Source: Streptomonospora salina (GTDB taxonomy: Bacteria; Actinomycetota; Actinomycetes; Streptosporangiales; Streptosporangiaceae). Taken from it: a stretch of DNA of 64,000 bases. The notes below the pieces were generated by a model, which was not told the origin of the DNA, ran no database searches, and saw only the letters and a list, made by a program, of their open reading frames with translations. The stretch covers positions 4,548,501-4,612,500 of the forward strand of contig NZ_JACHLY010000001.1 in the NCBI RefSeq assembly GCF_014204715.1, in the 5' to 3' direction. Shown here piece by piece: positions 1-64,000 of this stretch. Position 1 is the first letter of the stretch. Each line of letters opens with the position of its first letter. The position numbers and the translations under genes were made by a program.

Positions 1-420
1 GCCGAGATCGACGAGCTGGGCATGACGCGGGCGCTGCGCTTGGCCGCCACCCGCGCGCTGGACGGGCTCTCCCGCCCGCCCGACACCGTCATCCTCGACG
101 GCAAGCACGACTACCTGGGCGCCCCCTGGCCGGTCCGCACCCGAATCCAGGCCGACCTGTCCAGCGTGGCCGTGGCCGCGGCCTCGGTCCTGGCCAAAGT
201 GCACCGCGACTCCGGTATGGCCGCGCTGCACCCCCGATTCCCCGACTACGGCTTCGCCACCGGTGTCGGTTACCCCTCGCCCGCGCACCGTGCGGCCCTG
301 GCCGAGCACGGACCGACCCCCTACCACCGGATGACCTGGTCCTATCTGGACGCCCTGCCCAAGTGGCGGCATCTGCGCAAACCGCGCCCGGACCCCGACG
401 GCCAGATACCGCTGCTGTAG
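1..420 (+). CDS. rnhB: Ribonuclease HII, C-terminal part (5' end outside window)
   Basis: RNase HII cleaves the RNA strand of RNA-DNA hybrids and removes misincorporated ribonucleotides. The reading frame is open from base 1, so the start and the N-terminal catalytic Asp-Glu pair lie upstream of the window; 139 residues are visible. The visible part has the family blocks DGKHDYL and SVLAKVHRD, the latter carrying a late catalytic Asp, followed by HPRFPDYGF and the G-Y-P-S-P-A-H block. It ends at a TAG stop 106 bases before the next gene. Identification is secure for the portion seen. Confidence 0.95.
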
Positions 421-526
421 CCGTCCGGGGCGCCACGCCGCATCCTGCCGGGCACGGCCGCCGGGGCGAGAACGCGGTCCGCGACAGCGCTTCACCAGGG
501 ACCCGCCAAGCAAGGAAGGGATACGG

Positions 527-2965
527 ATGCCGCGCGACGAACGCTCCCGCACCTCGGAGCCGCCACACCGCGCCTCCGCCCTGACCCGCGTGCGCGCCGC
601 CTACTACGGCTACCCGCTGCGTACCCGCCTGATCACCGGGCTGGCGGTCGTCACCGCCTTGGCCGCGGCGGCGGTGCTGACGAGCCTGCCGGTGCTGACC
701 ACCGTCGCCGCCGCCACGGCGGTCCTGCTGGTCTGGGCGGCACTGATGCGCTCCGGCGACGCTGTGGCCACCGCGCTGATCAGTATCGTCTGGGTCGTTC
801 TGGCCTACGCCCTGTTCCTCATCCCTGTCAGCGTGGCCGACGCCGGGGTGCTGCTGCTCCTGCCGCTGCTGCCGCTGCTGGTTTCGCTGGCGGCCACCCG
901 CATCACCGCCTTCCCGGTCTGGCACACCACCCTGGTGGCACTGCTCGTGGCGCTGATCACCGGGATGGGGACGGCGCTGGCGGGGATGCTCGCCGGGGCG
1001 GCCCCGGGTGCCCTCGGCGTGCTGTGCGCCTTCGGGGGAGCGGGGCTGGCGCTGCTGTGGCGGTGGATGGCCGCCTACCGGTTGCGCCGGACCATGGCCG
1101 ACCTGGGCGCGCCCCCGCCCGACCGCGCGGGCGGCATGCGCGGCGCCGCGCCGCCGCCCGCGGCCGACACCCGCAAACGCCAGCGCGCCGCCGAGGGCGG
1201 GCGCAGCCGCGCGAGCCAGGACACCGGCGACGACGCGCCCCCCGTGCCGGTCGACGAGGCGCTGGCCGAGCTGGAGGGCATGATCGGGCTGGACCCGGTC
1301 AAGCAGCAGGTACGCGCCATCGCGGCCTCCATCGAGGCGGCCCGGTTGCGCGCCGACGCCGGCTATGCGGTCGAGCCGCCGCTGCGCCACCTCGTTTTCT
1401 CCGGGCCGCCCGGAACCGGCAAGACCAGTGTCGCCCGGACGCTGGCCACCGTCTTCCACTCCTTCGGGCTGCTTCCCACGCCCCGGGTGGTGGAGGCCCA
1501 GCGCGCCGACCTGGTCGGGGAGTACCTGGGGGCCACGGCCATCAAGACCGACGAGCTCGTCGACCGGGCGCTGGGCGGGGTGCTGTTCGTCGACGAGGCC
1601 TACGCGCTGGTCAACGACGGCGACGGCCAGCCCGACCGGTTCGGCAACGAAGCGGTGCAGACGCTGCTCAAGCGCGCCGAAGACGACCGCGACCGCGTGG
1701 TGATCATCCTGGCCGGCTACGAAGCCGAGATGGACCGCTTCCTGGCCTCCAACACCGGACTGGCCTCGCGGTTCGCCACCCGCATCACCTTCCCCAGCTA
1801 CAGCGCCGACGAGTTGCAGCGCATCTGCGAGTTCCTGTTCGAGCAGCGCGGCGACCTGCTCGACGACGCGGCCCGCCCCGCCCTGCGGCGCAGCTTCGAC
1901 CGGGTCGTGCAGCGCGGCGCCATCGACGACCTGGGCAACGGGCGGTTCGCGCGCTCGCTGGTGGAGAAGGCCGCCGAGGCGCGCGACGTGCGGGTGGTGA
2001 CCACCGGGCAGCAGGACCACCCGCCCGAGGGCGAGGAACTCGTGACCGTGTGCGCCCCCGACATCGCCACCGCCTTCGACGGCCTCACCGAACGGCTCGC
2101 GGGCTTGGGCGACGCGCCCGACATCGACGAGGCGCTGGCCGAGCTGGACGCCATGATCGGGCTGGATCCCGTCAAGGACCAGGTGCGCTCGCTGGTGGCC
2201 CAGCTGCAGATGGCCAAACTGCGCGAGGAGCAAGGGCTCCGCAACCACCCGCCGATGCGCCACTTCGTCTTCTCCGGGCCGCCCGGGACCGGTAAGACCT
2301 CGGTCGCCCGCATCCTGGGCCGGATCTTCGCCGCGCTGGGGCTGCTCAACCGCGCCGACGTGGTCGAAGCCCAGCGCGCCGACCTGGTGGGCGAGCACCT
2401 GGGGGCCACCGCCATCAAGACCGGCAAGCTGGTCGACCGGGCGCTGGGCGGGGTGCTGTTCGTCGACGAGGCCTACGCGCTGCACAACCCCGGATACAGC
2501 GGGGGAGACGCCTTCGGCGCGGAGGCGGTGCAGACCCTGCTCAAGCGCGCCGAGGACGACCGCGACCGGCTGGTGATCGTCCTGGCCGGCTACCCCGCGG
2601 AAATGGACCGGTTCCTGACCAGCAACGCCGGGCTGTCGTCGCGCTTCAACGTCCGGGTCGCCTTCCCCAGCTACACCGCCGACGAGCTGACCGAGATCGC
2701 CGACTCGGTGGCCCGGGACACCGGCGACACCTTCGACGATTCCGCCCGCGAGGACCTGAGGCGCATCTTCGGTTACGTGTCGGAGTCGGAGTGGCTCGAC
2801 GAACTCGGCAACGGCCGCTTCGCGCGGTCTCTGTTCGAGAAGGCGTGCTCCCACCGCGACGTGCGGGTGGCCCGCGAGCTGGGCGACAGTGCCACCGCCG
2901 CCGAACTCACCCGGATCACCAGAGCCGACGTGCGCCAGGCCTACGCCGAGGTCACCCAGGGCTGA
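527..2965 (+). CDS. Membrane-anchored tandem AAA+ ATPase (CbbX/SpoVK-like)
   Basis: This 812-residue protein has two consecutive AAA+ modules of the CbbX/CfxQ/SpoVK type. Each has a Walker A GPPGTGKT (near residues 293-300 and 584-591) and a Walker B GGVLFVDEAYAL (near 350 and 642), and both share the AQRADLVGE and LGNGRFARSL blocks. Residues about 24-170 are strongly hydrophobic, with several membrane segments, followed by an Arg/Ala/Pro-rich linker. CbbX-type ATPases are hexameric remodelers, and related C-terminal domains occur in type VII secretion EccA; the substrate here is unknown. The ATG follows a good Shine-Dalgarno (AAGGAAGGG). The two modules are similar enough to suggest internal duplication. 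The AAA+ call is sure, the role is not. Confidence 0.88.
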   Translation: MPRDERSRTSEPPHRASALTRVRAAYYGYPLRTRLITGLAVVTALAAAAVLTSLPVLTTVAAATAVLLVWAALMRSGDAVATALISIVWVVLAYALFLIPVSVADAGVLLLLPLLPLLVSLAATRITAFPVWHTTLVALLVALITGMGTALAGMLAGAAPGALGVLCAFGGAGLALLWRWMAAYRLRRTMADLGAPPPDRAGGMRGAAPPPAADTRKRQRAAEGGRSRASQDTGDDAPPVPVDEALAELEGMIGLDPVKQQVRAIAASIEAARLRADAGYAVEPPLRHLVFSGPPGTGKTSVARTLATVFHSFGLLPTPRVVEAQRADLVGEYLGATAIKTDELVDRALGGVLFVDEAYALVNDGDGQPDRFGNEAVQTLLKRAEDDRDRVVIILAGYEAEMDRFLASNTGLASRFATRITFPSYSADELQRICEFLFEQRGDLLDDAARPALRRSFDRVVQRGAIDDLGNGRFARSLVEKAAEARDVRVVTTGQQDHPPEGEELVTVCAPDIATAFDGLTERLAGLGDAPDIDEALAELDAMIGLDPVKDQVRSLVAQLQMAKLREEQGLRNHPPMRHFVFSGPPGTGKTSVARILGRIFAALGLLNRADVVEAQRADLVGEHLGATAIKTGKLVDRALGGVLFVDEAYALHNPGYSGGDAFGAEAVQTLLKRAEDDRDRLVIVLAGYPAEMDRFLTSNAGLSSRFNVRVAFPSYTADELTEIADSVARDTGDTFDDSAREDLRRIFGYVSESEWLDELGNGRFARSLFEKACSHRDVRVARELGDSATAAELTRITRADVRQAYAEVTQG

Positions 2966-3042
2966 ACGCGGCCGCGCGGCCCGGTGGCCGGCCGCGGCAG
3001 CACGGCGCCGCGCGACCGGCCCCTGCTGCTAGTGTCCGCCCC

Positions 3043-3771
3043 ATGAGTGGACCGAACGCCCCCGTCAGCCAGGCCGTGATCCTCGCGGGAGGACAGGCGA
3101 CCCGGTTGCGCCCCTACACCGACACGCGCCCCAAGGCCATGGTCGAGGTGGCCGACCGGCCCATCATCGATTACCAGCTGGAATGGCTCGTCGACTACGG
3201 GGTCGAACACGTCGTGGTCTCGTGCGGGTACAAGGCCGAGGTGCTGCGTGAGCACTTGGAGGGCCGCTCCCACGGCGTGGAGACCACGCTGCTGGTGGAG
3301 GACGAGCCGCTGGGCCGCGGCGGCGCGCTGCGGTACGCGGCCTCGGGGCTGCGGGCGCCCGACGAGCCCTACTACGCGCTCAACGGCGACGTGCTGACCT
3401 GGTTCCCCCTGGACGAGTTCAGCGCCTTCCACCGCGGCAAGGGCGGCGCGGCCACCCTGGCGCTGGCGCAGTACCAGACCAGCTGGGGCATCGTCGACGT
3501 CACCGGCGACGGCGCGATCGAGGGCTTCACGCAGAGCCCGATGCTGCCGTTCTGGATCAACGCCGGCGTCTACCTCTTCGAACGGGCCGCCACCGAGCTG
3601 CTGCCGGTCACGGGCGACCACGAGTCCACCACCTTCCCCGATCTGGCCGCCGAGGGCCGGCTCTTCGGCTACCGGATCGACGGGTTCTGGCGCGGTGTGG
3701 ACACCGTCAAGGACGTCAAGGAGGCCGGCGAGGAGATCCCGGCGCTGCGCGCGAGCCGGACGGTCGGCTGA
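3043..3771 (+). CDS. Nucleotidyltransferase family protein (sugar-1-phosphate NTP transferase-like)
   Basis: This 242-residue protein has the NTP_transferase fold of GlmU/RmlA/GalU-type enzymes, which join a sugar 1-phosphate to an NTP. The N-terminal signature LAGGQATRLRPYT followed by RPKAMVEV binds the nucleotide and includes the usual Lys. Further on are GRGGALRYA and the metal-binding-type NGD in YYALNGDVL. It lacks any C-terminal left-handed beta-helix, so it is a stand-alone transferase. I chose the ATG at 3043 because the conserved fold begins just after it and the upstream in-frame sequence is Arg-rich and unlike protein. The sugar cannot be told from sequence alone. Confidence 0.87.
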   Translation: MSGPNAPVSQAVILAGGQATRLRPYTDTRPKAMVEVADRPIIDYQLEWLVDYGVEHVVVSCGYKAEVLREHLEGRSHGVETTLLVEDEPLGRGGALRYAASGLRAPDEPYYALNGDVLTWFPLDEFSAFHRGKGGAATLALAQYQTSWGIVDVTGDGAIEGFTQSPMLPFWINAGVYLFERAATELLPVTGDHESTTFPDLAAEGRLFGYRIDGFWRGVDTVKDVKEAGEEIPALRASRTVG

Positions 3772-4024
3772 GGCCGCCCGGAGAGCGGGGGCGCCGGCGC
3801 GTCCGGGTACCGCGGCGGCCACGGCAGGCAGAGAGCGGCGAGCGCGGCGTGTACGGCGACGACTCGGAGAAGCTCGTGCTGCGGCCGGACGTCCACAGGC
3901 GGGCGGGGCGCCTGGGCCGCGGGGCTGCGGTCGGGGCCGCCGCTGCGCGCCGCCGGGAGCGCCGGGATTCCGGCGGCTACGGGGGGTGCGGTTTCGGCCC
4001 GCTCCGCCCGGTATCGTCGCGCTC

Positions 4025-4810
4025 GTGACGAATCAAGCCGCACCCCCGCTGGCGACCGCCCCCAACTTCCGTGACATCGGCGGGTGCACCACCCGCTCCG
4101 GCGCCCGTGTCCGCACCGGGGTCGCCTTCCGCTCCGACGCTCTGGACCGGCTCGATCCGGCGGAGACGGCAACTCTGACCGAGCTGGGCGTCGGGCGGAT
4201 CATCGACCTGCGCACCGCCTTCGAGCGCGGGAACAAGCCCGACGTGCTGCCCGAAGGCGCCGAGTACACCGTGCTGGACGTGCAGGGCGACCACTCCACC
4301 GGCGCCGACCTCGTGCAGGTGCTGACCGACCCGGGCCGCGCCGAGGCCGTCTTCGGCGACGGCGGTGCCACCCGCTTCATGCACGACGTGAACCGGATCC
4401 TGGTCTCCGCGGCCGACGCCCGCGCCGGCTACGCGGAGACGGTGCGCCGCATCGCCGCCGGGCCCGGCGCGACGGTGGTCCACTGCAGCGCCGGCAAGGA
4501 TCGGACCGGGTGGGCGGCGGCACTGGTGCTGGGCATCCTGGACGTGCCGCGCGAGACGATCGTCGCCGACTACCTCGCCAGCAACGACCGGTTGGCGCGG
4601 CTGCACGCGGCCATGCGCGCCGCCTGCGAGAGTTCCGGGGTCGACCACGCCCTCGTCCGGCCCATGCTGGAGTGCCGCCGCGCCTACCTGGACGAGGCCT
4701 ACGGCGAAGTGGAGCGGGTCTACGGCTCCTTCGAGGGCTATGTCCGCGACGGGCTGGGGCTGGACCGGGCGACGACCGACGCCCTGCGCGCGCGGATGCT
4801 GGAACCGTAG
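4025..4810 (+). CDS. Tyrosine-protein phosphatase (Y_phosphatase3 family)
   Basis: A 261-residue phosphatase with the P-loop HCSAGKDRTGW at residues about 153-163, which has the C-x5-R nucleophile and arginine. The N-terminal NFRDIGG block and the IIDLRTAFE block are typical of the PF13350 group (MptpB-like), which acts on phosphotyrosine and sometimes phosphoinositides. The GTG at 4025 is the start because NFRDIGG lies about 15 residues in, as in homologs. A G-C-rich hairpin follows the stop. The in vivo substrate is unknown. Confidence 0.88.
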   Translation: MTNQAAPPLATAPNFRDIGGCTTRSGARVRTGVAFRSDALDRLDPAETATLTELGVGRIIDLRTAFERGNKPDVLPEGAEYTVLDVQGDHSTGADLVQVLTDPGRAEAVFGDGGATRFMHDVNRILVSAADARAGYAETVRRIAAGPGATVVHCSAGKDRTGWAAALVLGILDVPRETIVADYLASNDRLARLHAAMRAACESSGVDHALVRPMLECRRAYLDEAYGEVERVYGSFEGYVRDGLGLDRATTDALRARMLEP

Positions 4811-4852
4811 CGGCCACGGCGGGCGGAAGCGCGCCGGGCCCCGTTCCGGGGC

Positions 4853-4890
4853 GGGCGCCGTTCCGGTCGTGCAGGGCGGGAACGGTGCCC
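4853..4890. terminator. Hairpin between convergent genes
   Basis: GGGCGCCGTTCC at 4853-4864 pairs with GGAACGGTGCCC at 4879-4890, giving 12 pairs including one G-U, with a 14-base loop. It lies between the phosphatase gene (plus) and the next gene (minus), a position that fits a bidirectional terminator. There is no U-tract, as is common in actinobacteria. Confidence 0.55.
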
Positions 4891-4910
4891 GCGGTGCCGG
4901 TGCGGGCCGG

Positions 4911-6527
4911 TCAGAGCGCGTCCAGGCGGGCGGCGACGTCCTCGCCCGGTTCGGCGTCTTCGACGACCTCCATCAGCATGCGCAGGACGACCGGGCGCTC
5001 GTAGCCGTGGTCGAGCAGGCGCTCGGCCGCGCTCCACAGCTGCGGCGGGTCGCCTTCCCACAGCCGCTCGGCCAGCCGCTCGTGGGCGTCGAGCGCCTCT
5101 TCGGTGGCGGCGGGGTCGGCGGCCGACCCCGCCGGAGCGCCGGTGGAGTGCTTGCCCTTGTGCTCGACGGGGGAGTCGTACTCGCCGAAGTGGTCCAGCC
5201 GCAGCAGTGCGCGCCGGCCGGCGCGCGTGGAGGGGGCGAACTCCTCTCCGGATTCGGCGAGGAGATCACTGGTCAGCAGCGGGAAGGCGAACATCCGGCG
5301 CGGCAGCGCCGACAGGTCGCCGTCGGGCAGCAAGCGCCGCAGGACTTCGGGCGGCAGGCCGAAGGAGGCCGACACGTCCGGGTAGGAGGTCGTGAAGGCG
5401 GAGGTGGCTTCCCACAGGGCGTCGAGCGTGGCGTTGACCGCGACCTCGGGCAGGCCGTGGCGCGGCCCCGCCCAGCGGATCCACGCGGCCAGCACGTGCG
5501 GCATGGCTTCGCCTTCTTCGGGCAGCAGGATGACCCGCCGCGGAAGCCAGCGCAGCAGGAACGCCTCGATCTTGCGAGGACTGACCCGCAGCGGGCGGTC
5601 GGCGTCGACGTCGCAGCCGAAGGCGATGATGTGGTCGACGCAGCGGCTCGCGGCGCCGGAGTCGGAGAGTTCGGCGGCGGCGTCGGAGGCGAGGAAGCGC
5701 GCGGCCAGCGTCGCGCGCCGGTCGCGGCTGTAGGTGGAGCGGACCTGGTTGCGGGGGCGGCGCGGCAGCGCACGGACGCGGGAGCGGATCAGGGCGTGGT
5801 GGGCGGCCGGCGATCCGTCGGTGACGCCGGGGCCGACCGCGTCGGCGGCGACGGCCCGGTCGGTCTGTTCGACCGCGTCCTCCAGCAGCAGGCGGGCGTG
5901 CTCGGGCCGGATCTGGGAGAACGTCGCCAGCGGGTCGCCGTCCTCGGCCTGGGAGCGGCAGCTCTCCAGGAGCCGGTCGACCTTGGCGGTGACCCAGGCG
6001 TCGCGCAGGACGCTGCCGCTGTTGTGGTCGACGACGGCGATCAGCGCGTGCTCGCCGGTGTGCTCGCCGGGCTCGGCGCCGTCGTAGCGGAAGGTGCAGA
6101 TGATGTCGGCGGTGTCGCCGAAGCGGGTGCCGTAGACGTAGGTGGCGACGGGGCGGACGTGTCCGAGCAGGTCGGCCCAGGCCGGGCGGGCCACGCCGCG
6201 TTCGATGAGCGTCGCGGATCCCTTTTCGGCCAGTTCGCGCTGGTGCACGGTGGTGCCCAGAACGGAGATTCCGGTGAGCAGCGCCAAACCGGCGGCCGAT
6301 CCCGAGGCCTGCGCATGGGCGACCAGGCCGTCGCCCAGCAGGCGCTCGACGTCCAGGCCCGGAACGCGGGTGCCCCACCACGAGCCCAGCATCTCGCTGA
6401 CGCCGATCTCGGCGTCGAGGGGCTCGCGGGTGGCGAGCAGCGTGCGCGCGGCGCGCAGCATCTCGGCGAACACGGCCTCGGGCATGGAGCCCGGGTCCGG
6501 CTGGTCGGAAGGGGGAGGTACGGACAC
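4911..6527 (-). CDS. Conserved actinobacterial hypothetical protein, 538 aa
   Basis: I do not recognise a defined function. The protein is 538 residues, soluble and mostly alpha-helical, with no signal peptide or membrane segment. The final 50 residues (DAHERLAERLWEG, then a block ending MLMEVVEDAE) resemble DUF1841-type helices. The middle has a motif rich in Asp and Trp (FLLRWLPRRVILLPEEGEA) that looks like a conserved SEC-C-free partner of that domain. The GTG at 6527 follows a plausible ribosome site (GGTGGGG region). Codon use matches its neighbours, so it is a real gene. Confidence 0.75.
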   Translation of the reverse strand: MSVPPPSDQPDPGSMPEAVFAEMLRAARTLLATREPLDAEIGVSEMLGSWWGTRVPGLDVERLLGDGLVAHAQASGSAAGLALLTGISVLGTTVHQRELAEKGSATLIERGVARPAWADLLGHVRPVATYVYGTRFGDTADIICTFRYDGAEPGEHTGEHALIAVVDHNSGSVLRDAWVTAKVDRLLESCRSQAEDGDPLATFSQIRPEHARLLLEDAVEQTDRAVAADAVGPGVTDGSPAAHHALIRSRVRALPRRPRNQVRSTYSRDRRATLAARFLASDAAAELSDSGAASRCVDHIIAFGCDVDADRPLRVSPRKIEAFLLRWLPRRVILLPEEGEAMPHVLAAWIRWAGPRHGLPEVAVNATLDALWEATSAFTTSYPDVSASFGLPPEVLRRLLPDGDLSALPRRMFAFPLLTSDLLAESGEEFAPSTRAGRRALLRLDHFGEYDSPVEHKGKHSTGAPAGSAADPAATEEALDAHERLAERLWEGDPPQLWSAAERLLDHGYERPVVLRMLMEVVEDAEPGEDVAARLDAL

Positions 6528-6707
6528 CCCACCGAGCCTAGGGCACCTGGGGCAGCGGCCCGGGCGGGAGCGCGCGGCGGGACGGCGGTGGCATGTGCGG
6601 CTCCTCCCGGGATGCCGGATTCGGTGGGGTTCGGCGGCGCGGCGGGAGCCGGCCCCGCCCCGCTGGTGCGAGCGGGACGGGGCCGATGCGGGTGGAGCCC
6701 GGGGCGG

Positions 6708-6965
6708 TCAGGACAGGCGGTCGTGGCCGTGGGTCCGCGGAGGCACGATGAGCCCGGAGGGCGGGGCGGACTTGACCATGGCCTGCAGGTGTTCGCGCGC
6801 TACGCGTTCCACGAGGCCGGGGGTGGCCGTATAACCGAGGTGCTCGGCGCATTTCCAGGTGTCGTTGACACAGCGTTCGACGCATCGGTGGGACAGACCG
6901 GCGAACTCGTCTTGGAGTCGACCGGCGATACATTGCAGATCGCCCACTGGATACGTTTGCAGCAT
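6708..6965 (-). CDS. Small three-helix-bundle dimerization domain protein
   Basis: An 85-residue protein whose core (about residues 12-68) reads as three amphipathic helices with the pattern GLSHRCVERCVNDTW, then AEHLGY, then LVERVAREHL. This matches small actinobacterial proteins annotated as three-helix bundle dimerization domain, which have no enzymatic residues. The tail after residue 68 is polar. It is divergently oriented from the SpoIIE-type phosphatase gene about 620 bases away. The role is unknown; it could be a dimerizing regulator. Confidence 0.7.
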   Translation of the reverse strand: MLQTYPVGDLQCIAGRLQDEFAGLSHRCVERCVNDTWKCAEHLGYTATPGLVERVAREHLQAMVKSAPPSGLIVPPRTHGHDRLS

Positions 6966-7585
6966 CCTCGCTCACGCCCCCCTAGCTGGTTCGGCCCTTA
7001 GTCGGCGGCCACGAATCCATTTCACTTCGTTGTGCCGGGGTGTCAACCCCCGCAACGGGCGGCGTTAACGAGGTTTTGCGTGCCGCTGGGCCGACCCGGC
7101 CGCCGCGGCCGGGACGCGGTCCACGCGGGGCGCCCGGCCGCGCTACGTGGTGTTAGCGGTCCTGTTCCGGACAGAGTTCATCGACATGGTCGGCGTGGTA
7201 TTCGATCCGCTGTCCTGCGCAAACCGAGTCGAGCATGAAATGGGGTGTCCGAAATACCGGGTGCGTGCCCCGTAGGGCCGCGACGACGTATCATTTACCC
7301 TCCGCTGCTGCGGCCGCCGGATTCGCGTCGTCCCGTCTCAGCGGGTGTATGCGATTGTGGCCTATGCTGATGCGGTGGCGTCGTCGGCCCGGCCGTGCGC
7401 GCAGGCCGTACGGCGGGAATCGCACGCCGTCGGCGCGTCATGGACGATAGGGAGTGATCGGCGGCGCGGCCACCGGTGAGTCGCAGGCAAGCGGCTTCCA
7501 CCCCCCGGGTGCCCGGCCCGCGTCGGTTAAGCTTCTGGCTTCTCGCCCAGGCGAGTCCCCTCGAACGGGGGAAAGGACCCCGGAG
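6966..7585. other. Divergent intergenic region, no gene supported
   Basis: The 620 bases separate two divergent genes and have lower GC than the flanking coding DNA in places. I see no reading frame with actinobacterial codon bias. A short hairpin occurs (CCCGGCC at 7095-7101 with GGCCGGG at 7107-7113). The region should hold both promoters, but I cannot assign -35 and -10 boxes with confidence. Confidence 0.6.
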
Positions 7586-9697
7586 GTGTCATTGTTGAGC
7601 ACCGAGACGTCCGTTCCGCCCCCTCGCATGTCCGGACTGGACCCCGTCGACGCCGCCCTGCTGGAAACCCTGTTGAGGGAGGCCCCGATCGGGTTCGCCT
7701 TCTTCGACGAATCGGGCCGCTACCAGCGGGTGAACCGCGCTCTGGCCGCGATCTACGGCGTCGACGAGTCCCGCTGCCACGGCCGCACGCCCTCCGACGT
7801 CCTCGTCTCCGAGGACGCCGCCGCCCACGAGGCCGCGCTCGCGGCGGTGCTGGCGGGCGAGGACCGTGTCGGCAGCGAACGCCCCCTCTTCGGCGGAGAG
7901 CCCGGCGGCACGGACGATCGCGACGACACCGGCGAGCGCCGCCGCTGGTCGATGGAGTGGTACCCCGCCCGCAGCGACGCGGGCGTCCACGGCGCGGTGC
8001 TGATCGCCGTCGACCTGTCCGACCGCTACCGGGCCGAGGTGGCGCTGGGGCGCACCGAGGAGCGCTACCGCTCCCTGCTGACCGCCACGAACCAGGTCGT
8101 GTGGACGGCCGACGCCGACGGGGAGGTGCGCGAGGACTGCCCGGAGTGGCGCACCGTCACCGGCCAGACCGCCGAGCAGTACCTGAGCAGCGGCTGGCTC
8201 GACGCCGCCCACCCCGACGACCGCGAGCAGGTCGAGCGGGCCTGGAACGACGCCGTCGCCGACCGGGCCACCTTCGACGCGATCTTCCGGGTGCGCACGC
8301 AGTCGGGCGACTTCCGCTACTACCGCTCGCGGGCCGTGCCCATCATGCGCGGCGACTCGCTGATGGAGTGGGTGGGCGCGCACAGCGACATCACCACCCA
8401 GCACGAAGCCGACGACATGCGTCAGCGCCTCACACAGCAGCTGGGCGAGGCGGCTCTGCGCACCGTGCGGCTGCAGAAGGCCACCTCCGACCTCGCCGAG
8501 GCGCTGACCGTGGGCGAGGTCGTCCAGGCCATGGGGGAGATCGGCCAGTCGGCCGTGGACGCCGACTCCACCACTCTGGCCGAGCTCGACAGCGACGACA
8601 TGCGGTTGCACCTGCTCGGCGACGACCCCGGCCACCGCGGCGCCTCCCGCGCAGGCACGGCGGGTCCGGCCACCATGGAGTACGCGGTCCGCGAGTGCCG
8701 CCCCTTCATCGCGGGCGACCCCGCCGAGATGCGTGCGCTGTTGGAAGCCGAGGACGAACCCGGGGTGCCGGAGTTTCTGCGCACCACCGAGGAGCGCGCG
8801 TGGGTGGCGCTGCCGCTGCTGAGCGCCGGCCGGCCCATCGGTGCGCTGCGCTTCACCTTCTCCGCCTCCCGTGACGTCTCCGACGAGGAGAAGGTGTTCC
8901 TGGAGGCGCTGGCCGGCCAGTGCGCGCTCGCCCTGGAACGCGCCAAGCTCTTCGAGCGCGAGCACCGCACGGCCGAGGCGCTGCAGACCAGCCTCCTGCC
9001 CGAGGACCTGCCCAAGGTCAAGGGGATCCGGATGCAGGCCTTCTACCGGTCGGGCACCCAGCACGTGCAGGTCGGCGGGGACTGGTACGACGCGTTCCCG
9101 CTCCCCGACGGCCGGGTGGCCGGCGTCCTGGGCGACGTCATGGGCAAGGGCATCAAGGCGGCCACCGGGATGAGCCGGGTGCGCAACGCGCTACGGGCGC
9201 TGGCGTTCAGCATGCCCGAACCCGCCGACGTGCTCACCGGCCTCGACCGGATGTTCGACGCTACCGAGGGCGTCGACCAGGTGACGACGCTCGTCTACTT
9301 CGTGCTCGACCCGGAGACCGGCCAGGTCGACTTGAGCAACGCCGGGCACCTGCCGCCGCTGGTGGTCACCGAGAACGCCGGGCCCTGGCTGCTGGAGACC
9401 GACCCCGACACCCCGCTGGGCATCAGCTCCGAGCGCGGCCACCACAAGTTTTTCGTCCAACCCGGTAACACTGTGGTGCTCTATTCCGATGGACTTGTTG
9501 AGAACCGAAAGCGTGCAGTCGCCTCCGGTCTCGACGAGCTGGTCACCGTAGCGTCCCAAGCGCGGCCGGAGGTGGTGGGCGATCCACAGCACATGCTCCA
9601 GTACCTTGTTGAGGGCATGCTCGCGGGGTATGAGCAGGACGATGACGTCACGCTGCTCGCCGTGCACCTACCGGTGATGGACAGCGCACCGGAGTAG
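7586..9697 (+). CDS. PAS-PAS-GAF-SpoIIE (PP2C-type) serine phosphatase
   Basis: This 703-residue signalling phosphatase has a first PAS domain (about residues 25-75 onward), a second PAS with PAC (about 160-285), a GAF domain (about 300-455) and a C-terminal SpoIIE/PP2C domain (about 485-700). The catalytic domain carries GGDWYDAF and GVLGDVMGKG, which bind the metal ions, plus NAGHLPPL and YSDGLVENR. Such proteins usually dephosphorylate an anti-anti-sigma factor in a partner-switching pathway. No anti-sigma or STAS gene adjoins it, so its partner is elsewhere. The GTG at 7586 has an AAAGGA ribosome site; a TTG at 7595 preceded by GGAGG at ideal spacing is an equally good start. Confidence 0.92.
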   Translation: MSLLSTETSVPPPRMSGLDPVDAALLETLLREAPIGFAFFDESGRYQRVNRALAAIYGVDESRCHGRTPSDVLVSEDAAAHEAALAAVLAGEDRVGSERPLFGGEPGGTDDRDDTGERRRWSMEWYPARSDAGVHGAVLIAVDLSDRYRAEVALGRTEERYRSLLTATNQVVWTADADGEVREDCPEWRTVTGQTAEQYLSSGWLDAAHPDDREQVERAWNDAVADRATFDAIFRVRTQSGDFRYYRSRAVPIMRGDSLMEWVGAHSDITTQHEADDMRQRLTQQLGEAALRTVRLQKATSDLAEALTVGEVVQAMGEIGQSAVDADSTTLAELDSDDMRLHLLGDDPGHRGASRAGTAGPATMEYAVRECRPFIAGDPAEMRALLEAEDEPGVPEFLRTTEERAWVALPLLSAGRPIGALRFTFSASRDVSDEEKVFLEALAGQCALALERAKLFEREHRTAEALQTSLLPEDLPKVKGIRMQAFYRSGTQHVQVGGDWYDAFPLPDGRVAGVLGDVMGKGIKAATGMSRVRNALRALAFSMPEPADVLTGLDRMFDATEGVDQVTTLVYFVLDPETGQVDLSNAGHLPPLVVTENAGPWLLETDPDTPLGISSERGHHKFFVQPGNTVVLYSDGLVENRKRAVASGLDELVTVASQARPEVVGDPQHMLQYLVEGMLAGYEQDDDVTLLAVHLPVMDSAPE

Positions 9698-9998
9698 GAA
9701 CCGTACGAAGAAGTCCGACACTTTGCCTAAGGTGGAGGAGCCATCAGACCCGCTACGGCGGGGGGTGGGTTCGAGGACCCGACGGTGGGGTTGGGCCCGT
9801 GCACAGGACGGGAAAATCCTACTGGGCGGATGTGCCCAAACGCTAGAGAGGGCGCATACGCTGAAAGAAGTCGGTATCCCCGTCGGCCAGACGGGGGTGA
9901 TCCCGGGCAAGAGCGAGGAGAGGGCCGGGCTCTCCCCTCGCGGCTCATAGGGCCGCCGGGTCCAGCAATCTCGCCACACGTCCGTTCGAGAGGTGTTT
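9698..9998 (+). promoter_or_regulatory. Long leader/promoter region of the principal sigma factor
   Basis: The 301 bases before the sigma factor contain TTTGCCTAAGGT (about 9721-9732), where TAAGGT could serve as a -10 box, and a small hairpin GGGC-GGATGT-GCCC near 9826-9839. A 75-codon frame runs across it, but its third positions are far less GC-biased than the neighbours, so I read the region as a long untranslated leader. A GAGAGG ribosome site sits at 9988-9993. Confidence 0.4.
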
Positions 9999-11879
<1,881 letters not shown>

Positions 11880-12457
11880 GGTGTACGCCGGCACGCCCCG
11901 GCTCCTGTTGCCGGCGACTTCCCGGCGCGGAGGAACACGCGGCTGCCGGAACGCACACCGGATCCCCGAGACCGGTGCGCGGCGGTCGGCGGTGCGCGGC
12001 GCATAGCGGTCCCGGTCGTCAGGCCGGGCGGGCCCTGTCGCGTGTGCCGGGGAGCGGCGTAGTGGAGTGCGGTCCATGGTCCGTGCTTCGCAAGGTGCGT
12101 GCTGTCCGCCGATGCGGGCCTCCCAGCGGCCGTTCGGCGTCGAGGGGTCGTGCTGGCGTGTCGGGAGGAACGTGTTTCGGCGAGGGACGTACCGACCGGG
12201 TGGTCGGCCGGGCCGGTCCCCCCTGACCAGGGGACCGGCCCGCTACGCGTCCGCGAAGCCGAACCGCGTCCCGGTCCCCGTCTCCGTGGCGACTTCCCCG
12301 GGGCCGGAACGGTCATGCACGCATGCCTACGACTTCCTCATCCGACACCCGCCATCATGCCGGGTGTCGTGTATGGCCGAGATAAAGCGCCGATACCGGT
12401 TCGTTATGCGGTGGTCGGGGAGCCGTGCCGCGAGTGCCGGAGCGGGGGCGGCGCGGC
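11880..12457. other. Convergent intergenic region with hairpins
   Basis: No coding frame with proper codon bias is seen in these 578 bases between the sigma gene (plus) and yaaA (minus). Besides the strong hairpin at 12210-12241, CGACACCCG (12343-12351) pairs with CGGGTGTCG (12361-12369) around a 9-base loop, close to the yaaA 3' end. Confidence 0.6.
12210..12241. terminator. Perfect 12-bp hairpin, probable bidirectional terminator
   Basis: GGGCCGGTCCCC at 12210-12221 and GGGGACCGGCCC at 12230-12241 form a perfect 12-base-pair stem with an 8-base loop, between convergent hrdB and yaaA. It lies about 330 bases past the hrdB stop, so hrdB would have a long 3' untranslated tail. Confidence 0.65.
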
Positions 12458-13255
12458 TCAGCCGCGTTCGATGACGTCCAGGGTCCACGGGCGGTCGCGG
12501 CGCGCGGGCTCGTGGAGTTCGCCGGTGTAGCCGGCGGTGTTCAGCGCATCGGCGACGTCGGAGGGGGTGTGCGGTCGCGCTCCCTCGGCGAGCAGGCTGT
12601 GCGCGATCGCGCCGCGGACGGCCTTGGCCATATGGCTGACGACGCTGCGCTCGGCGCCTGCGCCGGTCCCGGTCTCGCGCAGCACCCGTACCGCCACGGT
12701 GCGCTCGGCCGTCGCACCCCCGGGCCGCCACGCCGCCGCATAGACCGACGAGCGGCAGTCGACGACCACGCGGCCTTCGGCGCGTTTGTCCAGCAGCTCG
12801 CCCAGCCGTTCGCGCCAGAACGCGCCGAGCGGACCGATACCGGGTAGGCGCACGCCCATCGACAGGCGGTAGGGCGGTACGCGGTCGCCCGGAGCGAGTA
12901 CGCCCCACAGTCCGGAGAAGACCAGTACCGATTCCGCGGTCCGGCCGGCCGCCGCCGAGGCGAGCAGGCCCGGCAGGTCCAAGCGGTCGTAGAGCACACC
13001 GGTGTAGAGGTCGGCGGCGCGCAGCGTCGGCGCACGGTCGAGCGCCCGATTGCGCCGGACGGCCTCTCCCTGGGCCGCCGACAACCCCAGCACCTCGCGG
13101 GCGGCTTCCTCGGGTCCGCTGCACAGCTCCTGCAGCCGGGCCTGGACCTCGTCCCGCGCCGGGGCGGCCTCCGGCAGGGCCAGTCCTGCGGGCTCGACCG
13201 GCGGGCCGTCGCCGTGCACGGCTTTGCCCTCGGACGGCGGCAGCAGGATCAGCAT
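12458..13255 (-). CDS. yaaA: Peroxide stress protein YaaA (DUF328)
   Basis: The 265-residue protein starts with MLILLPPSEGK, the hallmark of the YaaA/UPF0246 family, and carries the later blocks YTGVLYDRLD, VFSGLWGVL and PPYRLSMGVRLP. In Escherichia coli YaaA lowers free intracellular iron during hydrogen peroxide stress and has a DNA-binding fold. The start is fixed by the family N-terminus; longer in-frame upstream sequence is not conserved-looking. The length is normal. Confidence 0.93.
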   Translation of the reverse strand: MLILLPPSEGKAVHGDGPPVEPAGLALPEAAPARDEVQARLQELCSGPEEAAREVLGLSAAQGEAVRRNRALDRAPTLRAADLYTGVLYDRLDLPGLLASAAAGRTAESVLVFSGLWGVLAPGDRVPPYRLSMGVRLPGIGPLGAFWRERLGELLDKRAEGRVVVDCRSSVYAAAWRPGGATAERTVAVRVLRETGTGAGAERSVVSHMAKAVRGAIAHSLLAEGARPHTPSDVADALNTAGYTGELHEPARRDRPWTLDVIERG

Positions 13256-13454
13256 AGGGGCTCTTCTGGGGTTGGCGGACGGGGAGCGGGCAGCGGCGGC
13301 CGGCCCGGCCCTCAAGGATACGATGCCGATGCAGCCCGTGCGGTCGCTTCCCGAACGTGGGTCCGCTTTGCGCACAGAACGGGGATCCGCTTCCTCCGCC
13401 GATCCGGGCGGGACGTTCCGGGAGCGCGACCGGAGGATCGTCGGAAGGGGGCGC

Positions 13455-14237
13455 GTGCGTTCGGGTGCGTGGTGGGCGCGCAGAGTGGCGGCGGATTGGC
13501 CCGCCGCCGAGGTCGAGGTGTGTTCCGGATGGCGGCTGGCCTGGAGCGAGGGGGTGACGCGGCGGGCGAATTCGGCGGTGCGCCTGGAGGCCGCGGCGCC
13601 CGTCGAGGCCGTCGAGGAGTACTACCGCGAGCGCGGGGCGGAGCCCTGCGTCCAGATCTGGCCGGGCGACGAGGAGCTCGACGCGCGCCTGGCGCTGCGG
13701 GGCTACGACGCACAAGGACACACCCAGGCGATGGTGCGCGACCTGGGCGAGCACCCGCCCGGCGCGGACGGCGCCGGCGCCGCGGTCGCACCCCGGCCCC
13801 ACGGTGCGTGGCGGGCGCTGTGGTCCGACGCCGGGCAGCCCGCGGAGCGTGTCCCGGCGCTGCACCGCATCCTCGACCGGGCGCCGGCGGTCGGCTACGG
13901 ACTCCACCACACGGGCGGCGCGCGCGGATGCGTGGTGGTGGACGGGGCGTGGGCGGGGGTCTACGCGATGGTCACGCGGCCCTCCGAGCGCGGGCGCGGA
14001 CGCGCCCGCGCGGTGCTGGAGGCGCTGCTGGGCTGGGCCCGCGCCCAGGGGGCCGCACACTCCTACCTGCTGGTGGAGCAGGGAAACGCGGCGGCCGTGC
14101 GCGTCTACGAGCGGGCGGGTTTCGCCGCTGAGTGCGCCTATCATTACCGGGTGGACTCCGGCGCCCGTCGCGGCGGTGCGCCCGCATCCCGCTCCGCGGC
14201 CGCGGCAGTCGGCCGGTCCGGTCAGGAGGGGGCGTAG
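13455..14237 (+). CDS. GNAT family N-acetyltransferase
   Basis: The 260-residue protein ends with a GNAT core: the acetyl-CoA-binding motif A appears as RPSERGRGRARAVLEALL (about residues 175-193), followed by the NAAAVRVYERAGF motif B. The N-terminal half has the W-S-E-G-V-T-R-R-A-N-S block seen in a widespread actinobacterial two-lobed GNAT subgroup. The GTG at 13455 is chosen because GGAAGGGGG precedes it. It is divergent from yaaA, sharing a 199-base gap. The acyl acceptor is unknown. Confidence 0.85.
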   Translation: MRSGAWWARRVAADWPAAEVEVCSGWRLAWSEGVTRRANSAVRLEAAAPVEAVEEYYRERGAEPCVQIWPGDEELDARLALRGYDAQGHTQAMVRDLGEHPPGADGAGAAVAPRPHGAWRALWSDAGQPAERVPALHRILDRAPAVGYGLHHTGGARGCVVVDGAWAGVYAMVTRPSERGRGRARAVLEALLGWARAQGAAHSYLLVEQGNAAAVRVYERAGFAAECAYHYRVDSGARRGGAPASRSAAAAVGRSGQEGA

Positions 14238-14280
14238 GCCGTCACCGGAGAGCCGGTGTCACCGGCCCCTGAAACGAGTT

Positions 14281-14311
14281 CGGCGGCGGCCTTCGGGGAA
14301 GGCCGCCGCCG
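14281..14311. terminator. Perfect 14-bp hairpin, bidirectional terminator
   Basis: A 14-base-pair perfect stem (14281-14294 with 14298-14311) closes a GGG loop between the convergent GNAT and DUF7455 genes. Position and stability support termination of both. Confidence 0.75.
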
Positions 14312-14330
14312 CACGTCTGTCGGTGATGAA

Positions 14331-14558
14331 CTAACGCTCCTCTTCGGCGGAGGAGGCCGGCTCCGTCAATCGGCTGGTTTCGTCCTGGATCTCCGACGCG
14401 ATCTTGCGGATCGACGCGTCGTGTTCACGCATGTGATGCGCGCAGAACAGCAGTTCGCCACCGGAGTTGAGAACCACTCGGACGTACGCCTGCGCACCAC
14501 AACGGTCGCAACGGTCTGCAGCCGTCAGCGGCTGGGTGGGGGCAAGGGTTCCAGTCAC
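14331..14558 (-). CDS. DUF7455 family small zinc-ribbon-like protein
   Basis: A 75-residue protein with CDRCGAQAYVRV near residues 17-28 and CAHHMREHD near 39-47, a CxxC...CxxH arrangement that probably binds zinc. It matches the small conserved actinobacterial family now called DUF7455, often found near hrdB. The GTG start has GAGGAAGG five bases upstream. The C-terminus is acidic and probably disordered. Function is unknown. Confidence 0.85.
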   Translation of the reverse strand: MTGTLAPTQPLTAADRCDRCGAQAYVRVVLNSGGELLFCAHHMREHDASIRKIASEIQDETSRLTEPASSAEEER

Positions 14559-15265
14559 TTCGCCTTCCTCAATACTCGGCGTTAGTCACTCCGCACAACA
14601 TCTAACCGGACCAAGAGCTTCCCAACCAGCCCCTTTGTACGCCGTCAGCGGAATCGCCCCGTCCGGACCCCCGGTGGAGGCGCGATCCGGGGCGTCGGCC
14701 CCGCTTGCAGGACGGCAAGCGTCCTCGCATGATGGTCGATGGTGATGGGCATCACTCTACTCGCGGACTACCCCGGCTTTTCCGAATCGGGGGCAGAACC
14801 CGCTCCGCCCCGTTCTCCCGGGCCTGCGAGGCGCCCCACCGGTGCCGTCGCCGGCGCACCGGCGACGGCACGCGCGCCCCACCGGGGGCGCCCGTGCGGC
14901 CCGGGCGAGGCGCCGGAGCCCCTGTATCGCCGGTGAGGCGGCGGGGTCAGCGGAATCCGAGGTGGTAATCTCGCGCCTGGTGTGCTCGTGATGAACAGGC
15001 GACCGTCCCGCTGCGGCCGGGTGAACCGCACGCCGCCGGCGCGCCTCGCCCGCGATGGAGCGGATCCGCCCGGCGCATCCCGCGGCCCTGCGGCCGTCCC
15101 CGCCACCGGGGACCGACCGCCCGGTGCGGGCGACGGCGCCGCGCGCCTGTCACACCGATGCGTCAAGCTAGCGGAAACGCATCTGCCCCCTGTCCACCAA
15201 CGTCCAGCGCACGGCAGCGCCCCGCATGCGCCGGCCCTGTTCCGTCCACCGCAGGAGAGCCCCAC
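14559..15265. other. Divergent intergenic region upstream of parE, with two tandem hairpins
   Basis: The 707 bases contain no convincing gene. Two adjacent stable hairpins occur: GTGCCGTCGCCGG (14842-14854) with CCGGCGACGGCAC (14859-14871), loop CGCA; and GCGCCCC (14874-14880) with GGGGCGC (14885-14891). They lie about 380 bases before the parE start. An ACAACATCTAAC segment near 14595 is relatively AT-rich and may hold the DUF7455 promoter. Inference only. Confidence 0.5.
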
Positions 15266-17371
15266 GTGACCGCCCTAACCGCAGCCGTCGACGAGCCCGA
15301 AGACTACTCCGCGCGGCATCTTTCGGTCCTGGAAGGGCTGGAGGCGGTCCGCAAGCGCCCCGGCATGTACATCGGGTCCACGGACAGCCGCGGCCTGACC
15401 CACTGCATGTGGGAGGTCATCGACAATTCCGTCGACGAGGCCTTGGGCGGGTACTGCACGCGCATCGACGTCGTGCTCTACGGAGACGGCTCCGTCGAGG
15501 TCCGCGACAACGGCCGCGGCATCCCCGTCGACGTCGAGCCCCGCTCGGGCCTGTCGGGCGTCGAGCTGGTCATGACCAAACTGCACGCCGGCGGCAAGTT
15601 CGGCTCGGGCTCCTACAACGCCTCCGGCGGCCTGCACGGCGTCGGCGCCTCCGTCGTCAACGCCCTCTCGGGCCGGCTGGACGTCGAAGTCGACCGGGAC
15701 GGCCACACGCACGCGATCGGTTTCCGCCGGGGCATCCCCGGCCGCTTCGACGGTGACGGGCCCGATGCCGCCTTCACCCCCGGATCCGGCCTCGACCAGG
15801 TCCGCCGCGTCTCCGAAAAGGCCACCGGAACGCGCATCCGCTTCTGGCCCGACCGCCAGATCTTCCTCAAGGACGCCGACGTCGCCCGCGAGTCCCTGCT
15901 GGACCGGGCCCGCCAGACCGCGTTCCTCATCCCGGGCCTGGCCATCGCGGTGCGCGACGAGCGCTTCCCCGAAGAGGGCGTCTACGAGGAGGAGTTCCGC
16001 TACGACGGCGGGATCGGGGAGTTCTGCACCTACCTCGCCCCCGACGAGGCCGTGAACGACGTCGTGCGTATCCAGGGGTCGGGGCAGTTCACCGAGACCG
16101 TCCCCGTGCTCGACGACCAGGGCCACATGACCCCCACCGACGTCGACCGCCGTCTGGAAGTCGACATCGCCCTGCGCTGGGGTACCGGCTACGAGAGCAC
16201 CACGCGCTCCTTCGTCAACGTGATCGCCACGCCCAAGGGCGGAACGCACATCACCGGCTTCGAGCGTGCCCTGGTGCGGGTGGTCAACGATCAGCTGCGC
16301 GCCAGCAAACTGCTCAAGGACAAGGACGACCCGGTCACCAAGGAGGACGTCCTCGAAGGACTGACCGCCGTCGTCACCGTGCGGCTGCCCGAGCCGCAGT
16401 TCGAGGGCCAGACCAAGGAGATCCTGGGCACTTCGGCGGCGTCGCGCATCGTCTCCCAGATCGTGGGCAAGGACCTGCGCGCCTTCCTGGCCTCCACTCG
16501 CCGCGGCGAGAAGCAGCAGGCCCGCGCCGTGCTCGACAAGGCGGTCAACGCCGCCAAGGCGCGTATAGCGGCCCGCCAGCAGCGCGAGACCCAGCGCCGC
16601 AAGAACGCGCTGGAGAGCTCCGCGCTGCCGGCCAAGCTGGTCGACTGCCGCAACGAAGGGCTGGACCGCAGCGAGCTGTTCATCGTCGAGGGCGATTCCG
16701 CGCTGGGTACGGCCAAGCTCGCGCGCGACTCGGAGTTCCAAGCGCTGCTGCCGATCCGCGGCAAGATCCTCAACGTGCAGAAGTCCTCGGTCTCGGACAT
16801 GCTCAAAAACGCCGAGTGCGCCTCGATGCTGCAGGTCATCGGTGCCGGTTCGGGGCGCACTTTCGACCTCGACGCCGCCCGCTACGGCCGCGTCATCATC
16901 ATGGCCGATGCCGACGTCGACGGCGCGCACATCCGCTGCCTGCTGCTGACGCTGTTCTACCGCTACATGCGTCCGATGCTGGAGGCGGGCCGGGTCTACG
17001 CGGCGGTGCCGCCGCTGCACCGCGTCGAGCTGACCAACGTGCGCAAGAAGCGGGGCGCCAAGCCCGAGGACCGCTACATCTACACCTACACCGACGCCGA
17101 GCTGCAGCGGCGGCTGCTGGAGCTGGAGAAGAAGGGGTTGACCTGGAAGGAGCCGGTGCAGCGGTACAAGGGTCTGGGCGAGATGGACGCCGATCAGCTC
17201 GCGGAGACCACCATGGACCCCAGCCACCGCACGCTGCGCCGCATCCGCGTCGAGCACGCCGAGGAGGCCGCGTCGGTGTTCGACCTTCTGATGGGCAACC
17301 AGGTCGCACCGCGGCGGGAGTTCATCTCCCAGGGCGCCCAGGACCTCGACACCAGCCGCATCGACCTGTGA
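15266..17371 (+). CDS. parE: DNA topoisomerase IV subunit B
   Basis: The 701-residue type IIA topoisomerase ATPase subunit decatenates chromosomes together with ParC. It has the GHKL ATPase with EGLEAVRKRPGMYIG, IDNSVDEA, DNGRGIPVD and GLHGVGASVVNALS; the transducer; and a TOPRIM domain with IVEGDSALG and DADVDGAHIRCLL; it ends with YKGLGEMDADQL. The GTG at 15266 follows CAGGAGAG. The partner subunit lies 3 kb away on the other strand, and the position near hrdB favours ParE over the GyrB copy, which usually sits near the replication origin. Confidence 0.93.
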   Translation: MTALTAAVDEPEDYSARHLSVLEGLEAVRKRPGMYIGSTDSRGLTHCMWEVIDNSVDEALGGYCTRIDVVLYGDGSVEVRDNGRGIPVDVEPRSGLSGVELVMTKLHAGGKFGSGSYNASGGLHGVGASVVNALSGRLDVEVDRDGHTHAIGFRRGIPGRFDGDGPDAAFTPGSGLDQVRRVSEKATGTRIRFWPDRQIFLKDADVARESLLDRARQTAFLIPGLAIAVRDERFPEEGVYEEEFRYDGGIGEFCTYLAPDEAVNDVVRIQGSGQFTETVPVLDDQGHMTPTDVDRRLEVDIALRWGTGYESTTRSFVNVIATPKGGTHITGFERALVRVVNDQLRASKLLKDKDDPVTKEDVLEGLTAVVTVRLPEPQFEGQTKEILGTSAASRIVSQIVGKDLRAFLASTRRGEKQQARAVLDKAVNAAKARIAARQQRETQRRKNALESSALPAKLVDCRNEGLDRSELFIVEGDSALGTAKLARDSEFQALLPIRGKILNVQKSSVSDMLKNAECASMLQVIGAGSGRTFDLDAARYGRVIIMADADVDGAHIRCLLLTLFYRYMRPMLEAGRVYAAVPPLHRVELTNVRKKRGAKPEDRYIYTYTDAELQRRLLELEKKGLTWKEPVQRYKGLGEMDADQLAETTMDPSHRTLRRIRVEHAEEAASVFDLLMGNQVAPRREFISQGAQDLDTSRIDL

Positions 17372-17388
17372 GAGCCGGGACCCGGCGT

Positions 17389-17970
17389 CTACTCCTCCCG
17401 CGGTTCCGTACGCCTGCGGGAGAACAGGTGTTTCAGCGGCTTGTGGAAGGCGAGCAGACCGCCTCCGAGCGCGGCGGAGGCGGCCGAGACGACCGACGCC
17501 CACCCCTGCATCCAGTCGGGCGCCGACGGGGAGCCCGCGGGCTCGTTCTGCTGGACGGGGCTCGGTCCGGGAGACGGGTGCGATCCGCTCGACCCGTATA
17601 CGTAAACGACCGCTCCGTCGCAGGTGACCACGGCGACCGGCGCTTCCTCGATCGCGAGGTCGCCCGGTTCCGGACGGAGAGTGCGGAAACCGTCGGCCTT
17701 GGCCTCGGGAGTCGGCGAAGCGCACGCCGAAGGCGACGGCGAAGGCGTGGCAGAGCCCGGGCTCGCAGACGCGGAGAGCCCGGGACTGGACGGGGCGCCT
17801 TGGCCGTCCTGGTCAGGGGAGCTCCACCCGAAGGAGGAGAGTTCCGGGACCACGGTGACGAACAGCCCGATGATCCCCGTGATCAGCAGGACCGCGCCCA
17901 CCGCGGGGACGACCCCCCGGCGGTCAGGGGTATCGCGTCGGTCGGGTCCACGGTCCCCGGACGGATCCAT
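17389..17970 (-). CDS. Hypothetical membrane protein, 193 aa
   Basis: I do not recognise a family. A polar 20-residue N-terminus precedes one clear membrane segment (about residues 23-43, VPAVGAVLLITGIIGLFV). Then comes a Ser/Pro/Ala-rich stretch (about 50-90) typical of an exported linker, a short possibly folded part (about 90-125, with VVTCDGAVVYVYG), another Ser/Pro stretch, and a weaker hydrophobic segment (about 155-175) before a basic tail. It ends 17 bases from the convergent parE stop. Confidence 0.7.
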   Translation of the reverse strand: MDPSGDRGPDRRDTPDRRGVVPAVGAVLLITGIIGLFVTVVPELSSFGWSSPDQDGQGAPSSPGLSASASPGSATPSPSPSACASPTPEAKADGFRTLRPEPGDLAIEEAPVAVVTCDGAVVYVYGSSGSHPSPGPSPVQQNEPAGSPSAPDWMQGWASVVSAASAALGGGLLAFHKPLKHLFSRRRTEPREE

Positions 17971-18100
17971 ACCCCTCGCCTTCGCCTCGTACGGGGCCGG
18001 CCCGGCGGTCCCGGAGGCCGACCGGGTCCAGCATGCCGGACGTATGCGGCCGGGAGAACCCCGTAGGGAGAACGCTCCGTCAGGACGGGCGGGCGGGGCG

Positions 18101-19222
18101 TCAGGCGGGCGGTTGCCACTGCCCGGTGGACAGGAAGCCCTCCACCGCCGCGGTGTAGGGGGCCGGGTCCAGGCCGCGCTCGGCCAGCCACGTGTCGTCG
18201 TAGTAGCTGTGGCGGTAGCGTTCGCCGCCGTCGCAGATGAGGGTGACGACGCTGCCGCGCCGGCCTTCGCGCAGCATCCGGTCGATCAGGTGCCACACGC
18301 CCCACATGTTGGTTCCGGTCGAGCCGCCCGCGCTCAGCCCCGTCACCGCGTTGAGGTGGCGCATCGCGGCGACGCTGGCGGCGTCGGGCACGGGCGTCAT
18401 CAGGTCGATGACCGAGGGGACGAAGCTGGGCTCCATCCGGGGCCTGCCGATCCCCTCGATGCGCGAGGGCATGCCGGTCGCGTAGTCCGGAGCTCCGGTG
18501 ACCCAGCCGGGAAAGAACGCCGAGTTCTCCGGGTCGACGACCGCCAGGCGGGTGTGGTGCCTGCGGTAGCGTACGTAGCGCCCGATCGTGGCCGAGGTTC
18601 CGCCGGTCCCGGCGCCCACGACGATCCATTCCGGCACCGGGTGGCGCTCCATGGCCAACTGCTCGAAGATCGACTCGGCGATGTTGTTGTTGCCGCGCCA
18701 GTCCGTGGCCCGCTCGGCGTAGGTGAACTGGTCCATGTAGTGGCCGCCGCACTCCGCGGCCAGCCGCTCGGCTTCGGAGTACATCTCGGAGGGCACGTCG
18801 ACGTAGTGGCACCGGCCGCCGTAGCGCTCGATGAGGGCGATCTTCTCCGGGCTGGTGGTGCGCGGCACGACGGTGACGAAGTCGAGCCCGACGAGCCGGG
18901 CGAAGTAGGCCTCGGACACGGCGGTGGAGCCCGAGCTGGCCTCCACGATCGTGGTGTGCTCGTCGATCCAGCCGTTGGCCAGGGCGTAGAGGAACAGCGA
19001 CCGCGCCAAGCGGTGCTTGAGGCTGCCGGTGGGGTGGACCGACTCGTCCTTGAGGTAGAGGTCGATGCCCCATTCCGGCGGCAGCGGGAAGACGTGCAGA
19101 TGGGTGTCGGCGGAGCGGTTGGCGTCGGCGACGACCCTGCGGATCGCCTCGTCCACCCAGGCGCGGGTGTGGGCCGAGGAGCGCTCCACGCAGGGGTCGG
19201 CGCCGTCGTCCGGTGCTGTCAT
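18101..19222 (-). CDS. cds1: PLP-dependent L-cysteine desulfhydrase (Cds1-like)
   Basis: The 373-residue fold-type II PLP enzyme closely resembles mycobacterial Cds1, which splits L-cysteine into pyruvate, ammonia and hydrogen sulfide and links to redox balance. The PLP lysine is K69 in [23 protein letters not shown] binds the substrate carboxylate and [14 protein letters not shown] binds the PLP phosphate. [14 protein letters not shown] and [10 protein letters not shown] are shared with Cds1 and absent from ordinary cysteine synthases. An alternative is a generic CysK/CysM-like synthase, but the match to Cds1 runs end to end. Confidence 0.88.
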
Positions 19223-19256
19223 GCGCCGACCTTATCGCTGCCGGGACCGTGAGCGG

Positions 19257-19316
19257 GCCGAGGGGATCCCGCGGACGGAGAGCCCCTCGGCGCGCGGGAG
19301 CGGTGCGTGCACCGCT
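19257..19316 (-). terminator. Two hairpins after the TPR gene
   Basis: GCCGAGGGG (19257-19265) pairs with CCCCTCGGC (19283-19291), and AGCGGTG (19299-19305) pairs with CACCGCT (19310-19316). Both lie between the TPR gene stop and the cds1 start on the minus strand, so they probably end the upstream transcript. Confidence 0.5.
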
Positions 19317-19333
19317 TGCGGCGGGTGCCGGTG

Positions 19334-19660
19334 TCAGTCCAGTGAGCCGCCGGACATGGCGGCGTGCATCCGCCGGTAGGGGGCGGCCTCCTCCATGCGG
19401 CTCTGGCGCTCCAGCGAGCGTGCGAGAGCGATATGGGCCCAGCTGTCGCACGGATCGAGGTCGATGATGCGCCGGAACGTCAGCTCGGCCTTGGCCAGTT
19501 GTGCGGAGTGGAAGTAGGAACGGCCCAGCAGCTCCAGGACGGAGCGGCCGGCGGGGTCGTCGTCGGCGATGGGCTCCAGGATGCGGGCGGCCTCGATGTA
19601 GTCGCCCAGGTCGAAGTACATCTGGCCGCGGCTGAACGTCTCGTAGGTCCTGTCCTGCAC
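19334..19660 (-). CDS. Tetratricopeptide repeat protein, 108 aa
   Basis: A small soluble protein made of about two to three TPR units: SRGQMYFDLGDYIEAARIL, VLELLGRSYFHSAQLAKAE and AHIALARSLERQSRMEEAA show the W/L-G-Y-A-type spacing. TPRs mediate protein contacts and have no catalytic residues. I chose the GTG at 19660, which follows GAAGGGAGTG; further upstream in frame is Arg/Pro-rich junk. It sits 68 bases after the carbonic anhydrase gene and may be co-transcribed. Confidence 0.85.
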   Translation of the reverse strand: MQDRTYETFSRGQMYFDLGDYIEAARILEPIADDDPAGRSVLELLGRSYFHSAQLAKAELTFRRIIDLDPCDSWAHIALARSLERQSRMEEAAPYRRMHAAMSGGSLD

Positions 19661-19728
19661 CGGGCACTCCCTTCGTCGGGTTGGCACAACCCCGAAGCGG
19701 AATGCCCTATTCCCGGCGGGCCGGGGGC

Positions 19729-20232
19729 CTACGCGTCGACGGGTTCGACGCGGCCGGTGTCGACGTCGTAGACGGCGCCGACCACCGGCAGGCCCTGCGG
19801 CAGCATCGGGTGGTGGCGGATGCGCTCCAGGTCGTGGCGCAGAGCGCCGACCTGGTCGTCGTCGGTGCGGAACTCCAGGCTCCGGGTGTCGACCCCGTGT
19901 TCGCGTTCGATGAGGTCGTGCACCTCGGCGTCGCCGGATACCGACGCCATCTTGCACCGGGTGTGCGGCATGATCAGGACGCGGTCGACCTCCAGCAGGT
20001 AGACGGCCAGCACCAGCGTGCGCAGGGTGTCGTCGGTGACCCGGGCGCCGGCGTTGCGCAGGATCTTGGCGTCGCCGGGTTCCAGACCCAGGGCCTGCAA
20101 CGGCTCGATCCGCGAGTCCATGCAGGTGAGCATGGCCAGACCGCGTGCGGCGACCGGAGCCAGGCCGCCCAGCCGGAAGTCGGCGGCGTATTCGGCGTTG
20201 GCGGCGAAGAGGTCATCGAAGGCGCTGTTCAC
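19729..20232 (-). CDS. Beta-carbonic anhydrase (Rv1284-like)
   Basis: The 167-residue enzyme interconverts CO2 and bicarbonate using a zinc ion. Ligands are C37 in TCMDSR (with the D39-R41 dyad), H90 and C93 in MPHTRCKM. The short length and the HTRCKM form match the mycobacterial Rv1284 subtype rather than longer plant-type enzymes. The GTG at 20232 follows CAGGAG. Confidence 0.9.
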   Translation of the reverse strand: MNSAFDDLFAANAEYAADFRLGGLAPVAARGLAMLTCMDSRIEPLQALGLEPGDAKILRNAGARVTDDTLRTLVLAVYLLEVDRVLIMPHTRCKMASVSGDAEVHDLIEREHGVDTRSLEFRTDDDQVGALRHDLERIRHHPMLPQGLPVVGAVYDVDTGRVEPVDA

Positions 20233-20385
20233 AGAGGCTCCTGGAAAGTCGGGCGGTCCGGATCCTGCCGGTGCGGCGCGTGCGCACACGCCGCGCTCGG
20301 CGGATCCGGGACCGGGAACGTCGATGGTCGGTGGCGCCTCCGGTGCGCGCGCCGCGCACCGGAGGCCGGTTTCCGTCGGTGGCGC

Positions 20386-22884
20386 TTACCCCCCCGTACC
20401 GGGGTCGGTGGCCGCGGCCAGACCGGTGTCGGTGCGGCCGGTGCCGACGACGTCGATGGGCCGCGGCAGCGGTTCGCCGGAGCCGTCGCGGCGCTCGTCG
20501 AGGTCGGGCAGCCGGATCGGGCCCCCGTCGGACCGGCTCGCCCGCGCCGGGGTCCGGCCGATCCACGCCAGAACGAGCTGGTCTTCGCCCTTGAGGAAGC
20601 GCTGGCAGCGTACGCCGCCGGTGGCGCGCCCCTTGCTCGGGAACGCCTCGAACGGGGTGACCTTGGCCGAGCCGCCGCCGGTGTCGGGCAGTTCCTCGGT
20701 GCCTCCGGCGACCGTGAGCACCACGGTGTCCTCGGGCACCGGAACGGAGCTGAACCACAGCGCCCGACCGTCGTCGGGCAGCCGCACGCCGGCCACACCG
20801 GCGGCGGGCCGGCCCTGCGGGCGGACGGCCTCGGCGGGGAAGCGCAGCAGCTGCGCCTCGGCGGTGACGAAGACGAGGTCCTCCTCGCCGGTGGCCAGTT
20901 GCGCGGCGCCGATGACCCGGTCGCCGTCGCGCAGGCCGATGATCTCGAAGTCGTCCTTGTTGGGTGGCGATTCCGACGTCACCCGTTTGACCACGCCCTG
21001 GGCGGTGCCTACGGCGATCCCGGGGCCGTCGTCGTCCAGGGCCGCCACCGAAACGACGCTCTCGCCGTCCTCCAGCTGGACGAACTCCGCGACGGCCAGC
21101 CCGTGGGCCTGCGGCGGTGACTCGGAGGCGTCGTCGGGCAGTTCGGGCAACTCCACCACCGGCACCCGGATGGCCCGCCCCAGGTCGGTGATCAGCCCGA
21201 TGTCGCCGCGTGAGGTGGCCGGTACCGAGGCCGCGACGGCGTCGTGGCGGGTGCGCAGCCCGTCGTGGACCGGCGGGACGTGCGGTCCGGAGCTGCGGCC
21301 CAGCAGGCCGGTGGAGCTGAGCAGGACATGGCAGGGCCGGTCGGCCATCTCCAGCGGGATCGAGGCGCTGCGGGTCTCGCCCGAGCTCTCCTGCAGCACG
21401 GTGCGCCGCGGCGTGACGTAGTCCTTCGCGACTTCGCCCAGCTCCTTGGACACCAGCCGGCGCAGCTTGGAGTCGGACTCCAGGACGGCGGTCAACTCTT
21501 CGATGTCCGTGCGCAGCTGGTCGCGCTCGTTCTCCAGCTCCAGCCGGTCGTACTTGGTCAACCGGCGCAGCGGGGTGTCGAGGATGTAGCGCGCCTGGGT
21601 TTCGGACAGCTCGAAGGTGGTCATCAGCCGCTGGCGGGCCTGGGCGGTGTCCTCGGAGTCGCGGATCAGCGCGATGACCTCGTCGATGTTGAGCAGCGCG
21701 ACCAGTAGGCCCGCGACGAGGTGCAGCCGCTCCTCGCGCTTGGAGCGGCGGTGCTCGCAGCGGCGCCGGACCACGTCGAGGCGGTGGTCGACGAACACCT
21801 GCAGCAGGTCGCGCAGCCCCATCGTCTTCGGCTGGCCCTCGACCAGGGCCACGTTGTTGACGCCGAAGCTCTCCTCCATCGGCGTCAGGCGGTAGAGCTC
21901 CTCCAGCACGGCTTCGGGGTTGAAGCCGTTCTTGAGCTCGATGACCAGGCGCAGGCCCTGGTTGCGGTCGGTCAGGTCCTTCAGGTCGCTGATGCCTTGG
22001 AGCTTCTTGTTCTGCACCAGCTCCTTGATGCGGCCGACGACCTTCTCCGGGCCGACGTTGTAGGGCAGCTCGGTGACCACGAGGCCGGTGCGGCGCGGCG
22101 AGACCTTCTCGATGCTGACCGTGGCGCGTGTGCGGAACGTGCCGCGCCCGGTGCGGTAGGCGTCGCGGACGCCGTCGAGCCCGATGACGGTGCCGCCCGT
22201 GGGCAGGTCGGGCCCGGGGACGTACTCCATCAGGTCGTCGAGCGAGGCGTCGGGGTGCGCGATCAAGTGGCGCGCCGCCGTGATGACTTCGCCGAGGTTG
22301 TGCGGAACCATGTTGGTGGCCATGCCGACGGCGATGCCGGAAGCCCCGTTGACCAGCAGGTTGGGGAACGCGGCGGGCAGGACCTCGGGCTCGTTCTCCT
22401 GGCCGTCGTAGTTGGGCTGGAAGTCGACCACGTTCTCGTCCAGCGACGACACCAGCAGCTGCGCGGCCCGGCCCAGGCGGGACTCGGTGTAGCGCATGGC
22501 CGCCGGCGCGTCGTCGCCGCCCAGCGAGCCGAAGTTGCCGTGCCCGTCCACGAGCGGAACCCGCATCGAGAAGGGCTGGCTCATCCGCACCATGGCGTCG
22601 TAGATGGCGCTGTCGCCGTGCGGGTGCAGCTTGCCCATCACCTCGCCGACCACGCGGGCGCACTTGACGTGGGCGCGGTCGGGCCGCAGCCCCATTTCGT
22701 TCATCTGGTAGAGGATGCGCCGCTGGACCGGCTTCATTCCGTCGCGGGCGTCCGGCAGCGCCCGCTGGTAGATCACCGAATAGGCGTATTCGAGGAAGCT
22801 GCCGCGCATCTCCTCGGACACGTCGATGTCGATGATCTTCTCAGCGAGGTCCTCGGGAGGTGGTGGAGAGGTTGTACGGGCCAT
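20386..22884 (-). CDS. parC: DNA topoisomerase IV subunit A
   Basis: The 832-residue breakage-reunion subunit pairs with ParE. The N-terminal winged-helix/tower domain carries [18 protein letters not shown] and the catalytic Tyr in [10 protein letters not shown] (about residue 130). The coiled-coil tower (about 370-490) contains [18 protein letters not shown] and ALDTPLRRL-like sequence, followed by a beta-propeller C-terminal domain. No canonical GyrA box is seen, and its C-terminal domain has [14 protein letters not shown] instead, favouring ParC. A gene this size ending at 20386 matches actinobacterial ParC. Confidence 0.93.
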
Positions 22885-23411
22885 GCCGGTAATTCTGGCC
22901 CGCCACGCCGACCATCGCGAACCGGGGCGCCCGCATCCGGCCCGCCGTGCCGCGTTAGGATTCCGTCAAAATAGCGGTAATTTGGGGCGCCTGCGGGTTC
23001 CGGAGCCGGACCTGTCGCCACGATGCCCACGGTGCGTGACAGGGGAGTGCGGTCGCGGGTGAGATGAGTCACGCCTGGACGGGGGTGGTGTGTGGCGGCG
23101 GACCGGACCGGCGCGCGGCCGTGCGGGCGGGCCGGAGTGCGCTACGCAGTGTGCGCATCCGGTCGGAGCGATGGGAGGCGGCGAATGTTACACCCGTTCC
23201 GGGGGCAGTCAAGGGGGCAGCGGCCGCGGCCGGCGCGTGTGGCGCATCGCGCGTCGCCGCCGCAACCCGGACCTGCCGCGTCCACGGCGGGCCCCGCGGT
23301 GTCCGCAGTCCCGCGTGTCCTGCACACCGCTCACACGATCGCCACCGTGCGCGCCCTGGAGAAGCCGCCCGGCCGCCGCCCGACGCCGCCGGTCCGCCGG
23401 CCCGACCGACC
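22885..23411. other. Divergent parC/mrp intergenic region
   Basis: The 527 bases should carry promoters for parC (minus) and the mrp operon (plus). The least GC-rich part, around 22960-22995 (GGATTCCGTCAAAATAGCGGTAATTTGG), is the likeliest site for the parC promoter. I see no gene; open frames here lack coding bias. Confidence 0.5.
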
Positions 23412-26027
23412 ATGAGCGACGCACCCATGCTGCTGCCTGCCATTCTCGCGCTGCACGCCGCCGCTGCGCTGCTGCTGCCGCCGCTCGCCGACCGCTTCGG
23501 CGCCCGGATCTTCTTGATCGCCGGGCTGCCGCCGGCGGCAGCGGCGGTGTGGGCGCTGGCCAACGCCCCCGGGATCCTCGCCGGCACCCCGGTGACAGCG
23601 GGCGTCGCCTGGGTGCCCGCCCTGGAGATCGGCCTGGACTTCCGCGTCGACGCCCTCTCGCTGGCTATGGTGCTGCTGGTCAGCGGGGTGGGTGCGATCA
23701 TCTTCGGCTACTGCGCCGCCTACTTCGGCGCCGACGAGCGCGGCCTGGGCCGGCTGGCCGCGGTCATGGTGCTGTTCGCCGGGTCCATGCTCGGCGTGGT
23801 CACCACCGACAACCTCTTCGCGCTGTACGTCTTCTGGGAGCTGACCTCGGTCACCTCCTTCCTGCTGGTCGGCCACGACGACCGCAAGGAGCAGGCGCGA
23901 CGGGCCGCCACCCAGGCTCTGGTCACCACCACCGGCACCGGCCTGATGATGCTCGTCGGGTTCATCATGCTCGGCCACGCGGCCGGCGACTACAGCCTCT
24001 CGGGTCTGGTGGCCGACCCGCCGGAGGGCGGGCCGTGGCTGACCGGGGCCCTGGTGCTGGTGCTGGTGGGCGCTTTCGCCAAGTCCGCGCAGGTGCCGCT
24101 GCACTACTGGCTGCCGGGCGCGATGGTCGCCCCCACCCCCGTCAGCGCCTACCTGCACGCGGCCGCCATGGTCAAAGGCGGCGTCTACCTCATCGCGCGG
24201 CTGGCCCCGGGCTTCGCCGAAGCCCAGGTGTGGCAGGTCCTCGTGCTGGGGGTGGGACTGGCCACCATGATCGTGGGCGGGTGGCGCGCGCTGCGCCAGG
24301 ACGACCTGAAGCTGCTGCTGGCCTACGGCACCGTCAGCCAGCTGGGGTTTCTGACCCTGCTCGGCGGTGCCGGAACCCAGGTGGCCGCCACAGCCATGAT
24401 CGGCACCCTCATCGCCCACGGCCTGTTCAAGTCGGTGCTGTTTTTGACCGTGGGCGTGATCGACCACCAGACGGGTTCGCGCAGCATCAGCCGGCTCAGC
24501 GGCCTCGGGCGGCGCATGCCCGTCCTGGCGGGGGCCGCAGCGCTGGCCGCGGCCTCGATGGCCGGGTTGCCGCCGCTGATCGGATTCGCCGCGAAGGAAG
24601 CGGCCCTGGAAGCGTTCGTGCCGGGCGCGGCGCCCGCACCTCCGCCTGTGGCGGCCGGGGCACTGCTGGCCGGGGTCGCGGCGGGCTCCATCCTCACCTT
24701 CGCCTACAGTGCGCGGTTCCTCTGGGGCGCCTTCGCCGACAAGTCGACGATCGCCGGCAGCCGGGCGCAGGCACCCGCGCCGCTTTTCGCCGCCGCCCCC
24801 GTCGTTCTGGCGGCTGCGAGCCTCGTCCTGGGGATCGCGCCCTCCCTCGTCGACCACCTCGCCCAGGGCTACGCCCACGGGCTGCCGACCGGGCACAAGC
24901 CCTACCACCTGGCGCTGTGGCACGGCCTGACGCCGACGCTGCTGCTGACCGCGCTCGTGGTGGCCGCCGGCGCGGCGATGTTCCTCAACCGCCGGGCCGT
25001 GGGCCGGCTGCAGAACGCGATGCCGCGCTGGCCCGACGCCGAGTACGGCTACCACATGTTCCTGCACGGGGTCTACGCCGTCGCGCTGAGCGTCACCCGG
25101 CGCTCCCAGAGCGGATCCCTGCCGGTGTACCTGGGCATCATCCTCGCGACGATCCTGGTACTGCCGGGTGTGCGGCTGGTGGCCGGACTGGCCACCGGCG
25201 GCATCGCCGTGCCCGGACCCGAAGCGGGTCTGCGCGCCTGGGACAGTCCGCTGGAGCTTCTGGTGGCGGCGGTCATCATCGTCACGGCCGTCGCCACGGT
25301 GCGCGAGCACCGGCGCTTCCCGTCGCTGATCCTGCTGAGCGCGGTCGGGTTCGGCACCGCCGGGCTGTTCGTGCTGCACGGCGCGCCCGACCTCGCTCTC
25401 ACCCTGGTCCTGGTCGAGACGCTGACCACGATCATCCTGGTCTTCGTGCTGCGGCGGCTGCCCGGGACGTTCAGCGTGCGGCCCGACGGGTGGGGCAAGC
25501 GGCTCACCGTGCTGCTGTGCACGGCGGCGGGCACCTTCGTCGCTCTGGCGCTGTGGTTGATGACCGCCGCGCGGCCCGGAGAACCCGCCTCCACCGGCTA
25601 CGCCGAACGCGCCGGCGAGGCCGGCGGCACCAACCTGGTGAACATGATCCTCGCCGACTTCCGCGCCCTGGACACCTTGGGCGAGGTCGTCGTGCTGGCC
25701 ACCGCGGCGGTGGCGGTGTCCTCGCTGGTGCTGCTGAACCGGCGCGACCGGGTCGTCGACGAGTCCGGGACCGAGCCGGCGGCCGAGCCCGCGGTCGCCG
25801 GCGGCCCCGGCGAGGACCCCGAACGGCCCGGTACCGGGGCGCTCGCGCTGCCGGTGCACCCCGCGGGCGCGGAGGCGGCGGGTGCAGAGCCCGCCGAGCG
25901 CGACCCCCGGCGGGACCCCGGACCGGAGGCGGAGGAGCCGGACGCGGACGGACTTCAGGAGGAGGGGCCGGCCGGCGGCCGGCGCGGCGACGGCGAGCAG
26001 GACGAGGGGAGCGGCGATGAGCGGTGA
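23412..26027 (+). CDS. mrpA: Mrp Na+/H+ antiporter subunit A
   Basis: The 871-residue multi-span protein is the largest Mrp subunit, homologous to complex I NuoL. The proton-antiporter core (about residues 1-530) includes FALYVFWELTSVTSFLLVGH, VPLHYWLPGAM with the proton-path Lys upstream in AKSAQ, and HAAAMVKGGVYL. MrpA-specific MbhD-like (about 610-680, HGAPDLALTLVLVETLTT) and MbhE-like (about 720-780, ILADFRALDTLGEV) segments follow. The last 90 or so residues form an Ala/Glu/Gly/Pro-rich tail that is not part of the family. The ATG at 23412 begins the operon. Confidence 0.93.
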   Translation: MSDAPMLLPAILALHAAAALLLPPLADRFGARIFLIAGLPPAAAAVWALANAPGILAGTPVTAGVAWVPALEIGLDFRVDALSLAMVLLVSGVGAIIFGYCAAYFGADERGLGRLAAVMVLFAGSMLGVVTTDNLFALYVFWELTSVTSFLLVGHDDRKEQARRAATQALVTTTGTGLMMLVGFIMLGHAAGDYSLSGLVADPPEGGPWLTGALVLVLVGAFAKSAQVPLHYWLPGAMVAPTPVSAYLHAAAMVKGGVYLIARLAPGFAEAQVWQVLVLGVGLATMIVGGWRALRQDDLKLLLAYGTVSQLGFLTLLGGAGTQVAATAMIGTLIAHGLFKSVLFLTVGVIDHQTGSRSISRLSGLGRRMPVLAGAAALAAASMAGLPPLIGFAAKEAALEAFVPGAAPAPPPVAAGALLAGVAAGSILTFAYSARFLWGAFADKSTIAGSRAQAPAPLFAAAPVVLAAASLVLGIAPSLVDHLAQGYAHGLPTGHKPYHLALWHGLTPTLLLTALVVAAGAAMFLNRRAVGRLQNAMPRWPDAEYGYHMFLHGVYAVALSVTRRSQSGSLPVYLGIILATILVLPGVRLVAGLATGGIAVPGPEAGLRAWDSPLELLVAAVIIVTAVATVREHRRFPSLILLSAVGFGTAGLFVLHGAPDLALTLVLVETLTTIILVFVLRRLPGTFSVRPDGWGKRLTVLLCTAAGTFVALALWLMTAARPGEPASTGYAERAGEAGGTNLVNMILADFRALDTLGEVVVLATAAVAVSSLVLLNRRDRVVDESGTEPAAEPAVAGGPGEDPERPGTGALALPVHPAGAEAAGAEPAERDPRRDPGPEAEEPDADGLQEEGPAGGRRGDGEQDEGSGDER

Positions 26028-26661
26028 CGATCCGGCGGGCCGCGCGGAGCCCAGCCCGGGGCGCGGCGAAGGCGAATGGGGGCGCGCCGACCGGAGCGGA
26101 GCACCACCGGAGGGCTGGGAGGCGCCCCGCGAGCGGTGGCTGAGCACCGCGGTGCGGCCGGCGTTCGGCCCCCGCTCGGTGCTGTTGGAGGTCACCGCCC
26201 GGTTGCTGACCCCGGCCATCCTCGTGTTCGCGGTGTTCCTCCTGGTCTCCGGCCATGACCGCCCCGGCGGCGGGTTCGCCGGCGGCCTGGTGGCGAGCAT
26301 GGCGTATGTGCTGCGCTACATCGCCGGCGGCCGCCACGAGCTCGCGGCCGGGATGCCGATGCGGCCCAACGTGCTGCTCGCGCTGGGCCTGCTGCTGGCC
26401 TGCGGCACCGCCGCCGCCCCGGTCCTGGCCGGCCGTCCGATGCTGGAGGTGCACAGCTACACCGCCTACCACCTGCCCGTCTTCGGCGAGGTCAAGTTCG
26501 CCAGCTACCTGCTCTTCGAATCGGGGGTGTTCCTCATCGTCGTCGGTCTGGTCCTCTCCGTCGTCGCCGCCCTGGGCGCTCGGATGGAGGCCGAGGAAGA
26601 AGAGCTCCGCGGCCGCGCCGGACGCGGCGACGCGGACTCCGCGAAGGGAGGACGAACGTGA
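26017..26661 (+). CDS. mrpB: Mrp Na+/H+ antiporter subunit B
   Basis: The 214-residue protein has about 45 polar residues and then the MnhB fold with four membrane segments. The block GHDRPGGGFAGGLVAS is diagnostic, and EVKFASYLLFESGVFLIVVG precedes the last helix. It overlaps the mrpA 3' end by 11 bases, with the ribosome site GAGGGGAG inside mrpA, so the two are translationally coupled. Its N-terminal extension is longer than usual. Confidence 0.93.
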   Translation: MSGDDPAGRAEPSPGRGEGEWGRADRSGAPPEGWEAPRERWLSTAVRPAFGPRSVLLEVTARLLTPAILVFAVFLLVSGHDRPGGGFAGGLVASMAYVLRYIAGGRHELAAGMPMRPNVLLALGLLLACGTAAAPVLAGRPMLEVHSYTAYHLPVFGEVKFASYLLFESGVFLIVVGLVLSVVAALGARMEAEEEELRGRAGRGDADSAKGGRT

Positions 26662-27032
26662 GCGCTCCCGGACTCGTCCTCATCGTCGCGGTCGCCGTCC
26701 TCTACTCCACCGGCTTCTACCTGCTGCTTCAGCGGTCCCTGATGCGCGTCGTCTTCGGCATCGTGCTGCTGGGGCACGCCGCCAACCTCGCGCTGATGCT
26801 CACCGACCGGGCGATCACCCTGCCGCCGCTGCTGTCGGAGAAGGACGGACCCATCTCCGACCCGCTTCCGCAGGCCATGGCGCTGACCGCCATCGTCATC
26901 ACCTTCGGTGTGACCACGTTCCTGCTGGCGCTGGCCTATCGGGTGTGGTTGGGCGACGACAACGACGAGGTTCCCGCCGACCTGGAGGACCGCCGCATCG
27001 GACGGCTCTCGGAGCCGGAGGACTCATCGTGA
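26658..27032 (+). CDS. mrpC: Mrp Na+/H+ antiporter subunit C
   Basis: The 124-residue three-span subunit is homologous to NuoK. YLLLQRSLMRVVFGIVLLGHAANL and DPLPQAMALTAIVITFG are family signatures. It overlaps mrpB by 4 bases (GTGA), which indicates coupled translation within the operon. Confidence 0.93.
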   Translation: MSAPGLVLIVAVAVLYSTGFYLLLQRSLMRVVFGIVLLGHAANLALMLTDRAITLPPLLSEKDGPISDPLPQAMALTAIVITFGVTTFLLALAYRVWLGDDNDEVPADLEDRRIGRLSEPEDSS

Positions 27033-28558
27033 ACGCGCTACTGGCCGTGCCGATTCTCGTGCCGCTGCTGGGTGCGGCGCCGTCGCTGCTGATGCGCCGC
27101 ACCCCGCGGCTGCAGCAGGGTGTCGCCGTCGCAGCGCTGGCCGCGGTGGTCGTGGACGCGGCGCTGCTGCTGCGCGCCACCGCAGACGGCACCGTGGTCA
27201 TCAGCCAGGCCGGCGGTTGGGAGGCGCCGCTGGGTATCACCATCATCGCCGACCCGCTCTCGGCGCTGATGCTGGCGGTGTCGGCGGTCGTGCTGGTGGT
27301 GGTGCAGCTCTTCGCCATCGGCCAGGACGTCGCCGGCCTCAGCCGCGCCATGCCGCAGGTGTTCCACCCCATCTACCTGGTGCTGACCGCCGGGGTGTGC
27401 CTGAGCTTCCTGGCCGGCGACCTGTTCAGCCTGTTCGTCGGCTTCGAGGTGATGCTGACGGCCAGCTATGCGCTGATCACCCAGGCGCCCACACGGGCCC
27501 GGGTGCGCGCCAGCATGATCTACACCGTGGTCAGCCTGACCTCCTCGATCCTGTTCCTGACCGGTATCGCACTGGTCTACGGGCTGACCGGCACCGTCAA
27601 CCTCGCCGACATCGCCGTGAAGCTGGGCGGCGCCCCCGAAGAGCTGCGCATGGTGCTGGCGCTGCTGTTCCTGGTCGTCTTCGGCATCAAAGCCGCGCTG
27701 GTGCCCATGCACTTCTGGCTGCCCGACAGCTACCCCGTGGCCATCACCCGGATCTCGGCCATCTTCGCCGCCCTGCTCACCAAGGTCGCGGTCTATGCCA
27801 TCATCCGCAGCCAGACGCTGCTGTTCGGGCGCGACGACATCTCCTCCGTGCTGCTGTGCGTGGCGATCGCGACCATGCTCGTGGGGATCTTCGGCGCCCT
27901 GGTGCAGGACGACGTCAACCGGTTGATGTCCTTCGCGCTGGTCAGCCACATCGGCTTCATGATCTTCGGACTGGGCCTGAACTCGGTGGCGGGCCTGGCG
28001 GGCGCCATCATCTACCTGGTGCACCACATCGTCGTCCAGGCCAACCTGTTCCTGGTCAACGGTCTGATCCGGCAGTACGCGGGGCACAGTTCGCTGCGGG
28101 CCATGCGCGGCCTCAACACCGTCTCGCCGGTCCTGTCCGTCTACTTCTTCATTCCGGCGATGAGTCTGGCCGGGCTGCCGCCGATGTCGGGCTTCGTCGC
28201 CAAGGCCGCCCTGTTCCAGGCGGGGGTGGGCGTCGGCGGCTGGCTCGTCTACGCCGCCGTCGCGGCCGGGGCGGCCACCAGCCTGCTGACCGTCATGGCG
28301 GTCTTCCGGGTGTGGGTGCGGGGCTTCTGGGGGACGCCGATGCCCGACATGGTCGAGGCCCGCGAGCGCCTCAAGCGCGGCGCCCACTTGGGCGGCCTGC
28401 GGTTCATGGCGGCGATGACCGGCGTGATGGTCGCGGTCGGGCTGGTGGTGGCCGCCGCGGCGGGCCCGCTGTCGGAGGTCGCCTTCACCGCAGCGCACGA
28501 CCTGATGAACGGCAGCTCCTATATCGAAGCCGTGCTCGGAGAGGGGGCGGCCCGATGA
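27029..28558 (+). CDS. mrpD: Mrp Na+/H+ antiporter subunit D
   Basis: The 509-residue subunit is homologous to NuoM/NuoN and has about 14 membrane segments. SLFVGFEVMLTASYAL, GIKAALVPMHFWLPDSYP (with the proton-path Lys) and FALVSHIGFMIFGLG are the expected blocks, and LAGLPPMSGFVAK is near the C-terminus. The GTG at 27029 overlaps the mrpC stop by 4 bases. Confidence 0.93.
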   Translation: MNALLAVPILVPLLGAAPSLLMRRTPRLQQGVAVAALAAVVVDAALLLRATADGTVVISQAGGWEAPLGITIIADPLSALMLAVSAVVLVVVQLFAIGQDVAGLSRAMPQVFHPIYLVLTAGVCLSFLAGDLFSLFVGFEVMLTASYALITQAPTRARVRASMIYTVVSLTSSILFLTGIALVYGLTGTVNLADIAVKLGGAPEELRMVLALLFLVVFGIKAALVPMHFWLPDSYPVAITRISAIFAALLTKVAVYAIIRSQTLLFGRDDISSVLLCVAIATMLVGIFGALVQDDVNRLMSFALVSHIGFMIFGLGLNSVAGLAGAIIYLVHHIVVQANLFLVNGLIRQYAGHSSLRAMRGLNTVSPVLSVYFFIPAMSLAGLPPMSGFVAKAALFQAGVGVGGWLVYAAVAAGAATSLLTVMAVFRVWVRGFWGTPMPDMVEARERLKRGAHLGGLRFMAAMTGVMVAVGLVVAAAAGPLSEVAFTAAHDLMNGSSYIEAVLGEGAAR

Positions 28559-29175
28559 GCGCACAGCCGGACGCCGGCGCCGAACCGGCGCGCCCTTTCC
28601 GCCGGCGGGTGCTCGGCCGGTTGGCCATGGCGGTGTGGCTGACCCTCATGTGGGTGGTCCTCTGGGGCGATGTGAGCCTGGGCACGGTCATAGCCGGGGC
28701 CGGTGTCGCAGTGGGCTGCTACGGGGCCGCACGGCTCCCGCACCTGCCGGTGCGGCTGCATTTCCGCCCGGCCCACGTCCTGCTGCTGTTCGGCCACATC
28801 GCCGTGGAGATGGTCGTCTCCAGTGTGCGGGTGGCCTTCCACGCGCTGTGGCGGCCCGCACGGATGCGCGGCGCCATCGTCGCGGTGCCCATGCGCACCG
28901 ACGCCGACCTGCTGCTGGTGATGGTCACCGCCGGGCTTTCGCTGATCACCGGCAGCCTGGTGATCGAACTCAACCGCGACGAGGGGGTGCTCTACGTCCA
29001 CGGCACGCCCGTCGCCACGGAGCGCTCGGTGCGCCTTCTGCGCCGCCAGGTGCGGCGCACCGAAGAGCGGTTCGTGCGCGCGTTCGGCACCCAGGACGAC
29101 ATCGACGAGTTCGAGCGGGAGGAGCGGGAGCTGCGCCGGGCCGACGAGGAGAACTCCGAGGAGGAGACCCGATGA
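28555..29175 (+). CDS. mrpE: Mrp Na+/H+ antiporter subunit E
   Basis: The 206-residue MnhE-family protein has two to three N-terminal membrane segments, then the conserved AVPMRTDADLLLVMVTAGLS and SLVIELNRDEGVLYVHG blocks, and an acidic/basic charged C-terminal tail longer than usual. MrpE supports assembly or activity of the complex. It starts by ATGA overlap with mrpD. Confidence 0.92.
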   Translation: MSAQPDAGAEPARPFRRRVLGRLAMAVWLTLMWVVLWGDVSLGTVIAGAGVAVGCYGAARLPHLPVRLHFRPAHVLLLFGHIAVEMVVSSVRVAFHALWRPARMRGAIVAVPMRTDADLLLVMVTAGLSLITGSLVIELNRDEGVLYVHGTPVATERSVRLLRRQVRRTEERFVRAFGTQDDIDEFEREERELRRADEENSEEETR

Positions 29176-29450
29176 ACCTGCTGGACTACGCCTATACGGC
29201 GACCTTCGTGCTGCTGGGGTCGGCGGTGCTGCTGACCCTGTACCGGCTGGTGCGCGGGCCGTCGGTGATGGACCGGCTCGTGTGCCTGAACGCCGTGTCG
29301 GTACTGCTGGTCACCTTCATCGCGGTCGAGGTGGCGCTGCGCGGCGACATCGCCTACATCGGCCTGGTGATCACCTTCGCGCTGCTGGGGTTCATCGGAT
29401 CGCTGACCGGGGCCCGCTTCGCCGAGAGGAGGGCCCATGACCGCGGGTGA
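29172..29450 (+). CDS. mrpF: Mrp Na+/H+ antiporter subunit F
   Basis: The 92-residue three-span protein carries the MrpF signature RLVRGPSVMDRLVCLNAVSV and AYIGLVITFALLGFIG. It begins at an ATGA overlap with mrpE. Length and order are standard. Confidence 0.92.
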   Translation: MNLLDYAYTATFVLLGSAVLLTLYRLVRGPSVMDRLVCLNAVSVLLVTFIAVEVALRGDIAYIGLVITFALLGFIGSLTGARFAERRAHDRG

Positions 29451-29805
29451 CATCGCCACCGCCGTCCTGCTGCCCCTGGGTGCGGCCTTCGCCTTCACCG
29501 GAACCGTCGGGCTGGTGCGCTTCCCCACGCTGCTGGGACGGGTGCACGCCGCCACCAAGCCCGACACCGTCGGGCTGGTGCTCGTTCTGGCGGGGGCGGC
29601 CTTCCAGCTGCCGGACCCGCGCGCCGCGGCCTGGCTGGGGCTGGCGGCGCTGTTCCAGTTCCTGACCGCCCCGGTGCTGGCCCAGACGTTCGGGCGCGTG
29701 GCCTACAGCCGCGGAGAGATCAGCACCGGGCACTTGGTCACCGACGAGCTCGCGGACGCGGTCGAGCTCTCGCGGGAGGGGGACGACGGCGGGAGCCGCG
29801 ACTGA
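29437..29805 (+). CDS. mrpG: Mrp Na+/H+ antiporter subunit G
   Basis: The 122-residue last Mrp subunit has three membrane segments and the family block GLVRFPTLLGRVHAATKPDT. It overlaps mrpF by 14 bases and completes the A-G set, so the operon encodes a full single-A-type Mrp complex that exports Na+ in exchange for protons. Confidence 0.93.
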   Translation: MTAGDIATAVLLPLGAAFAFTGTVGLVRFPTLLGRVHAATKPDTVGLVLVLAGAAFQLPDPRAAAWLGLAALFQFLTAPVLAQTFGRVAYSRGEISTGHLVTDELADAVELSREGDDGGSRD

Positions 29806-29893
29806 GGGCGCCCCTCCGCCTTTCCCGCGGTCCTGAGGCCGTCCTGTGGACGACGGCCGCGGTATCGGGGCCGGACTCTGATAACAAGGGGCC

Positions 29894-32089
29894 ATGGTGA
29901 CCCCTGCGCCCTTCGGGGCGGAACACGCACCCCCGTCCTCCTCCGAGCCCACCGCGGCGGCAGCGGGCCCCGGCGACGAGGCCGCGCTGCGGCAGGCCGC
30001 CGAGGAGCGGCTGCGCGCATTGGCCGGCGAGTCCGCGCAGTTGCGTGAGGACCAGTGGAGCGCCGTGCGCGCTCTGGTGGCCGAGCGCCGCCGCGCCCTG
30101 GTCGTCCAGCGCACCGGGTGGGGCAAGTCGGCGGTGTACTTCGTCGCCACGGCACTGCTGCGCGCCGCCGGGGCGGGCCCCACGGTCATCGTCTCCCCGC
30201 TGCTGGCGCTCATGCGCAACCAGATCGCCGCCGCCGAACGGGCCGGCATCCGCGCCCGCACGATCAACAGCGCCAACCTGGACGACTGGGACGCGATCTA
30301 CGCCGAGATCACCGCCGGACAGGTCGACGTTCTCCTGGTCAGTCCCGAACGGCTGAACAACCCCGACTTCCGCGACCGGGCCCTGCCCGAGCTCGCCGCG
30401 GGCGCCGGCCTGCTCGTCGTCGACGAGGCCCACTGCATTTCCGACTGGGGCCACGACTTCCGGCCCGACTACCGCCGCATCCGCACGCTGCTGCGCGGGC
30501 TCGGGTCCGACACCCCGGTGCTGGCCACCACCGCCACCGCCAACGGACGCGTCACCCGCGACGTCGCCGAGCAGCTGGAGACCGGCGACGGCGCCGCCAC
30601 CCTGGTTCTGCGCGGCGGACTGGACCGGGCCAGCCTGCGCCTGTCGGTGGTCGAACTGGCCGACACTCCCGCGCGCTGGAGCTGGCTGGCCCGGCGCCTG
30701 GACGAGCTGCCCGGGTCCGGCATCGTCTACGCCCTCACCGTCGCCGCCGCCAACGACACCGCCGCCTTCCTGGCCGAACGCGGCTACGACGTGTGCGCCT
30801 ACACCGGCCAGACCGATCCCGACGAGCGCCGCCGCGCCGAGGACGACCTGCTGGCCAACCGCACCAAGGCGCTGGTGGCCACCAGCGCACTGGGCATGGG
30901 GTTCGACAAGTCCGACCTGGGCTTCGTCGTGCACTTGGGGGCCCCGCAATCGCCGATCTCCTACTACCAGCAGGTCGGCCGGGCCGGGCGCGGGCTGGAG
31001 CGCGCCGAGGCCGTGCTCCTGCCCGGCCGGGAGGATCGCGAGATCTGGTCGTATTTCGCTTCGATGGCGTTTCCCGCGGAAGAGACCGTGCGCCACGCGC
31101 TGGACGTGCTGGCCGAAGCGGGCGAGCCGCTGTCCCTGCCGCGCCTGGAGACCCGGGTGGACCTCGGGCGCAGTCGGCTGGAGCAGATGCTGAAGGTGCT
31201 CGACGTCGACGGAGCGGTGCGGCGAGTGCGCGGCGGCTGGGTGGCCACCGGCGAGCCCTGGGCCTACGACACCGAGCGCTACGCCGCCGTCGCGGCGGCC
31301 CGCGAGCACGAGCAGCAGGCGATGCTCGACTACATCGCCACCGGCTCCTGCCGCATGGAGTTCCTGCGGAGCCAGCTCGACGATCCCGGGGCCGAGCCCT
31401 GCGGACGGTGCGACAACTGCGCCGGGGCGCCGCCGGCCGCATCGGTCGACGACGGCGACCGCGAGGCCGCCGCCCGCCACCTGGACCGCCCCGGTGTCGC
31501 GGTGGCGCCCCGCAAGCAGTGGCCCTCGGGTATGGCCGCACTGGGGATCGACCTCTCCGGCAAGATCGATCCCGACGATCGGGCGGAACAGGGCCGTGCG
31601 CTGGCCCGGCTCACCGATATCGGCTGGGGCGCCGAGCTGCGGCGGCTGCTCAACCCCGAGTCCCCCGACGAGCCGGTGGGCGAGCGCGCGTTCCAGGGGC
31701 TCGTCGGCGTCCTCGCCGACTGGTCCTGGAACCGCCGCCCGGCGGGTGTGGTCGCCCTGCCTTCGCGCACCCGGCCCCGCCTGATCGCCGACCTGGCCCG
31801 GCGCCTGTGCGAGACGGGCCGGCTGGAGCCGGTGGGTGCCCTCGCCTACACCGACCCCGAGGACGGGCCGGGACCGCGCCGCCACAACAGCGCCCAGCGC
31901 TTGGCCCAGGTCCACCGCGCACTCGCGGTTCCGCCCCCGGTCGCCGCGGGGGTGGAAGCACTGGGCGGCCCGGTGCTGCTGGTCGACGATCAGACCGATA
32001 CCGGCTGGACCGTTGCGGTGGCCGCCCGGCTGCTGAAGCGGGCCGGCGCACAGGAGGTCCTGCCGCTGGTTCTGGCGGCGAAGAGCTGA
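29894..32089 (+). CDS. RecQ-family DNA helicase with C-terminal phosphoribosyltransferase-like domain
   Basis: The 731-residue protein starts with an SF2 helicase core: Q-motif LREDQWSAVRAL, Walker A-like RTGWGKSA (about residue 74), DEAHCISDWGHDFRPDYRRI (D177 onward), TATANGRV, and SALGMGFDKSD with QVGRAGRG. The RecQ zinc site ends with CGRCDNC (about 503-509). No HRDC domain is seen. Instead, residues about 610-731 look like a PRTase fold, with VVALPSRTRP, HNSAQRLAQV and a PRPP-loop-like LVDDQTDTGWT. The unwinding role in repair is inferred from the family. It begins 88 bases after mrpG and is a separate unit. Confidence 0.9.
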   Translation: MVTPAPFGAEHAPPSSSEPTAAAAGPGDEAALRQAAEERLRALAGESAQLREDQWSAVRALVAERRRALVVQRTGWGKSAVYFVATALLRAAGAGPTVIVSPLLALMRNQIAAAERAGIRARTINSANLDDWDAIYAEITAGQVDVLLVSPERLNNPDFRDRALPELAAGAGLLVVDEAHCISDWGHDFRPDYRRIRTLLRGLGSDTPVLATTATANGRVTRDVAEQLETGDGAATLVLRGGLDRASLRLSVVELADTPARWSWLARRLDELPGSGIVYALTVAAANDTAAFLAERGYDVCAYTGQTDPDERRRAEDDLLANRTKALVATSALGMGFDKSDLGFVVHLGAPQSPISYYQQVGRAGRGLERAEAVLLPGREDREIWSYFASMAFPAEETVRHALDVLAEAGEPLSLPRLETRVDLGRSRLEQMLKVLDVDGAVRRVRGGWVATGEPWAYDTERYAAVAAAREHEQQAMLDYIATGSCRMEFLRSQLDDPGAEPCGRCDNCAGAPPAASVDDGDREAAARHLDRPGVAVAPRKQWPSGMAALGIDLSGKIDPDDRAEQGRALARLTDIGWGAELRRLLNPESPDEPVGERAFQGLVGVLADWSWNRRPAGVVALPSRTRPRLIADLARRLCETGRLEPVGALAYTDPEDGPGPRRHNSAQRLAQVHRALAVPPPVAAGVEALGGPVLLVDDQTDTGWTVAVAARLLKRAGAQEVLPLVLAAKS

Positions 32090-32146
32090 CCGGCTCCGGA
32101 GCCCGATGCGCGCGGTGTGCCGGGCACGCCGCCTTCGGCGCGGGGC

Positions 32147-33046
32147 TCAGTCGCCCAGGTCGGGGCGGGCTCCCGGCTGGTGCAGCGCCCGGGCGGCGAG
32201 GTTCTGGGAGCGGTTCAGGGCGTCTTTGGGGTGCTTGCCGCCCAGCCAGGGCGGCAGGAACCCCGCGATGAACGCGTCGCCGGCGCCGATCGATCCGGGG
32301 GAGGGCTCGACGGGCTCGGCCGGCACCCTCTCGGGGGCGTCACCGTTCTTGGAAGCCCAGAGCGCGCCCTCGTCGCCCAGCTTGAGCACCACGTCGGGGA
32401 ACCAGGCCGTGAGCACCTTGGCGGCGGCCTCGGGGTCCTCCCTGCCGGTCAGGACCTTGGCCTGGCGCGTGTTGGCGAACAGCAGCCGCGCGCCGTCGGT
32501 CCAGTCCAGGAAGTTCTCCGCACCCGCGCGCTCCAGCGGAGCGTGCGAGCCGCCGTCCACCGAGATCGACATTCCGGACTCGCGGGCCATGCGCAGGGCC
32601 ATGCGGCCGGCGCGGCGGGAGTCGGGGTTGATCAGGGTGAAGCCGGAGACGTGCAGGTGGCCGTCCGGGCCGAACACGTCGCGGGGAAGGTCCTCGGGCT
32701 GCAAGCGGGCGTTGGCGCCGGGGTCGCTGAGCATCGTGCGGTCGCCCTTGTGGGTGATCATGACGACGCAGGTACCGGTCGGGCGTTCGGGGTCCATGAC
32801 CAGGCGGGAGTCGATCCCGTAGCCCATGAGCTCCATTTCGCGGGTGCGACCGGTGATGTCGGATCCGCGGCGGCCCACGAAGATGGTGTCGGCCCCCTCC
32901 ATGGCCAGCCACGCGGCCACGTTGGCACCCGAGCCCCCGCCGTAGGTCTGTACGGACGACGGGGTGTCGCTCCCGCGCGCGAGAGGGTAGAACGCCCGTG
33001 CGACGCTGTCGGTCATGAGATCGCCGATCACGACCACTCGTGCCAT
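32147..33046 (-). CDS. PfkB-family carbohydrate kinase
   Basis: The 299-residue kinase has the PfkB signature 1 region YGGGSGANVAAWLA (about residues 34-47) and the ATP/anion-hole signature SIGAGDAFIAGF (about 251-262), with the catalytic Asp in GAGDA. ANTRQAKVLTG and VVLKLGDEGAL are typical. The ATG at 33046 gives the standard N-terminal VVVIGDLMTD strand. The sugar or nucleoside substrate is not evident. It is convergent with recQ and divergent from the next gene. Confidence 0.9.
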   Translation of the reverse strand: MARVVVIGDLMTDSVARAFYPLARGSDTPSSVQTYGGGSGANVAAWLAMEGADTIFVGRRGSDITGRTREMELMGYGIDSRLVMDPERPTGTCVVMITHKGDRTMLSDPGANARLQPEDLPRDVFGPDGHLHVSGFTLINPDSRRAGRMALRMARESGMSISVDGGSHAPLERAGAENFLDWTDGARLLFANTRQAKVLTGREDPEAAAKVLTAWFPDVVLKLGDEGALWASKNGDAPERVPAEPVEPSPGSIGAGDAFIAGFLPPWLGGKHPKDALNRSQNLAARALHQPGARPDLGD

Positions 33047-33286
33047 TGCCTTGCCCACCACCTTGCGGCCCCGATATGGGGGACTATGCGCGACCATGCC
33101 CGAAGAGCCTGTGTGCTGATAGACGTTAACAGGTTAGAGGGAGACGTCGGGTAACGAAGTGGCAGAGCTGCGTGATATCGGGCTTGGTGCCCGAAACCGC
33201 GCTCGCGCGCCCCGCCCGCGATGCGGAAACGGCGCGGGCGGCGTGATGTGTGCCACGCCCGCCGACGATTCGAATAGGCTCAAACC

Positions 33287-36010
33287 GTGCAGTCATACCC
33301 GAACCACTGGGAAGCCGACGTCGTCCTCACCGACGGCGGTACCGCCCACCTGCGCCCCATCACCACCGACGACGGCGAGCTCCTGCGCGCGTTCCACGAG
33401 CGCCTCTCGCCCGAGACCGTCTACTACCGCTTCTTCGCGCCCTACCCCAAGCTCTCCACGCGCGACGTGGAACGCTTCACCAACGTCGACTACGAGAACC
33501 GGGTGGCGCTCATCGCCACCATCTCCGACGTCATGGTGGCGGTGGTGCGCTACGACAAAGTCGGCCCCGACGAGGCCGAGGTCGCCTTCGTCGTCGAAGA
33601 CTCCCACCAGGGCCGCGGGCTGGCGTCGGTACTGCTGGAGCACATCGCCGCCGCTGCCATGGAGCGCGGGCTGAGCCGGTTCATCGCCGACGTGCTGCCG
33701 GAGAACCGGCGGATGATCAACGTCTTCCGCGAGGCCGGCTACACCGCTCAGCAGTCCTTCGACGAAGGCGTCATCCGCCTCACCCTGGACCTCGAACCCA
33801 CGCTCGACGCCGAAGAGGTCATGCGCGCCCGCGAGCAGCGCGCGGAGTCGCGCTCGATCGCACGCCTGCTCTTCCCCGACTCGGTCGCGGTGATCGGCGC
33901 CAGCCGCACCTCCCACACCATCGGCCAGTCGGCGCTGCGCAACCTGCTGGCCGGCGACTTCCAGGGCCCGGTCTATCCCGTGCACCCCACCGCCAAGGCC
34001 GTGGCGGGCGTGCGCGCCTACGCCAGCATCCTCGACGTTCCCGACGACGTCGACCTGGCGGTGGTGGCCGTGCGCGCCGACATGGTCGTCGACGTCGTCG
34101 AGGAGTGCGCGCAGAAGGGCGTCCACGGGCTGGTGGTCGTCAGCTCCGGCTTCGGCGAGACCGGGACCCAAGGGCGCGAACGCCAGGACGAGCTCGTCCG
34201 TACGGCGCGCGCCGCCGGCATGCGGGTGATCGGCCCCAACTGCCTGGGCATCGCCAACACCGACCCCGCGATCTCGCTCAACGCCACCCTGGCCCCCTAC
34301 GTTCCCCCGCGCGGACCCATCGGCTTCTTCTCCCAGTCGGGAGCGCTGGGCCGGGCCATCCTGCAGCGCGTGGCCGAGCGCGGCATGGGGCTGTCGACGT
34401 TCGTCTCGGCCGGCAACCGCGCCGACGTCTCGGGCAACGACCTCGTGCAGTACTGGCAGGAGGATTCGGCCACCAAGGTCGTGCTGCAGTACCTGGAGTC
34501 GTTGGGCAACCCCCGCAAGTTCACCCGCCTGGCCCGCCGCCTGGCCAAGGAGAAGCCGGTGGTGGCGGTGCGCAGCGGCGGCTCCGCGGGCGTGCCCACC
34601 GGCCACGCGGCCGGCGCGCTCTCGCTCCCCGACTACGCGGTGACCTCCCTGTTCGAGCAGGCCGGGGTCGTGCGCGTGGACGACATCACCCAGATGTTCG
34701 ACGTCGCGCAGCTCTTCGCCTACCAGCCGCTGCCGGCCGGACCGCGGATGGGCATCGTGGGCAACTCCGACTCGCTGGGCCTGCTCGCCAAGGACGCCTC
34801 CGTGCGCCAGGGCCTCAAACCCCGCGATCCCCGGGCGCTGGGACCGACCGCCACCGCCGAGGATTTCGACCGGGCGCTGGCCGAACTGCTCGCCGACGAC
34901 TCCGTCGACTCCGTGGTCGTGGTGTTCATCCCCGCCCTGACCCCCATCTCCGACGACGTCGCCGAAGTCATGCGCGCCCGGGCCGCCACCGCGGACAAGC
35001 CCATCGTCACGACCTACCTCGGCTACCAGGGGCTGCCTTCCGAACTGCGCCGGATCGGCGACAACGGCGAGACCGCCGCCGGATCGATCCCCTCCTATCC
35101 CGCCCCCGAAGACGCGGTGCGGGCCCTGGCCCAGGCCACCCGCTACGCGCTCTGGCGCGAGCGCGAAAGCGGCCGCCACCCGGAGCTCGCCGACATCGAC
35201 GGCGCGCGGGCGCGGTCCGTCATCGACGAGGCCCGGGACCGGGGCGCCCAGGACGAGGACGCGGGCAAGCCCGTCTGGTTCACCAGCGAACCCGTGCTCG
35301 ACGACGAGTCGGCCGCCGACCGCGAGACCGCCTACGCGCTGCTGTCCTGCTACGGAGTCGACGCCGTGCCCTTCATCCCGGTCTCCGGCGCCGACGAGGC
35401 GGTGCAGGCGGCCGAGCGGCTGGGGTATCCGGTGGTGGTCAAGGCCAACGCCCTCGACCTGCGGCTGCGGGCCGGCGGCACCGGCATCCGCGCCGACCTG
35501 CACACGGCCACCGACGTGCGCGGCGCTTTCGTCGCGATGGAGGAGCGGCTGGGGCCCGACGCGAAGCTCGTGGTGCAGTCCATGGTCGTTCCGGGGGTGC
35601 CGACGGTCATCCGGGCGGGCGAGAATCCCTCGTTCGGCTCGGTGGTGGGGTTCGGACTGGCGGATGTGACGGCGGAACTGCTCGACGACCGCGCCTTCCG
35701 GCTCGCCCCCCTCACCGACACCGACGCCTCCGACCTGGTGCACGCCGTCCGCGCGGCCCCGCTGCTGTTCGGCCTGCCCGCCGGGGCGACCAGCCTGGCC
35801 GAGCAACCCAACATCGAGGCCCTGGAGGAGACCCTGGTGCGGGTGTCGCGGCTCGTGGACGCCTTCCCCGAGGTCGCCCATATCGAGCTCGACCCGGTGA
35901 TCGTCAACTCCTCGGGCGCCCACGTGCTCGGATCGCGGGTGTGGCTGCGGGAATCGCCCGACCGCCGCATGGACTCCGGGCCGCGGCGCCTGCGCAACGT
36001 GACCTTCTAG
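33287..36010 (+). CDS. GNAT - acyl-CoA synthetase (ADP-forming-like) fusion, Pat-type protein acetyltransferase
   Basis: The 907-residue protein has an N-terminal GNAT domain (about residues 18-170; motif A EDSHQGRGLASVLLEHI). This is followed by a CoA-binding Rossmann domain (about 205-330, SVAVIGASRTSHTIGQSALRNL), a succinyl-CoA-ligase-like flavodoxin domain (GFFSQSGALGRAIL), and an ATP-grasp domain (about 680-890, YPVVVKANALDLRLRAGG; ELDPVIVN). In related actinobacterial proteins the GNAT acetylates Lys of acyl-CoA synthetases, while the ligase part acts in regulation. The usual catalytic His region is not obvious, so the ligase part may be inactive. GTG start. Confidence 0.88.
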   Translation: MQSYPNHWEADVVLTDGGTAHLRPITTDDGELLRAFHERLSPETVYYRFFAPYPKLSTRDVERFTNVDYENRVALIATISDVMVAVVRYDKVGPDEAEVAFVVEDSHQGRGLASVLLEHIAAAAMERGLSRFIADVLPENRRMINVFREAGYTAQQSFDEGVIRLTLDLEPTLDAEEVMRAREQRAESRSIARLLFPDSVAVIGASRTSHTIGQSALRNLLAGDFQGPVYPVHPTAKAVAGVRAYASILDVPDDVDLAVVAVRADMVVDVVEECAQKGVHGLVVVSSGFGETGTQGRERQDELVRTARAAGMRVIGPNCLGIANTDPAISLNATLAPYVPPRGPIGFFSQSGALGRAILQRVAERGMGLSTFVSAGNRADVSGNDLVQYWQEDSATKVVLQYLESLGNPRKFTRLARRLAKEKPVVAVRSGGSAGVPTGHAAGALSLPDYAVTSLFEQAGVVRVDDITQMFDVAQLFAYQPLPAGPRMGIVGNSDSLGLLAKDASVRQGLKPRDPRALGPTATAEDFDRALAELLADDSVDSVVVVFIPALTPISDDVAEVMRARAATADKPIVTTYLGYQGLPSELRRIGDNGETAAGSIPSYPAPEDAVRALAQATRYALWRERESGRHPELADIDGARARSVIDEARDRGAQDEDAGKPVWFTSEPVLDDESAADRETAYALLSCYGVDAVPFIPVSGADEAVQAAERLGYPVVVKANALDLRLRAGGTGIRADLHTATDVRGAFVAMEERLGPDAKLVVQSMVVPGVPTVIRAGENPSFGSVVGFGLADVTAELLDDRAFRLAPLTDTDASDLVHAVRAAPLLFGLPAGATSLAEQPNIEALEETLVRVSRLVDAFPEVAHIELDPVIVNSSGAHVLGSRVWLRESPDRRMDSGPRRLRNVTF

Positions 36011-36019
36011 CCCGCCGGG

Positions 36020-36058
36020 GCCGGCCCGACCCGCCTGTTCGGCCCGGTCGGGTCCGGC
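36020..36058 (+). terminator. Hairpin after the GNAT-ligase gene
   Basis: GCCGG-CCCGACC (36020-36031) pairs with GGTCGGG-CCGGC (36046-36052 and 36054-36058) with a single bulged T at 36053, a 12-base-pair stem starting ten bases after the stop codon. The position fits a terminator. Confidence 0.6.
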
Positions 36059-36198
36059 TCGGCGGCTATCGGGTATCGGGCGGCGCGGTCCGCCGCTCCG
36101 CGGCGCGCGTCCGCCGCCCCGCCGGGGCGGCCGACACGCGCGTCCCGATCCGCCCACCGTGTGCGGCCGCGATAGCGGCGGCCACGCGGGGCGGACGC

Positions 36199-36354
36199 TC
36201 AGGCCGGGTCGGGCTGAGGCTCGGGATCCGGCGGCAGCGGTCCGGGGCCCGGCTCGGGGCCGGGGTCGGGCGGTAGCGGCCCCGGGTCCGGGTCCGGCAA
36301 CGGTGGACCGCCGGGATCCGGGGGCGCCGGTACTGGAGGCACGGTTGCGTACAT
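36199..36354 (-). CDS. Possible small proline-rich protein, 51 aa (uncertain)
   Basis: An ATG-started frame of 51 residues is dominated by Pro (about half), Asp and Gly, with the octapeptide-like unit PGPLPPDP repeated twice and a degenerate PGP/PDP register. There is no recognisable domain or membrane segment, and no strong ribosome site. It could be a real small disordered protein or only low-complexity DNA. It is divergent from the DUF5998 gene, 120 bases away. Confidence 0.3.
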   Translation of the reverse strand: MYATVPPVPAPPDPGGPPLPDPDPGPLPPDPGPEPGPGPLPPDPEPQPDPA

Positions 36355-36474
36355 GCCCCGGGTGCTACCCGCCGGCGCCGCGTGTTCCACGTCCGCGCGG
36401 GATCGTTCGGATCCGGCGTCGGGATCGGGCGCCGGCATGTGCGATCGGTCGCCAGAAGAAGGCAGGATGGAAGC

Positions 36475-37068
36475 ATGAGGAAAACGCGTGCCGTGTCCAC
36501 CGACTGGCGCTTGGAGATCGAGCGCAGCGGCTACTATCCGGCCCTGGTGATCGACGCCGTCGCCACAGCCCTCGGCGAGGAGGAGGCCGAGGCTTTCGTC
36601 GTCCACCACGAGGCCACCTTCGACCCTGCTCTGGAGATGCGGCGGCACATCACCGTCCTGCTTCTGACTCCCACGCGGCTGCTCGTGTGCCACACCGACG
36701 AGCACCCGCCCGCCGAATCGGGGGGCCGCCCGCACGCATCCACCACCACCGACGCCATCCGGCTCGGCAACATCCAGTCGGTGGCGCTGACCCGCGTCGT
36801 CTCCGACCCCGCCAACTACGTGCCCGGGACCGCGCCCAGCGAGGCCGTCCTCAGCATCGCCGTGGGGGTGAGCCCCGGCGCGATCGCCAACATCGACCTT
36901 GAGCCCGCCTCGTGCAACGACGACTCCTGCGAACTCGACCACGGCTACACCGGCGCCGTCACCGCGGAGCCGCTGACCGTGCGGGTCAGCCAGACCGCTG
37001 ACGGCACCGACTCCGTGTCCAACCTGATCCACTTCACCGACGTGCTGTGCGAGGCCACCGGAACCTGA
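36475..37068 (+). CDS. DUF5998 family protein
   Basis: The 197-residue soluble protein contains YPALVIDAV, EEAEAFVVHHEATFDP, RRHITVLLLTPTRLLV and LEPASCNDDSCELDHGYTG, the pattern of actinobacterial DUF5998. The four-residue-spaced cysteines in CNDDSCELDH could bind metal. The ATG at 36475 is chosen because the family N-terminus follows directly. It precedes a phosphodiesterase-like gene by 146 bases, a pairing I recall from other actinobacteria. Function is unknown. Confidence 0.85.
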   Translation: MRKTRAVSTDWRLEIERSGYYPALVIDAVATALGEEEAEAFVVHHEATFDPALEMRRHITVLLLTPTRLLVCHTDEHPPAESGGRPHASTTTDAIRLGNIQSVALTRVVSDPANYVPGTAPSEAVLSIAVGVSPGAIANIDLEPASCNDDSCELDHGYTGAVTAEPLTVRVSQTADGTDSVSNLIHFTDVLCEATGT

Positions 37069-37213
37069 GCCGCCGGGCAGGAGCGGCGGCGGACGCCGGG
37101 GCGGCCGACGGCGCCCCACGCGGCGCGGGCGCGCCGGGGAACCGGGGGAGGGCGGCGGTCCGGCCCTCGGCAGACGCTCGACGCCAACGCAGACACACGG
37201 AAGGAACCCGCTC

Positions 37214-38353
37214 GTGCCCGCCGACACCGACGACCTCACCGCCCCCCGCTACGGCGCCTCGCTGGCTTCGCTGACCACCTCGGTCCTGGCGTCCCTGGGC
37301 GTCGCCGGAGAGGCCGACGCGCTGGGACTGCCGCCGGTGCGGCGCGCCTGCGTGCTGCTCGTCGACGGCATGGGTTGGGAAGCGCTGCGTGCCAACCGCA
37401 GGCATGCGCCGTTCCTGGCCGGGCTGCTGGAGACCGGATCGCCCATCTCCGCCGGCTGCCCCACCACCACCGCGACCAGTCTGACGACCGTGGGCACCGG
37501 CCGTCCGCCCGGCCGGCACGGCGTCGTGGGCTACCAGGTCGCCGTACCCGGTACCGAGCGCGTGCTGAACCAGCTGCGGTGGGGCGCCCCCGACATCGTG
37601 CCGGAGAACTGGCAGCCGCACACCACCGCCTACGAGCGTGCCGAGCGCGCCGGTGTCCGCACCGCCTACATCGCCGCCGGCGCCTACCGCGGCAGCGGAC
37701 TGAGCCGCGCCAGCGCGCGCGGCGGCCGCTACGTCGGAGCCGACAGCATCACCGACCTCGCCGTACGCGCCGGCGAGGCGCTGGAAGGCGACGACCGCGT
37801 GTACGCCTTCGTCTACCACTCCGACCTCGACTCCCTCGGCCACGTCCACGGCGTCGACTCGCCCCACTGGCGGACGCATCTGGGCTACGTCGACCGCCTC
37901 GCCGAGCGGATCGCCGACTCCCTGCCGCCCGACGCCGCCCTGTACATCACCGCCGATCACGGCATGGTCGACACCGCGCCCGGCACCCGTATCGACATCG
38001 AGTCCGAGCCCGCCTTCAACGCGGGCGTGCGCCTGCGTGCGGGCGAGCCGCGCGCCCGCCACATCTACACCCGCGACGGCGCCGCCGCCGACGTCGCCGC
38101 TGCCTGGCGCGAGCTCCTGGACGACCGCGCGCTGGTCCTCACTCGCGCCGAAGCGTCGGACCGGGGTCTGTTCGGCGACGTCGAGGACGCCGTGCGGCCC
38201 CGCATCGGCGACGTCCTCGTCCTGGCACGCGCCAACACCGTCCTGGTCGCCCCCGAGGCCGAACGCACCGTCAGCGGACTGATCGGCCACCACGGCTCGC
38301 TCACCGCCGACGAGCTGCGGGTGCCTCTGTTGCGGGTCGGCACCGTGGCCTAA
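37214..38353 (+). CDS. Alkaline phosphatase/nucleotide pyrophosphatase family protein
   Basis: The 379-residue protein belongs to the type I phosphodiesterase/pyrophosphatase superfamily (PF01663). It has the N-terminal metal Asp and nucleophile regions (ACVLLVDGMGWEAL; CPTTTATSLTTVGTG with the likely catalytic Thr/Ser), the H-G-V-V-G-Y block, YHSDLDSLGHVHG and ITADHGMVD, which supply the remaining zinc ligands. No signal peptide is present, so it is cytoplasmic. GTG start. The substrate is unknown. Confidence 0.87.
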   Translation: MPADTDDLTAPRYGASLASLTTSVLASLGVAGEADALGLPPVRRACVLLVDGMGWEALRANRRHAPFLAGLLETGSPISAGCPTTTATSLTTVGTGRPPGRHGVVGYQVAVPGTERVLNQLRWGAPDIVPENWQPHTTAYERAERAGVRTAYIAAGAYRGSGLSRASARGGRYVGADSITDLAVRAGEALEGDDRVYAFVYHSDLDSLGHVHGVDSPHWRTHLGYVDRLAERIADSLPPDAALYITADHGMVDTAPGTRIDIESEPAFNAGVRLRAGEPRARHIYTRDGAAADVAAAWRELLDDRALVLTRAEASDRGLFGDVEDAVRPRIGDVLVLARANTVLVAPEAERTVSGLIGHHGSLTADELRVPLLRVGTVA

Positions 38354-38362
38354 GGTGTCCCC

Positions 38363-38857
38363 GTGAACTCCCCGGACCCCGCTCCCGACTTCGAACTGCT
38401 CGACCAGGACGGCACCGCCCGCACCCTCGCCGGGCTACTGGCCGAGGGCGGCCCCGTCGTCCTGTTCTTCTACCCGGCCGCCATGACACCGGGCTGCACC
38501 GCCGAGAGCTGCCGCTTCCGCGACCTCGCCGCCGAGTTCGCCGACGTGGGCGCCCAGCGTGTGGGGATCAGCGCCGACGCGGTCGACACCCAGCGCGCCT
38601 TCGCCGACAAGAACGGATTCGACTACCCGCTCCTGGCCGACCCCGACGGCGCCGTCGCCCGCAGCTACGGCGTCCGCCGCGGCGGTCCGCTGGGTTCGCT
38701 GGCGCCGACTCGCCGCGCCACGTTCGTGATCGACACCGACCGGCGGATCCGGCACACGGTCGCCAGTGAGCTGCGCATGCAGGCCCACGCCGACGGTGCC
38801 CTGCGCGCCCTGCGGGAACTGCGCGCAGCCGGAGAGCGGGACGGGCGCGGCGAGTGA
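38363..38857 (+). CDS. bcp: Peroxiredoxin, BCP/PrxQ type
   Basis: The 164-residue thiol peroxidase reduces hydroperoxides with thioredoxin. The peroxidatic Cys is C45 in TPGCTAESC and the resolving Cys is C50, the CxxxxC pattern of the BCP/PrxQ group. VLFFYPAAMTPGCT and GISADAVDTQRAFADK are family blocks; the usual K in YPK is replaced by A, which is common. It starts with GTG 9 bases after the preceding stop, so it is likely co-transcribed with the phosphatase-like gene. Confidence 0.9.
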   Translation: MNSPDPAPDFELLDQDGTARTLAGLLAEGGPVVLFFYPAAMTPGCTAESCRFRDLAAEFADVGAQRVGISADAVDTQRAFADKNGFDYPLLADPDGAVARSYGVRRGGPLGSLAPTRRATFVIDTDRRIRHTVASELRMQAHADGALRALRELRAAGERDGRGE

Positions 38858-38960
38858 GCCGCGCGGCGCACCTGCCGGTGCGGGCCCGCCGGGCCCGCTC
38901 GGGCCCGACCCCGGCGCGCGTCGGGCGACCACACGGCACAACGGAAGGGGCCGCCGGGAC

Positions 38961-39785
38961 ATGGCCGAGCACGACGAGTCGGTGACGGGCGCGGCGCGGG
39001 CGACCGGCCCGCTGGTGCGCAGCGCCACCGAGCGCGGCGTAACCGAGATCACGCTGGACTCACCGGCCAACCGCAACGCGCTGTCGGCGCGGCTGCGCGC
39101 CGAGCTGGCCGCCGAGCTCGCCGCCGCGATGGACGACGGCGCCGTACGGGCGGTGGTGCTCACCGGCGCGGGACCGGCCTTCTGCGCCGGCGCCGACCTC
39201 GCGGAGGTCGCGGCCGAGCGCGCCGGACAGCCGCCGCCGGTCCCCGCTCCCGGCATGCCCGAACTGTTCTCCGCGATCATGGATGCGCCCAAACCCGTGG
39301 TCGCCAAGCTCAACGGCCCGGCCCGCGCCGGCGGTATCGGCCTGGTGGCGGCCGCCGACATCGCCGTGGCTCCCGACGACGCCACGTTCGCCTTCACCGA
39401 GGTGCGCATCGGCGTCGTCCCGGCGATCATCTCGGTGCCGGTCGCCGCCCGGATGCACGACCGACAGCTCGCGCGCTACTTCCTGACCGGGGAGCAGTTC
39501 AGTGCCGCGGCGGCGGCCGAGGCCGGACTGGTGACGACCGCCGTGGCGCGCGACGAGCTGGATCCGCAGACCGAAGCGGTCCTGGACGGCTTCCGCGCAG
39601 CCGCCCCCCGGGCGCTGAGCGCGACCAAGGACCTGCTCGGGCGCGCCGCGGCGGTGCCGCCGCAGGAGCGCGCCGCGGAGATCGCCCGCATGGGCGAGCT
39701 GTCCGCAAAGCATTTCGCAAGCGAGGACGCTGCCGAAGGCCGTGCCGCGTTCCGGGAGAAGAGATCCCCGAGTTGGGTGCTGTAA
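38961..39785 (+). CDS. Enoyl-CoA hydratase/isomerase family protein
   Basis: The 274-residue crotonase-fold enzyme has the oxyanion-hole blocks AFCAGADL and ARAGGIGLVAAADIAVA, and an acidic TEVRIGVVPAIIS matching the active-site Glu region of hydratases. PANRNALSARL is the conserved start of the fold. The specific acyl-CoA is not evident; it could be a methylglutaconyl-type hydratase. The TAATG junction overlaps the next gene by one base, indicating coupling. Confidence 0.88.
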   Translation: MAEHDESVTGAARATGPLVRSATERGVTEITLDSPANRNALSARLRAELAAELAAAMDDGAVRAVVLTGAGPAFCAGADLAEVAAERAGQPPPVPAPGMPELFSAIMDAPKPVVAKLNGPARAGGIGLVAAADIAVAPDDATFAFTEVRIGVVPAIISVPVAARMHDRQLARYFLTGEQFSAAAAAEAGLVTTAVARDELDPQTEAVLDGFRAAAPRALSATKDLLGRAAAVPPQERAAEIARMGELSAKHFASEDAAEGRAAFREKRSPSWVL

Positions 39786-40447
39786 TGGACGACGTGACTT
39801 ACTCAGGAGATACGCGGGTCGGCGGACCCGCCGACGTACGTGAACTGTCCGAGCTCACCATCAGCAAGCTGGCCGTCGGGCCGATGGACAACAACGTCTA
39901 CCTGCTGCGGTGCCGCCGCACCGGCGAGGCCGTGCTGATCGACGCGGCCGCCGAGGCCGACCGGATCCTGGAGCTCATCGGGCAGGACGGTCTGGCCCGT
40001 ACCGTCACCACCCACCGCCACCCCGACCACTGGGGTGCGCTGGCCGAAGTGGTCGGGACCACGGGAGCGCGCACCGTCGCGCATCCGGACGACGCCGACG
40101 AGCTTCCGGTGTCGGTCGACGAGCCCGTCGAGGACGGTTCCCGCGTGCCCGTGGGGGAGTGCGAACTCCAGGTGATCCACCTGCGCGGCCACACACCCGG
40201 GTCGATCGCGCTGCGCTACGACGAGCCCGGCGGCCGCACGCACCTGTTCACCGGCGACAGCCTCTTCCCCGGCGGCGTCGGAAAGACGGGCTCGGCGGCG
40301 GAGTTCCGGTCCCTGATCACCGATGTGGAGGAGCGCGTGTTCGGCGTCCTCGGCGACGACACCTGGGTCTACCCCGGCCACGGGAAGGACACCGCGCTCG
40401 GCACGGAGCGCCCCAACCTCGGGGAGTGGCACGCCCGCGGCTGGTGA
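39785..40447 (+). CDS. MBL-fold metallo-hydrolase (glyoxalase II-like)
   Basis: The 220-residue metallo-beta-lactamase fold protein has the zinc motif THRHPDHWGAL (H-x-H-x-D-H, about residues 77-82), LRGHTPGSIAL, a later Asp in FTGDSLFPGGVGKT and H in YPGHGKDT, which complete a binuclear site like glyoxalase II. It is translationally coupled to the enoyl-CoA hydratase gene, suggesting a shared thioester or acyl metabolism. The substrate is unknown. Confidence 0.88.
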   Translation: MDDVTYSGDTRVGGPADVRELSELTISKLAVGPMDNNVYLLRCRRTGEAVLIDAAAEADRILELIGQDGLARTVTTHRHPDHWGALAEVVGTTGARTVAHPDDADELPVSVDEPVEDGSRVPVGECELQVIHLRGHTPGSIALRYDEPGGRTHLFTGDSLFPGGVGKTGSAAEFRSLITDVEERVFGVLGDDTWVYPGHGKDTALGTERPNLGEWHARGW

Positions 40448-40460
40448 GCGCCCGGCGGCG

Positions 40461-40937
40461 TCAAGGAAGGTCCGACTCCTCGGCGTCCGCGGGTTCGTCC
40501 TCCCGGCGGACGGCGCTCTCCTCGGCGCTGTAAGCCTCGTGGTCGGCCCCCGGGTCGCGGGCGATCAAGGTGTCCTCGTGGTGCTCGCGGACACCCTCGT
40601 CCGTCGCGACGACGCGGACCCCGCCGGGCTCCTGCTCGGGGGCCGGCGGCGGGAACTCGTCGGCGGTGCGGGCGGTGCTGCCCACGGCGCCGGGGACGTC
40701 GGGCCGGTCACGCGCGAGCGCCTCGTCCAAGGGCTCTCCGGACTCCTCGAACGGTCTACCCGACTCCTTCTCGGTGCCGGCCGCCCCGGACTCACCCGTG
40801 CCCTCGGGCACGCGGCCCGGCAGCGACTGGTCCTCGGTGCTGTCCTCCTGCGCCGGCAGCCCCGCTTCCTCCCAGTCGGCGGCGGTGTCGTTGACCGGGT
40901 CCTCCGGGTTCCGGCCCTCCGGGCGGTTCTCACTCAT
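40461..40937 (-). CDS. DUF5709 family acidic protein
   Basis: The 158-residue protein is highly acidic and Pro/Gly-rich with few hydrophobic residues, so it is probably largely disordered. The repeated D-T-A-A-D-W-E-E-A-G-L start, the GRPFEESGEPLDEALARD part and the terminal EDEPADAEESDLP resemble actinobacterial DUF5709. It is convergent with the MBL gene, the stops being 13 bases apart. Function unknown. Confidence 0.8.
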   Translation of the reverse strand: MSENRPEGRNPEDPVNDTAADWEEAGLPAQEDSTEDQSLPGRVPEGTGESGAAGTEKESGRPFEESGEPLDEALARDRPDVPGAVGSTARTADEFPPPAPEQEPGGVRVVATDEGVREHHEDTLIARDPGADHEAYSAEESAVRREDEPADAEESDLP

Positions 40938-41064
40938 GTCCGCCCGCTATCCCGGTCCCGGGGCGCGTAACCGCCCGCCGACCCGGGCCCCGGCAGTGGC
41001 CGACGGCCGGCTCGGCGGAGCACGCGCGCCCGCGCCGCTTTCAGAGCGGTTTTCAGAACCGGTT

Positions 41065-41499
41065 TCAGAACGGCGAGGTGCGGTCGGGCAGGGGGCGCCG
41101 GCCGACGAAACCGAGGTCGGTGCGGTGGTACCAGCCGAGTTCGGATTCGCCCTCAAGCCAGCACAACCGCACCGATACCCCGTCGAGCAGAGCGGGGAAG
41201 TCGATGAGCAGCGGCGCGATGCCCTTGACCTCGATTCCGGTGTCGGCGAACCAGCTCTGCAGCTCCATCAGCCGGGCCTCGGCGGCCTTCAGTTCGGCAC
41301 GCCCGCCCAGCGCCGAATCACCGCCGCGCAGATCGGCGGCGAGTTCGGCGAGGTCGGCGCGCAGGGTGACCAGTTCGTCCGCCGTGCGGTGGACGTCGGG
41401 CATGAGTTCGCGGGCCTCGGCGAGGGTGAAAACGTGCGGTTCGCTGCTGCGGCCCTCGGCGAACGGGTCGGCGGGAGGCGGTGCGGCGTCGTCGTCCAT
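41065..41499 (-). CDS. DUF2203 family protein
   Basis: The 144-residue protein has FTLAEARELMPDV, a helical hairpin, then EVKGIAPLLIDFPALLDG and LCWLEGESELGWYH, matching DUF2203. It has no signal or membrane segment. The family is widespread but uncharacterised. It lies downstream of the CHAT gene, separated by a terminator-like palindrome, so it is probably a separate unit. Confidence 0.88.
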   Translation of the reverse strand: MDDDAAPPPADPFAEGRSSEPHVFTLAEARELMPDVHRTADELVTLRADLAELAADLRGGDSALGGRAELKAAEARLMELQSWFADTGIEVKGIAPLLIDFPALLDGVSVRLCWLEGESELGWYHRTDLGFVGRRPLPDRTSPF

Positions 41500-41531
41500 A
41501 CCCGAACGCTAGACCATTCCCGGGTTCCGGC

Positions 41532-41563
41532 GCCGGGGCGGGCGCGGCCGCGCCCGCCCCGGC
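41532..41563 (-). terminator. Perfect 14-bp hairpin directly after the CHAT gene
   Basis: GCCGGGGCGGGCGC (41532-41545) pairs exactly with GCGCCCGCCCCGGC (41550-41563) around a GGCC loop that is itself self-complementary, so the whole 32 bases are one palindrome. It starts 4 bases beyond the CHAT stop codon on the minus strand, a good factor-independent terminator without a U-tract. Confidence 0.8.
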
Positions 41564-41567
41564 CGCT

Positions 41568-44180
41568 TCATCCGGTGCCGTAGCAGACGAAGCCGGCCCC
41601 GGCGAGGTGGTCGGCGACGGCGCGGGCGGGCGCGGTCCCTGCGCGCAGCGCCCGGTGGAACCCCAGCATGGCGGATCCGACGGTCCGGTCGCTGACCGGA
41701 AGCACGCCGGCGACCACGACCCGGCCGCCCATCGCGAGCAGCGACGCGGCCATTCCCAGGGGAGCCCCCGACGACGCCGGCATCGCGCCGCCCACCCAGC
41801 ACGACGACAGCACGGTCACCCGCGGTGCGCGGGAGAGGCGTTCGATGTCGTAGGCGAACAGCGGCCCGTCCTCCATCCGCACCGCCGCGAGCATCGGAGT
41901 CTGCGCCGACGCCGAACCGTGCGCGGCCAGGTGGGCGACGCCTGCGCCCGCCGCCGCCCGCAGCACCTGCTCGACGCGGGCCTCTGCGCCGCGCAGTACC
42001 GCGGCGCCCGGGTACACCGACGCGAGCGCCCCCACCTCGCCGGCGGCGCCCTGGGGAGCGCCACCGGCGGCCAGCACCACCCGCCCGGGCCCGGTCGGCG
42101 GGTCCGCGTCGGCGCCGCCGCCTGCCAGCCAGGCCCGGCCCGAGGGCGCCACGCTGACCTCGCGGCCGCGCAGACTCGGCAGCAGGCCCCACGGCAGCGC
42201 CTGTACCGGGGGAGACGGGGCGATCACCAGGGGCCGGTCGCCGACCGTTTCGGAGACCGGACCGATCAGCAGGCGATCGACGCGGCGGGCCGCCGCCGCG
42301 ACGCCGTCGGGAGCAGACGTCTCTTCGTCTCCCGACAGCACCCGCGTGCGGGCGGCGTAGGACAGTTTCGCCACGGCGTCCTCGACGGCGGGCGCGGACG
42401 GAAGCGGGTGCAGGCGCGTGCGGCCGTCGACGACGGTGATCGCGGTGTCCGTGCCGTGCACGCGGACATAGCGGACGAAGGCGCGGCCGGCCAGGTTCCG
42501 GGACAGCGCCGCGGCCGCCGGCGGTTCGTGCCGGGACGGTGCGCCGCCGCTCTCGGCGGTCATGCAGTCGGCGTGCCACTGGGCCGTGCTCAGGGTTTCG
42601 GCGAGCGCGGGGAGTTCGCGCCGGGCGGCGGCGTCTCCGCGGTGCGCGCGGGCGTGCAGGGCGCGGCACCGGTCCAGCAGGTCCAGCCACGGGCCGTTGC
42701 GGCACGGACCCGCGGGCAGCGCCGGTGCTGAGGCGAACTCGGTCCAGTCCAGCGCCGCCGGCGCATCGCCCGCGCGCAGTGCGGCGCGTGCGCCCGCCGC
42801 GGCGACCTCGCGCCGGTGGGCGCGGGCGTGGACGATCAGTTCCAGGTGGCGGGCCGGCCGGTGCCCGCCGGGCGGGTCCACCAGCCGGCCGCGGGGGGAC
42901 CGGTGGTCGCCGGCGGCGATGACGCGCAGCGCCGCGGCTTCGGGGCCCGACGGAAGCATCGCCGACACCGGCCCCAGCGGAGCGCTGTGGACGCAGTGCG
43001 CCAGGGCCGTGGCGGCTTCGGCGGTGTCGGCGCAGCCGGAGCCGGCGCCTGCGGGCGGCGGGCAGCGGTGCGTGTCGTCGCGGCGCGGGTTCGGCGGCGC
43101 CGCGCCCGGCCCGGGGCCGGCGCCCCCGTTCGCCGGTCCCCGGCGGGTCGAAGGCCGGGTGAACCGCGGCGGGGCCGAGCGCTGCGCGGGCACGGCGCTG
43201 TGGCGGGCGGACCATTCGATCAGGCGGGCGAGTTCGGCCCAGAGGGAGTCGTCGCTGAAGCCGCGTCGCAGCCGGCGGGCGAGGCCGCGTGCGGCGCGGG
43301 TGTCCCCGCGCGCCAGCAGGACTTTGGCCTGCAGCAGTCCCGCCGTCGCCGCCTCCGTGGTCGCCCGGCCGCCGCCGTACCGCCCCGAGGCGGCGCCCAG
43401 TTCGCCCAGTCCGCCCAGCATCCGCGCGGCCTCGCGGTGCATACCCGCCGCCAGGAGCGCGTCGGCGTGGTCCATGCGCACCAGCGGCAGCCGCTGCGCC
43501 GGGACGAGGCGCTCGGCCTCGCCGAAGCAGGCGACCGCGCGGGCCGGGTCGCCGGTGCGCACCGCGAGGCAGCCGAGGTTCTGCAGCGCGACTCCGCGCA
43601 GCGCGGTCTGCCCGCTGTCGGAGGCGCGGCTGAGCGCGCCTTCGAGGTCGGCGGCGGATTCGGCGAGGCTGCCCGCGTACATCAGCGCCAGGCCGCGGTT
43701 GCTCAGCACTCCCGGCAGCAGGCTGCGGTCCGTGTCGCCGTCGAGGGCGTCCAGTGCCGCGTCGAACCCGGCGACGGCCGTGTCGAAGCGGCCGTGCTGG
43801 GCCGCCGCCAGGCCGTGGTGGGTCAGCAGCATCGCGCGCGCCGAGGCGGTGTCGGCGCTCAGGCGGGCGAGGGTGCGCGCCGCGTATCCGCCGCTTCCGC
43901 GCAGGGCGAGCAGGCCCAGCCGGGAGGCGCGGGCCTGGGCCGCGTGCTCGGGGTCGCCCGCCCGCGCCGCGACGGCCGCCGATTGGCGCAGCAGGCGTTC
44001 GGCGCCGGCGGGGTCGCCCAGTTCGCGGCGGGCCGCGCCCAGGGTCCGCAGGGCGATCGACCGGGTGGTGGGGGTGCAGTCGTCGCCGAGGACCTGTTCG
44101 GCCCGGCGCCGGGCCAGATCGGGGTCGCGCGCGACCAGAGTGATGGGATCGAGGGTGCCGTCGGTCCGCCCAGGGGTCAT
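41568..44180 (-). CDS. TPR-CHAT (caspase-like) protein, 870 aa
   Basis: Residues about 1-330 form tandem TPR-like helical hairpins (ATTRSIALRTLGAARRELGD; FDTAVAGFDAALDAL; NRGLALMYAGSLAESAADLEGAL; LQNLGCLAVRTGDPARAVACF). A Pro/Ala-rich linker (about 335-400) follows, then another helical part and a C-terminal CHAT peptidase domain (about 590-870). The caspase-fold dyad is H754 in HLAAHGSAS and C794 in VLSSCWVGG, with LPWGLLPSL and VVVAGVLPVSD also typical. CHAT domains are cysteine proteases related to separase and caspase. It is the last gene of the sigma-factor cassette, though a 444-base gap precedes it. Both catalytic residues are present, so activity is likely. Confidence 0.9.
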   Translation of the reverse strand: MTPGRTDGTLDPITLVARDPDLARRRAEQVLGDDCTPTTRSIALRTLGAARRELGDPAGAERLLRQSAAVAARAGDPEHAAQARASRLGLLALRGSGGYAARTLARLSADTASARAMLLTHHGLAAAQHGRFDTAVAGFDAALDALDGDTDRSLLPGVLSNRGLALMYAGSLAESAADLEGALSRASDSGQTALRGVALQNLGCLAVRTGDPARAVACFGEAERLVPAQRLPLVRMDHADALLAAGMHREAARMLGGLGELGAASGRYGGGRATTEAATAGLLQAKVLLARGDTRAARGLARRLRRGFSDDSLWAELARLIEWSARHSAVPAQRSAPPRFTRPSTRRGPANGGAGPGPGAAPPNPRRDDTHRCPPPAGAGSGCADTAEAATALAHCVHSAPLGPVSAMLPSGPEAAALRVIAAGDHRSPRGRLVDPPGGHRPARHLELIVHARAHRREVAAAGARAALRAGDAPAALDWTEFASAPALPAGPCRNGPWLDLLDRCRALHARAHRGDAAARRELPALAETLSTAQWHADCMTAESGGAPSRHEPPAAAALSRNLAGRAFVRYVRVHGTDTAITVVDGRTRLHPLPSAPAVEDAVAKLSYAARTRVLSGDEETSAPDGVAAAARRVDRLLIGPVSETVGDRPLVIAPSPPVQALPWGLLPSLRGREVSVAPSGRAWLAGGGADADPPTGPGRVVLAAGGAPQGAAGEVGALASVYPGAAVLRGAEARVEQVLRAAAGAGVAHLAAHGSASAQTPMLAAVRMEDGPLFAYDIERLSRAPRVTVLSSCWVGGAMPASSGAPLGMAASLLAMGGRVVVAGVLPVSDRTVGSAMLGFHRALRAGTAPARAVADHLAGAGFVCYGTG

Positions 44181-44624
44181 GGGGCAGTGCCTTTCGCCGC
44201 CGGTGCGAGGGGGTCAGTGGAGCGGGGCTGAGCGCACGGCCGGCGCCCGCCGTTTCCGCATACGCAACGTGACCGACGGTACCGACCCGGTTGCGTATCC
44301 GTGTAGGGCGAAGGCCCGCCCTGTCCGGATCCCCCCGGTACGTGCCCCGGCAGTGTCCGCATCAACCGGGCATACCGCCCCCTGGCGGCCTGCCCGCAAC
44401 AGCGGCCGGGGACCGCCCCAATCCCGCGTGCCCGGACCGCGGCCCCGGTGCCGGACACGTTCGGGAATCCGGCCGGGCACGGTGGGCGGACGGGGTGCCG
44501 GCGCGTCGGTCGCCTCCCCGGATGCCGGGGACGCGGACGGAGCTGCGGGCCTCGCCGGAGACCGCGGGGCGGGCGTCGCTGGGACGCGGGGCCCGTGACG
44601 GACGGGCCGGGCACCGGAAGCCGT
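44181..44624. other. Gap inside the sigma-CHAT cassette, no gene supported
   Basis: The 444 bases are unusual for an otherwise tight cassette. One minus-strand frame of 145 codons spans it but is Arg/Pro-rich and looks out of phase with coding bias. The only clear structure is a 9-base inverted repeat at 44260-44298, 80-120 bases before the CHAT start. The gap probably holds a separate promoter or regulatory site for the CHAT gene. Confidence 0.5.
44260..44298. promoter_or_regulatory. Inverted repeat upstream of CHAT gene
   Basis: ATACGCAAC (44260-44268) is matched exactly by GTTGCGTAT (44290-44298) with 21 bases between. The sequence is AT-richer than its surroundings and its half-sites face the CHAT start, so it is a candidate operator or promoter element. 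Centre-to-centre spacing is 30 bases, about three helical turns. Confidence 0.45.
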
Positions 44625-45149
44625 TCAGAGGGTGAGCCAGGGGGTGGCGACCGGGCGCTCGGCGGCGGAGCCGTGGAGGACGAGGCTGATCGGGCCGGTG
44701 GGTATGGCGGCGGCGACGAATGAGCCGCCGTCGTCGACGGCGGACCAGGCGCTGCCCCGGGCCGTGCGTATCTCGACCTGCGTCGGGCCCGCCGGGTCGA
44801 TGCGCCCGACCAGGGTGCGCAGGTCGTCGTCGGCGGTGACTTCCACGCCCACGGAGGTGTCGGCGGTATCGAAACGCAGGTAGCGCGGCGCGTCGGCGAG
44901 GGCGCCGGAGTCGCGGACGCCGGCGGCCGGAGTGTCGGCGGAGTCGGTGCGCAGCTCGGTCATCACCGCGTCGTCGCGGCGTGCGGCGTAGGCGGCTCGG
45001 GCCGCCGCGCGGACCGCGCCGCTGACGGGACCGCCGGGGCCGTGCTCGGCGTGCAGTTCGGCGACGAGGCGGTCGAGGTCGGGCTCGCCGGCGTCCTCGC
45101 CCTGCGAAAGCGGGGGCGCCCCCTCGGGCGCCGGGTCGCTGCCGGTCAT
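44625..45149 (-). CDS. Small beta-rich partner protein of the sigma-CHAT cassette
   Basis: I do not recognise a named family. The 174-residue protein has an acidic, disordered N-terminus (about 1-25), a helical part with LDRLVAELHAEHG and AVRAAARAAYAARRDD (about 28-70), and a beta-rich C-terminal half (about 85-174, RYLRFDTADTSVGVEV, then VEIRTARGSAWSAVDDGG). It ends in T-x-W-L-x-L. I chose the ATG at 45149 since AGGAAGG lies 7 bases before it; an ATG at 45170 overlapping the sigma stop (ATGA) is the alternative. Position between sigma factor and CHAT suggests a sensor, adaptor or protease target. That is inference. Confidence 0.78.
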   Translation of the reverse strand: MTGSDPAPEGAPPLSQGEDAGEPDLDRLVAELHAEHGPGGPVSGAVRAAARAAYAARRDDAVMTELRTDSADTPAAGVRDSGALADAPRYLRFDTADTSVGVEVTADDDLRTLVGRIDPAGPTQVEIRTARGSAWSAVDDGGSFVAAAIPTGPISLVLHGSAAERPVATPWLTL

Positions 45150-45166
45150 GAGGGTGCCTTCCTGGG

Positions 45167-45838
45167 TCATCGCCTGCCCGGGCCCGCCGGTCGGGCCCGG
45201 TCCCGTTCCCGGCCGTCGCCCGGGTCAGTGCGGGCGCTCCCCTCCTCCGCGCCGCCGTCGCCGCGGGGAGCGCCGGCCCCGTAGCCCTGCTCGGTGAGCA
45301 GGCGCTGCAGCCGGCGGCGGACGCGGCGGCGCACGGCCGGGACCTCGGCCTGCCGCAGTCCCGCGAACTCGGCGACGTCGGGGGCGGGCGAGCGCGGGGC
45401 GTGCAGCTCCAGGACGGCCACCGTCCGATCGGGTTCCGCCAGCGCGGCGATCGCGCGGCGCACCAGCGAGTCGCGTTCGGCCGCCACGGTGATCTCCTCG
45501 GGGCTGCGGCGGTCGACCGCGTGGAGCCACTCGGGTTCGGCGGGCGGGGCGCGCCGGGCCAGTCGGCGGATTCTGCCGCACTCGCGCTGGGTGGCGGTCG
45601 CCAGCCACGGGCCGACGCGGTCCGGCGTCCGGAGCCGGGAGAGGTGCTCGGCCAGATTGGACCATACGGTCTGCTCGGCGTCCTGCGCGTCGTGCGGCGA
45701 CAGGCCGTAGCTGCGTACGACGGCGTGCACCCGCACGGCGAACCTGTCGATCAGCGCCTCCCACGCCGTCTCGTCGTCGCTCAGGGCCCGTTTCACCAGC
45801 TCGCCCGTCGAGGCCTCGGCGTAGGACTGGTCAGCCAC
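45167..45838 (-). CDS. Sigma-70 family (ECF-like) RNA polymerase sigma factor
   Basis: The 223-residue protein has sigma region 2 (about residues 10-85, WEALIDRFAVRVHAVVRSYGLS, DAQDAEQTVWSNLAEHL, PWLATATQRECGRIRR) and region 4 (about 125-195, AIAALAEPDRTVAVLELHAPRS, with a helix-turn-helix VAEFAGLRQAEVPAVRRRVRRRL). A short charged tail follows. The GTG at 45838 is chosen because GGGGGG lies 5 bases upstream and region 2 starts soon after; longer in-frame starts are Pro/Ala-rich. No anti-sigma gene adjoins. It begins the sigma - beta protein - CHAT cassette. Confidence 0.85.
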   Translation of the reverse strand: MADQSYAEASTGELVKRALSDDETAWEALIDRFAVRVHAVVRSYGLSPHDAQDAEQTVWSNLAEHLSRLRTPDRVGPWLATATQRECGRIRRLARRAPPAEPEWLHAVDRRSPEEITVAAERDSLVRRAIAALAEPDRTVAVLELHAPRSPAPDVAEFAGLRQAEVPAVRRRVRRRLQRLLTEQGYGAGAPRGDGGAEEGSARTDPGDGRERDRARPAGPGRR

Positions 45839-46057
45839 TCGCACCCCCCAGTAGACTCGCACCTCCCGCCTCGCGCGCAGGGCAACAATAGCCGCTCGTC
45901 TGAGGGGAAGCGGGGGGAACGCCGGATCCGGCCGTGGCGGACCTGGTGCCGATGGGGCCGATGGGGCACAATGGGCGCAGGAAAATCCAGGGACGGACAG
46001 CTCCTCTTCGGGTACGAGGGCGTCGGGGAAGCGCACTCGTTCGTATCAGGAGGTTCG

Positions 46058-46555
46058 GTGTCCGCACGTGGCGTCTTGTACGTCCACTCCGCGCCTGCGG
46101 CGCTGTGCCCACACGTCGAGTGGGCGGTCGCGGGTGTGGTTGGCGTGCCTGTGAAACTCGAATGGAGCTCCCAGCCGGCGGCTCCCGGAACTCATCGCGC
46201 CGAACTGAACTGGCAGGGGGCCCCGGGCACCTCCGGTGCCCTCGCTTCGGCACTCAACGGTTGGCAGAAGCTGCGCTACGAAGTCACCGAGGAAGCCACT
46301 CCCGGTTGCGACGGCGTCCGCTACAGCTACACCCCCACTCTGGGGATCTTCACCGCCGTCACCAGCGCCGCGGGCGAGGTGACGGTGTCGGAGTCGCGGC
46401 TGCGCAACGCCGTCGAACGCGCCCAAGCCCATGAGGGCGTCGACCTCGGGGCCGAACTCGACCGGCTCACCGGGCGGATCTGGGACGAGGAGCTCGAACC
46501 CTTCCGCTATGCGGGCGACGGCGCACCGGTGCGCTGGCTGCACGCCGCGGGCTGA
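46058..46555 (+). CDS. DUF3145 family protein
   Basis: The 165-residue protein starts with RGVLYVHSAPAALCPHVEWAV, then LNWQGAPGTSGALASAL, RYEVTEEATPGCDG and ends with DDELEPFRYAGDGAPVRWLH-like sequence (here WDEELEPFRYAGDG), all typical of actinobacterial DUF3145. It has no signal peptide. The GTG follows CAGGAGG at 5 bases. It is divergent from the sigma cassette, sharing about 220 bases of promoter region. Function unknown. Confidence 0.9.
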   Translation: MSARGVLYVHSAPAALCPHVEWAVAGVVGVPVKLEWSSQPAAPGTHRAELNWQGAPGTSGALASALNGWQKLRYEVTEEATPGCDGVRYSYTPTLGIFTAVTSAAGEVTVSESRLRNAVERAQAHEGVDLGAELDRLTGRIWDEELEPFRYAGDGAPVRWLHAAG

Positions 46556-46572
46556 CGGGAGCCGGGAGCGCC

Positions 46573-46606
46573 CTCCCGGCGGAGGAGGCCCGGGAACCGC
46601 CGGGAG
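46573..46606. terminator. Hairpin between DUF3145 and DUF1707 genes
   Basis: CTCCCGGC (46573-46580) pairs with GCCGGGAG (46599-46606), an 8-base-pair stem with an 18-base loop between convergent genes. Probable terminator. Confidence 0.45.
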
Positions 46607-46653
46607 TGCGCACGGCGGGAGCCGCGAAGCACGGTGCCCGGTGGAGGCCGTCG

Positions 46654-47106
46654 TCAGTCTCCGTCGTGATTGCGGTCGCTCGGCGGCCCGGCGATGGCCC
46701 CGGCCAGGGTGAACAGGAACATGAACCCGATGGGGATCATCGGCCAGAACAGCACCGGCTCGGCGGCGATGATGCTGGTCACGCCCCAGATTCCGATCAG
46801 TACCACGGACACGGAGGCCAGACCGCGCCAGGGCTCCAGGCGCTCCCGCCATTCCGGGCTGACACGCTTGCCGCGGCCGCCGGCCTCCTCCGCCGGCTCG
46901 GGGACCGCCGGCGGCTCCGGCAAGTCGCGGGTCAGCGGCGACAGCTCACCGACGGTCGTGGCCCCGATGGCCCTGTTCAAGCGGTCCTGGTACTCGTCGA
47001 ATCCGAGCCGGCCTTCCCGCAGGGCGACGGCCAGACGCTCGGCGCACGCGTCGCGGTCGGCGTCTCCGGCCCGCATCTGCTCCGGAGGCAACTCCCGGTC
47101 ATCCAT
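46654..47106 (-). CDS. DUF1707 membrane protein, paralog 1
   Basis: The 150-residue protein has a DUF1707 (SHOCT-like) helical domain (about residues 8-60, MRAGDADRDACAERLAVAL, LGFDEYQDRLNRAIGATT), a Pro/Glu linker, and two hydrophobic segments (about 97-140, SVSVVLIGIWGVTSIIAAE; PMIPIGFMFLFTLAGAI). Such proteins anchor a small helical domain to the membrane; function unknown. ATG start. Nearest neighbours are two similar genes in tandem. Confidence 0.88.
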   Translation of the reverse strand: MDDRELPPEQMRAGDADRDACAERLAVALREGRLGFDEYQDRLNRAIGATTVGELSPLTRDLPEPPAVPEPAEEAGGRGKRVSPEWRERLEPWRGLASVSVVLIGIWGVTSIIAAEPVLFWPMIPIGFMFLFTLAGAIAGPPSDRNHDGD

Positions 47107-47139
47107 ACTCGTCGATCCCTCCAGCCGGAGCGGTGACGC

Positions 47140-47598
47140 TCATGTGCGCGACCCGGAACTCTCGTCGGGCCAGATGGCTGCGGCGACCAGGATCGCGGCC
47201 CAGATCCCCAGCGGCACCAGCGGCCAGTACGGCAGCAGATCACCGTGCATGGCGCTGGTGACGCCCCAGACACCGGTCATGATGACGGCGCCGCCGAGCC
47301 ACCATCGCCATTCGTCTACCCAGTCCTTCCACGGAGATACCAGGGCGGAGCGGGCGGAGCCGGAGGCCGCGGGTTCGGAGTCCTCGTGTTCGGCCGGAGG
47401 CGGAGGCTCCGGCAAGTCCGCGTACAGCGCCCGCAGCTGCCCCACGACCACGGCGCCCATCGCCTCGTCCAGGCGGCGTTCGTATTCGGCGAGGTCGAGA
47501 CGGCCTTCCGAGAGCGCGGTGGCGAGGCGCTCGGCGCAGGCGTCGCGGTCGGCATCCGAAGCGCGCATCCGGCGTTCCGAGACGCGTTCGTCGTCCAA
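47140..47598 (-). CDS. DUF1707 membrane protein, paralog 2
   Basis: The 152-residue protein has the same layout as its neighbours: DUF1707 (MRASDADRDACAERLATAL, LDLAEYERRLDEAMGAVV), an acidic linker, and two membrane segments around WLGGAVIMTGVWGVTSAMHG and PLVPLGIWAAILVAAAIW. It starts at TTG (47598) after GGGGGTGGG; the ATG ten codons later would cut into the DUF1707 domain. It lies 33 bases from paralog 1, so they may be co-transcribed. Confidence 0.85.
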   Translation of the reverse strand: MDDERVSERRMRASDADRDACAERLATALSEGRLDLAEYERRLDEAMGAVVVGQLRALYADLPEPPPPAEHEDSEPAASGSARSALVSPWKDWVDEWRWWLGGAVIMTGVWGVTSAMHGDLLPYWPLVPLGIWAAILVAAAIWPDESSGSRT

Positions 47599-47723
47599 CG
47601 CCCACCCCCTGCCGCACGAATGATGGGAATTTCACGATACGCGGCGCGCGGTCAGGAGGAAAGCGGTCGAATGCGGCGCCGCCGACAGCCGCCGGGCGCC
47701 TGCCGCCGGCGGGGCGCCGGTCG

Positions 47724-48167
47724 TCAGCGCCGGCAGCCGCCGCTCGTGGCGATCACCATCGCCCAGATGCCGAGCGGAATCACCGGCCAGAATCCCTGCA
47801 CGGCGCCCGACGCGATGCTGGAGACCAACCACACGGCCGTCATCACGGCTGCGCCGCCCATCCAGGCGTGCCACGTGCCGGTACGCTCCCGCAGCGACGG
47901 CGGCGCGTTCTCCTCGCCGGTACGGGCGAGATCGACGGGGTCGGCACCGGACGGTACGGGATCGGGGGACGCGGGATCGGGGATGTCGGTGGTCAGCGGC
48001 GCGAGCTCGCCCAGCGTGCGGGCGCCCATCGCCGAGTCCAGCCGGGACTGGTGCTCGGCCAGGTCCAGGCGCCCGTCCGAGAGGGCGTCGGAAAGCCGGC
48101 GCGCGACGGCGTCGCGGTCGGCGTCCGAGGCGCGGAGCTCATCGCGCGGTGTGAGATCGGGGCTCAA
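47724..48167 (-). CDS. DUF1707 membrane protein, paralog 3
   Basis: The 147-residue third tandem copy has LRASDADRDAVARRLSDAL and LDLAEHQSRLDSAMGARTLG, then a Pro/Asp linker and two segments WMGGAAVMTAVWLVSSIASG and PVIPLGIWAMVIATSG. TTG start (48167) preceded by GAGGAGG at 8 bases. It ends in a short CRR tail. It is 125 bases upstream of paralog 2. Confidence 0.85.
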   Translation of the reverse strand: MSPDLTPRDELRASDADRDAVARRLSDALSDGRLDLAEHQSRLDSAMGARTLGELAPLTTDIPDPASPDPVPSGADPVDLARTGEENAPPSLRERTGTWHAWMGGAAVMTAVWLVSSIASGAVQGFWPVIPLGIWAMVIATSGGCRR

Positions 48168-48269
48168 CTGTCACGCCTCCTCGTGCCGGTTCTCTTGACA
48201 GGTTAGACGCGCGGACCGGCGTGTGGGATCCCCCGCCGGTGCGGATTCTCGCTACGACCGAAGTAGTAC

Positions 48270-49121
48270 TCACGCGGCGGCGCCGCCGCCTGGAACCGCG
48301 GGCGCACCGCCCCGCCCGCGGTTCCAGGCGGCGACGGCGCCGCAGGCCGCCGCGTCGGCGGCGCCGATCACGCCGATCCCCTCGAAGGGGCCGGTGAAGC
48401 CGAACCGGCTGCCGTCCAGACGCAGCAGCCCGCCCCCCGCTTCCTCCAGCACGAGTCCCGGCGCCGCCACATCCCAGTCGCGTACCGCGACGTCCTTGAC
48501 GAACAGGTGCGCGGAGCCGTCGGCGATGCGGCACAGCTTCAGCGCGATACTGCCCGATTCCAGGTAGCCGCTGCAGCCGAAGTGCGTGTAGGCGGCCCGG
48601 GCGATGCCGCGCGGCTCGGGGGTGTTGTCGGTGAGGACCCCCGCGCCGGCCCCCGGTCCCGGATCGCGATCGGCGATCCGCAGGCCGGCGCCGTCGGCCG
48701 CCGCCCCTTGGCCGCGCACGGCCGTGTAGCAGCGGTCGGACTCGGGGGCGTAGACCGCCGCGACCACGGGCCGGCGGTGCTCGATCAGCGCCGCCTGGGT
48801 GACGTAGCCGGGGAAGCCGTGCACGTAGCTGGCCGTGCCGTCGAGCGGGTCGATCAGCCAGTAGCGGCCGGGCCGCCCGCCGCCGAGCCCCGCGGGATCC
48901 TCCTCGCTGAGCACGGGTGCTCCCGGATCGACCCGGGCCAGCCGCGCACACAGCTCCTCGTGGGCCATGGCGTCGGCGCGCGCTTTGAACTGGTCGCCTT
49001 CCCACGCGCCGGAGACGGCCGCGGAGCCGGCGCGCCAGCCGCGCAGCAGCGCCCCGACGTCGCGGACCGCCCGCTCGGCCCCGGCCGCCAGCGCGTCGGC
49101 CCCGCTCGGACCGGCGCTCAC
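48270..49121 (-). CDS. Inositol monophosphatase-family protein
   Basis: The 283-residue protein has the metal-dependent phosphatase motifs SEEDPAG (metal Glu), the IDPLDGTASYVHG motif (about residues 90-102) and WDVAAPGLVLEEAGG (third metal Asp). These are the three Mg/Li-sensitive motifs of IMPase/CysQ/FBPase. It overlaps the ATP-grasp gene by 4 bases (GTGA), so the two act together. The substrate is unknown; CysQ-like 3'-phosphoadenosine phosphatase is an alternative. The last codons form a 21-base-pair hairpin. Confidence 0.87.
   Translation of the reverse strand: MSAGPSGADALAAGAERAVRDVGALLRGWRAGSAAVSGAWEGDQFKARADAMAHEELCARLARVDPGAPVLSEEDPAGLGGGRPGRYWLIDPLDGTASYVHGFPGYVTQAALIEHRRPVVAAVYAPESDRCYTAVRGQGAAADGAGLRIADRDPGPGAGAGVLTDNTPEPRGIARAAYTHFGCSGYLESGSIALKLCRIADGSAHLFVKDVAVRDWDVAAPGLVLEEAGGGLLRLDGSRFGFTGPFEGIGVIGAADAAACGAVAAWNRGRGGAPAVPGGGAAA
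48284..48333 (-). terminator. 21-bp perfect hairpin in the 3' coding end
   Basis: A 21-base-pair perfect stem (48284-48304 with 48313-48333) surrounds an 8-base loop. It is entirely inside the coding sequence of the inositol monophosphatase-family gene, ending 12 bases before its stop codon. Its position at the operon end suggests termination. Confidence 0.6.
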
Positions 49122-50152
49122 GGCCCCACCCCCAGGGCCGGCTCCGCCGGCGAGGCCGCGGCCGGGTCGAGGCCCGCCCCGGCGAAGTCCGCTTCGTCGA
49201 CGAACTCGTCGGCCCACCGGCGTACCAGGACCACTCCCTCGCGCCAGTCGTCGGCCAGCTGCGGCCCGCCGGCGGTGGCCTGGCGCAGCAGGCCGCCGAC
49301 TTCGTCGACCCCGGCGGCCCGGGTCAGCGCGGCCGTGGAGGAGAAGCGCGGGTTGATCTCGAAGATGCGCGGTTCGCCCGCGGCGTCCAGGGCCAGCTGT
49401 ACGTTGAACGGCCCGTCCGCGCGCAGCTCCCGCTGCACGGCGCGGCACACGTCGGCGATGCGCTCGTGGCGGCGCGTCACCGCGTACTTGGTGACACCGC
49501 GCTTGAGCACGACCTGCTTGGGCACGACCGCCTGTACCCCGCCGTCGCGCCAGGCCACCACCGAAACGGTGAACTCGGTACCGGTGACCGCCTCCTGGGC
49601 GATGAGGGCGTCGGCGGGCCCCTCGGTCCCGGCCAGCAGCGCCCCCAGCCGGTCGGCCGAGCCCAGCCGCACCACGCCGCGGCTCCCGCGCCCCGAGCGG
49701 GGCTTGACGACGAGGGGGTCCGCCGGCGGGCCGGTCCATTCGGCCGCCTTCCGGGTACGCGGAACCGGCAGCCCCGCGTCGGCCAGGCGCCGCATCAGCG
49801 CGTACTTGTCCAGGCAGGTCGCCACGAACTCCGGGTGGGGCAGCAGGACCGCGATGCCGTCCTCGGCCAGCCGCGCGACCGTGCCCAGCTCCTCGTCGAC
49901 CAGCGGAACCAGGGCGGCTGCGCCCTCGCGCAGGCAGATGCCGCGGATCGCGGGAAGGTAGGCCCCGCTCGTTCCCGGCGGGACGAGGTGGCACCGGTCG
50001 GCCAGGTACAGGCCGGGTGCGGCGGGATCGACGTCGGTGGCCACCACGCGGTAGCCCTGTCGCTGGAGATTCCGGATGGTGTCGGGGGTCTGGGGTGCGC
50101 CTGCGGTGGTGACGACGACGGTGGTCGGGCCGGAACCTTCTACAGCGGACAC
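49118..50152 (-). CDS. ATP-grasp domain-containing ligase-like protein
   Basis: The 344-residue protein begins with a Rossmann-like preATP-grasp domain (VVVTTAGAPQTPDTIRNLQ, about residues 12-30, and LVPLVDEELGTVARL), then an ATP-grasp fold. PLVVKPRSGRGSRGV is the P-loop-like glycine-rich block and GPFNVQLALDAAGEPRIFEINPRFS carries the metal-binding Glu-x-Asn. It is carbamoyl-phosphate-synthase-like, but its acyl acceptor is not evident. GTG at 50152 after AAAGG. It shares a 4-base overlap with the phosphatase gene. Confidence 0.87.
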   Translation of the reverse strand: MSAVEGSGPTTVVVTTAGAPQTPDTIRNLQRQGYRVVATDVDPAAPGLYLADRCHLVPPGTSGAYLPAIRGICLREGAAALVPLVDEELGTVARLAEDGIAVLLPHPEFVATCLDKYALMRRLADAGLPVPRTRKAAEWTGPPADPLVVKPRSGRGSRGVVRLGSADRLGALLAGTEGPADALIAQEAVTGTEFTVSVVAWRDGGVQAVVPKQVVLKRGVTKYAVTRRHERIADVCRAVQRELRADGPFNVQLALDAAGEPRIFEINPRFSSTAALTRAAGVDEVGGLLRQATAGGPQLADDWREGVVLVRRWADEFVDEADFAGAGLDPAAASPAEPALGVGP

Positions 50153-50445
50153 CGATGGACCTTTCGGTAGGAGCCGGGCTGGGCGGACGGTCGGCTCGGG
50201 GCCGCGAGGGCGCGGTGCAGCGGGGCCGCCGCGCACCGTCCCCGGCGGGGCGGCGCCCCCGGTCCGGATCATCCGTCCATCGAGCTTAGACCGCCCGAGC
50301 CCGTCCGGCCCGCTGATGACCGCTTCCGGTTCCCGCGACAACCGGAAGCGGGGGGTGAAGCGTAGGGGAGGCGTGTCCGGCCGGGGCGCACACCCCGGGC
50401 CTGCACGGGCTTCGCGCGTGCGGCGGCCGCCCGGCGGGTGCCGCG

Positions 50446-51090
50446 TCAGCCGGCCGCCGCGGTCCGGCCCGGCGTGTCGATCAGGCCGTGCTCGGCCAGG
50501 AAGGACACCAGCCCGTCGTCCCCGGTGTAGTGGTGGGTCGTGAGTCCCAGGCGCTTGGCCGCGAGCACGTTCTCCTCGCGGTCGTCGACGAAGGCGGTGC
50601 GCCCGGCGGCGGTGCCCATCTCGCCCAGCACGTGCTCGTAGATCGCCGGGTCGGGTTTGCACACGCCCAGCTCGGCGCTGAAGTACAGCGCGTCGAATCC
50701 CGCCATCACCGGCGCTGTGCGCAGTGCGCCGGCGATGTCCGTCGGCGCGTTGGACAGCAGCGCCGTGCGCACTCCGCGCCGCCCCAGCGTCCCCAGTACG
50801 CGCGCGGTGCCCTCGCGGACGTGCAGCCACGAGCCGACGTCCAGCGCCCACAGCCCGTGGAGCGTGGCGGTGTCCCACTCGGCGCCCGCGCGTGCGGCGA
50901 CCCGGGTCCAGTACTCCGCCGCGGTGATCCCGCCGTCGTAGGCGCGGCGCTCCTGCCAGTAGGCCGACCACAGGTCGTCGGCCGGCACTCCGGCCAGCCG
51001 CTCCATCCTCCTCCGGTCCTCCTGCGGCGGGTTCAGGGAGAGGACGTCGCCGTAGTCGAAGACGACCACGTCGATGCCGTCGGGGTCCAT
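50446..51090 (-). CDS. HAD-family hydrolase
   Basis: The 214-residue protein has the HAD motif I VVVFDYGDVLS (nucleophile Asp 12 or nearby), motif II LLSNAPTD, motif III K in GVCKPDPAIY, and motif IV FVDDREENV. A helical C1 cap (about residues 18-90) is present. It resembles haloacid dehalogenase/epoxide hydrolase-like or phosphoglycolate-type phosphatases; the substrate is unknown. The usual second Asp of motif I (DxD) reads DYG, so the acid-base residue is not Asp, which may affect activity. Confidence 0.86.
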   Translation of the reverse strand: MDPDGIDVVVFDYGDVLSLNPPQEDRRRMERLAGVPADDLWSAYWQERRAYDGGITAAEYWTRVAARAGAEWDTATLHGLWALDVGSWLHVREGTARVLGTLGRRGVRTALLSNAPTDIAGALRTAPVMAGFDALYFSAELGVCKPDPAIYEHVLGEMGTAAGRTAFVDDREENVLAAKRLGLTTHHYTGDDGLVSFLAEHGLIDTPGRTAAAG

Positions 51091-51188
51091 GCCCGTGTAC
51101 ACCTCGCTTATGTCGGGGATCGTGCCGTCGCACCGCCGTCGGATCCGCCCGGGCCCTGCGGGCGGTGCCCCGGGGGCGGCCCCAGCGA

Positions 51189-51209
51189 CTCGCGGGGCGC
51201 CCCCGCGAG
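51189..51209 (-). terminator. Hairpin after the PEBP gene
   Basis: CTCGCGGGG (51189-51197) and CCCCGCGAG (51201-51209) form a 9-base-pair stem with a CGC loop, downstream of the minus-strand PEBP stop at 51228. Confidence 0.6.
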
Positions 51210-51227
51210 CCTGCGGGGCCGCGGCGG

Positions 51228-51764
51228 TCAGGCGATCTCGTAGACGGGTGCGACGATCGCGCGCCCGATCGAGTGGAAGAACAGGTTGAAGCCCAGGAAC
51301 GCCGGCGACGCGGTCTCGTCGATGCCCAGCGACTCCACGTCCACCGCGTGCACGGCGAACATGTAGCGGTGCGGGCCGTGCCCCGCGGGAGGCGCCGCAC
51401 CGATGTAGCGCCGCGCGCCGGCGTCGGTACGCAGTGTCAGGGCGCCTGCGGGCAGGCCCGATCCGGATTCGTCGCCGGCCCCGGAGGCCAGCTCGGTGGT
51501 GCCCGCGGGGATGTCGCACACCGCCCAGTGCCAGAAACCGCTGGCCGTGGGCGCGTCGGGATCGAAGCAGGTGACCGCGAAGCTGCGGGTGCCCTCGGGG
51601 AAACCGCTCCAGGACAGGTGCGGCGAAACGTCCCCGCCTCCGGCTCCCATGATGCCGCTGACCTGGGGCGTGGGCAGGGTCGCGCCGTCGGCGACGTCGT
51701 CGCTGGCCACGCTGAACGACGGAACGGAAGGCAGGAATTCGTAGGGAGAAGGCGGCTGTGCCAC
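51228..51764 (-). CDS. YbhB/YbcL (PEBP, Raf kinase inhibitor-like) protein
   Basis: The 178-residue protein has the PEBP blocks [37 protein letters not shown] and [17 protein letters not shown], with the ligand-pocket residues of the family. No signal peptide, so it is cytoplasmic. GTG start with GGAGG at 6 bases. Family function in bacteria is mostly unclear. Confidence 0.92.
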
Positions 51765-51865
51765 GTCGGACCTCCTGAGTGGTCGGGTGTCTCGGTCGGG
51801 GCGGGTCCGCCCCGTGCCCCTGCTACCAGCGGCCCCCAACACCTATCGCGTGTGCCGCGTCTGCG

Positions 51866-52615
51866 CTAACGCGTGTCGACGTGTTGGAACGCTTCGGCCA
51901 GTCGGCCTCCGTCCAGGCCGGCGCCGGTCGCCTGCTCGGCGAGCCCGCCCCGCAGGGCCTCGGCCAGCTGCTCGATGTCGCCGATCTGGCTGGCGTGGCA
52001 GGACAGCGCGGCCAGCTTGCGGTCGAAGACGTCGGTGACGTCGCTGAAGCGGTCCGGCGCGGGCCCGCGGACCAGCCACACCTCGGGAGCCTTCCACGGC
52101 TCCAGGCCTTCCTCGGCCAGCAGTTCGGGGTGGGCGTGGGGGTTGCGGGCGTCGGGGTAGACCGCGTTGATCCCGGCCTCGCCCGTGGCCAGGTGATCGG
52201 GGTGGCTGGGCGCGATCCGCTTCCAGTCGCGCTCGGGGCTGGGGACGACGACGCGCTGGGGGCGGACCCGGCGGACGACCCGGGCGATGTCGCGGCGCAG
52301 ATCCAGGGTGGGCAGCACCCGGCCGTCGGAGTAGCCCAGGAAGCGGACGTCGTGCACGCCTACGGCCGCGGCGGCGCTGCGCTGCTCGTCGCGGCGCAGC
52401 GCGGCCGTCTCGGCGGCGCCGAGCGCCCGGTCGTCGCCGCCCGCCTCGCCGTCGGTCACCATCAGGTAGGTCACCTCGACCCCCGCGTCGGTCCACAGCG
52501 CGACGGTTCCGGCGCAGCCGAAGTCGACGTCGTCGGGGTGGGCCATCACGACGAGCGCGCGGTCGATCCCCTCGGTGTGCGCGGTGCGGCCGCCGGCCCG
52601 GTTCCCGTTCGGCAT
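51866..52615 (-). CDS. PIG-L family deacetylase (LmbE-like)
   Basis: The 249-residue zinc hydrolase has the motif AHPDDVDFGCAG (H and D-D metal ligands, about residues 25-36), SHPDHLATGE and the later His. It matches the MshB/Mca/BshB-type superfamily that cleaves N-acetyl groups from glycoconjugates or thiol conjugates. Whether it acts in mycothiol metabolism is not shown. The ATG start follows AAGGAGGAAGG. Confidence 0.9.
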   Translation of the reverse strand: MPNGNRAGGRTAHTEGIDRALVVMAHPDDVDFGCAGTVALWTDAGVEVTYLMVTDGEAGGDDRALGAAETAALRRDEQRSAAAAVGVHDVRFLGYSDGRVLPTLDLRRDIARVVRRVRPQRVVVPSPERDWKRIAPSHPDHLATGEAGINAVYPDARNPHAHPELLAEEGLEPWKAPEVWLVRGPAPDRFSDVTDVFDRKLAALSCHASQIGDIEQLAEALRGGLAEQATGAGLDGGRLAEAFQHVDTR

Positions 52616-52763
52616 GGGCGCCTTCCTCCTTCGCCTATCGCGGGACCGCTCCCGTCGGCGGTCCCGCACTCGACAGCGTCGCACCCGCCCCGCGGATTCC
52701 GCCGCGGCGGCCGGTCCCGAGCGTCGAGCGTCGCCCGGTCCGAGCGCCGCACACGGCCCGGGG

Positions 52764-53602
52764 TCACGGTTTGCGCGCGATCCCGCACAACTGGGAGACG
52801 TCGCGGTCGGCGTAGAGTGTCCCCTCGGCAGGGCGCCACCGGGACGCCGGCACCACGCCCGGTTCGAGCAGCTCCAAGCCCTCGAGCAGCGCGGTCACCT
52901 CCGCGCGGCTGCGCGCCCGCATCTCCGCCGGATTCGCCGAATTCCAGATCCGCAGCAGTTCGGCCATGCCCTCGGGGTCGTAGTCGCTCGTGGGGTGGCC
53001 GATCACCAGGTAGCTGCCCGAGGGCAGCGCACCCATCAGCCGGTCCACGATCGCGCGGGCCTCGTCGTCGCCGCCGACGTAGTTGAGGATGCCCAGCATC
53101 ATCAGCGCGACGGGCCGGTCGAAGTCCAGCGTCCGCGCGGCCCCGTCCAGGACGGTGCCGGGGTCGTGGACGTCGGCGCTGATGTAGTCGGTAGCGCCTT
53201 CGGGCGAGCCCACCAGCAGCGCCTCGGCGTGCACCAGTACCAGCGGGTCGTTGTCGGCGTAGACGACCCTGCTCTCGGGGCCAGGCGCTGGGCGACCTCG
53301 TGGGTGTTGTCGGCGGTGGGCAGGCCGGTGCCCAGGTCCAGGAACTGCCGGACGCCGGCGTCGGAGACCAGGTGGGTCACGACCCGGTGCAGGAACTCCC
53401 GGTCGGCGCGGGCGCTGACGATCACGCCGGGCATCATCGTGTGCAGCTGTTCGCCCATCTCGCGGTCGGCGGCGTAGTTGTCCTTGCCGCCCAGCCAGTA
53501 GTTCCACACGCGCGCCGAATGCGGAACAGACGTGTCGAGCCGGGGCCGGTCGGCAGAAGACGCGCTGCCGCCGACGGTCGGGGGGTCGGGGGTGTGGCTC
53601 AT
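52764..53602 (-). pseudogene. DUF574 SAM-dependent methyltransferase, frameshifted
   Basis: The protein is split over two frames. The first frame (53602 to about 53285) encodes the conserved N-terminus: RVWNYWLGGKDNYAADREMGE and QFLDLGTGLPTADNTHEVA. The second (about 53280 to 52764) continues with RVVYADNDPLVLVHAEALL, DFDRPVALMMLGILNYV and GSYLVIGHPTSDYD. Together they form one complete actinobacterial PF04672-type methyltransferase. One missing G near 53276-53283 (CTCGGGGCC) would restore the frame, so either a single-base deletion, a sequencing error or a pseudogene. The intact version would be about 280 residues. The substrate is unknown. Confidence 0.8.
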
Positions 53603-53661
53603 GGATGCGCTTCCTAACGGGATGTGCCGGGCATCCTGGACCTTCCGCCCCCGATGTCGGA

Positions 53662-54696
53662 TCAGGGGACGATCACGGCACGCCCCTTGACGAGTCCGGC
53701 TTCCATCCGCTCGTAGACCTCGGGGCCGCTCTCGATGCCGTAGCGTTCCACGTGGACGTCGAGCGCGCCTTCGCGAGCCAGGTCGATCAGCTCGATCAGC
53801 TCGGACCTGCTGCCCCAGTAGGTGATGCCGGTCCGCGAACCGAACGGCACCGACTCGAACCCCACCTCGACGGTGCCGCCGCCGATACCGACGAGCGTGA
53901 GGTCGCCGTCCCGGCCGACCATGCTCCGGGCCAGTGAGGTGGTGGCCGCTGCGCCGACGAAGTCGAACACGGCCTCGGCGCCGAGGCCGCGGGTGAGGTC
54001 CTCCACCGCCTCCAGTGCGGATCCGTCGGAGGGCAGCGCGTGCTGGGCGCCGCTTCGGCGCGCCAGTTCCCGGCTCTCCTCGCGCACGTCCAGCGCCACC
54101 ACCGTCGCCGCGCTGAGCCGGCGCAGCAGCTGCACCGCGATGTGGCCGAGCCCGCCGACGCCGATCACCACGGCGACACTGCCGGCGACGAGCCGGTCCA
54201 GCGACCGCTTGATCGCGTGGTACGGCGTCAGTCCGGCGTCGGTCAGCGGCACCGTCCGCACCGGGTCGAGGTCGCCGATGGGCACGACGTGGCGCTCGGA
54301 GTCGACCAGCACGTACTCGGCCAGCGCCCCCGGTGCGCCCAGACCCGGCGGGAAGACGCCCAACCCGGCCGCGTGCGGGCAGTAGTTCTCCCGGCCCCGG
54401 GCGCACATCCGGCACACGCCGCAGCCCCACGGCCCGTAGACCACGACCGGCTCGCCCACCGGGATCCGCGAGACGCCCGCGCCCACGGCCTCGACACGGC
54501 CGGCGGCTTCGTGGCCCAGCGTCATCGGCAGTTCGTAGGGGAACCCCTCGGCCGGCCAGCCCATCACGGCGAGGTCGGAGTGGCACACCCCCGCCGCGGT
54601 CACCTTCAGCAGCAGCTGACCGGGACCGGGCTCGGGGACGTCGACGTCGACCACACGGGGCTTGTCACCCACGCTCATGTACTGGACCGCGCGCAC
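53662..54696 (-). CDS. Zinc-dependent alcohol dehydrogenase (MDR)
   Basis: The 344-residue medium-chain dehydrogenase has catalytic zinc ligands in AAGVCHSDL (Cys) and GHEAAG (His), a structural-zinc cysteine cluster CGVCRMCARGRENYC, and a Rossmann fold VIGVGGLGHIAVQLLRRL for NAD(P). Substrate specificity is not clear. GTG start follows GAAGGGAG. Confidence 0.92.
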   Translation of the reverse strand: MRAVQYMSVGDKPRVVDVDVPEPGPGQLLLKVTAAGVCHSDLAVMGWPAEGFPYELPMTLGHEAAGRVEAVGAGVSRIPVGEPVVVYGPWGCGVCRMCARGRENYCPHAAGLGVFPPGLGAPGALAEYVLVDSERHVVPIGDLDPVRTVPLTDAGLTPYHAIKRSLDRLVAGSVAVVIGVGGLGHIAVQLLRRLSAATVVALDVREESRELARRSGAQHALPSDGSALEAVEDLTRGLGAEAVFDFVGAAATTSLARSMVGRDGDLTLVGIGGGTVEVGFESVPFGSRTGITYWGSRSELIELIDLAREGALDVHVERYGIESGPEVYERMEAGLVKGRAVIVP

Positions 54697-54977
54697 AGCC
54701 GGCTCCCTTCATCGGTATTCGTCGGCGTCGCCGCAGGCGGGCGGGCCTGCGGTCATCATCGGGCGGCAGGTGCGCAACGGTCACGCCGCAACGCCGACGC
54801 CCGGCCCGGCCCGCCCCCGGTCGGGCCGGGACCGGACCGGGCGCCGAAGGCCGCGCCTCCGCGGCGTCGGGGCAGGTGCACGGTACGGTTGGATGCCTGG
54901 AACGCCCCGCCCCGCGCCCCGGTCGCCGTCCGGAGTCGGGAAGTGCCGGGGAGACTCTCCGGACTGGAGACAGCACG

Positions 54978-56219
54978 ATGCCGCGTAAGCGCTCCATGGT
55001 GGCCACCGTGCTCCTGCGCACGCTGCTGGGCTTCCTGGGTGCCCAGCTCCTCGTGGTCCTCGGCCTCACCGCCGTCAACCAGTGGCGCAAGCGGGTCCGG
55101 CCGCTGCGCGCGGACTTTCCGCGCACCCCTCCCGAGACGCTGCCGGTGGGCGCCAGCGACGTCACCGTCTACACCTACGGCGAGGACCTCTACCAGGCCA
55201 TGCTCGACGCCGTCCGGGGCGCTCGCCGCCGGATCATGTTCGAGTCCTTCATCATCAAGAACGACGCGACCGGGCGCCGGTTCAAGCGGGAGCTGATCGC
55301 CGCGGCCGAGCGCGGCGTCGACGTCTACGTCGTCTACGACTCCTTCGCCAACCTCGTCGTGCCGAGCATGTTCTTCCGGTTCCCGCCCGGGGTGCACGTC
55401 CTGGCCTATCCGCTGCTGCGGCCGGGCCTGCTGCTGCTGGACATCAGCAAGGGCGGGCGCGACCACCGCAAGATCCTCACCGTCGACGGCGAGGTCGGCT
55501 TCGTCGGCGGCTACAACGTCGGTTCGGTCTATGCCACCCAGTGGCGCGACACGCACCTGCGGGTGTCCGGGCCGTCGGTGTGGGAGCTGGACAACGCGTT
55601 CCGCGACTTCTGGAACATGCTCCGCGGCGAGGACCAGCCGGTCATCCCCGACACCGGGACCCCGGAGTGGTCGCCGGCCCTGCGTGCCCACCGCAACGTC
55701 CCCGAGCAGCTGATCTACCCGATCCGCGGGATGTACCTGGAGGCCATCGACCGGGCGCGCGAGCACCTCTACATCACCCAGGCCTACTTCATCCCCGACA
55801 ACGAGATCCTCAGGGCCCTGATCGACGCGGCCCGGCGCGGTGTGGACGTGCGCCTGCTGGTGCCGGAGAACTCCAACCACGTCGTCGCCGACTGGCTCTC
55901 CCGCGGCTTCTACGGCGAGCTGCTGCGCGGCGGCGTGAAGCTGTACCTGTACCAGCACGCGATGGTGCACGCCAAGACCGCCACCATCGACCGCCGCTGG
56001 ACGACGATCGGCACCGCCAACGTCGACCGGCTCAGTCTCACCGGCAACTACGAGATCAACATCGAGGTCTTCGACCCCGACCTGGCCGCCCACCTGGAGC
56101 GGATCTTCGCCAACGACTCCACCAACGCCCGGCTGCTCACCCTGGAGGAGTGGTCCGGCCGGCCGCTGGTCGCCAAGCTGTGCGAGGCGCTGCTGCGGCC
56201 GCTGCGCCCGCTGCTGTGA
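54978..56219 (+). CDS. Cardiolipin synthase-like phospholipase D family protein
   Basis: The 413-residue protein has one N-terminal membrane segment (about residues 8-32) and two HKD motifs, HRKILTVDG (H163) and HAKTATID (H331), each followed by G-Y-N or A-N-V-D. The layout matches actinobacterial cardiolipin synthase-type PLD proteins, which transfer phosphatidyl groups at the membrane. Actinobacteria often use a CDP-alcohol-type cardiolipin synthase as well, so the exact reaction is open. Confidence 0.88.
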   Translation: MPRKRSMVATVLLRTLLGFLGAQLLVVLGLTAVNQWRKRVRPLRADFPRTPPETLPVGASDVTVYTYGEDLYQAMLDAVRGARRRIMFESFIIKNDATGRRFKRELIAAAERGVDVYVVYDSFANLVVPSMFFRFPPGVHVLAYPLLRPGLLLLDISKGGRDHRKILTVDGEVGFVGGYNVGSVYATQWRDTHLRVSGPSVWELDNAFRDFWNMLRGEDQPVIPDTGTPEWSPALRAHRNVPEQLIYPIRGMYLEAIDRAREHLYITQAYFIPDNEILRALIDAARRGVDVRLLVPENSNHVVADWLSRGFYGELLRGGVKLYLYQHAMVHAKTATIDRRWTTIGTANVDRLSLTGNYEINIEVFDPDLAAHLERIFANDSTNARLLTLEEWSGRPLVAKLCEALLRPLRPLL

Positions 56220-56324
56220 TCCCGCCCCAGCCTGCGCTCCCGGTCCGGGACCGCCGTTCGGCAGGTCGCGGACACGACTTTCGGCAGTGCCGCAGGCGCC
56301 GGCCGCCGGGGTAGCGTCGCTGCA

Positions 56325-57977
56325 ATGGGACTGCGGGGGGTGGCCGCTACGCGTGCGGCACGGGAGCTGCTGCGGCCGCTGAGCGGCCGGCCCACACTGC
56401 GCACCGCCGGGGCGGACCTGCTGATCTGGGCCGCGCTGTGCCTGCCGCTGCTACTGGAGTTGGCCGCCGTCGCCGGGGGGTCCTCGGCCGCCGCCCTGGA
56501 ATCGCCGGCCGCGGCTGCGGCGGCGAGCACGGCGCTGGCCGCAGTGGTGGCTCTCAGCCGTCCCTACCCCCTGGCCGCAGCGGTGCTGGCGATCACGCTT
56601 TCGGAAACGTGGACGACGAGCTTCACCTTCGCCGTAGCGGGGCTGTGCTACCTGCTGGGGCGGCGCGACCCCCGCGCATGGCCGGCCGGGGCGGCCGTCC
56701 TCGTCGGTATCGCCGCGCTCGCCACGTGGCTGGCCATGGCCCCGCACCTGCTGATCGGGGTTCCGGGGATGGTGATCACCTACGTGTTCACCATCGTGCT
56801 GCCGTGGATGGTCGGCAGTTACCGGCGCCTACGCGAGAACCTCGACGAGGCGGGATGGGAGCGGGCCCGCCGGCTCGAACGCGAACAGCGCATCGCCCAG
56901 GACGAGGCACGGCTGCGCGAGCGCTCGCGCATCGCCCAGGACATGCACGACTCGCTGGGACACGAGCTGAGCCTGATCGCGCTGCGCGCCGGCGCGCTGG
57001 AATTGGCTTCCGACATACCCGAGCGCCACCGCACCTCGGCGGCGGAGCTGCGCGAAAGCGCCACGACGGCCACCGAACGGCTGCGCGAGATCGTCGGCGT
57101 CCTGCGCGAGTCCGGGGGCGACGCGCCCACGGAGCCCGCCGGAGAGGGGATCGCCGAACTCGTCGAGCGCGCACGCGGCTCCGGCGTCGACGTGGCCCTG
57201 GAGCGCTCCGGAATCTGGGAGGGCGTCGCCCCGATGGTCGACCGGGCCGCCCACCGGGTCGTCCAGGAAGGGCTGACCAACGCCACCAAGCACGCACCGG
57301 GCGCGCCGGTGCGGGTCCGGCTGGAGCGTTCCGCCGAGGAGGTCGTGGCCACGGTCGCCAACCGGACGCCGAGGGAACCCGCGGTGCCGCGTTCGGCGGA
57401 TTCCCCCGGCGGCGGGCGCGGACTCGTCGGCTTGGCCGAACGCGTCCGGCTGGCCGGCGGAACGCTGGAGACCGACGAACGCGACGGCGGGTTCGAGGTC
57501 GTCGCGCGCTTCCCCGCCGAGGGCAGGCCCGCCGCCGCGTCCGACGAAACGCCCCCGGACGAGCCCGGGCCCGCCGCGGCCGACGACCATCGCCGCGCGG
57601 CCCGGCGCAGCCTGCGCCGGCGCACGGCCGCGATGGTCGCGGCCGGCGCGGTCCTGGTGGCGGTGGGCGTCGCCTTCGCCGTGGGCAGCACGTACCTGCG
57701 CATGGCGTCGGCGACGCTCGAACCCGCCGACTATGAGGCGCTGCCCGTGGGCGCGCCTACCGGGCAGGTCGAACAGCGGCTGCCCGTTCAGCAGTACGCT
57801 CCGGCCGCCGGCGCCGACTCCAGCGCGGCGGCCGAGCGCTACGACTGCCGCTACTACCGCTCCGACGAGGACTTCCCCAACGGGGAGTACACCGCCTACC
57901 GGCTGTGCTTCGGCGGGGGCGAGCTGGTGTCCAAGGACGTGCTGGACGCCCCGGGCGGCACCGGAACCGGCGAGTGA
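56325..57977 (+). CDS. Sensor histidine kinase (HisKA_3) with C-terminal membrane segment and outer domain
   Basis: The 550-residue kinase has about five N-terminal membrane segments (residues 30-160), then HisKA_3 with H208 in RIAQDMHDSLGHELS. The HATPase domain (N-box EGLTNATKHA near residue 319; GRGLVGLAERV) ends about residue 400. Unusually, a Pro/Ala linker is followed by a membrane segment (about 437-460) and an 85-90 residue C-terminal part with two cysteines (YDCRYY and RLCFGGG) that should lie outside the cell. The response regulator gene follows 82 bases later. ATG start. Confidence 0.88.
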   Translation: MGLRGVAATRAARELLRPLSGRPTLRTAGADLLIWAALCLPLLLELAAVAGGSSAAALESPAAAAAASTALAAVVALSRPYPLAAAVLAITLSETWTTSFTFAVAGLCYLLGRRDPRAWPAGAAVLVGIAALATWLAMAPHLLIGVPGMVITYVFTIVLPWMVGSYRRLRENLDEAGWERARRLEREQRIAQDEARLRERSRIAQDMHDSLGHELSLIALRAGALELASDIPERHRTSAAELRESATTATERLREIVGVLRESGGDAPTEPAGEGIAELVERARGSGVDVALERSGIWEGVAPMVDRAAHRVVQEGLTNATKHAPGAPVRVRLERSAEEVVATVANRTPREPAVPRSADSPGGGRGLVGLAERVRLAGGTLETDERDGGFEVVARFPAEGRPAAASDETPPDEPGPAAADDHRRAARRSLRRRTAAMVAAGAVLVAVGVAFAVGSTYLRMASATLEPADYEALPVGAPTGQVEQRLPVQQYAPAAGADSSAAAERYDCRYYRSDEDFPNGEYTAYRLCFGGGELVSKDVLDAPGGTGTGE

Positions 57978-58059
57978 GCGTGCAGGGCGTGCTGCGGCCG
58001 GCTGCGGCGCGGCTGGCCGCAGCACCAGACATCCGTGGTGAGAAAGGACGTGGGCACCG

Positions 58060-58725
58060 ATGATCCGGGTGCTGCTGGCCGACGACGAAGCGATGATCCG
58101 GGCGGGCGTGCGGGCCATCCTGGACACCGACGGCGGGATCGAGGTCGTCGCCGAAGCCGCCGACGGCCGCGAAGCGATCGAGCTGACCGCCGCGCACCGC
58201 CCCGACGTGGCGCTCGTCGACATCCGCATGCCCCGCCTCGACGGCCTCAGCGCAGCTGCGGAGATCCGGCGGGAGGTCCCCTCCGCCGCCGTCCTCATCC
58301 TGACCACCTTCGACGAGGACGCCTACATCTCCCGCGCGCTGAGCGAGGGCGCGGCCGGATTCCTGCTCAAGGCGAGCGATCCGCGCGAGCTGGTGCAGGG
58401 GGTGCGCGCGGTCGCCGACGGCGCCGCCTACCTGTCGCCGCGGGTGGCCCGCCACGTCATCGACGAACTCGGCGGCGGCGGGCGGATGGGCCGCGGCGCC
58501 GAGGCCCGCGCCCGTACCGCCGAGCTGACCGAGCGCGAACGCGACGTGCTCGCGCTGGTGGGATCCGGGCTGTCCAACGCCGAGATCGCCGGCCGGCTGT
58601 ACCTGGTGGAGGGCACGGTCAAGAGCTACGTCAGCGCGATCCTGAACCGGCTGGGCATGCGCAACCGCGTCCAGGCGGCGATCCTCGCCTACGAGGCGGG
58701 CCTGGTCGAGTCCGACGTCCCGTGA
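58060..58725 (+). CDS. NarL/FixJ-type response regulator
   Basis: The 221-residue regulator has a receiver domain with the acidic pair ADDEA, phosphoacceptor D54 in VALVDIRMP, a Thr in ILTTF and Lys in LLKASDP. The C-terminal LuxR helix-turn-helix (about 157-215) reads LTERERDVLALVGSGLSNAEIA and EGTVKSYVSAILNRLG. It is the partner of the upstream kinase and probably controls the ABC genes that follow convergently. Confidence 0.93.
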   Translation: MIRVLLADDEAMIRAGVRAILDTDGGIEVVAEAADGREAIELTAAHRPDVALVDIRMPRLDGLSAAAEIRREVPSAAVLILTTFDEDAYISRALSEGAAGFLLKASDPRELVQGVRAVADGAAYLSPRVARHVIDELGGGGRMGRGAEARARTAELTERERDVLALVGSGLSNAEIAGRLYLVEGTVKSYVSAILNRLGMRNRVQAAILAYEAGLVESDVP

Positions 58726-58798
58726 CCGCCGCCGGCCGGGCACGCGAAAGCGGCGGCCCGCCCCGCCGGGGAGGTCCGCCGCATCGCCGGCGCGACGG

Positions 58799-59596
58799 TC
58801 AGGTGTCGCGCCGGGCCAGCGCCGCGAAGCCGAGCACCAGCGACACGGCCGCCCAGCCGGCCAGCAGCAGCGCGGCCACGCCCCCGCTGTAGGGATCGCC
58901 GGTGCCGGCCATCAGCGTCGTGCCGGCCCTCGCGGGCATGTGCTCCACGATCGCGTCGAGCGTGTCGTTGCTGATCATCTGGCTGATCATCGGCAGCGCC
59001 AGCACCACCCCGACGACGGTGGTGATCGCGCCCGCCGTGCTGCGCAGCAGCAGTCCCAGGCCCAGCGTGAACAGCGCCAGGCCCGCCATGTAGCCGCCAA
59101 CGCCCACGACGCCGTGCAGCACCGGCGCCGTCTCGTAGATCACCGCGTCGCCGAACATCGCCGCGGTCGTCGCGATCACCACCGCGCCCGCCGCGCACCC
59201 GGCCGCGAACGTCGCGACGGCCAGGACCGCGACCTTGGCGAGCACCATGCGGCCGCGCCGCGGTACCGTCGACAGCGTCGTGCGCATCGCGCCGGTGGCG
59301 TACTCGCCGGTCACCGACAGCGCGGCCACCGCCACCACCGCGAACTGGCTCAGCAGTGTGGCCGCGACCACCAGCGAGTTGGCGGCCGGAGTGTCGGTGT
59401 TGTCGCTGTACCGCAGCTCCACCGCCGCGAGCACCGCCGTTCCCGCCGTGGCCAGCACCGCCACCGCCAGGCACAGCCAGGTGGAGCGCAGGCCCCACAG
59501 CTTGGTCCACTCCGCCGCGACGGCGCCGGGAAGCCCGCCGCCCGAGGCCTGGTGCGGCGCGGTGCCGCGCGTCTGTGCTGTCGCTGCCATGGTCAC
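58799..59596 (-). CDS. ABC-2 type transporter permease
   Basis: The 265-residue protein has six membrane segments (about residues 35-60, 75-100, 120-150, 160-190, 200-225 and 245-262). The EWTKLWGLRSTW start and SVTGEYATGAMRTTLS block are typical of ABC-2 permeases. It starts at GTG (59596) with an AAGGAG site and overlaps the ATPase gene by 4 bases (GTGA), so translation is coupled. Confidence 0.88.
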   Translation of the reverse strand: MTMAATAQTRGTAPHQASGGGLPGAVAAEWTKLWGLRSTWLCLAVAVLATAGTAVLAAVELRYSDNTDTPAANSLVVAATLLSQFAVVAVAALSVTGEYATGAMRTTLSTVPRRGRMVLAKVAVLAVATFAAGCAAGAVVIATTAAMFGDAVIYETAPVLHGVVGVGGYMAGLALFTLGLGLLLRSTAGAITTVVGVVLALPMISQMISNDTLDAIVEHMPARAGTTLMAGTGDPYSGGVAALLLAGWAAVSLVLGFAALARRDT

Positions 59597-60555
59597 ACCC
59601 GCTCCTTCTCGTCCATGCCATCCGCCGGGGGGCCGTCCGCCTGCGAAGGCGTCCCGAACTCCACGCTGGAGGCCGTCAGCTCCATGTAGGCCTGCTCCAG
59701 CGACGCCTCGCGCTGGCTGAGCTCGTTGATCCGCACACCCGCCTGATGGGCCACGCCGCCGACCCGGTCCAGAGCCCCGCCGCTCACGATCAGCTCGTCG
59801 CCGCCGCGGTCCTCCACGCACATCCCCGCGACCAGCAGCTGCTGCTCCAGCTCGGCGGCCTGGGGCGTGCGCACCCGCACCGCCGTCAGCGAGCTGCCCT
59901 CGATGACGTCGGCCACGGGTGCGTCGGCGATGAGCCGCCCCTTGCCGATGACCACGAGCTGGTCGGCGGTGTCCTGCATCTCGCTCATCAGGTGGCTGGA
60001 CACGAACACCGTGCGGCCTTCCGCGGCCAGCGAGCGCATCAGCCCGCGGATCCACCGCACGCCGTCGGGGTCGAGCCCGTTGACCGGTTCGTCGAACATC
60101 AGGATCTCCGGATCCCCCAGCAGGGCACCGGCGATCCCCAGGCGCTGGCCCATCCCCAGGGAGAACTTCCCGGCGCGGTGGCCGGCGACCTCGGTCAGCC
60201 CGACGGTCTCCAGCACCTCGTCGACGCGCCGCAGCGGCACCCCGTTGCTGCGCGCCATCGCCGTGAGGTGGGTGCGGGCCGTATGGCCGGGGTGCACCGC
60301 CTTGGCGTCCAGCAGCGCGCCGACCCGCCGCATGGGGTGGCTCAACTCGGCGTAGGGTTTGCCGTCGACCAGGGCGCGGCCGGCGGTGGGGCGGTCCAGC
60401 CCCAGCACCATTCGCATGGTCGTCGACTTACCGGCGCCGTTGGGGCCCAGGAACCCGGTGACCTTCCCGGGTGCCAGCTCGACGGAGAGCCGGTCGACGA
60501 CGACCTTGTCCCCGTACCGCTTCGTCAGGTCGCGCAGGCTGATCACGCCGCTCAC
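59593..60555 (-). CDS. ABC transporter ATP-binding protein
   Basis: The 320-residue ATPase has Walker A GPNGAGKSTT, signature FSLGMGQRLGIAGAL, Walker B ILMFDEPVNGLD and the H-loop SSHLM. The C-terminal 80 residues are a DrrA/CcmA-like extension. It is the energy partner of the downstream permease; such pairs export antibiotics or lipids and are often controlled by an adjacent two-component system. GTG start. Confidence 0.92.
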   Translation of the reverse strand: MSGVISLRDLTKRYGDKVVVDRLSVELAPGKVTGFLGPNGAGKSTTMRMVLGLDRPTAGRALVDGKPYAELSHPMRRVGALLDAKAVHPGHTARTHLTAMARSNGVPLRRVDEVLETVGLTEVAGHRAGKFSLGMGQRLGIAGALLGDPEILMFDEPVNGLDPDGVRWIRGLMRSLAAEGRTVFVSSHLMSEMQDTADQLVVIGKGRLIADAPVADVIEGSSLTAVRVRTPQAAELEQQLLVAGMCVEDRGGDELIVSGGALDRVGGVAHQAGVRINELSQREASLEQAYMELTASSVEFGTPSQADGPPADGMDEKERV

Positions 60556-60767
60556 TCCTCGTCCTCGCTGGTCCGCGCTGTCCGCACTGTGTCTGTCCGC
60601 ACTGTGTCGATACCGACGACACTAGGGCGGCGCCGCCGGCCGCCGCAGTGCGCGATCGGCAGTCGCATCCCCCTACTTTCGGGGGGTGATGCCGGCACCG
60701 GTGCCCCGACGGAGGGCCCGCCCCGCGCCGCCGCGGGACGGTGCGGCGCGCTCTAGGCTGGCGGGCA

Positions 60768-61030
60768 TGGGAAAGCGGTGGACGCTGCGGCGACCGGCGC
60801 CGGGCGCCTGGCGGGGGATCGGGACCGATGCGGCGCTATGGGGCGGATGCGTCGCACTGATCGCCCAGGAGACCCACGGTGTGCGGGCCGCGCCGGTCGC
60901 CGAGACCGCGGCCGTGGCGGTGCTGCTGGCCGCGGCCTTCGTTCTGCGGCGCCGGCGGCCCTTCGCGGCGCTCCGACCGCCAACCGCCGTCGATCTTGTA
61001 GCTACGGTGCGTGAAACCGGTTTCCCGTGA
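60768..61030 (+). pseudogene. Truncated N-terminus of a sensor-kinase-like membrane protein
   Basis: About 70 residues look like the first two membrane segments of an actinobacterial NarL-type kinase (LWGGCVALIA; AETAAVAVLLAAAFVL), followed by RRRRPFAALRPP, which in such kinases leads into the next helix. The frame then runs into the palindromic repeat and stops at 61030 after seventeen repeat-encoded residues. The rest of a kinase is absent nearby. Interpretation: 5' fragment cut by the repeat. Confidence 0.5.
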
Positions 61031-61072
61031 CGTTAGCTACAAGATCGACGGCTTCGGGCGGGTTTGAGCGGT
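60981..61072. repeat. Palindromic repeat, copy A
   Basis: The core has arms 60986-61004 and 61034-61052, which are exact 19-base inverted complements, with a 29-base interior holding the perfect 12-base palindrome GAAACCGGTTTC at 61012-61023. The element is near-identical to copy B at 62921-63013, and shares its flanking CAACC and GGCGGG-TTGAGCGGT-like edges. It provides stop codons in all adjoining frames. It may be a REP/MITE-like element. Confidence 0.75.
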
Positions 61073-61392
61073 CCTGGCGACCCCGGGCGGCAAGTACCGC
61101 GCCGACCGCCGCAGCGAGGCGAAGCGGTCTGGATGTCCATCAGAGGCCGATCGCCGAGACGCGCGGAGTGGGTGATCCGCGCCGCGGTGCCGGTGCCCAT
61201 GATGCCGTCGTCGGTCTCCACCGGAGTGAAGCGCAGGTGGTCGCCGAAATCCTGGTCGAGGGCGGAGTTGTAGCGCTCGATCATGGTCGCGACCGGGGCG
61301 GGGCGCGTGGTCACCACATCGACGCCGCTCGTCGTGCGCGCTTCGGGCCAGCGCGCCAGCAGGGTCTGGCCGCGCCGTCGGCGGCGTGCAGA
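61033..61392 (-). pseudogene. Remnant of an AbiEii-type nucleotidyltransferase toxin
   Basis: The frame follows directly, in phase, after the antitoxin stop and has no start codon at its beginning. Its middle part (LLARWPEARTTSGVDVVTT, then DFGDHLRFTPVETDDG and GTAARITHSARLGDRPLMDI) resembles the nucleotidyltransferase fold near the RTTKDIDL block of AbiEii toxins, where the D-x-D pair should be. Here the first residues read SGVD, so a catalytic Asp is lost. The 3' end runs into repeat copy A. It is probably a truncated, inactive toxin. Confidence 0.55.
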
Positions 61393-62238
61393 TCAGGCAC
61401 CGGTTCCGCTCCTCCCGACGATCTCGGCCGCGATCCCCCGGAGCAGTCGGGGGTCGGTGCTGACGGCGGCGATGTCGGCGCCGTCGCCGCCGCCCTCGCC
61501 GAGCCGCCGCAGCGAGGCGGTCAGCCGGGTGACGCGCGCCGGAGCCTGCAGCTCCGCGAGCGCGCGGACGTTGCGGGAAGACAGCTCCGAGCGGGCGGCG
61601 AGGCGGTCAAGCTGGAAGTGCTCGGCGAACCGGGCGCCCTCGGCCGGGAAGCCGCAGGTGTCGGCGAAGGGGACGAGCTCGATATGCAGCCCGGCGAGGT
61701 CGACGAGGTCGCGGCGGAGGGCGTCGCCGAGCACCGCTGCGACCTCGTCGTGGCCGGTCCCGCTGCGCAGGAGATCGACGACGGTGCGCTGCGGCGCAGT
61801 GGCGGGCACGCCGGCGCGGACGGCGGTCTCGTGCTCGGCGAGGGCGGCGTGGTGGACGCGCACCGCGCGCGGTGCCTCGACGGGTTCGGGTGCGGTGATG
61901 TCGAAGCCCGCGACCGAGACCGGCCCCAGGCCGAACAACCGCGCCGCGGACTCGTGGGAGAGGACGGCGCCCTTGTGCGCCTCGGCAGGGCGCTCCGAGG
62001 CGAACCGGTCGGGCTCGACGGCGAGCCAGGCTGCGTAGGAGTAGGCCGGGGTCGGATCGGTCGGGCTGCTCGCCAGCTGGTACACGGACCAGTCGAGCTC
62101 CCAGAGCATTCCGGTCTCCTCGAAGCGGTCGAGGGCGGCCGCCTCCACTCCGGCGCGCTCCGCCTGCGCCCGCGTGACGAGGCCCAGCTGCCGAGCTGCG
62201 GCGACCGACAGGTCGTAGAACGATGATTCCCAATCCAT
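61393..62238 (-). CDS. AbiEi-family type IV antitoxin
   Basis: The 281-residue protein has an N-terminal winged helix (about residues 10-50, ARQLGLVTRAQAERAGV, LDRFEETGMLWELDWSVYQL), then the conserved AVLSHESAARLFGLGP and a C-terminal segment (TAPQRTVVDLLRSG) typical of AbiEi antitoxins, which neutralise AbiEii nucleotidyltransferases and repress their own promoter. The ATG at 62238 sits in unusually AT-rich DNA (TACAAT at 62246-62251 as a possible -10). Its toxin partner appears degraded, leaving this as an orphan. Confidence 0.8.
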   Translation of the reverse strand: MDWESSFYDLSVAAARQLGLVTRAQAERAGVEAAALDRFEETGMLWELDWSVYQLASSPTDPTPAYSYAAWLAVEPDRFASERPAEAHKGAVLSHESAARLFGLGPVSVAGFDITAPEPVEAPRAVRVHHAALAEHETAVRAGVPATAPQRTVVDLLRSGTGHDEVAAVLGDALRRDLVDLAGLHIELVPFADTCGFPAEGARFAEHFQLDRLAARSELSSRNVRALAELQAPARVTRLTASLRRLGEGGGDGADIAAVSTDPRLLRGIAAEIVGRSGTGA

Positions 62239-62435
62239 TTCTTTATTGTATTCAACTACTCCCGTCGGGGGAAGTCTCGAATCGGTTTCCAGGAAATTCG
62301 GTGGAGTGTGGAATGACCGTGTCCGGAATCGGTCGCGAACGCGCTTCTCGCGACCGCAGGTTTCGCCGCCAGCATGAGCCGGTACATAACTGCGCTGCGA
62401 TCTTCTCGCGAATTCGAGGCAGAGGATGTCCGGCC

Positions 62436-62940
62436 GTGCCGTCCGAACTCGACGAACATCATCAGCGGCTCTACTCGGCTGCTGCCCGCATGATGTGGGA
62501 ACAGGGGCCGCCCGCCTGGCGCGGCGGCGACTGGCCCCCGGATCGCCGCGACGCCTGGCGCGATCTGGAGAAAGAGCTCCGGGCTTCGCCGCCCGCACCC
62601 CTCGCCGGCGTGTCGGCGGATCCGGCCCGGTACGTCGTATCGGAGCGCGCCGCCCGGCGCGCGCCCGATCCCGCTGGCGGCCGCAGTCGGGCGATGGGCG
62701 GCACAGCTCGACGCCGATCCCGCACCGGCCGAGCCCGGCACCGGCGTTCCCGCGGGACGCGCTGTCGCGATCACGGCCCTCTGGCAGACGCTGATCTGCG
62801 ACCTGCTCGACGAACTCGCCCACCGGCTCGCGCCCGGGCCCCCGTGCACCGTCGCCGGCGACTTCACCGTGCGGATCGCCGCCTGCACCGCCGCCGAGGA
62901 TCTCGTGCGCCCGCCGCGCCCAACCCCGTCGATCTTGTAG
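62436..62940 (+). pseudogene. Frameshifted hypothetical gene ending in repeat copy B
   Basis: From the GTG at 62436 the frame codes a normal-looking protein to about residue 75 (DEHHQRLYSAAARMMWEQG; WRDLEKELRASPPAPLAG; ARYVVSERAA). Then codon bias moves to the +1 frame, where 62665 onward reads PLAAAVGRWAAQLDADP, ITALWQTLICDLLDELAHRL and CTVAGDFTVRIAACTAAEDL, and stops at a TAG inside repeat copy B. One or two base indels near 62620-62665 explain this. Unknown function. Confidence 0.6.
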
Positions 62941-63013
62941 CTACGGTGCGTGAAACCGATTTCCCGTAACGTTAGCTACAAGATCGACGCGGATCCGGGC
63001 GGGATTGAGCGGT
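62921..63013. repeat. Palindromic repeat, copy B
   Basis: Core arms 62928-62943 and 62973-62988 are exact complements around a 29-base interior. Across the 61-base core it differs from copy A at only two positions (both G to A). It follows the frameshifted gene and precedes the DHFR-like gene on the other strand. Confidence 0.75.
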
Positions 63014-63022
63014 GCGGAGGGG

Positions 63023-63616
63023 CTACGCCGCGGTCTCGGGGCGGTAGACGCACAGCAGCACCCCGGCGGCGGTGGTGGAGGAGGACACCAGGCGCAGCGG
63101 GTGCGAGCGGCCGTCGTCGGGGAACAGCCGCTTGCCGCCGCCGAGCAGGACGGGTTCGATCATCAGCCGGTACTCGTCGACGAGGCCGCGGGCCACCAGC
63201 TGGCGGGCGAAGTCGGAGCTGCCCATGACCTGGAGGTCGCCCTCGCCCTCCGCGCGCAGCCGCTGGACGGCGCCGAACACGTCGCCGACCGGCAGCAGGG
63301 TGGAGTTCCACTCCATGTCCGCGGCGGTCAGTGTCCTGGAGGCGACGTGCTTGGGCAGCGCGTTCATGCGGTCGGCGAAGGGGTCCGCACCCGCGCGCGC
63401 CGGCCAGGCGTCGGCCATCACCCGCCACGTGCGGCGCCCGAACAGCAACCCCCGGGTCGTCTCCATGGCTTCGTCGACGAAACCGCCCATCGCCTCGTCG
63501 AAGAAGCGCATCGTCCACCCGCCGTGGGTGAATCCGCCGTCGGTGTCCTCGTCGGGGCCGCCGGGGGCCTGCACGACGCCGTCGAGGCTCATGAAGTCGC
63601 TCAGTACGATCCGCAT
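63023..63616 (-). CDS. Dihydrofolate reductase/RibD C-terminal-domain family protein
   Basis: The 197-residue protein has the RibD_C/DHFR fold: MRIVLSDFMSLDGVVQAPG, GLLFGRRTWRVMADAWP (NADPH binding), VMGSSDFARQLVARGLVDEYRLMIEPVLLGGGKRLF. Such proteins are YwjB/YyaP-like NADPH reductases of unknown substrate, and are not necessarily folate enzymes. ATG start at 63616. Confidence 0.9.
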   Translation of the reverse strand: MRIVLSDFMSLDGVVQAPGGPDEDTDGGFTHGGWTMRFFDEAMGGFVDEAMETTRGLLFGRRTWRVMADAWPARAGADPFADRMNALPKHVASRTLTAADMEWNSTLLPVGDVFGAVQRLRAEGEGDLQVMGSSDFARQLVARGLVDEYRLMIEPVLLGGGKRLFPDDGRSHPLRLVSSSTTAAGVLLCVYRPETAA

Positions 63617-63732
63617 GGCGGCCGCTCCTCACCTGTCGTCTCTTGATCGCAGTGTCAGGAGAGGAGACCCGGGCGCCGGCGGAAACTCATCGGTCCGCGG
63701 CGGTTCCCGTGGAAAAACCCCGGTCCTCGCCC

Positions 63733-64000
63733 CTACTCCTCCTGCTGCGCCGCCTGCTCGCGGTCGCGGAGGCGCCGGCGCTGCGGAACCACGGTGTAGC
63801 GGGGGTCGGCCACCGAGGCCTGCCCGGCCGCGAACACCCCGAACCGGGTGCACGCCGATCCCGCGATCAGCGCCGCACCCGCGATCGCCGACACCGCGCG
63901 GCTCCGGCGGCCCGCCAGCGCTCCGACGGCGCCGCCGATCGTCAGCGCCTTGGCCGCGCGCATCAGGGTCCCGCTGCGCCCGGTGCGGTAGGGCTCGGCG
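63733..64000 (-). CDS. nrfD: NrfD-like polysulfide reductase membrane subunit, C-terminal part
   Basis: The frame is open to the window end, so the 5' part lies beyond 64000. The visible 88 residues carry the last membrane helix and the C-terminal ACTRFGVFAAGQASVADPRYTVVPQR motif typical of NrfD/PsrC proteins, which pass quinol electrons to molybdoenzyme partners. An internal ATG at 63963 gives a shorter product that would lack the family fold, so I treat this as a partial gene. Confidence 0.85.
   Translation of the reverse strand, partial: AEPYRTGRSGTLMRAAKALTIGGAVGALAGRRSRAVSAIAGAALIAGSACTRFGVFAAGQASVADPRYTVVPQRRRLRDREQAAQQEE

Follow-up and report, generated by a model that had tools for sequence, protein, structure and literature searches.

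A conserved triad of a CHAT protease, a probable anti-sigma factor and an ECF-type sigma factor in Streptomonospora salina and other actinobacteria

Background

The nearest precedent for the gene set considered here is CASP/Craspase, a type III-E CRISPR system in which a TPR-CHAT protease (Csx29), a sigma-factor inhibitor (Csx30) and an ECF-like sigma factor (CASP-sigma) are encoded together; Csx29 cleaves Csx30, the protein that keeps CASP-sigma bound and inhibited (PMC10028731). The sites at which Csx30 is cut are not conserved (PMC11106740). In the type III CRISPR system CalpL-CalpT-CalpS (PMC11229360), a protease likewise cuts an anti-sigma factor and thus releases the sigma factor, although that protease belongs to the Lon family and carries a SAVED domain. 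EACC2-caspase systems place a caspase-like protease beside an ECF sigma factor and a TPR protein, but are defined (PMC8195603) by EACC2 together with a DUF1822 TPR protein.

An association between ECF sigma factors and CHAT proteins has already been published for the group ECF54 (PMC8999054, citing Huang 2015 and Casas-Pastor 2021). This group, compared here by description only, has a conserved genomic context that includes CHAT and 'carboxypeptidase' proteins and, unlike what is proposed for the gene set below, is described in that review as being without an anti-sigma factor. An earlier note on the DNA analysed here, which knew of no established function for such genes, holds insofar as none was found in the open-licence literature, but the association itself had been noted before.

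Here the window (that is, the whole 64,000-nt stretch analysed) is examined with respect to a minus-strand trio encoding, in order, a sigma factor, a protein termed here the middle protein, and a TPR-CHAT protein. This operon consists of a CHAT protease, a probable anti-sigma factor and an ECF-type sigma factor, and constitutes a conserved triad.

Results

The three genes and the protease

The three minus-strand genes lie where the earlier note had placed them: the sigma factor gene at 45167-45838, the middle gene at 44625-45149 and the TPR-CHAT gene at 41568-44180, with 444 bases separating the latter two. An alternative ATG start for the middle gene, at 45170, would overlap the sigma factor's stop codon. 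No DUF1822 domain is among the Pfam matches of the three proteins.

The sigma factor (223 residues, GTG start) matches Pfam Sigma70_r2 with 29.2 bits (E 8e-7; gathering score 24) and, over residues 25-180, the NCBIfam profile TIGR02937 (sigma70-ECF) with 35.3 bits, which is under the cut-off of 42.9; the Pfam search yielded no region-4 match.

The 870-residue TPR-CHAT protein begins with a TPR/helical superhelix (about residues 37-330; 43191-44072, minus strand), which is seen as helices in the structural model and within which Pfam TPR_12 and TPR_2 score above cut-off, their best stretches falling within residues 158-227. Its CHAT domain (residues 630-856; 41613-42293, minus strand) matches PF12770 with 76.2 bits (E 3.7e-21; gathering score 24). 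The catalytic dyad is intact, as had been claimed: His754 (codon 41919-41921) and Cys794 (codon 41799-41801, both minus strand) are invariant in alignments of 31, 36 and 41 sequences, which are overlapping sets. A fold search with the CHAT model gave human separase as the best match (E 4e-13), with a low whole-chain TM-score of 0.46. Separase, which cleaves after arginine, differs in being eukaryotic, far larger and directed at another substrate. The model also matches Csx29 (8eey_B, E 1.5e-10) and CHAT-domain chains titled transmembrane anti-sigma factor DdvA (PDB 8rot/8rw5, E 5e-10), and there is a profile match to the same DdvA entry (E 6e-10). By its PDB title DdvA ties a CHAT domain to sigma-factor control, but within a transmembrane anti-sigma factor, whereas here the CHAT protease and the proposed anti-sigma factor are separate proteins.

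The middle protein as a probable anti-sigma factor

The earlier note had found no anti-sigma gene adjacent to the sigma factor; this is not borne out, in that the 174-residue middle protein itself is probably the missing anti-sigma factor, as judged from the domains of its homologues, its gene order and its model. Searched directly, the window protein matched neither anti-sigma nor CarboxypepD_reg profiles in Pfam and NCBIfam, its Pfam match being at chance level (E 0.58), and a fold search against the PDB gave nothing at E<=0.001. Its relatives are more informative. The middle family is homologous to a second family, f34 (hhalign probability 96.8, E 2.8e-10), whose members are longer and carry an N-terminal anti-sigma-like domain: among the 18 aligned of 22 f34 matches, the NCBIfam antisigma profile matches 14, weakly (best E 6.9e-7; scores, where shown, of 15.4 to 23.3 bits versus a curated cut-off of 100 bits), PRK13920 (putative anti-sigmaE) 4, Pfam zf-HC2 4 and RskA_N 2. 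In the PDB, RskA appears only at E 0.47. This domain thus weakly resembles class I anti-sigma factors of the zf-HC2/RskA type, from which it differs in having no Cys in the alignment; in the window protein, moreover, the domain is shortened and a C-terminal beta-sandwich is present. The hhalign stretch begins past the anti-sigma-like domain, so most of that domain may be missing from the window protein. A remnant is proposed at residues 25-55 (44985-45077, minus strand), where the model has helices at 25-35 and 44-55 (block pLDDT 62-73); a sigma-binding role for these helices is suggested by the longer homologues.

The C-terminal half (residues 88-174; 44628-44888, minus strand) is a beta-sandwich of the CarboxypepD_reg type, modelled confidently (block pLDDT 90-97 from residue 91 onward) and ending, as had been reported (T-x-W-L-x-L), in T-P-W-L-T-L. 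The assignment comes from relatives, PF13620 being found at E<=0.1 in 27 of 46 middle-family members (best 2.5e-4), though the window protein is not one of the 27.

An invariant arginine within the linker

Between these two parts lies a linker motif, G-V-R-[G/S/D], whose arginine, Arg79 (codon 44913-44915, minus strand), is conserved in 119/119 unique homologues and is the only fully invariant residue of the middle protein. In the same alignment the linker columns on either side of it (73-75 and 81-85) are gapped in 24-84% of sequences, and the model shows coil at residues 70-82 (block pLDDT 67 for 71-80). These features make Arg79 a candidate P1 residue, and the GVR motif a candidate cleavage site, for a separase/Csx29-like CHAT protease. 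An anti-sigma-like N-terminus in distant homologues and an invariant GVR linker motif fit both of two roles suggested earlier for the middle protein, inhibitor and protease substrate. Arg79 invariance could, however, also be structural or reflect contact with the sigma factor, and a confident modelled strand just before the linker (65-69) may be part of the beta domain, in which case a cut at Arg79 might leave the two halves joined. An invariant cut site would also be atypical of the nearest precedent, since those in Csx30 are not conserved.

Conservation and co-occurrence of the triad

That the sigma factor and the CHAT protease belong together, and that similar triads occur in other actinobacteria, had both been proposed and are both supported, with many such triads, by genomic neighborhoods and co-occurrence. 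In 41/41 loci the gene immediately preceding the middle gene, in the same orientation, encodes a sigma factor, and 37 of these loci have a CHAT gene within the stretch; in a CHAT-anchored survey all three genes are neighbors in 54/57 loci, the exceptions lacking a sigma or middle gene alongside being L094 (at a contig edge), L097 and L109; and in a phylum-wide sample the sigma gene is directly upstream of 14/17 middle genes, those with no adjoining sigma gene being L130, L131 and the second middle gene of L139. No CHAT gene is nearby in L070, L130, L131, L133, L135 and L144, nor in L045, L061 and L063, which are near contig ends; a strong CHAT gene of the same clade occurs elsewhere in the genome, nevertheless, in 6/6 genomes searched that have a middle gene without CHAT beside it. 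Across 60 genomes (the window's own and 59 relatives), 45 have both a strong CHAT gene and a middle gene, 14 have neither, none has a strong CHAT gene only, and one has a middle gene only, as a fragment at a contig edge (Fisher 9e-13, ignoring kinship between genomes). The CHAT gene is not always in one transcription unit with the others: it lies on the opposite strand in 6/39, 10/54 and 3/15 loci, and in 4/15 it precedes them in the same orientation.

Neighboring genes are conserved in up to 31/57 loci, which suggests vertical inheritance, and none of the plasmid records encodes the middle protein. In Catellatospora and Rhizocola, contractile-injection-type genes follow the CHAT gene.

Proposed mechanism and alternatives

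We favor, with somewhat better than even confidence, a model in which a protease operates this operon as a sigma-factor switch. The product of the gene right behind the sigma gene would act as an anti-sigma factor and keep the ECF-type sigma factor inactive; from N- to C-terminus it would comprise helices that bind the sigma factor, a flexible G-V-R-[G/S/D] linker and a beta-sandwich of CarboxypepD_reg type. The TPR-CHAT protease would respond to a signal or partner, perhaps via its TPR superhelix, and, once activated, would cleave the linker after the invariant arginine; the anti-sigma factor would then be destroyed or lose its grip, allowing the sigma factor to drive its putative regulon.

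Alternatively, the CHAT protein might be a non-cleaving scaffold or co-inhibitor, related to DdvA, that binds the middle protein or the sigma factor and frees it by conformational change. Agreement of the fold and profile searches on DdvA-titled chains is consistent with this, but such a scaffold needs no catalytic dyad, yet His754 and Cys794 are invariant in aligned relatives, and the identity of DdvA rests on PDB titles, the literature search having found no DdvA paper; we consider it unlikely. A slightly less probable arrangement has the CHAT protease degrading the sigma factor itself, which would keep the system off, with the middle protein as an adaptor. Here the anti-sigma-like domain in distant homologues of the middle protein, and the location of the invariant linker arginine in that protein, argue against such degradation. 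CarboxypepD_reg domains are regulatory-type and not catalytic, and the 'carboxypeptidase' of the ECF54 context may be such a domain. In favor of degradation, the ECF54 review proposes proteolytic control without an anti-sigma factor and names, as parts of the conserved neighborhood, carboxypeptidase, subtilase and CHAT proteins (PMC8999054).

The earlier note had also raised the idea of cell death. In such a reading, an activated CHAT protease would cut many cell proteins and cause growth arrest or death, the sigma factor and middle protein only controlling its expression or holding it inactive. Caspase-like proteases, some of them with ECF sigma factors, do occur in proposed death or counter-invader systems (PMC8195603), and the closest hint at these loci is the contractile-injection-type genes of Catellatospora and Rhizocola. 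Nonetheless, the suggested vertical inheritance, the absence of the middle protein from plasmid records, a PADLOC search giving one weak match only (BovA, E 0.07), and a tight pairing with one sigma-middle pair, which suggests a dedicated partner, argue against this idea, the least probable reading considered here.

If the protease-triggered switch is correct, then a vague 'CHAT next to sigma' association becomes a testable mechanism with a substrate, a cut site and an outcome, and a gene set found across Actinomycetota acquires a function. If, in addition, the ECF54 'carboxypeptidase' is a regulatory-type domain, the published proposal for that group needs revision. A broader reading, to which we give slightly less than an even chance, is that CRISPR-free switches of this kind are widespread, with a separase-like, Arg-specific protease that cuts its own anti-sigma factor at a single invariant GVR site, and that Csx29-Csx30-CASP-sigma is a CRISPR-captured version of such a circuit. 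The gene set and the Csx29-like fold are present here, with inhibition and cleavage only predicted; differences are the CarboxypepD_reg-type C-domain of the middle protein and its conserved GVR motif, versus the non-conserved Csx30 sites. A RAMP search of the genome found no gRAMP/Cas7-11; its only two matches, about 240 kb distant, fall in different ORFs, each with a single RAMP. A protease-triggered switch of the kind proposed here would also hint at the origin of the CRISPR protease circuit and would offer a natural Arg-specific protease-transcription switch.

Hairpin and upstream elements

Four bases past the last stop codon there is, as previously described, a perfect GC-rich palindrome of 32 nt (16-bp arms; 41532-41563, minus strand), the longest in the window (the runner-up has arms of 10). 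The terminator role assigned to it is unproven because it has no T-run, a scan for terminators came up empty in this region, and the palindrome is kept only partly in Streptomonospora alba (L033).

A sigma-70 promoter scan found nothing. A promoter motif common to the sigma and CHAT upstream regions was sought as four-base dyads in 44 stretches and rejected, the best count being within those of shuffles (9 versus 6-9). A TGATAC/GTATCA element is above background, with 21 matches in 93 stretches upstream of sigma genes, where 2.6 would be expected, many of these matches in one conserved leader of the divergent gene, and 14 matches (2.5 expected) in 90 CHAT upstream stretches, related species being counted separately in both; it is a lead only.

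Organization and conservation of the triad

The earlier note had placed here an ECF-type sigma gene, a middle gene and a TPR-CHAT protease gene, and all three indeed lie on the minus strand of this 5.6-Mb genome: the sigma gene at window 45167-45838 (Pfam Sigma70_r2, E 8e-7; 35.3 bits against TIGR02937 sigma70-ECF, below the cut-off of 42.9), the 174-residue middle gene at 44625-45149 (a chance-level Pfam match only, and no match in an NCBIfam search) and the 870-residue TPR-CHAT gene at 41568-44180 (Pfam CHAT, E 3.7e-21, plus TPRs; in PADLOC a single weak match, BovA, E 0.071). The palindrome reported after the last stop is likewise present, four bases past it, perfect, 32 nt long and the longest in the window; its reading as a terminator fares less well, as it lacks a T-run and Streptomonospora alba keeps only part of it. 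In the gap preceding the CHAT gene lies an inverted repeat, ATACGCAAC...GTTGCGTAT (44260-44298), of which S. alba retains one arm and two other relatives neither. Close to the triad, three consecutive minus-strand genes (46654-48167) encode DUF1707 proteins.

A middle-protein query matched 38 of 60 genomes (the window's own and 59 relatives), and of its 42 matches outside the window 40 were extended by long flanks (the two left out are G047:C907 and one of the three found in G035). In each of the resulting 41 loci, window included, a sigma gene immediately precedes the middle gene on its strand, and 37 of the loci have a CHAT gene within the fetched stretch, the others being L045, L061 and L063 (near contig ends) and L070; homologues of the three genes are thus neighbours elsewhere. 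A stricter tally of 39 loci, which leaves out L060 and L071 as marginally below the cut, places the sigma and middle genes on a shared strand in 39/39; CHAT follows them on that strand in 29, runs on the other strand in 6 and is missing from the stretch in 4. The suspicion that similar triads occur in other actinobacteria was well founded: a CHAT-anchored scan of named genomes yielded 57 loci (partly overlapping the middle-anchored set, and including L084 and L085, apparent duplicates from a single assembly), among them loci of Streptomonospora, Nonomuraea, Actinomadura, Saccharomonospora, Prauserella, Catellatospora, Solirubrobacter and Acidimicrobiaceae MAGs, and 54 of the 57 hold all three genes. 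In 44 of these CHAT follows the other two genes on their strand, and in 10 it lies opposite. The three incomplete loci are L094 (at a contig edge), L097 and L109.

In a phylum-wide sample the middle family is present in 15/149 genomes; the 16 stretches fetched hold 17 further middle genes, 14 of which adjoin a same-strand sigma gene (not so L130, L131 and the second middle gene of L139), and CHAT is found in 11 stretches (none in L130, L131, L133, L135 or L144, a short contig). Locus L139 (genome G150) carries two middle-type and two CHAT genes inside 20 kb, where the profile found one sigma gene only.

Of 60 genomes, 45 have a CHAT match (E<=6e-60, a cut-off picked post hoc at the break from 5e-60 to 3e-34) and 46 a member of the middle family (E<=1e-6). 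The two are found together in 45 genomes and are both missing from 14; the remaining one (G029) has the middle gene alone, as a fragment at a contig edge. At a looser CHAT cut-off of 1e-15, G056 has CHAT alone. Fisher p for the association is 9e-13, by a test that ignores relatedness. In eight genomes the middle gene has no CHAT in its stretch, and seven of these (all but G201) were checked for one elsewhere: G013, G016, G058, G085, G139 and G170, all six searched, have a strong CHAT of the same clade (best E<=5e-70 each), one strong CHAT gene in G085 and in G016 adjoining another middle copy, and G055 has CHAT on another contig (E 5e-60). The triad is a genuine, conserved and co-occurring gene set.

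The middle protein as a probable anti-sigma factor

The middle protein was modelled from 46 sequences (mean pLDDT 80.4): two helices (25-35 and 44-55) are followed by a strand (65-69), a coil stretch (70-82; block mean 67 for 71-80) and, from residue 89 onward, a beta-sandwich predicted with confidence. A Foldseek search with this model returned nothing at E<=0.001. Pfam CarboxypepD_reg, a non-catalytic, regulatory-type domain, matches 27/46 family members at E<=0.1 (best 2.5e-4), the window protein not among them.

Longer, distant homologues occur in family f34 (22 matches in 18/39 genomes), where a sigma gene adjoins the homologue in 22/22 loci; the f34 stretches end before any CHAT domain could be reached, and in longer stretches of two such genomes (L143, L145) CHAT adjoins the middle gene. 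Of the 22 homologues, 18 were aligned. NCBIfam antisigma matches the N-terminal domain of 14 of these (best E 6.9e-7; such scores as are shown fall short of the curated cut-off), and the same domain matches PRK13920 in 4 homologues, Pfam zf-HC2 in 4 others or the same, and RskA_N in 2. At the C-terminus, 15 of the 18 match CarboxypepD_reg; against the PDB, the f34 profile finds RskA at E 0.47 only. Because profile comparison joins the window's family to f34 (prob 96.8, E 2.8e-10) over a region beginning beyond the anti-sigma-like domain, we infer that the window protein is an N-terminally shortened anti-sigma factor. The earlier statement that no anti-sigma gene is adjacent would then not hold.

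Arg79 is found in 119/119 unique middle proteins (a set that leaves out extra genes found only in the 60-genome co-occurrence search) and is the sole exceptionless column among the window residues, followed by Gly142 (99%). Its favoured context is G-V-R-[G/S/D/A]; the surrounding linker columns 73-75 and 81-85 are gapped in 24-84% of proteins, and columns 76-80 in none. A previous alignment of 95 proteins had Arg79 in 93, and since both exceptions vanish on re-alignment the count is partly alignment-dependent. A single invariant arginine within a length-variable loop resembles a protease site, making Arg79 a candidate cut site, as judged from conservation; it could also be structural or contact the sigma factor.

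The protease and known circuits

H754 and C794, noted earlier as intact, do not vary in any of three overlapping CHAT alignments, with 31, 36 and 41 sequences. The TPR-CHAT model (mean pLDDT 80.4) best matches human separase (E 4.4e-13), a protease that cleaves after Arg; further matches include Csx29 (8eey_B, E 1.5e-10) and a chain titled transmembrane anti-sigma factor DdvA (8rw5, E 5e-10). Because query-normalised TM-scores are low (0.46, 0.36 and 0.30, respectively), the modelled likeness is one of fold and order, not of close superposition. In L096, L109 and L117 the CHAT genes seem much shorter N-terminally (458-542 aa from the chosen start), perhaps missing most TPRs.

The best model, which we hold to be somewhat probable, is protease-triggered sigma release: the anti-sigma factor would hold the sigma factor, and its cleavage by the protease would set sigma free. 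Confidence is slightly reduced by a third middle gene that lacks a neighbouring sigma gene and by loci with CHAT outside the transcription unit. The closest circuit with experimental support is Csx29-Csx30-CASP-sigma of type III-E CRISPR, described as a TPR-CHAT protease cleaving an inhibitor bound to an ECF-like sigma factor (PMC10028731). The Csx30 cut sites are described as not conserved (PMC11106740), whereas the GVR motif of the window's family is. Nor is the triad itself a type III-E system, because a RAMP search of its genome finds two separate RAMP-superfamily ORFs about 240 kb away and no fused gRAMP. These ORFs (G000:C1:4833907-4836945, locus L168) possibly mark a type III CRISPR-like locus; the 14-kb stretch that holds them shows no regular repeat array.

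According to a review, the conserved neighbourhood of ECF54 sigma factors includes carboxypeptidase, subtilase and CHAT proteins; it proposes that proteolytic enzymes control these sigma factors and that no anti-sigma factor takes part (PMC8999054). If the window's sigma factor belongs to ECF54, the present data suggest that the 'carboxypeptidase' could instead be a domain of the regulatory type and that an anti-sigma factor exists after all. Sigma region 4 of the window lineage (window, L073, L074, L076) lacks a GS[IV]GPTRxRC-like motif common to most other aligned relatives.

Genomic context and upstream elements

Several neighbour clusters, judged by eye to be genes for fatty-acid synthesis and other chromosomal functions, recur in up to 31/57 CHAT loci, a pattern that suggests vertical inheritance. 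At E<=1e-5 the middle protein is encoded on no plasmid record; a partial match to CHAT occurs in one unannotated phage record. Shared genes follow CHAT in eight Catellatospora/Rhizocola loci (L081-L085, L087, L088, L098; L084 and L085 alike); the three proteins tested, in two loci, are of contractile-injection or CarboxypepD_reg type, namely a CarboxypepD_reg protein, a T4 gp19-type tube protein (E 2.5e-38) and a CIS_tube protein (e.g. L084:7230-9770, L088:11058-11771). A TGATAC/GTATCA element exceeds background upstream of both CHAT genes (L057, L065, L081-L084, L087, L088, L097, L098) and sigma genes (L060, L061, L067, L093), an excess due in part to one conserved leader in the window's relatives.
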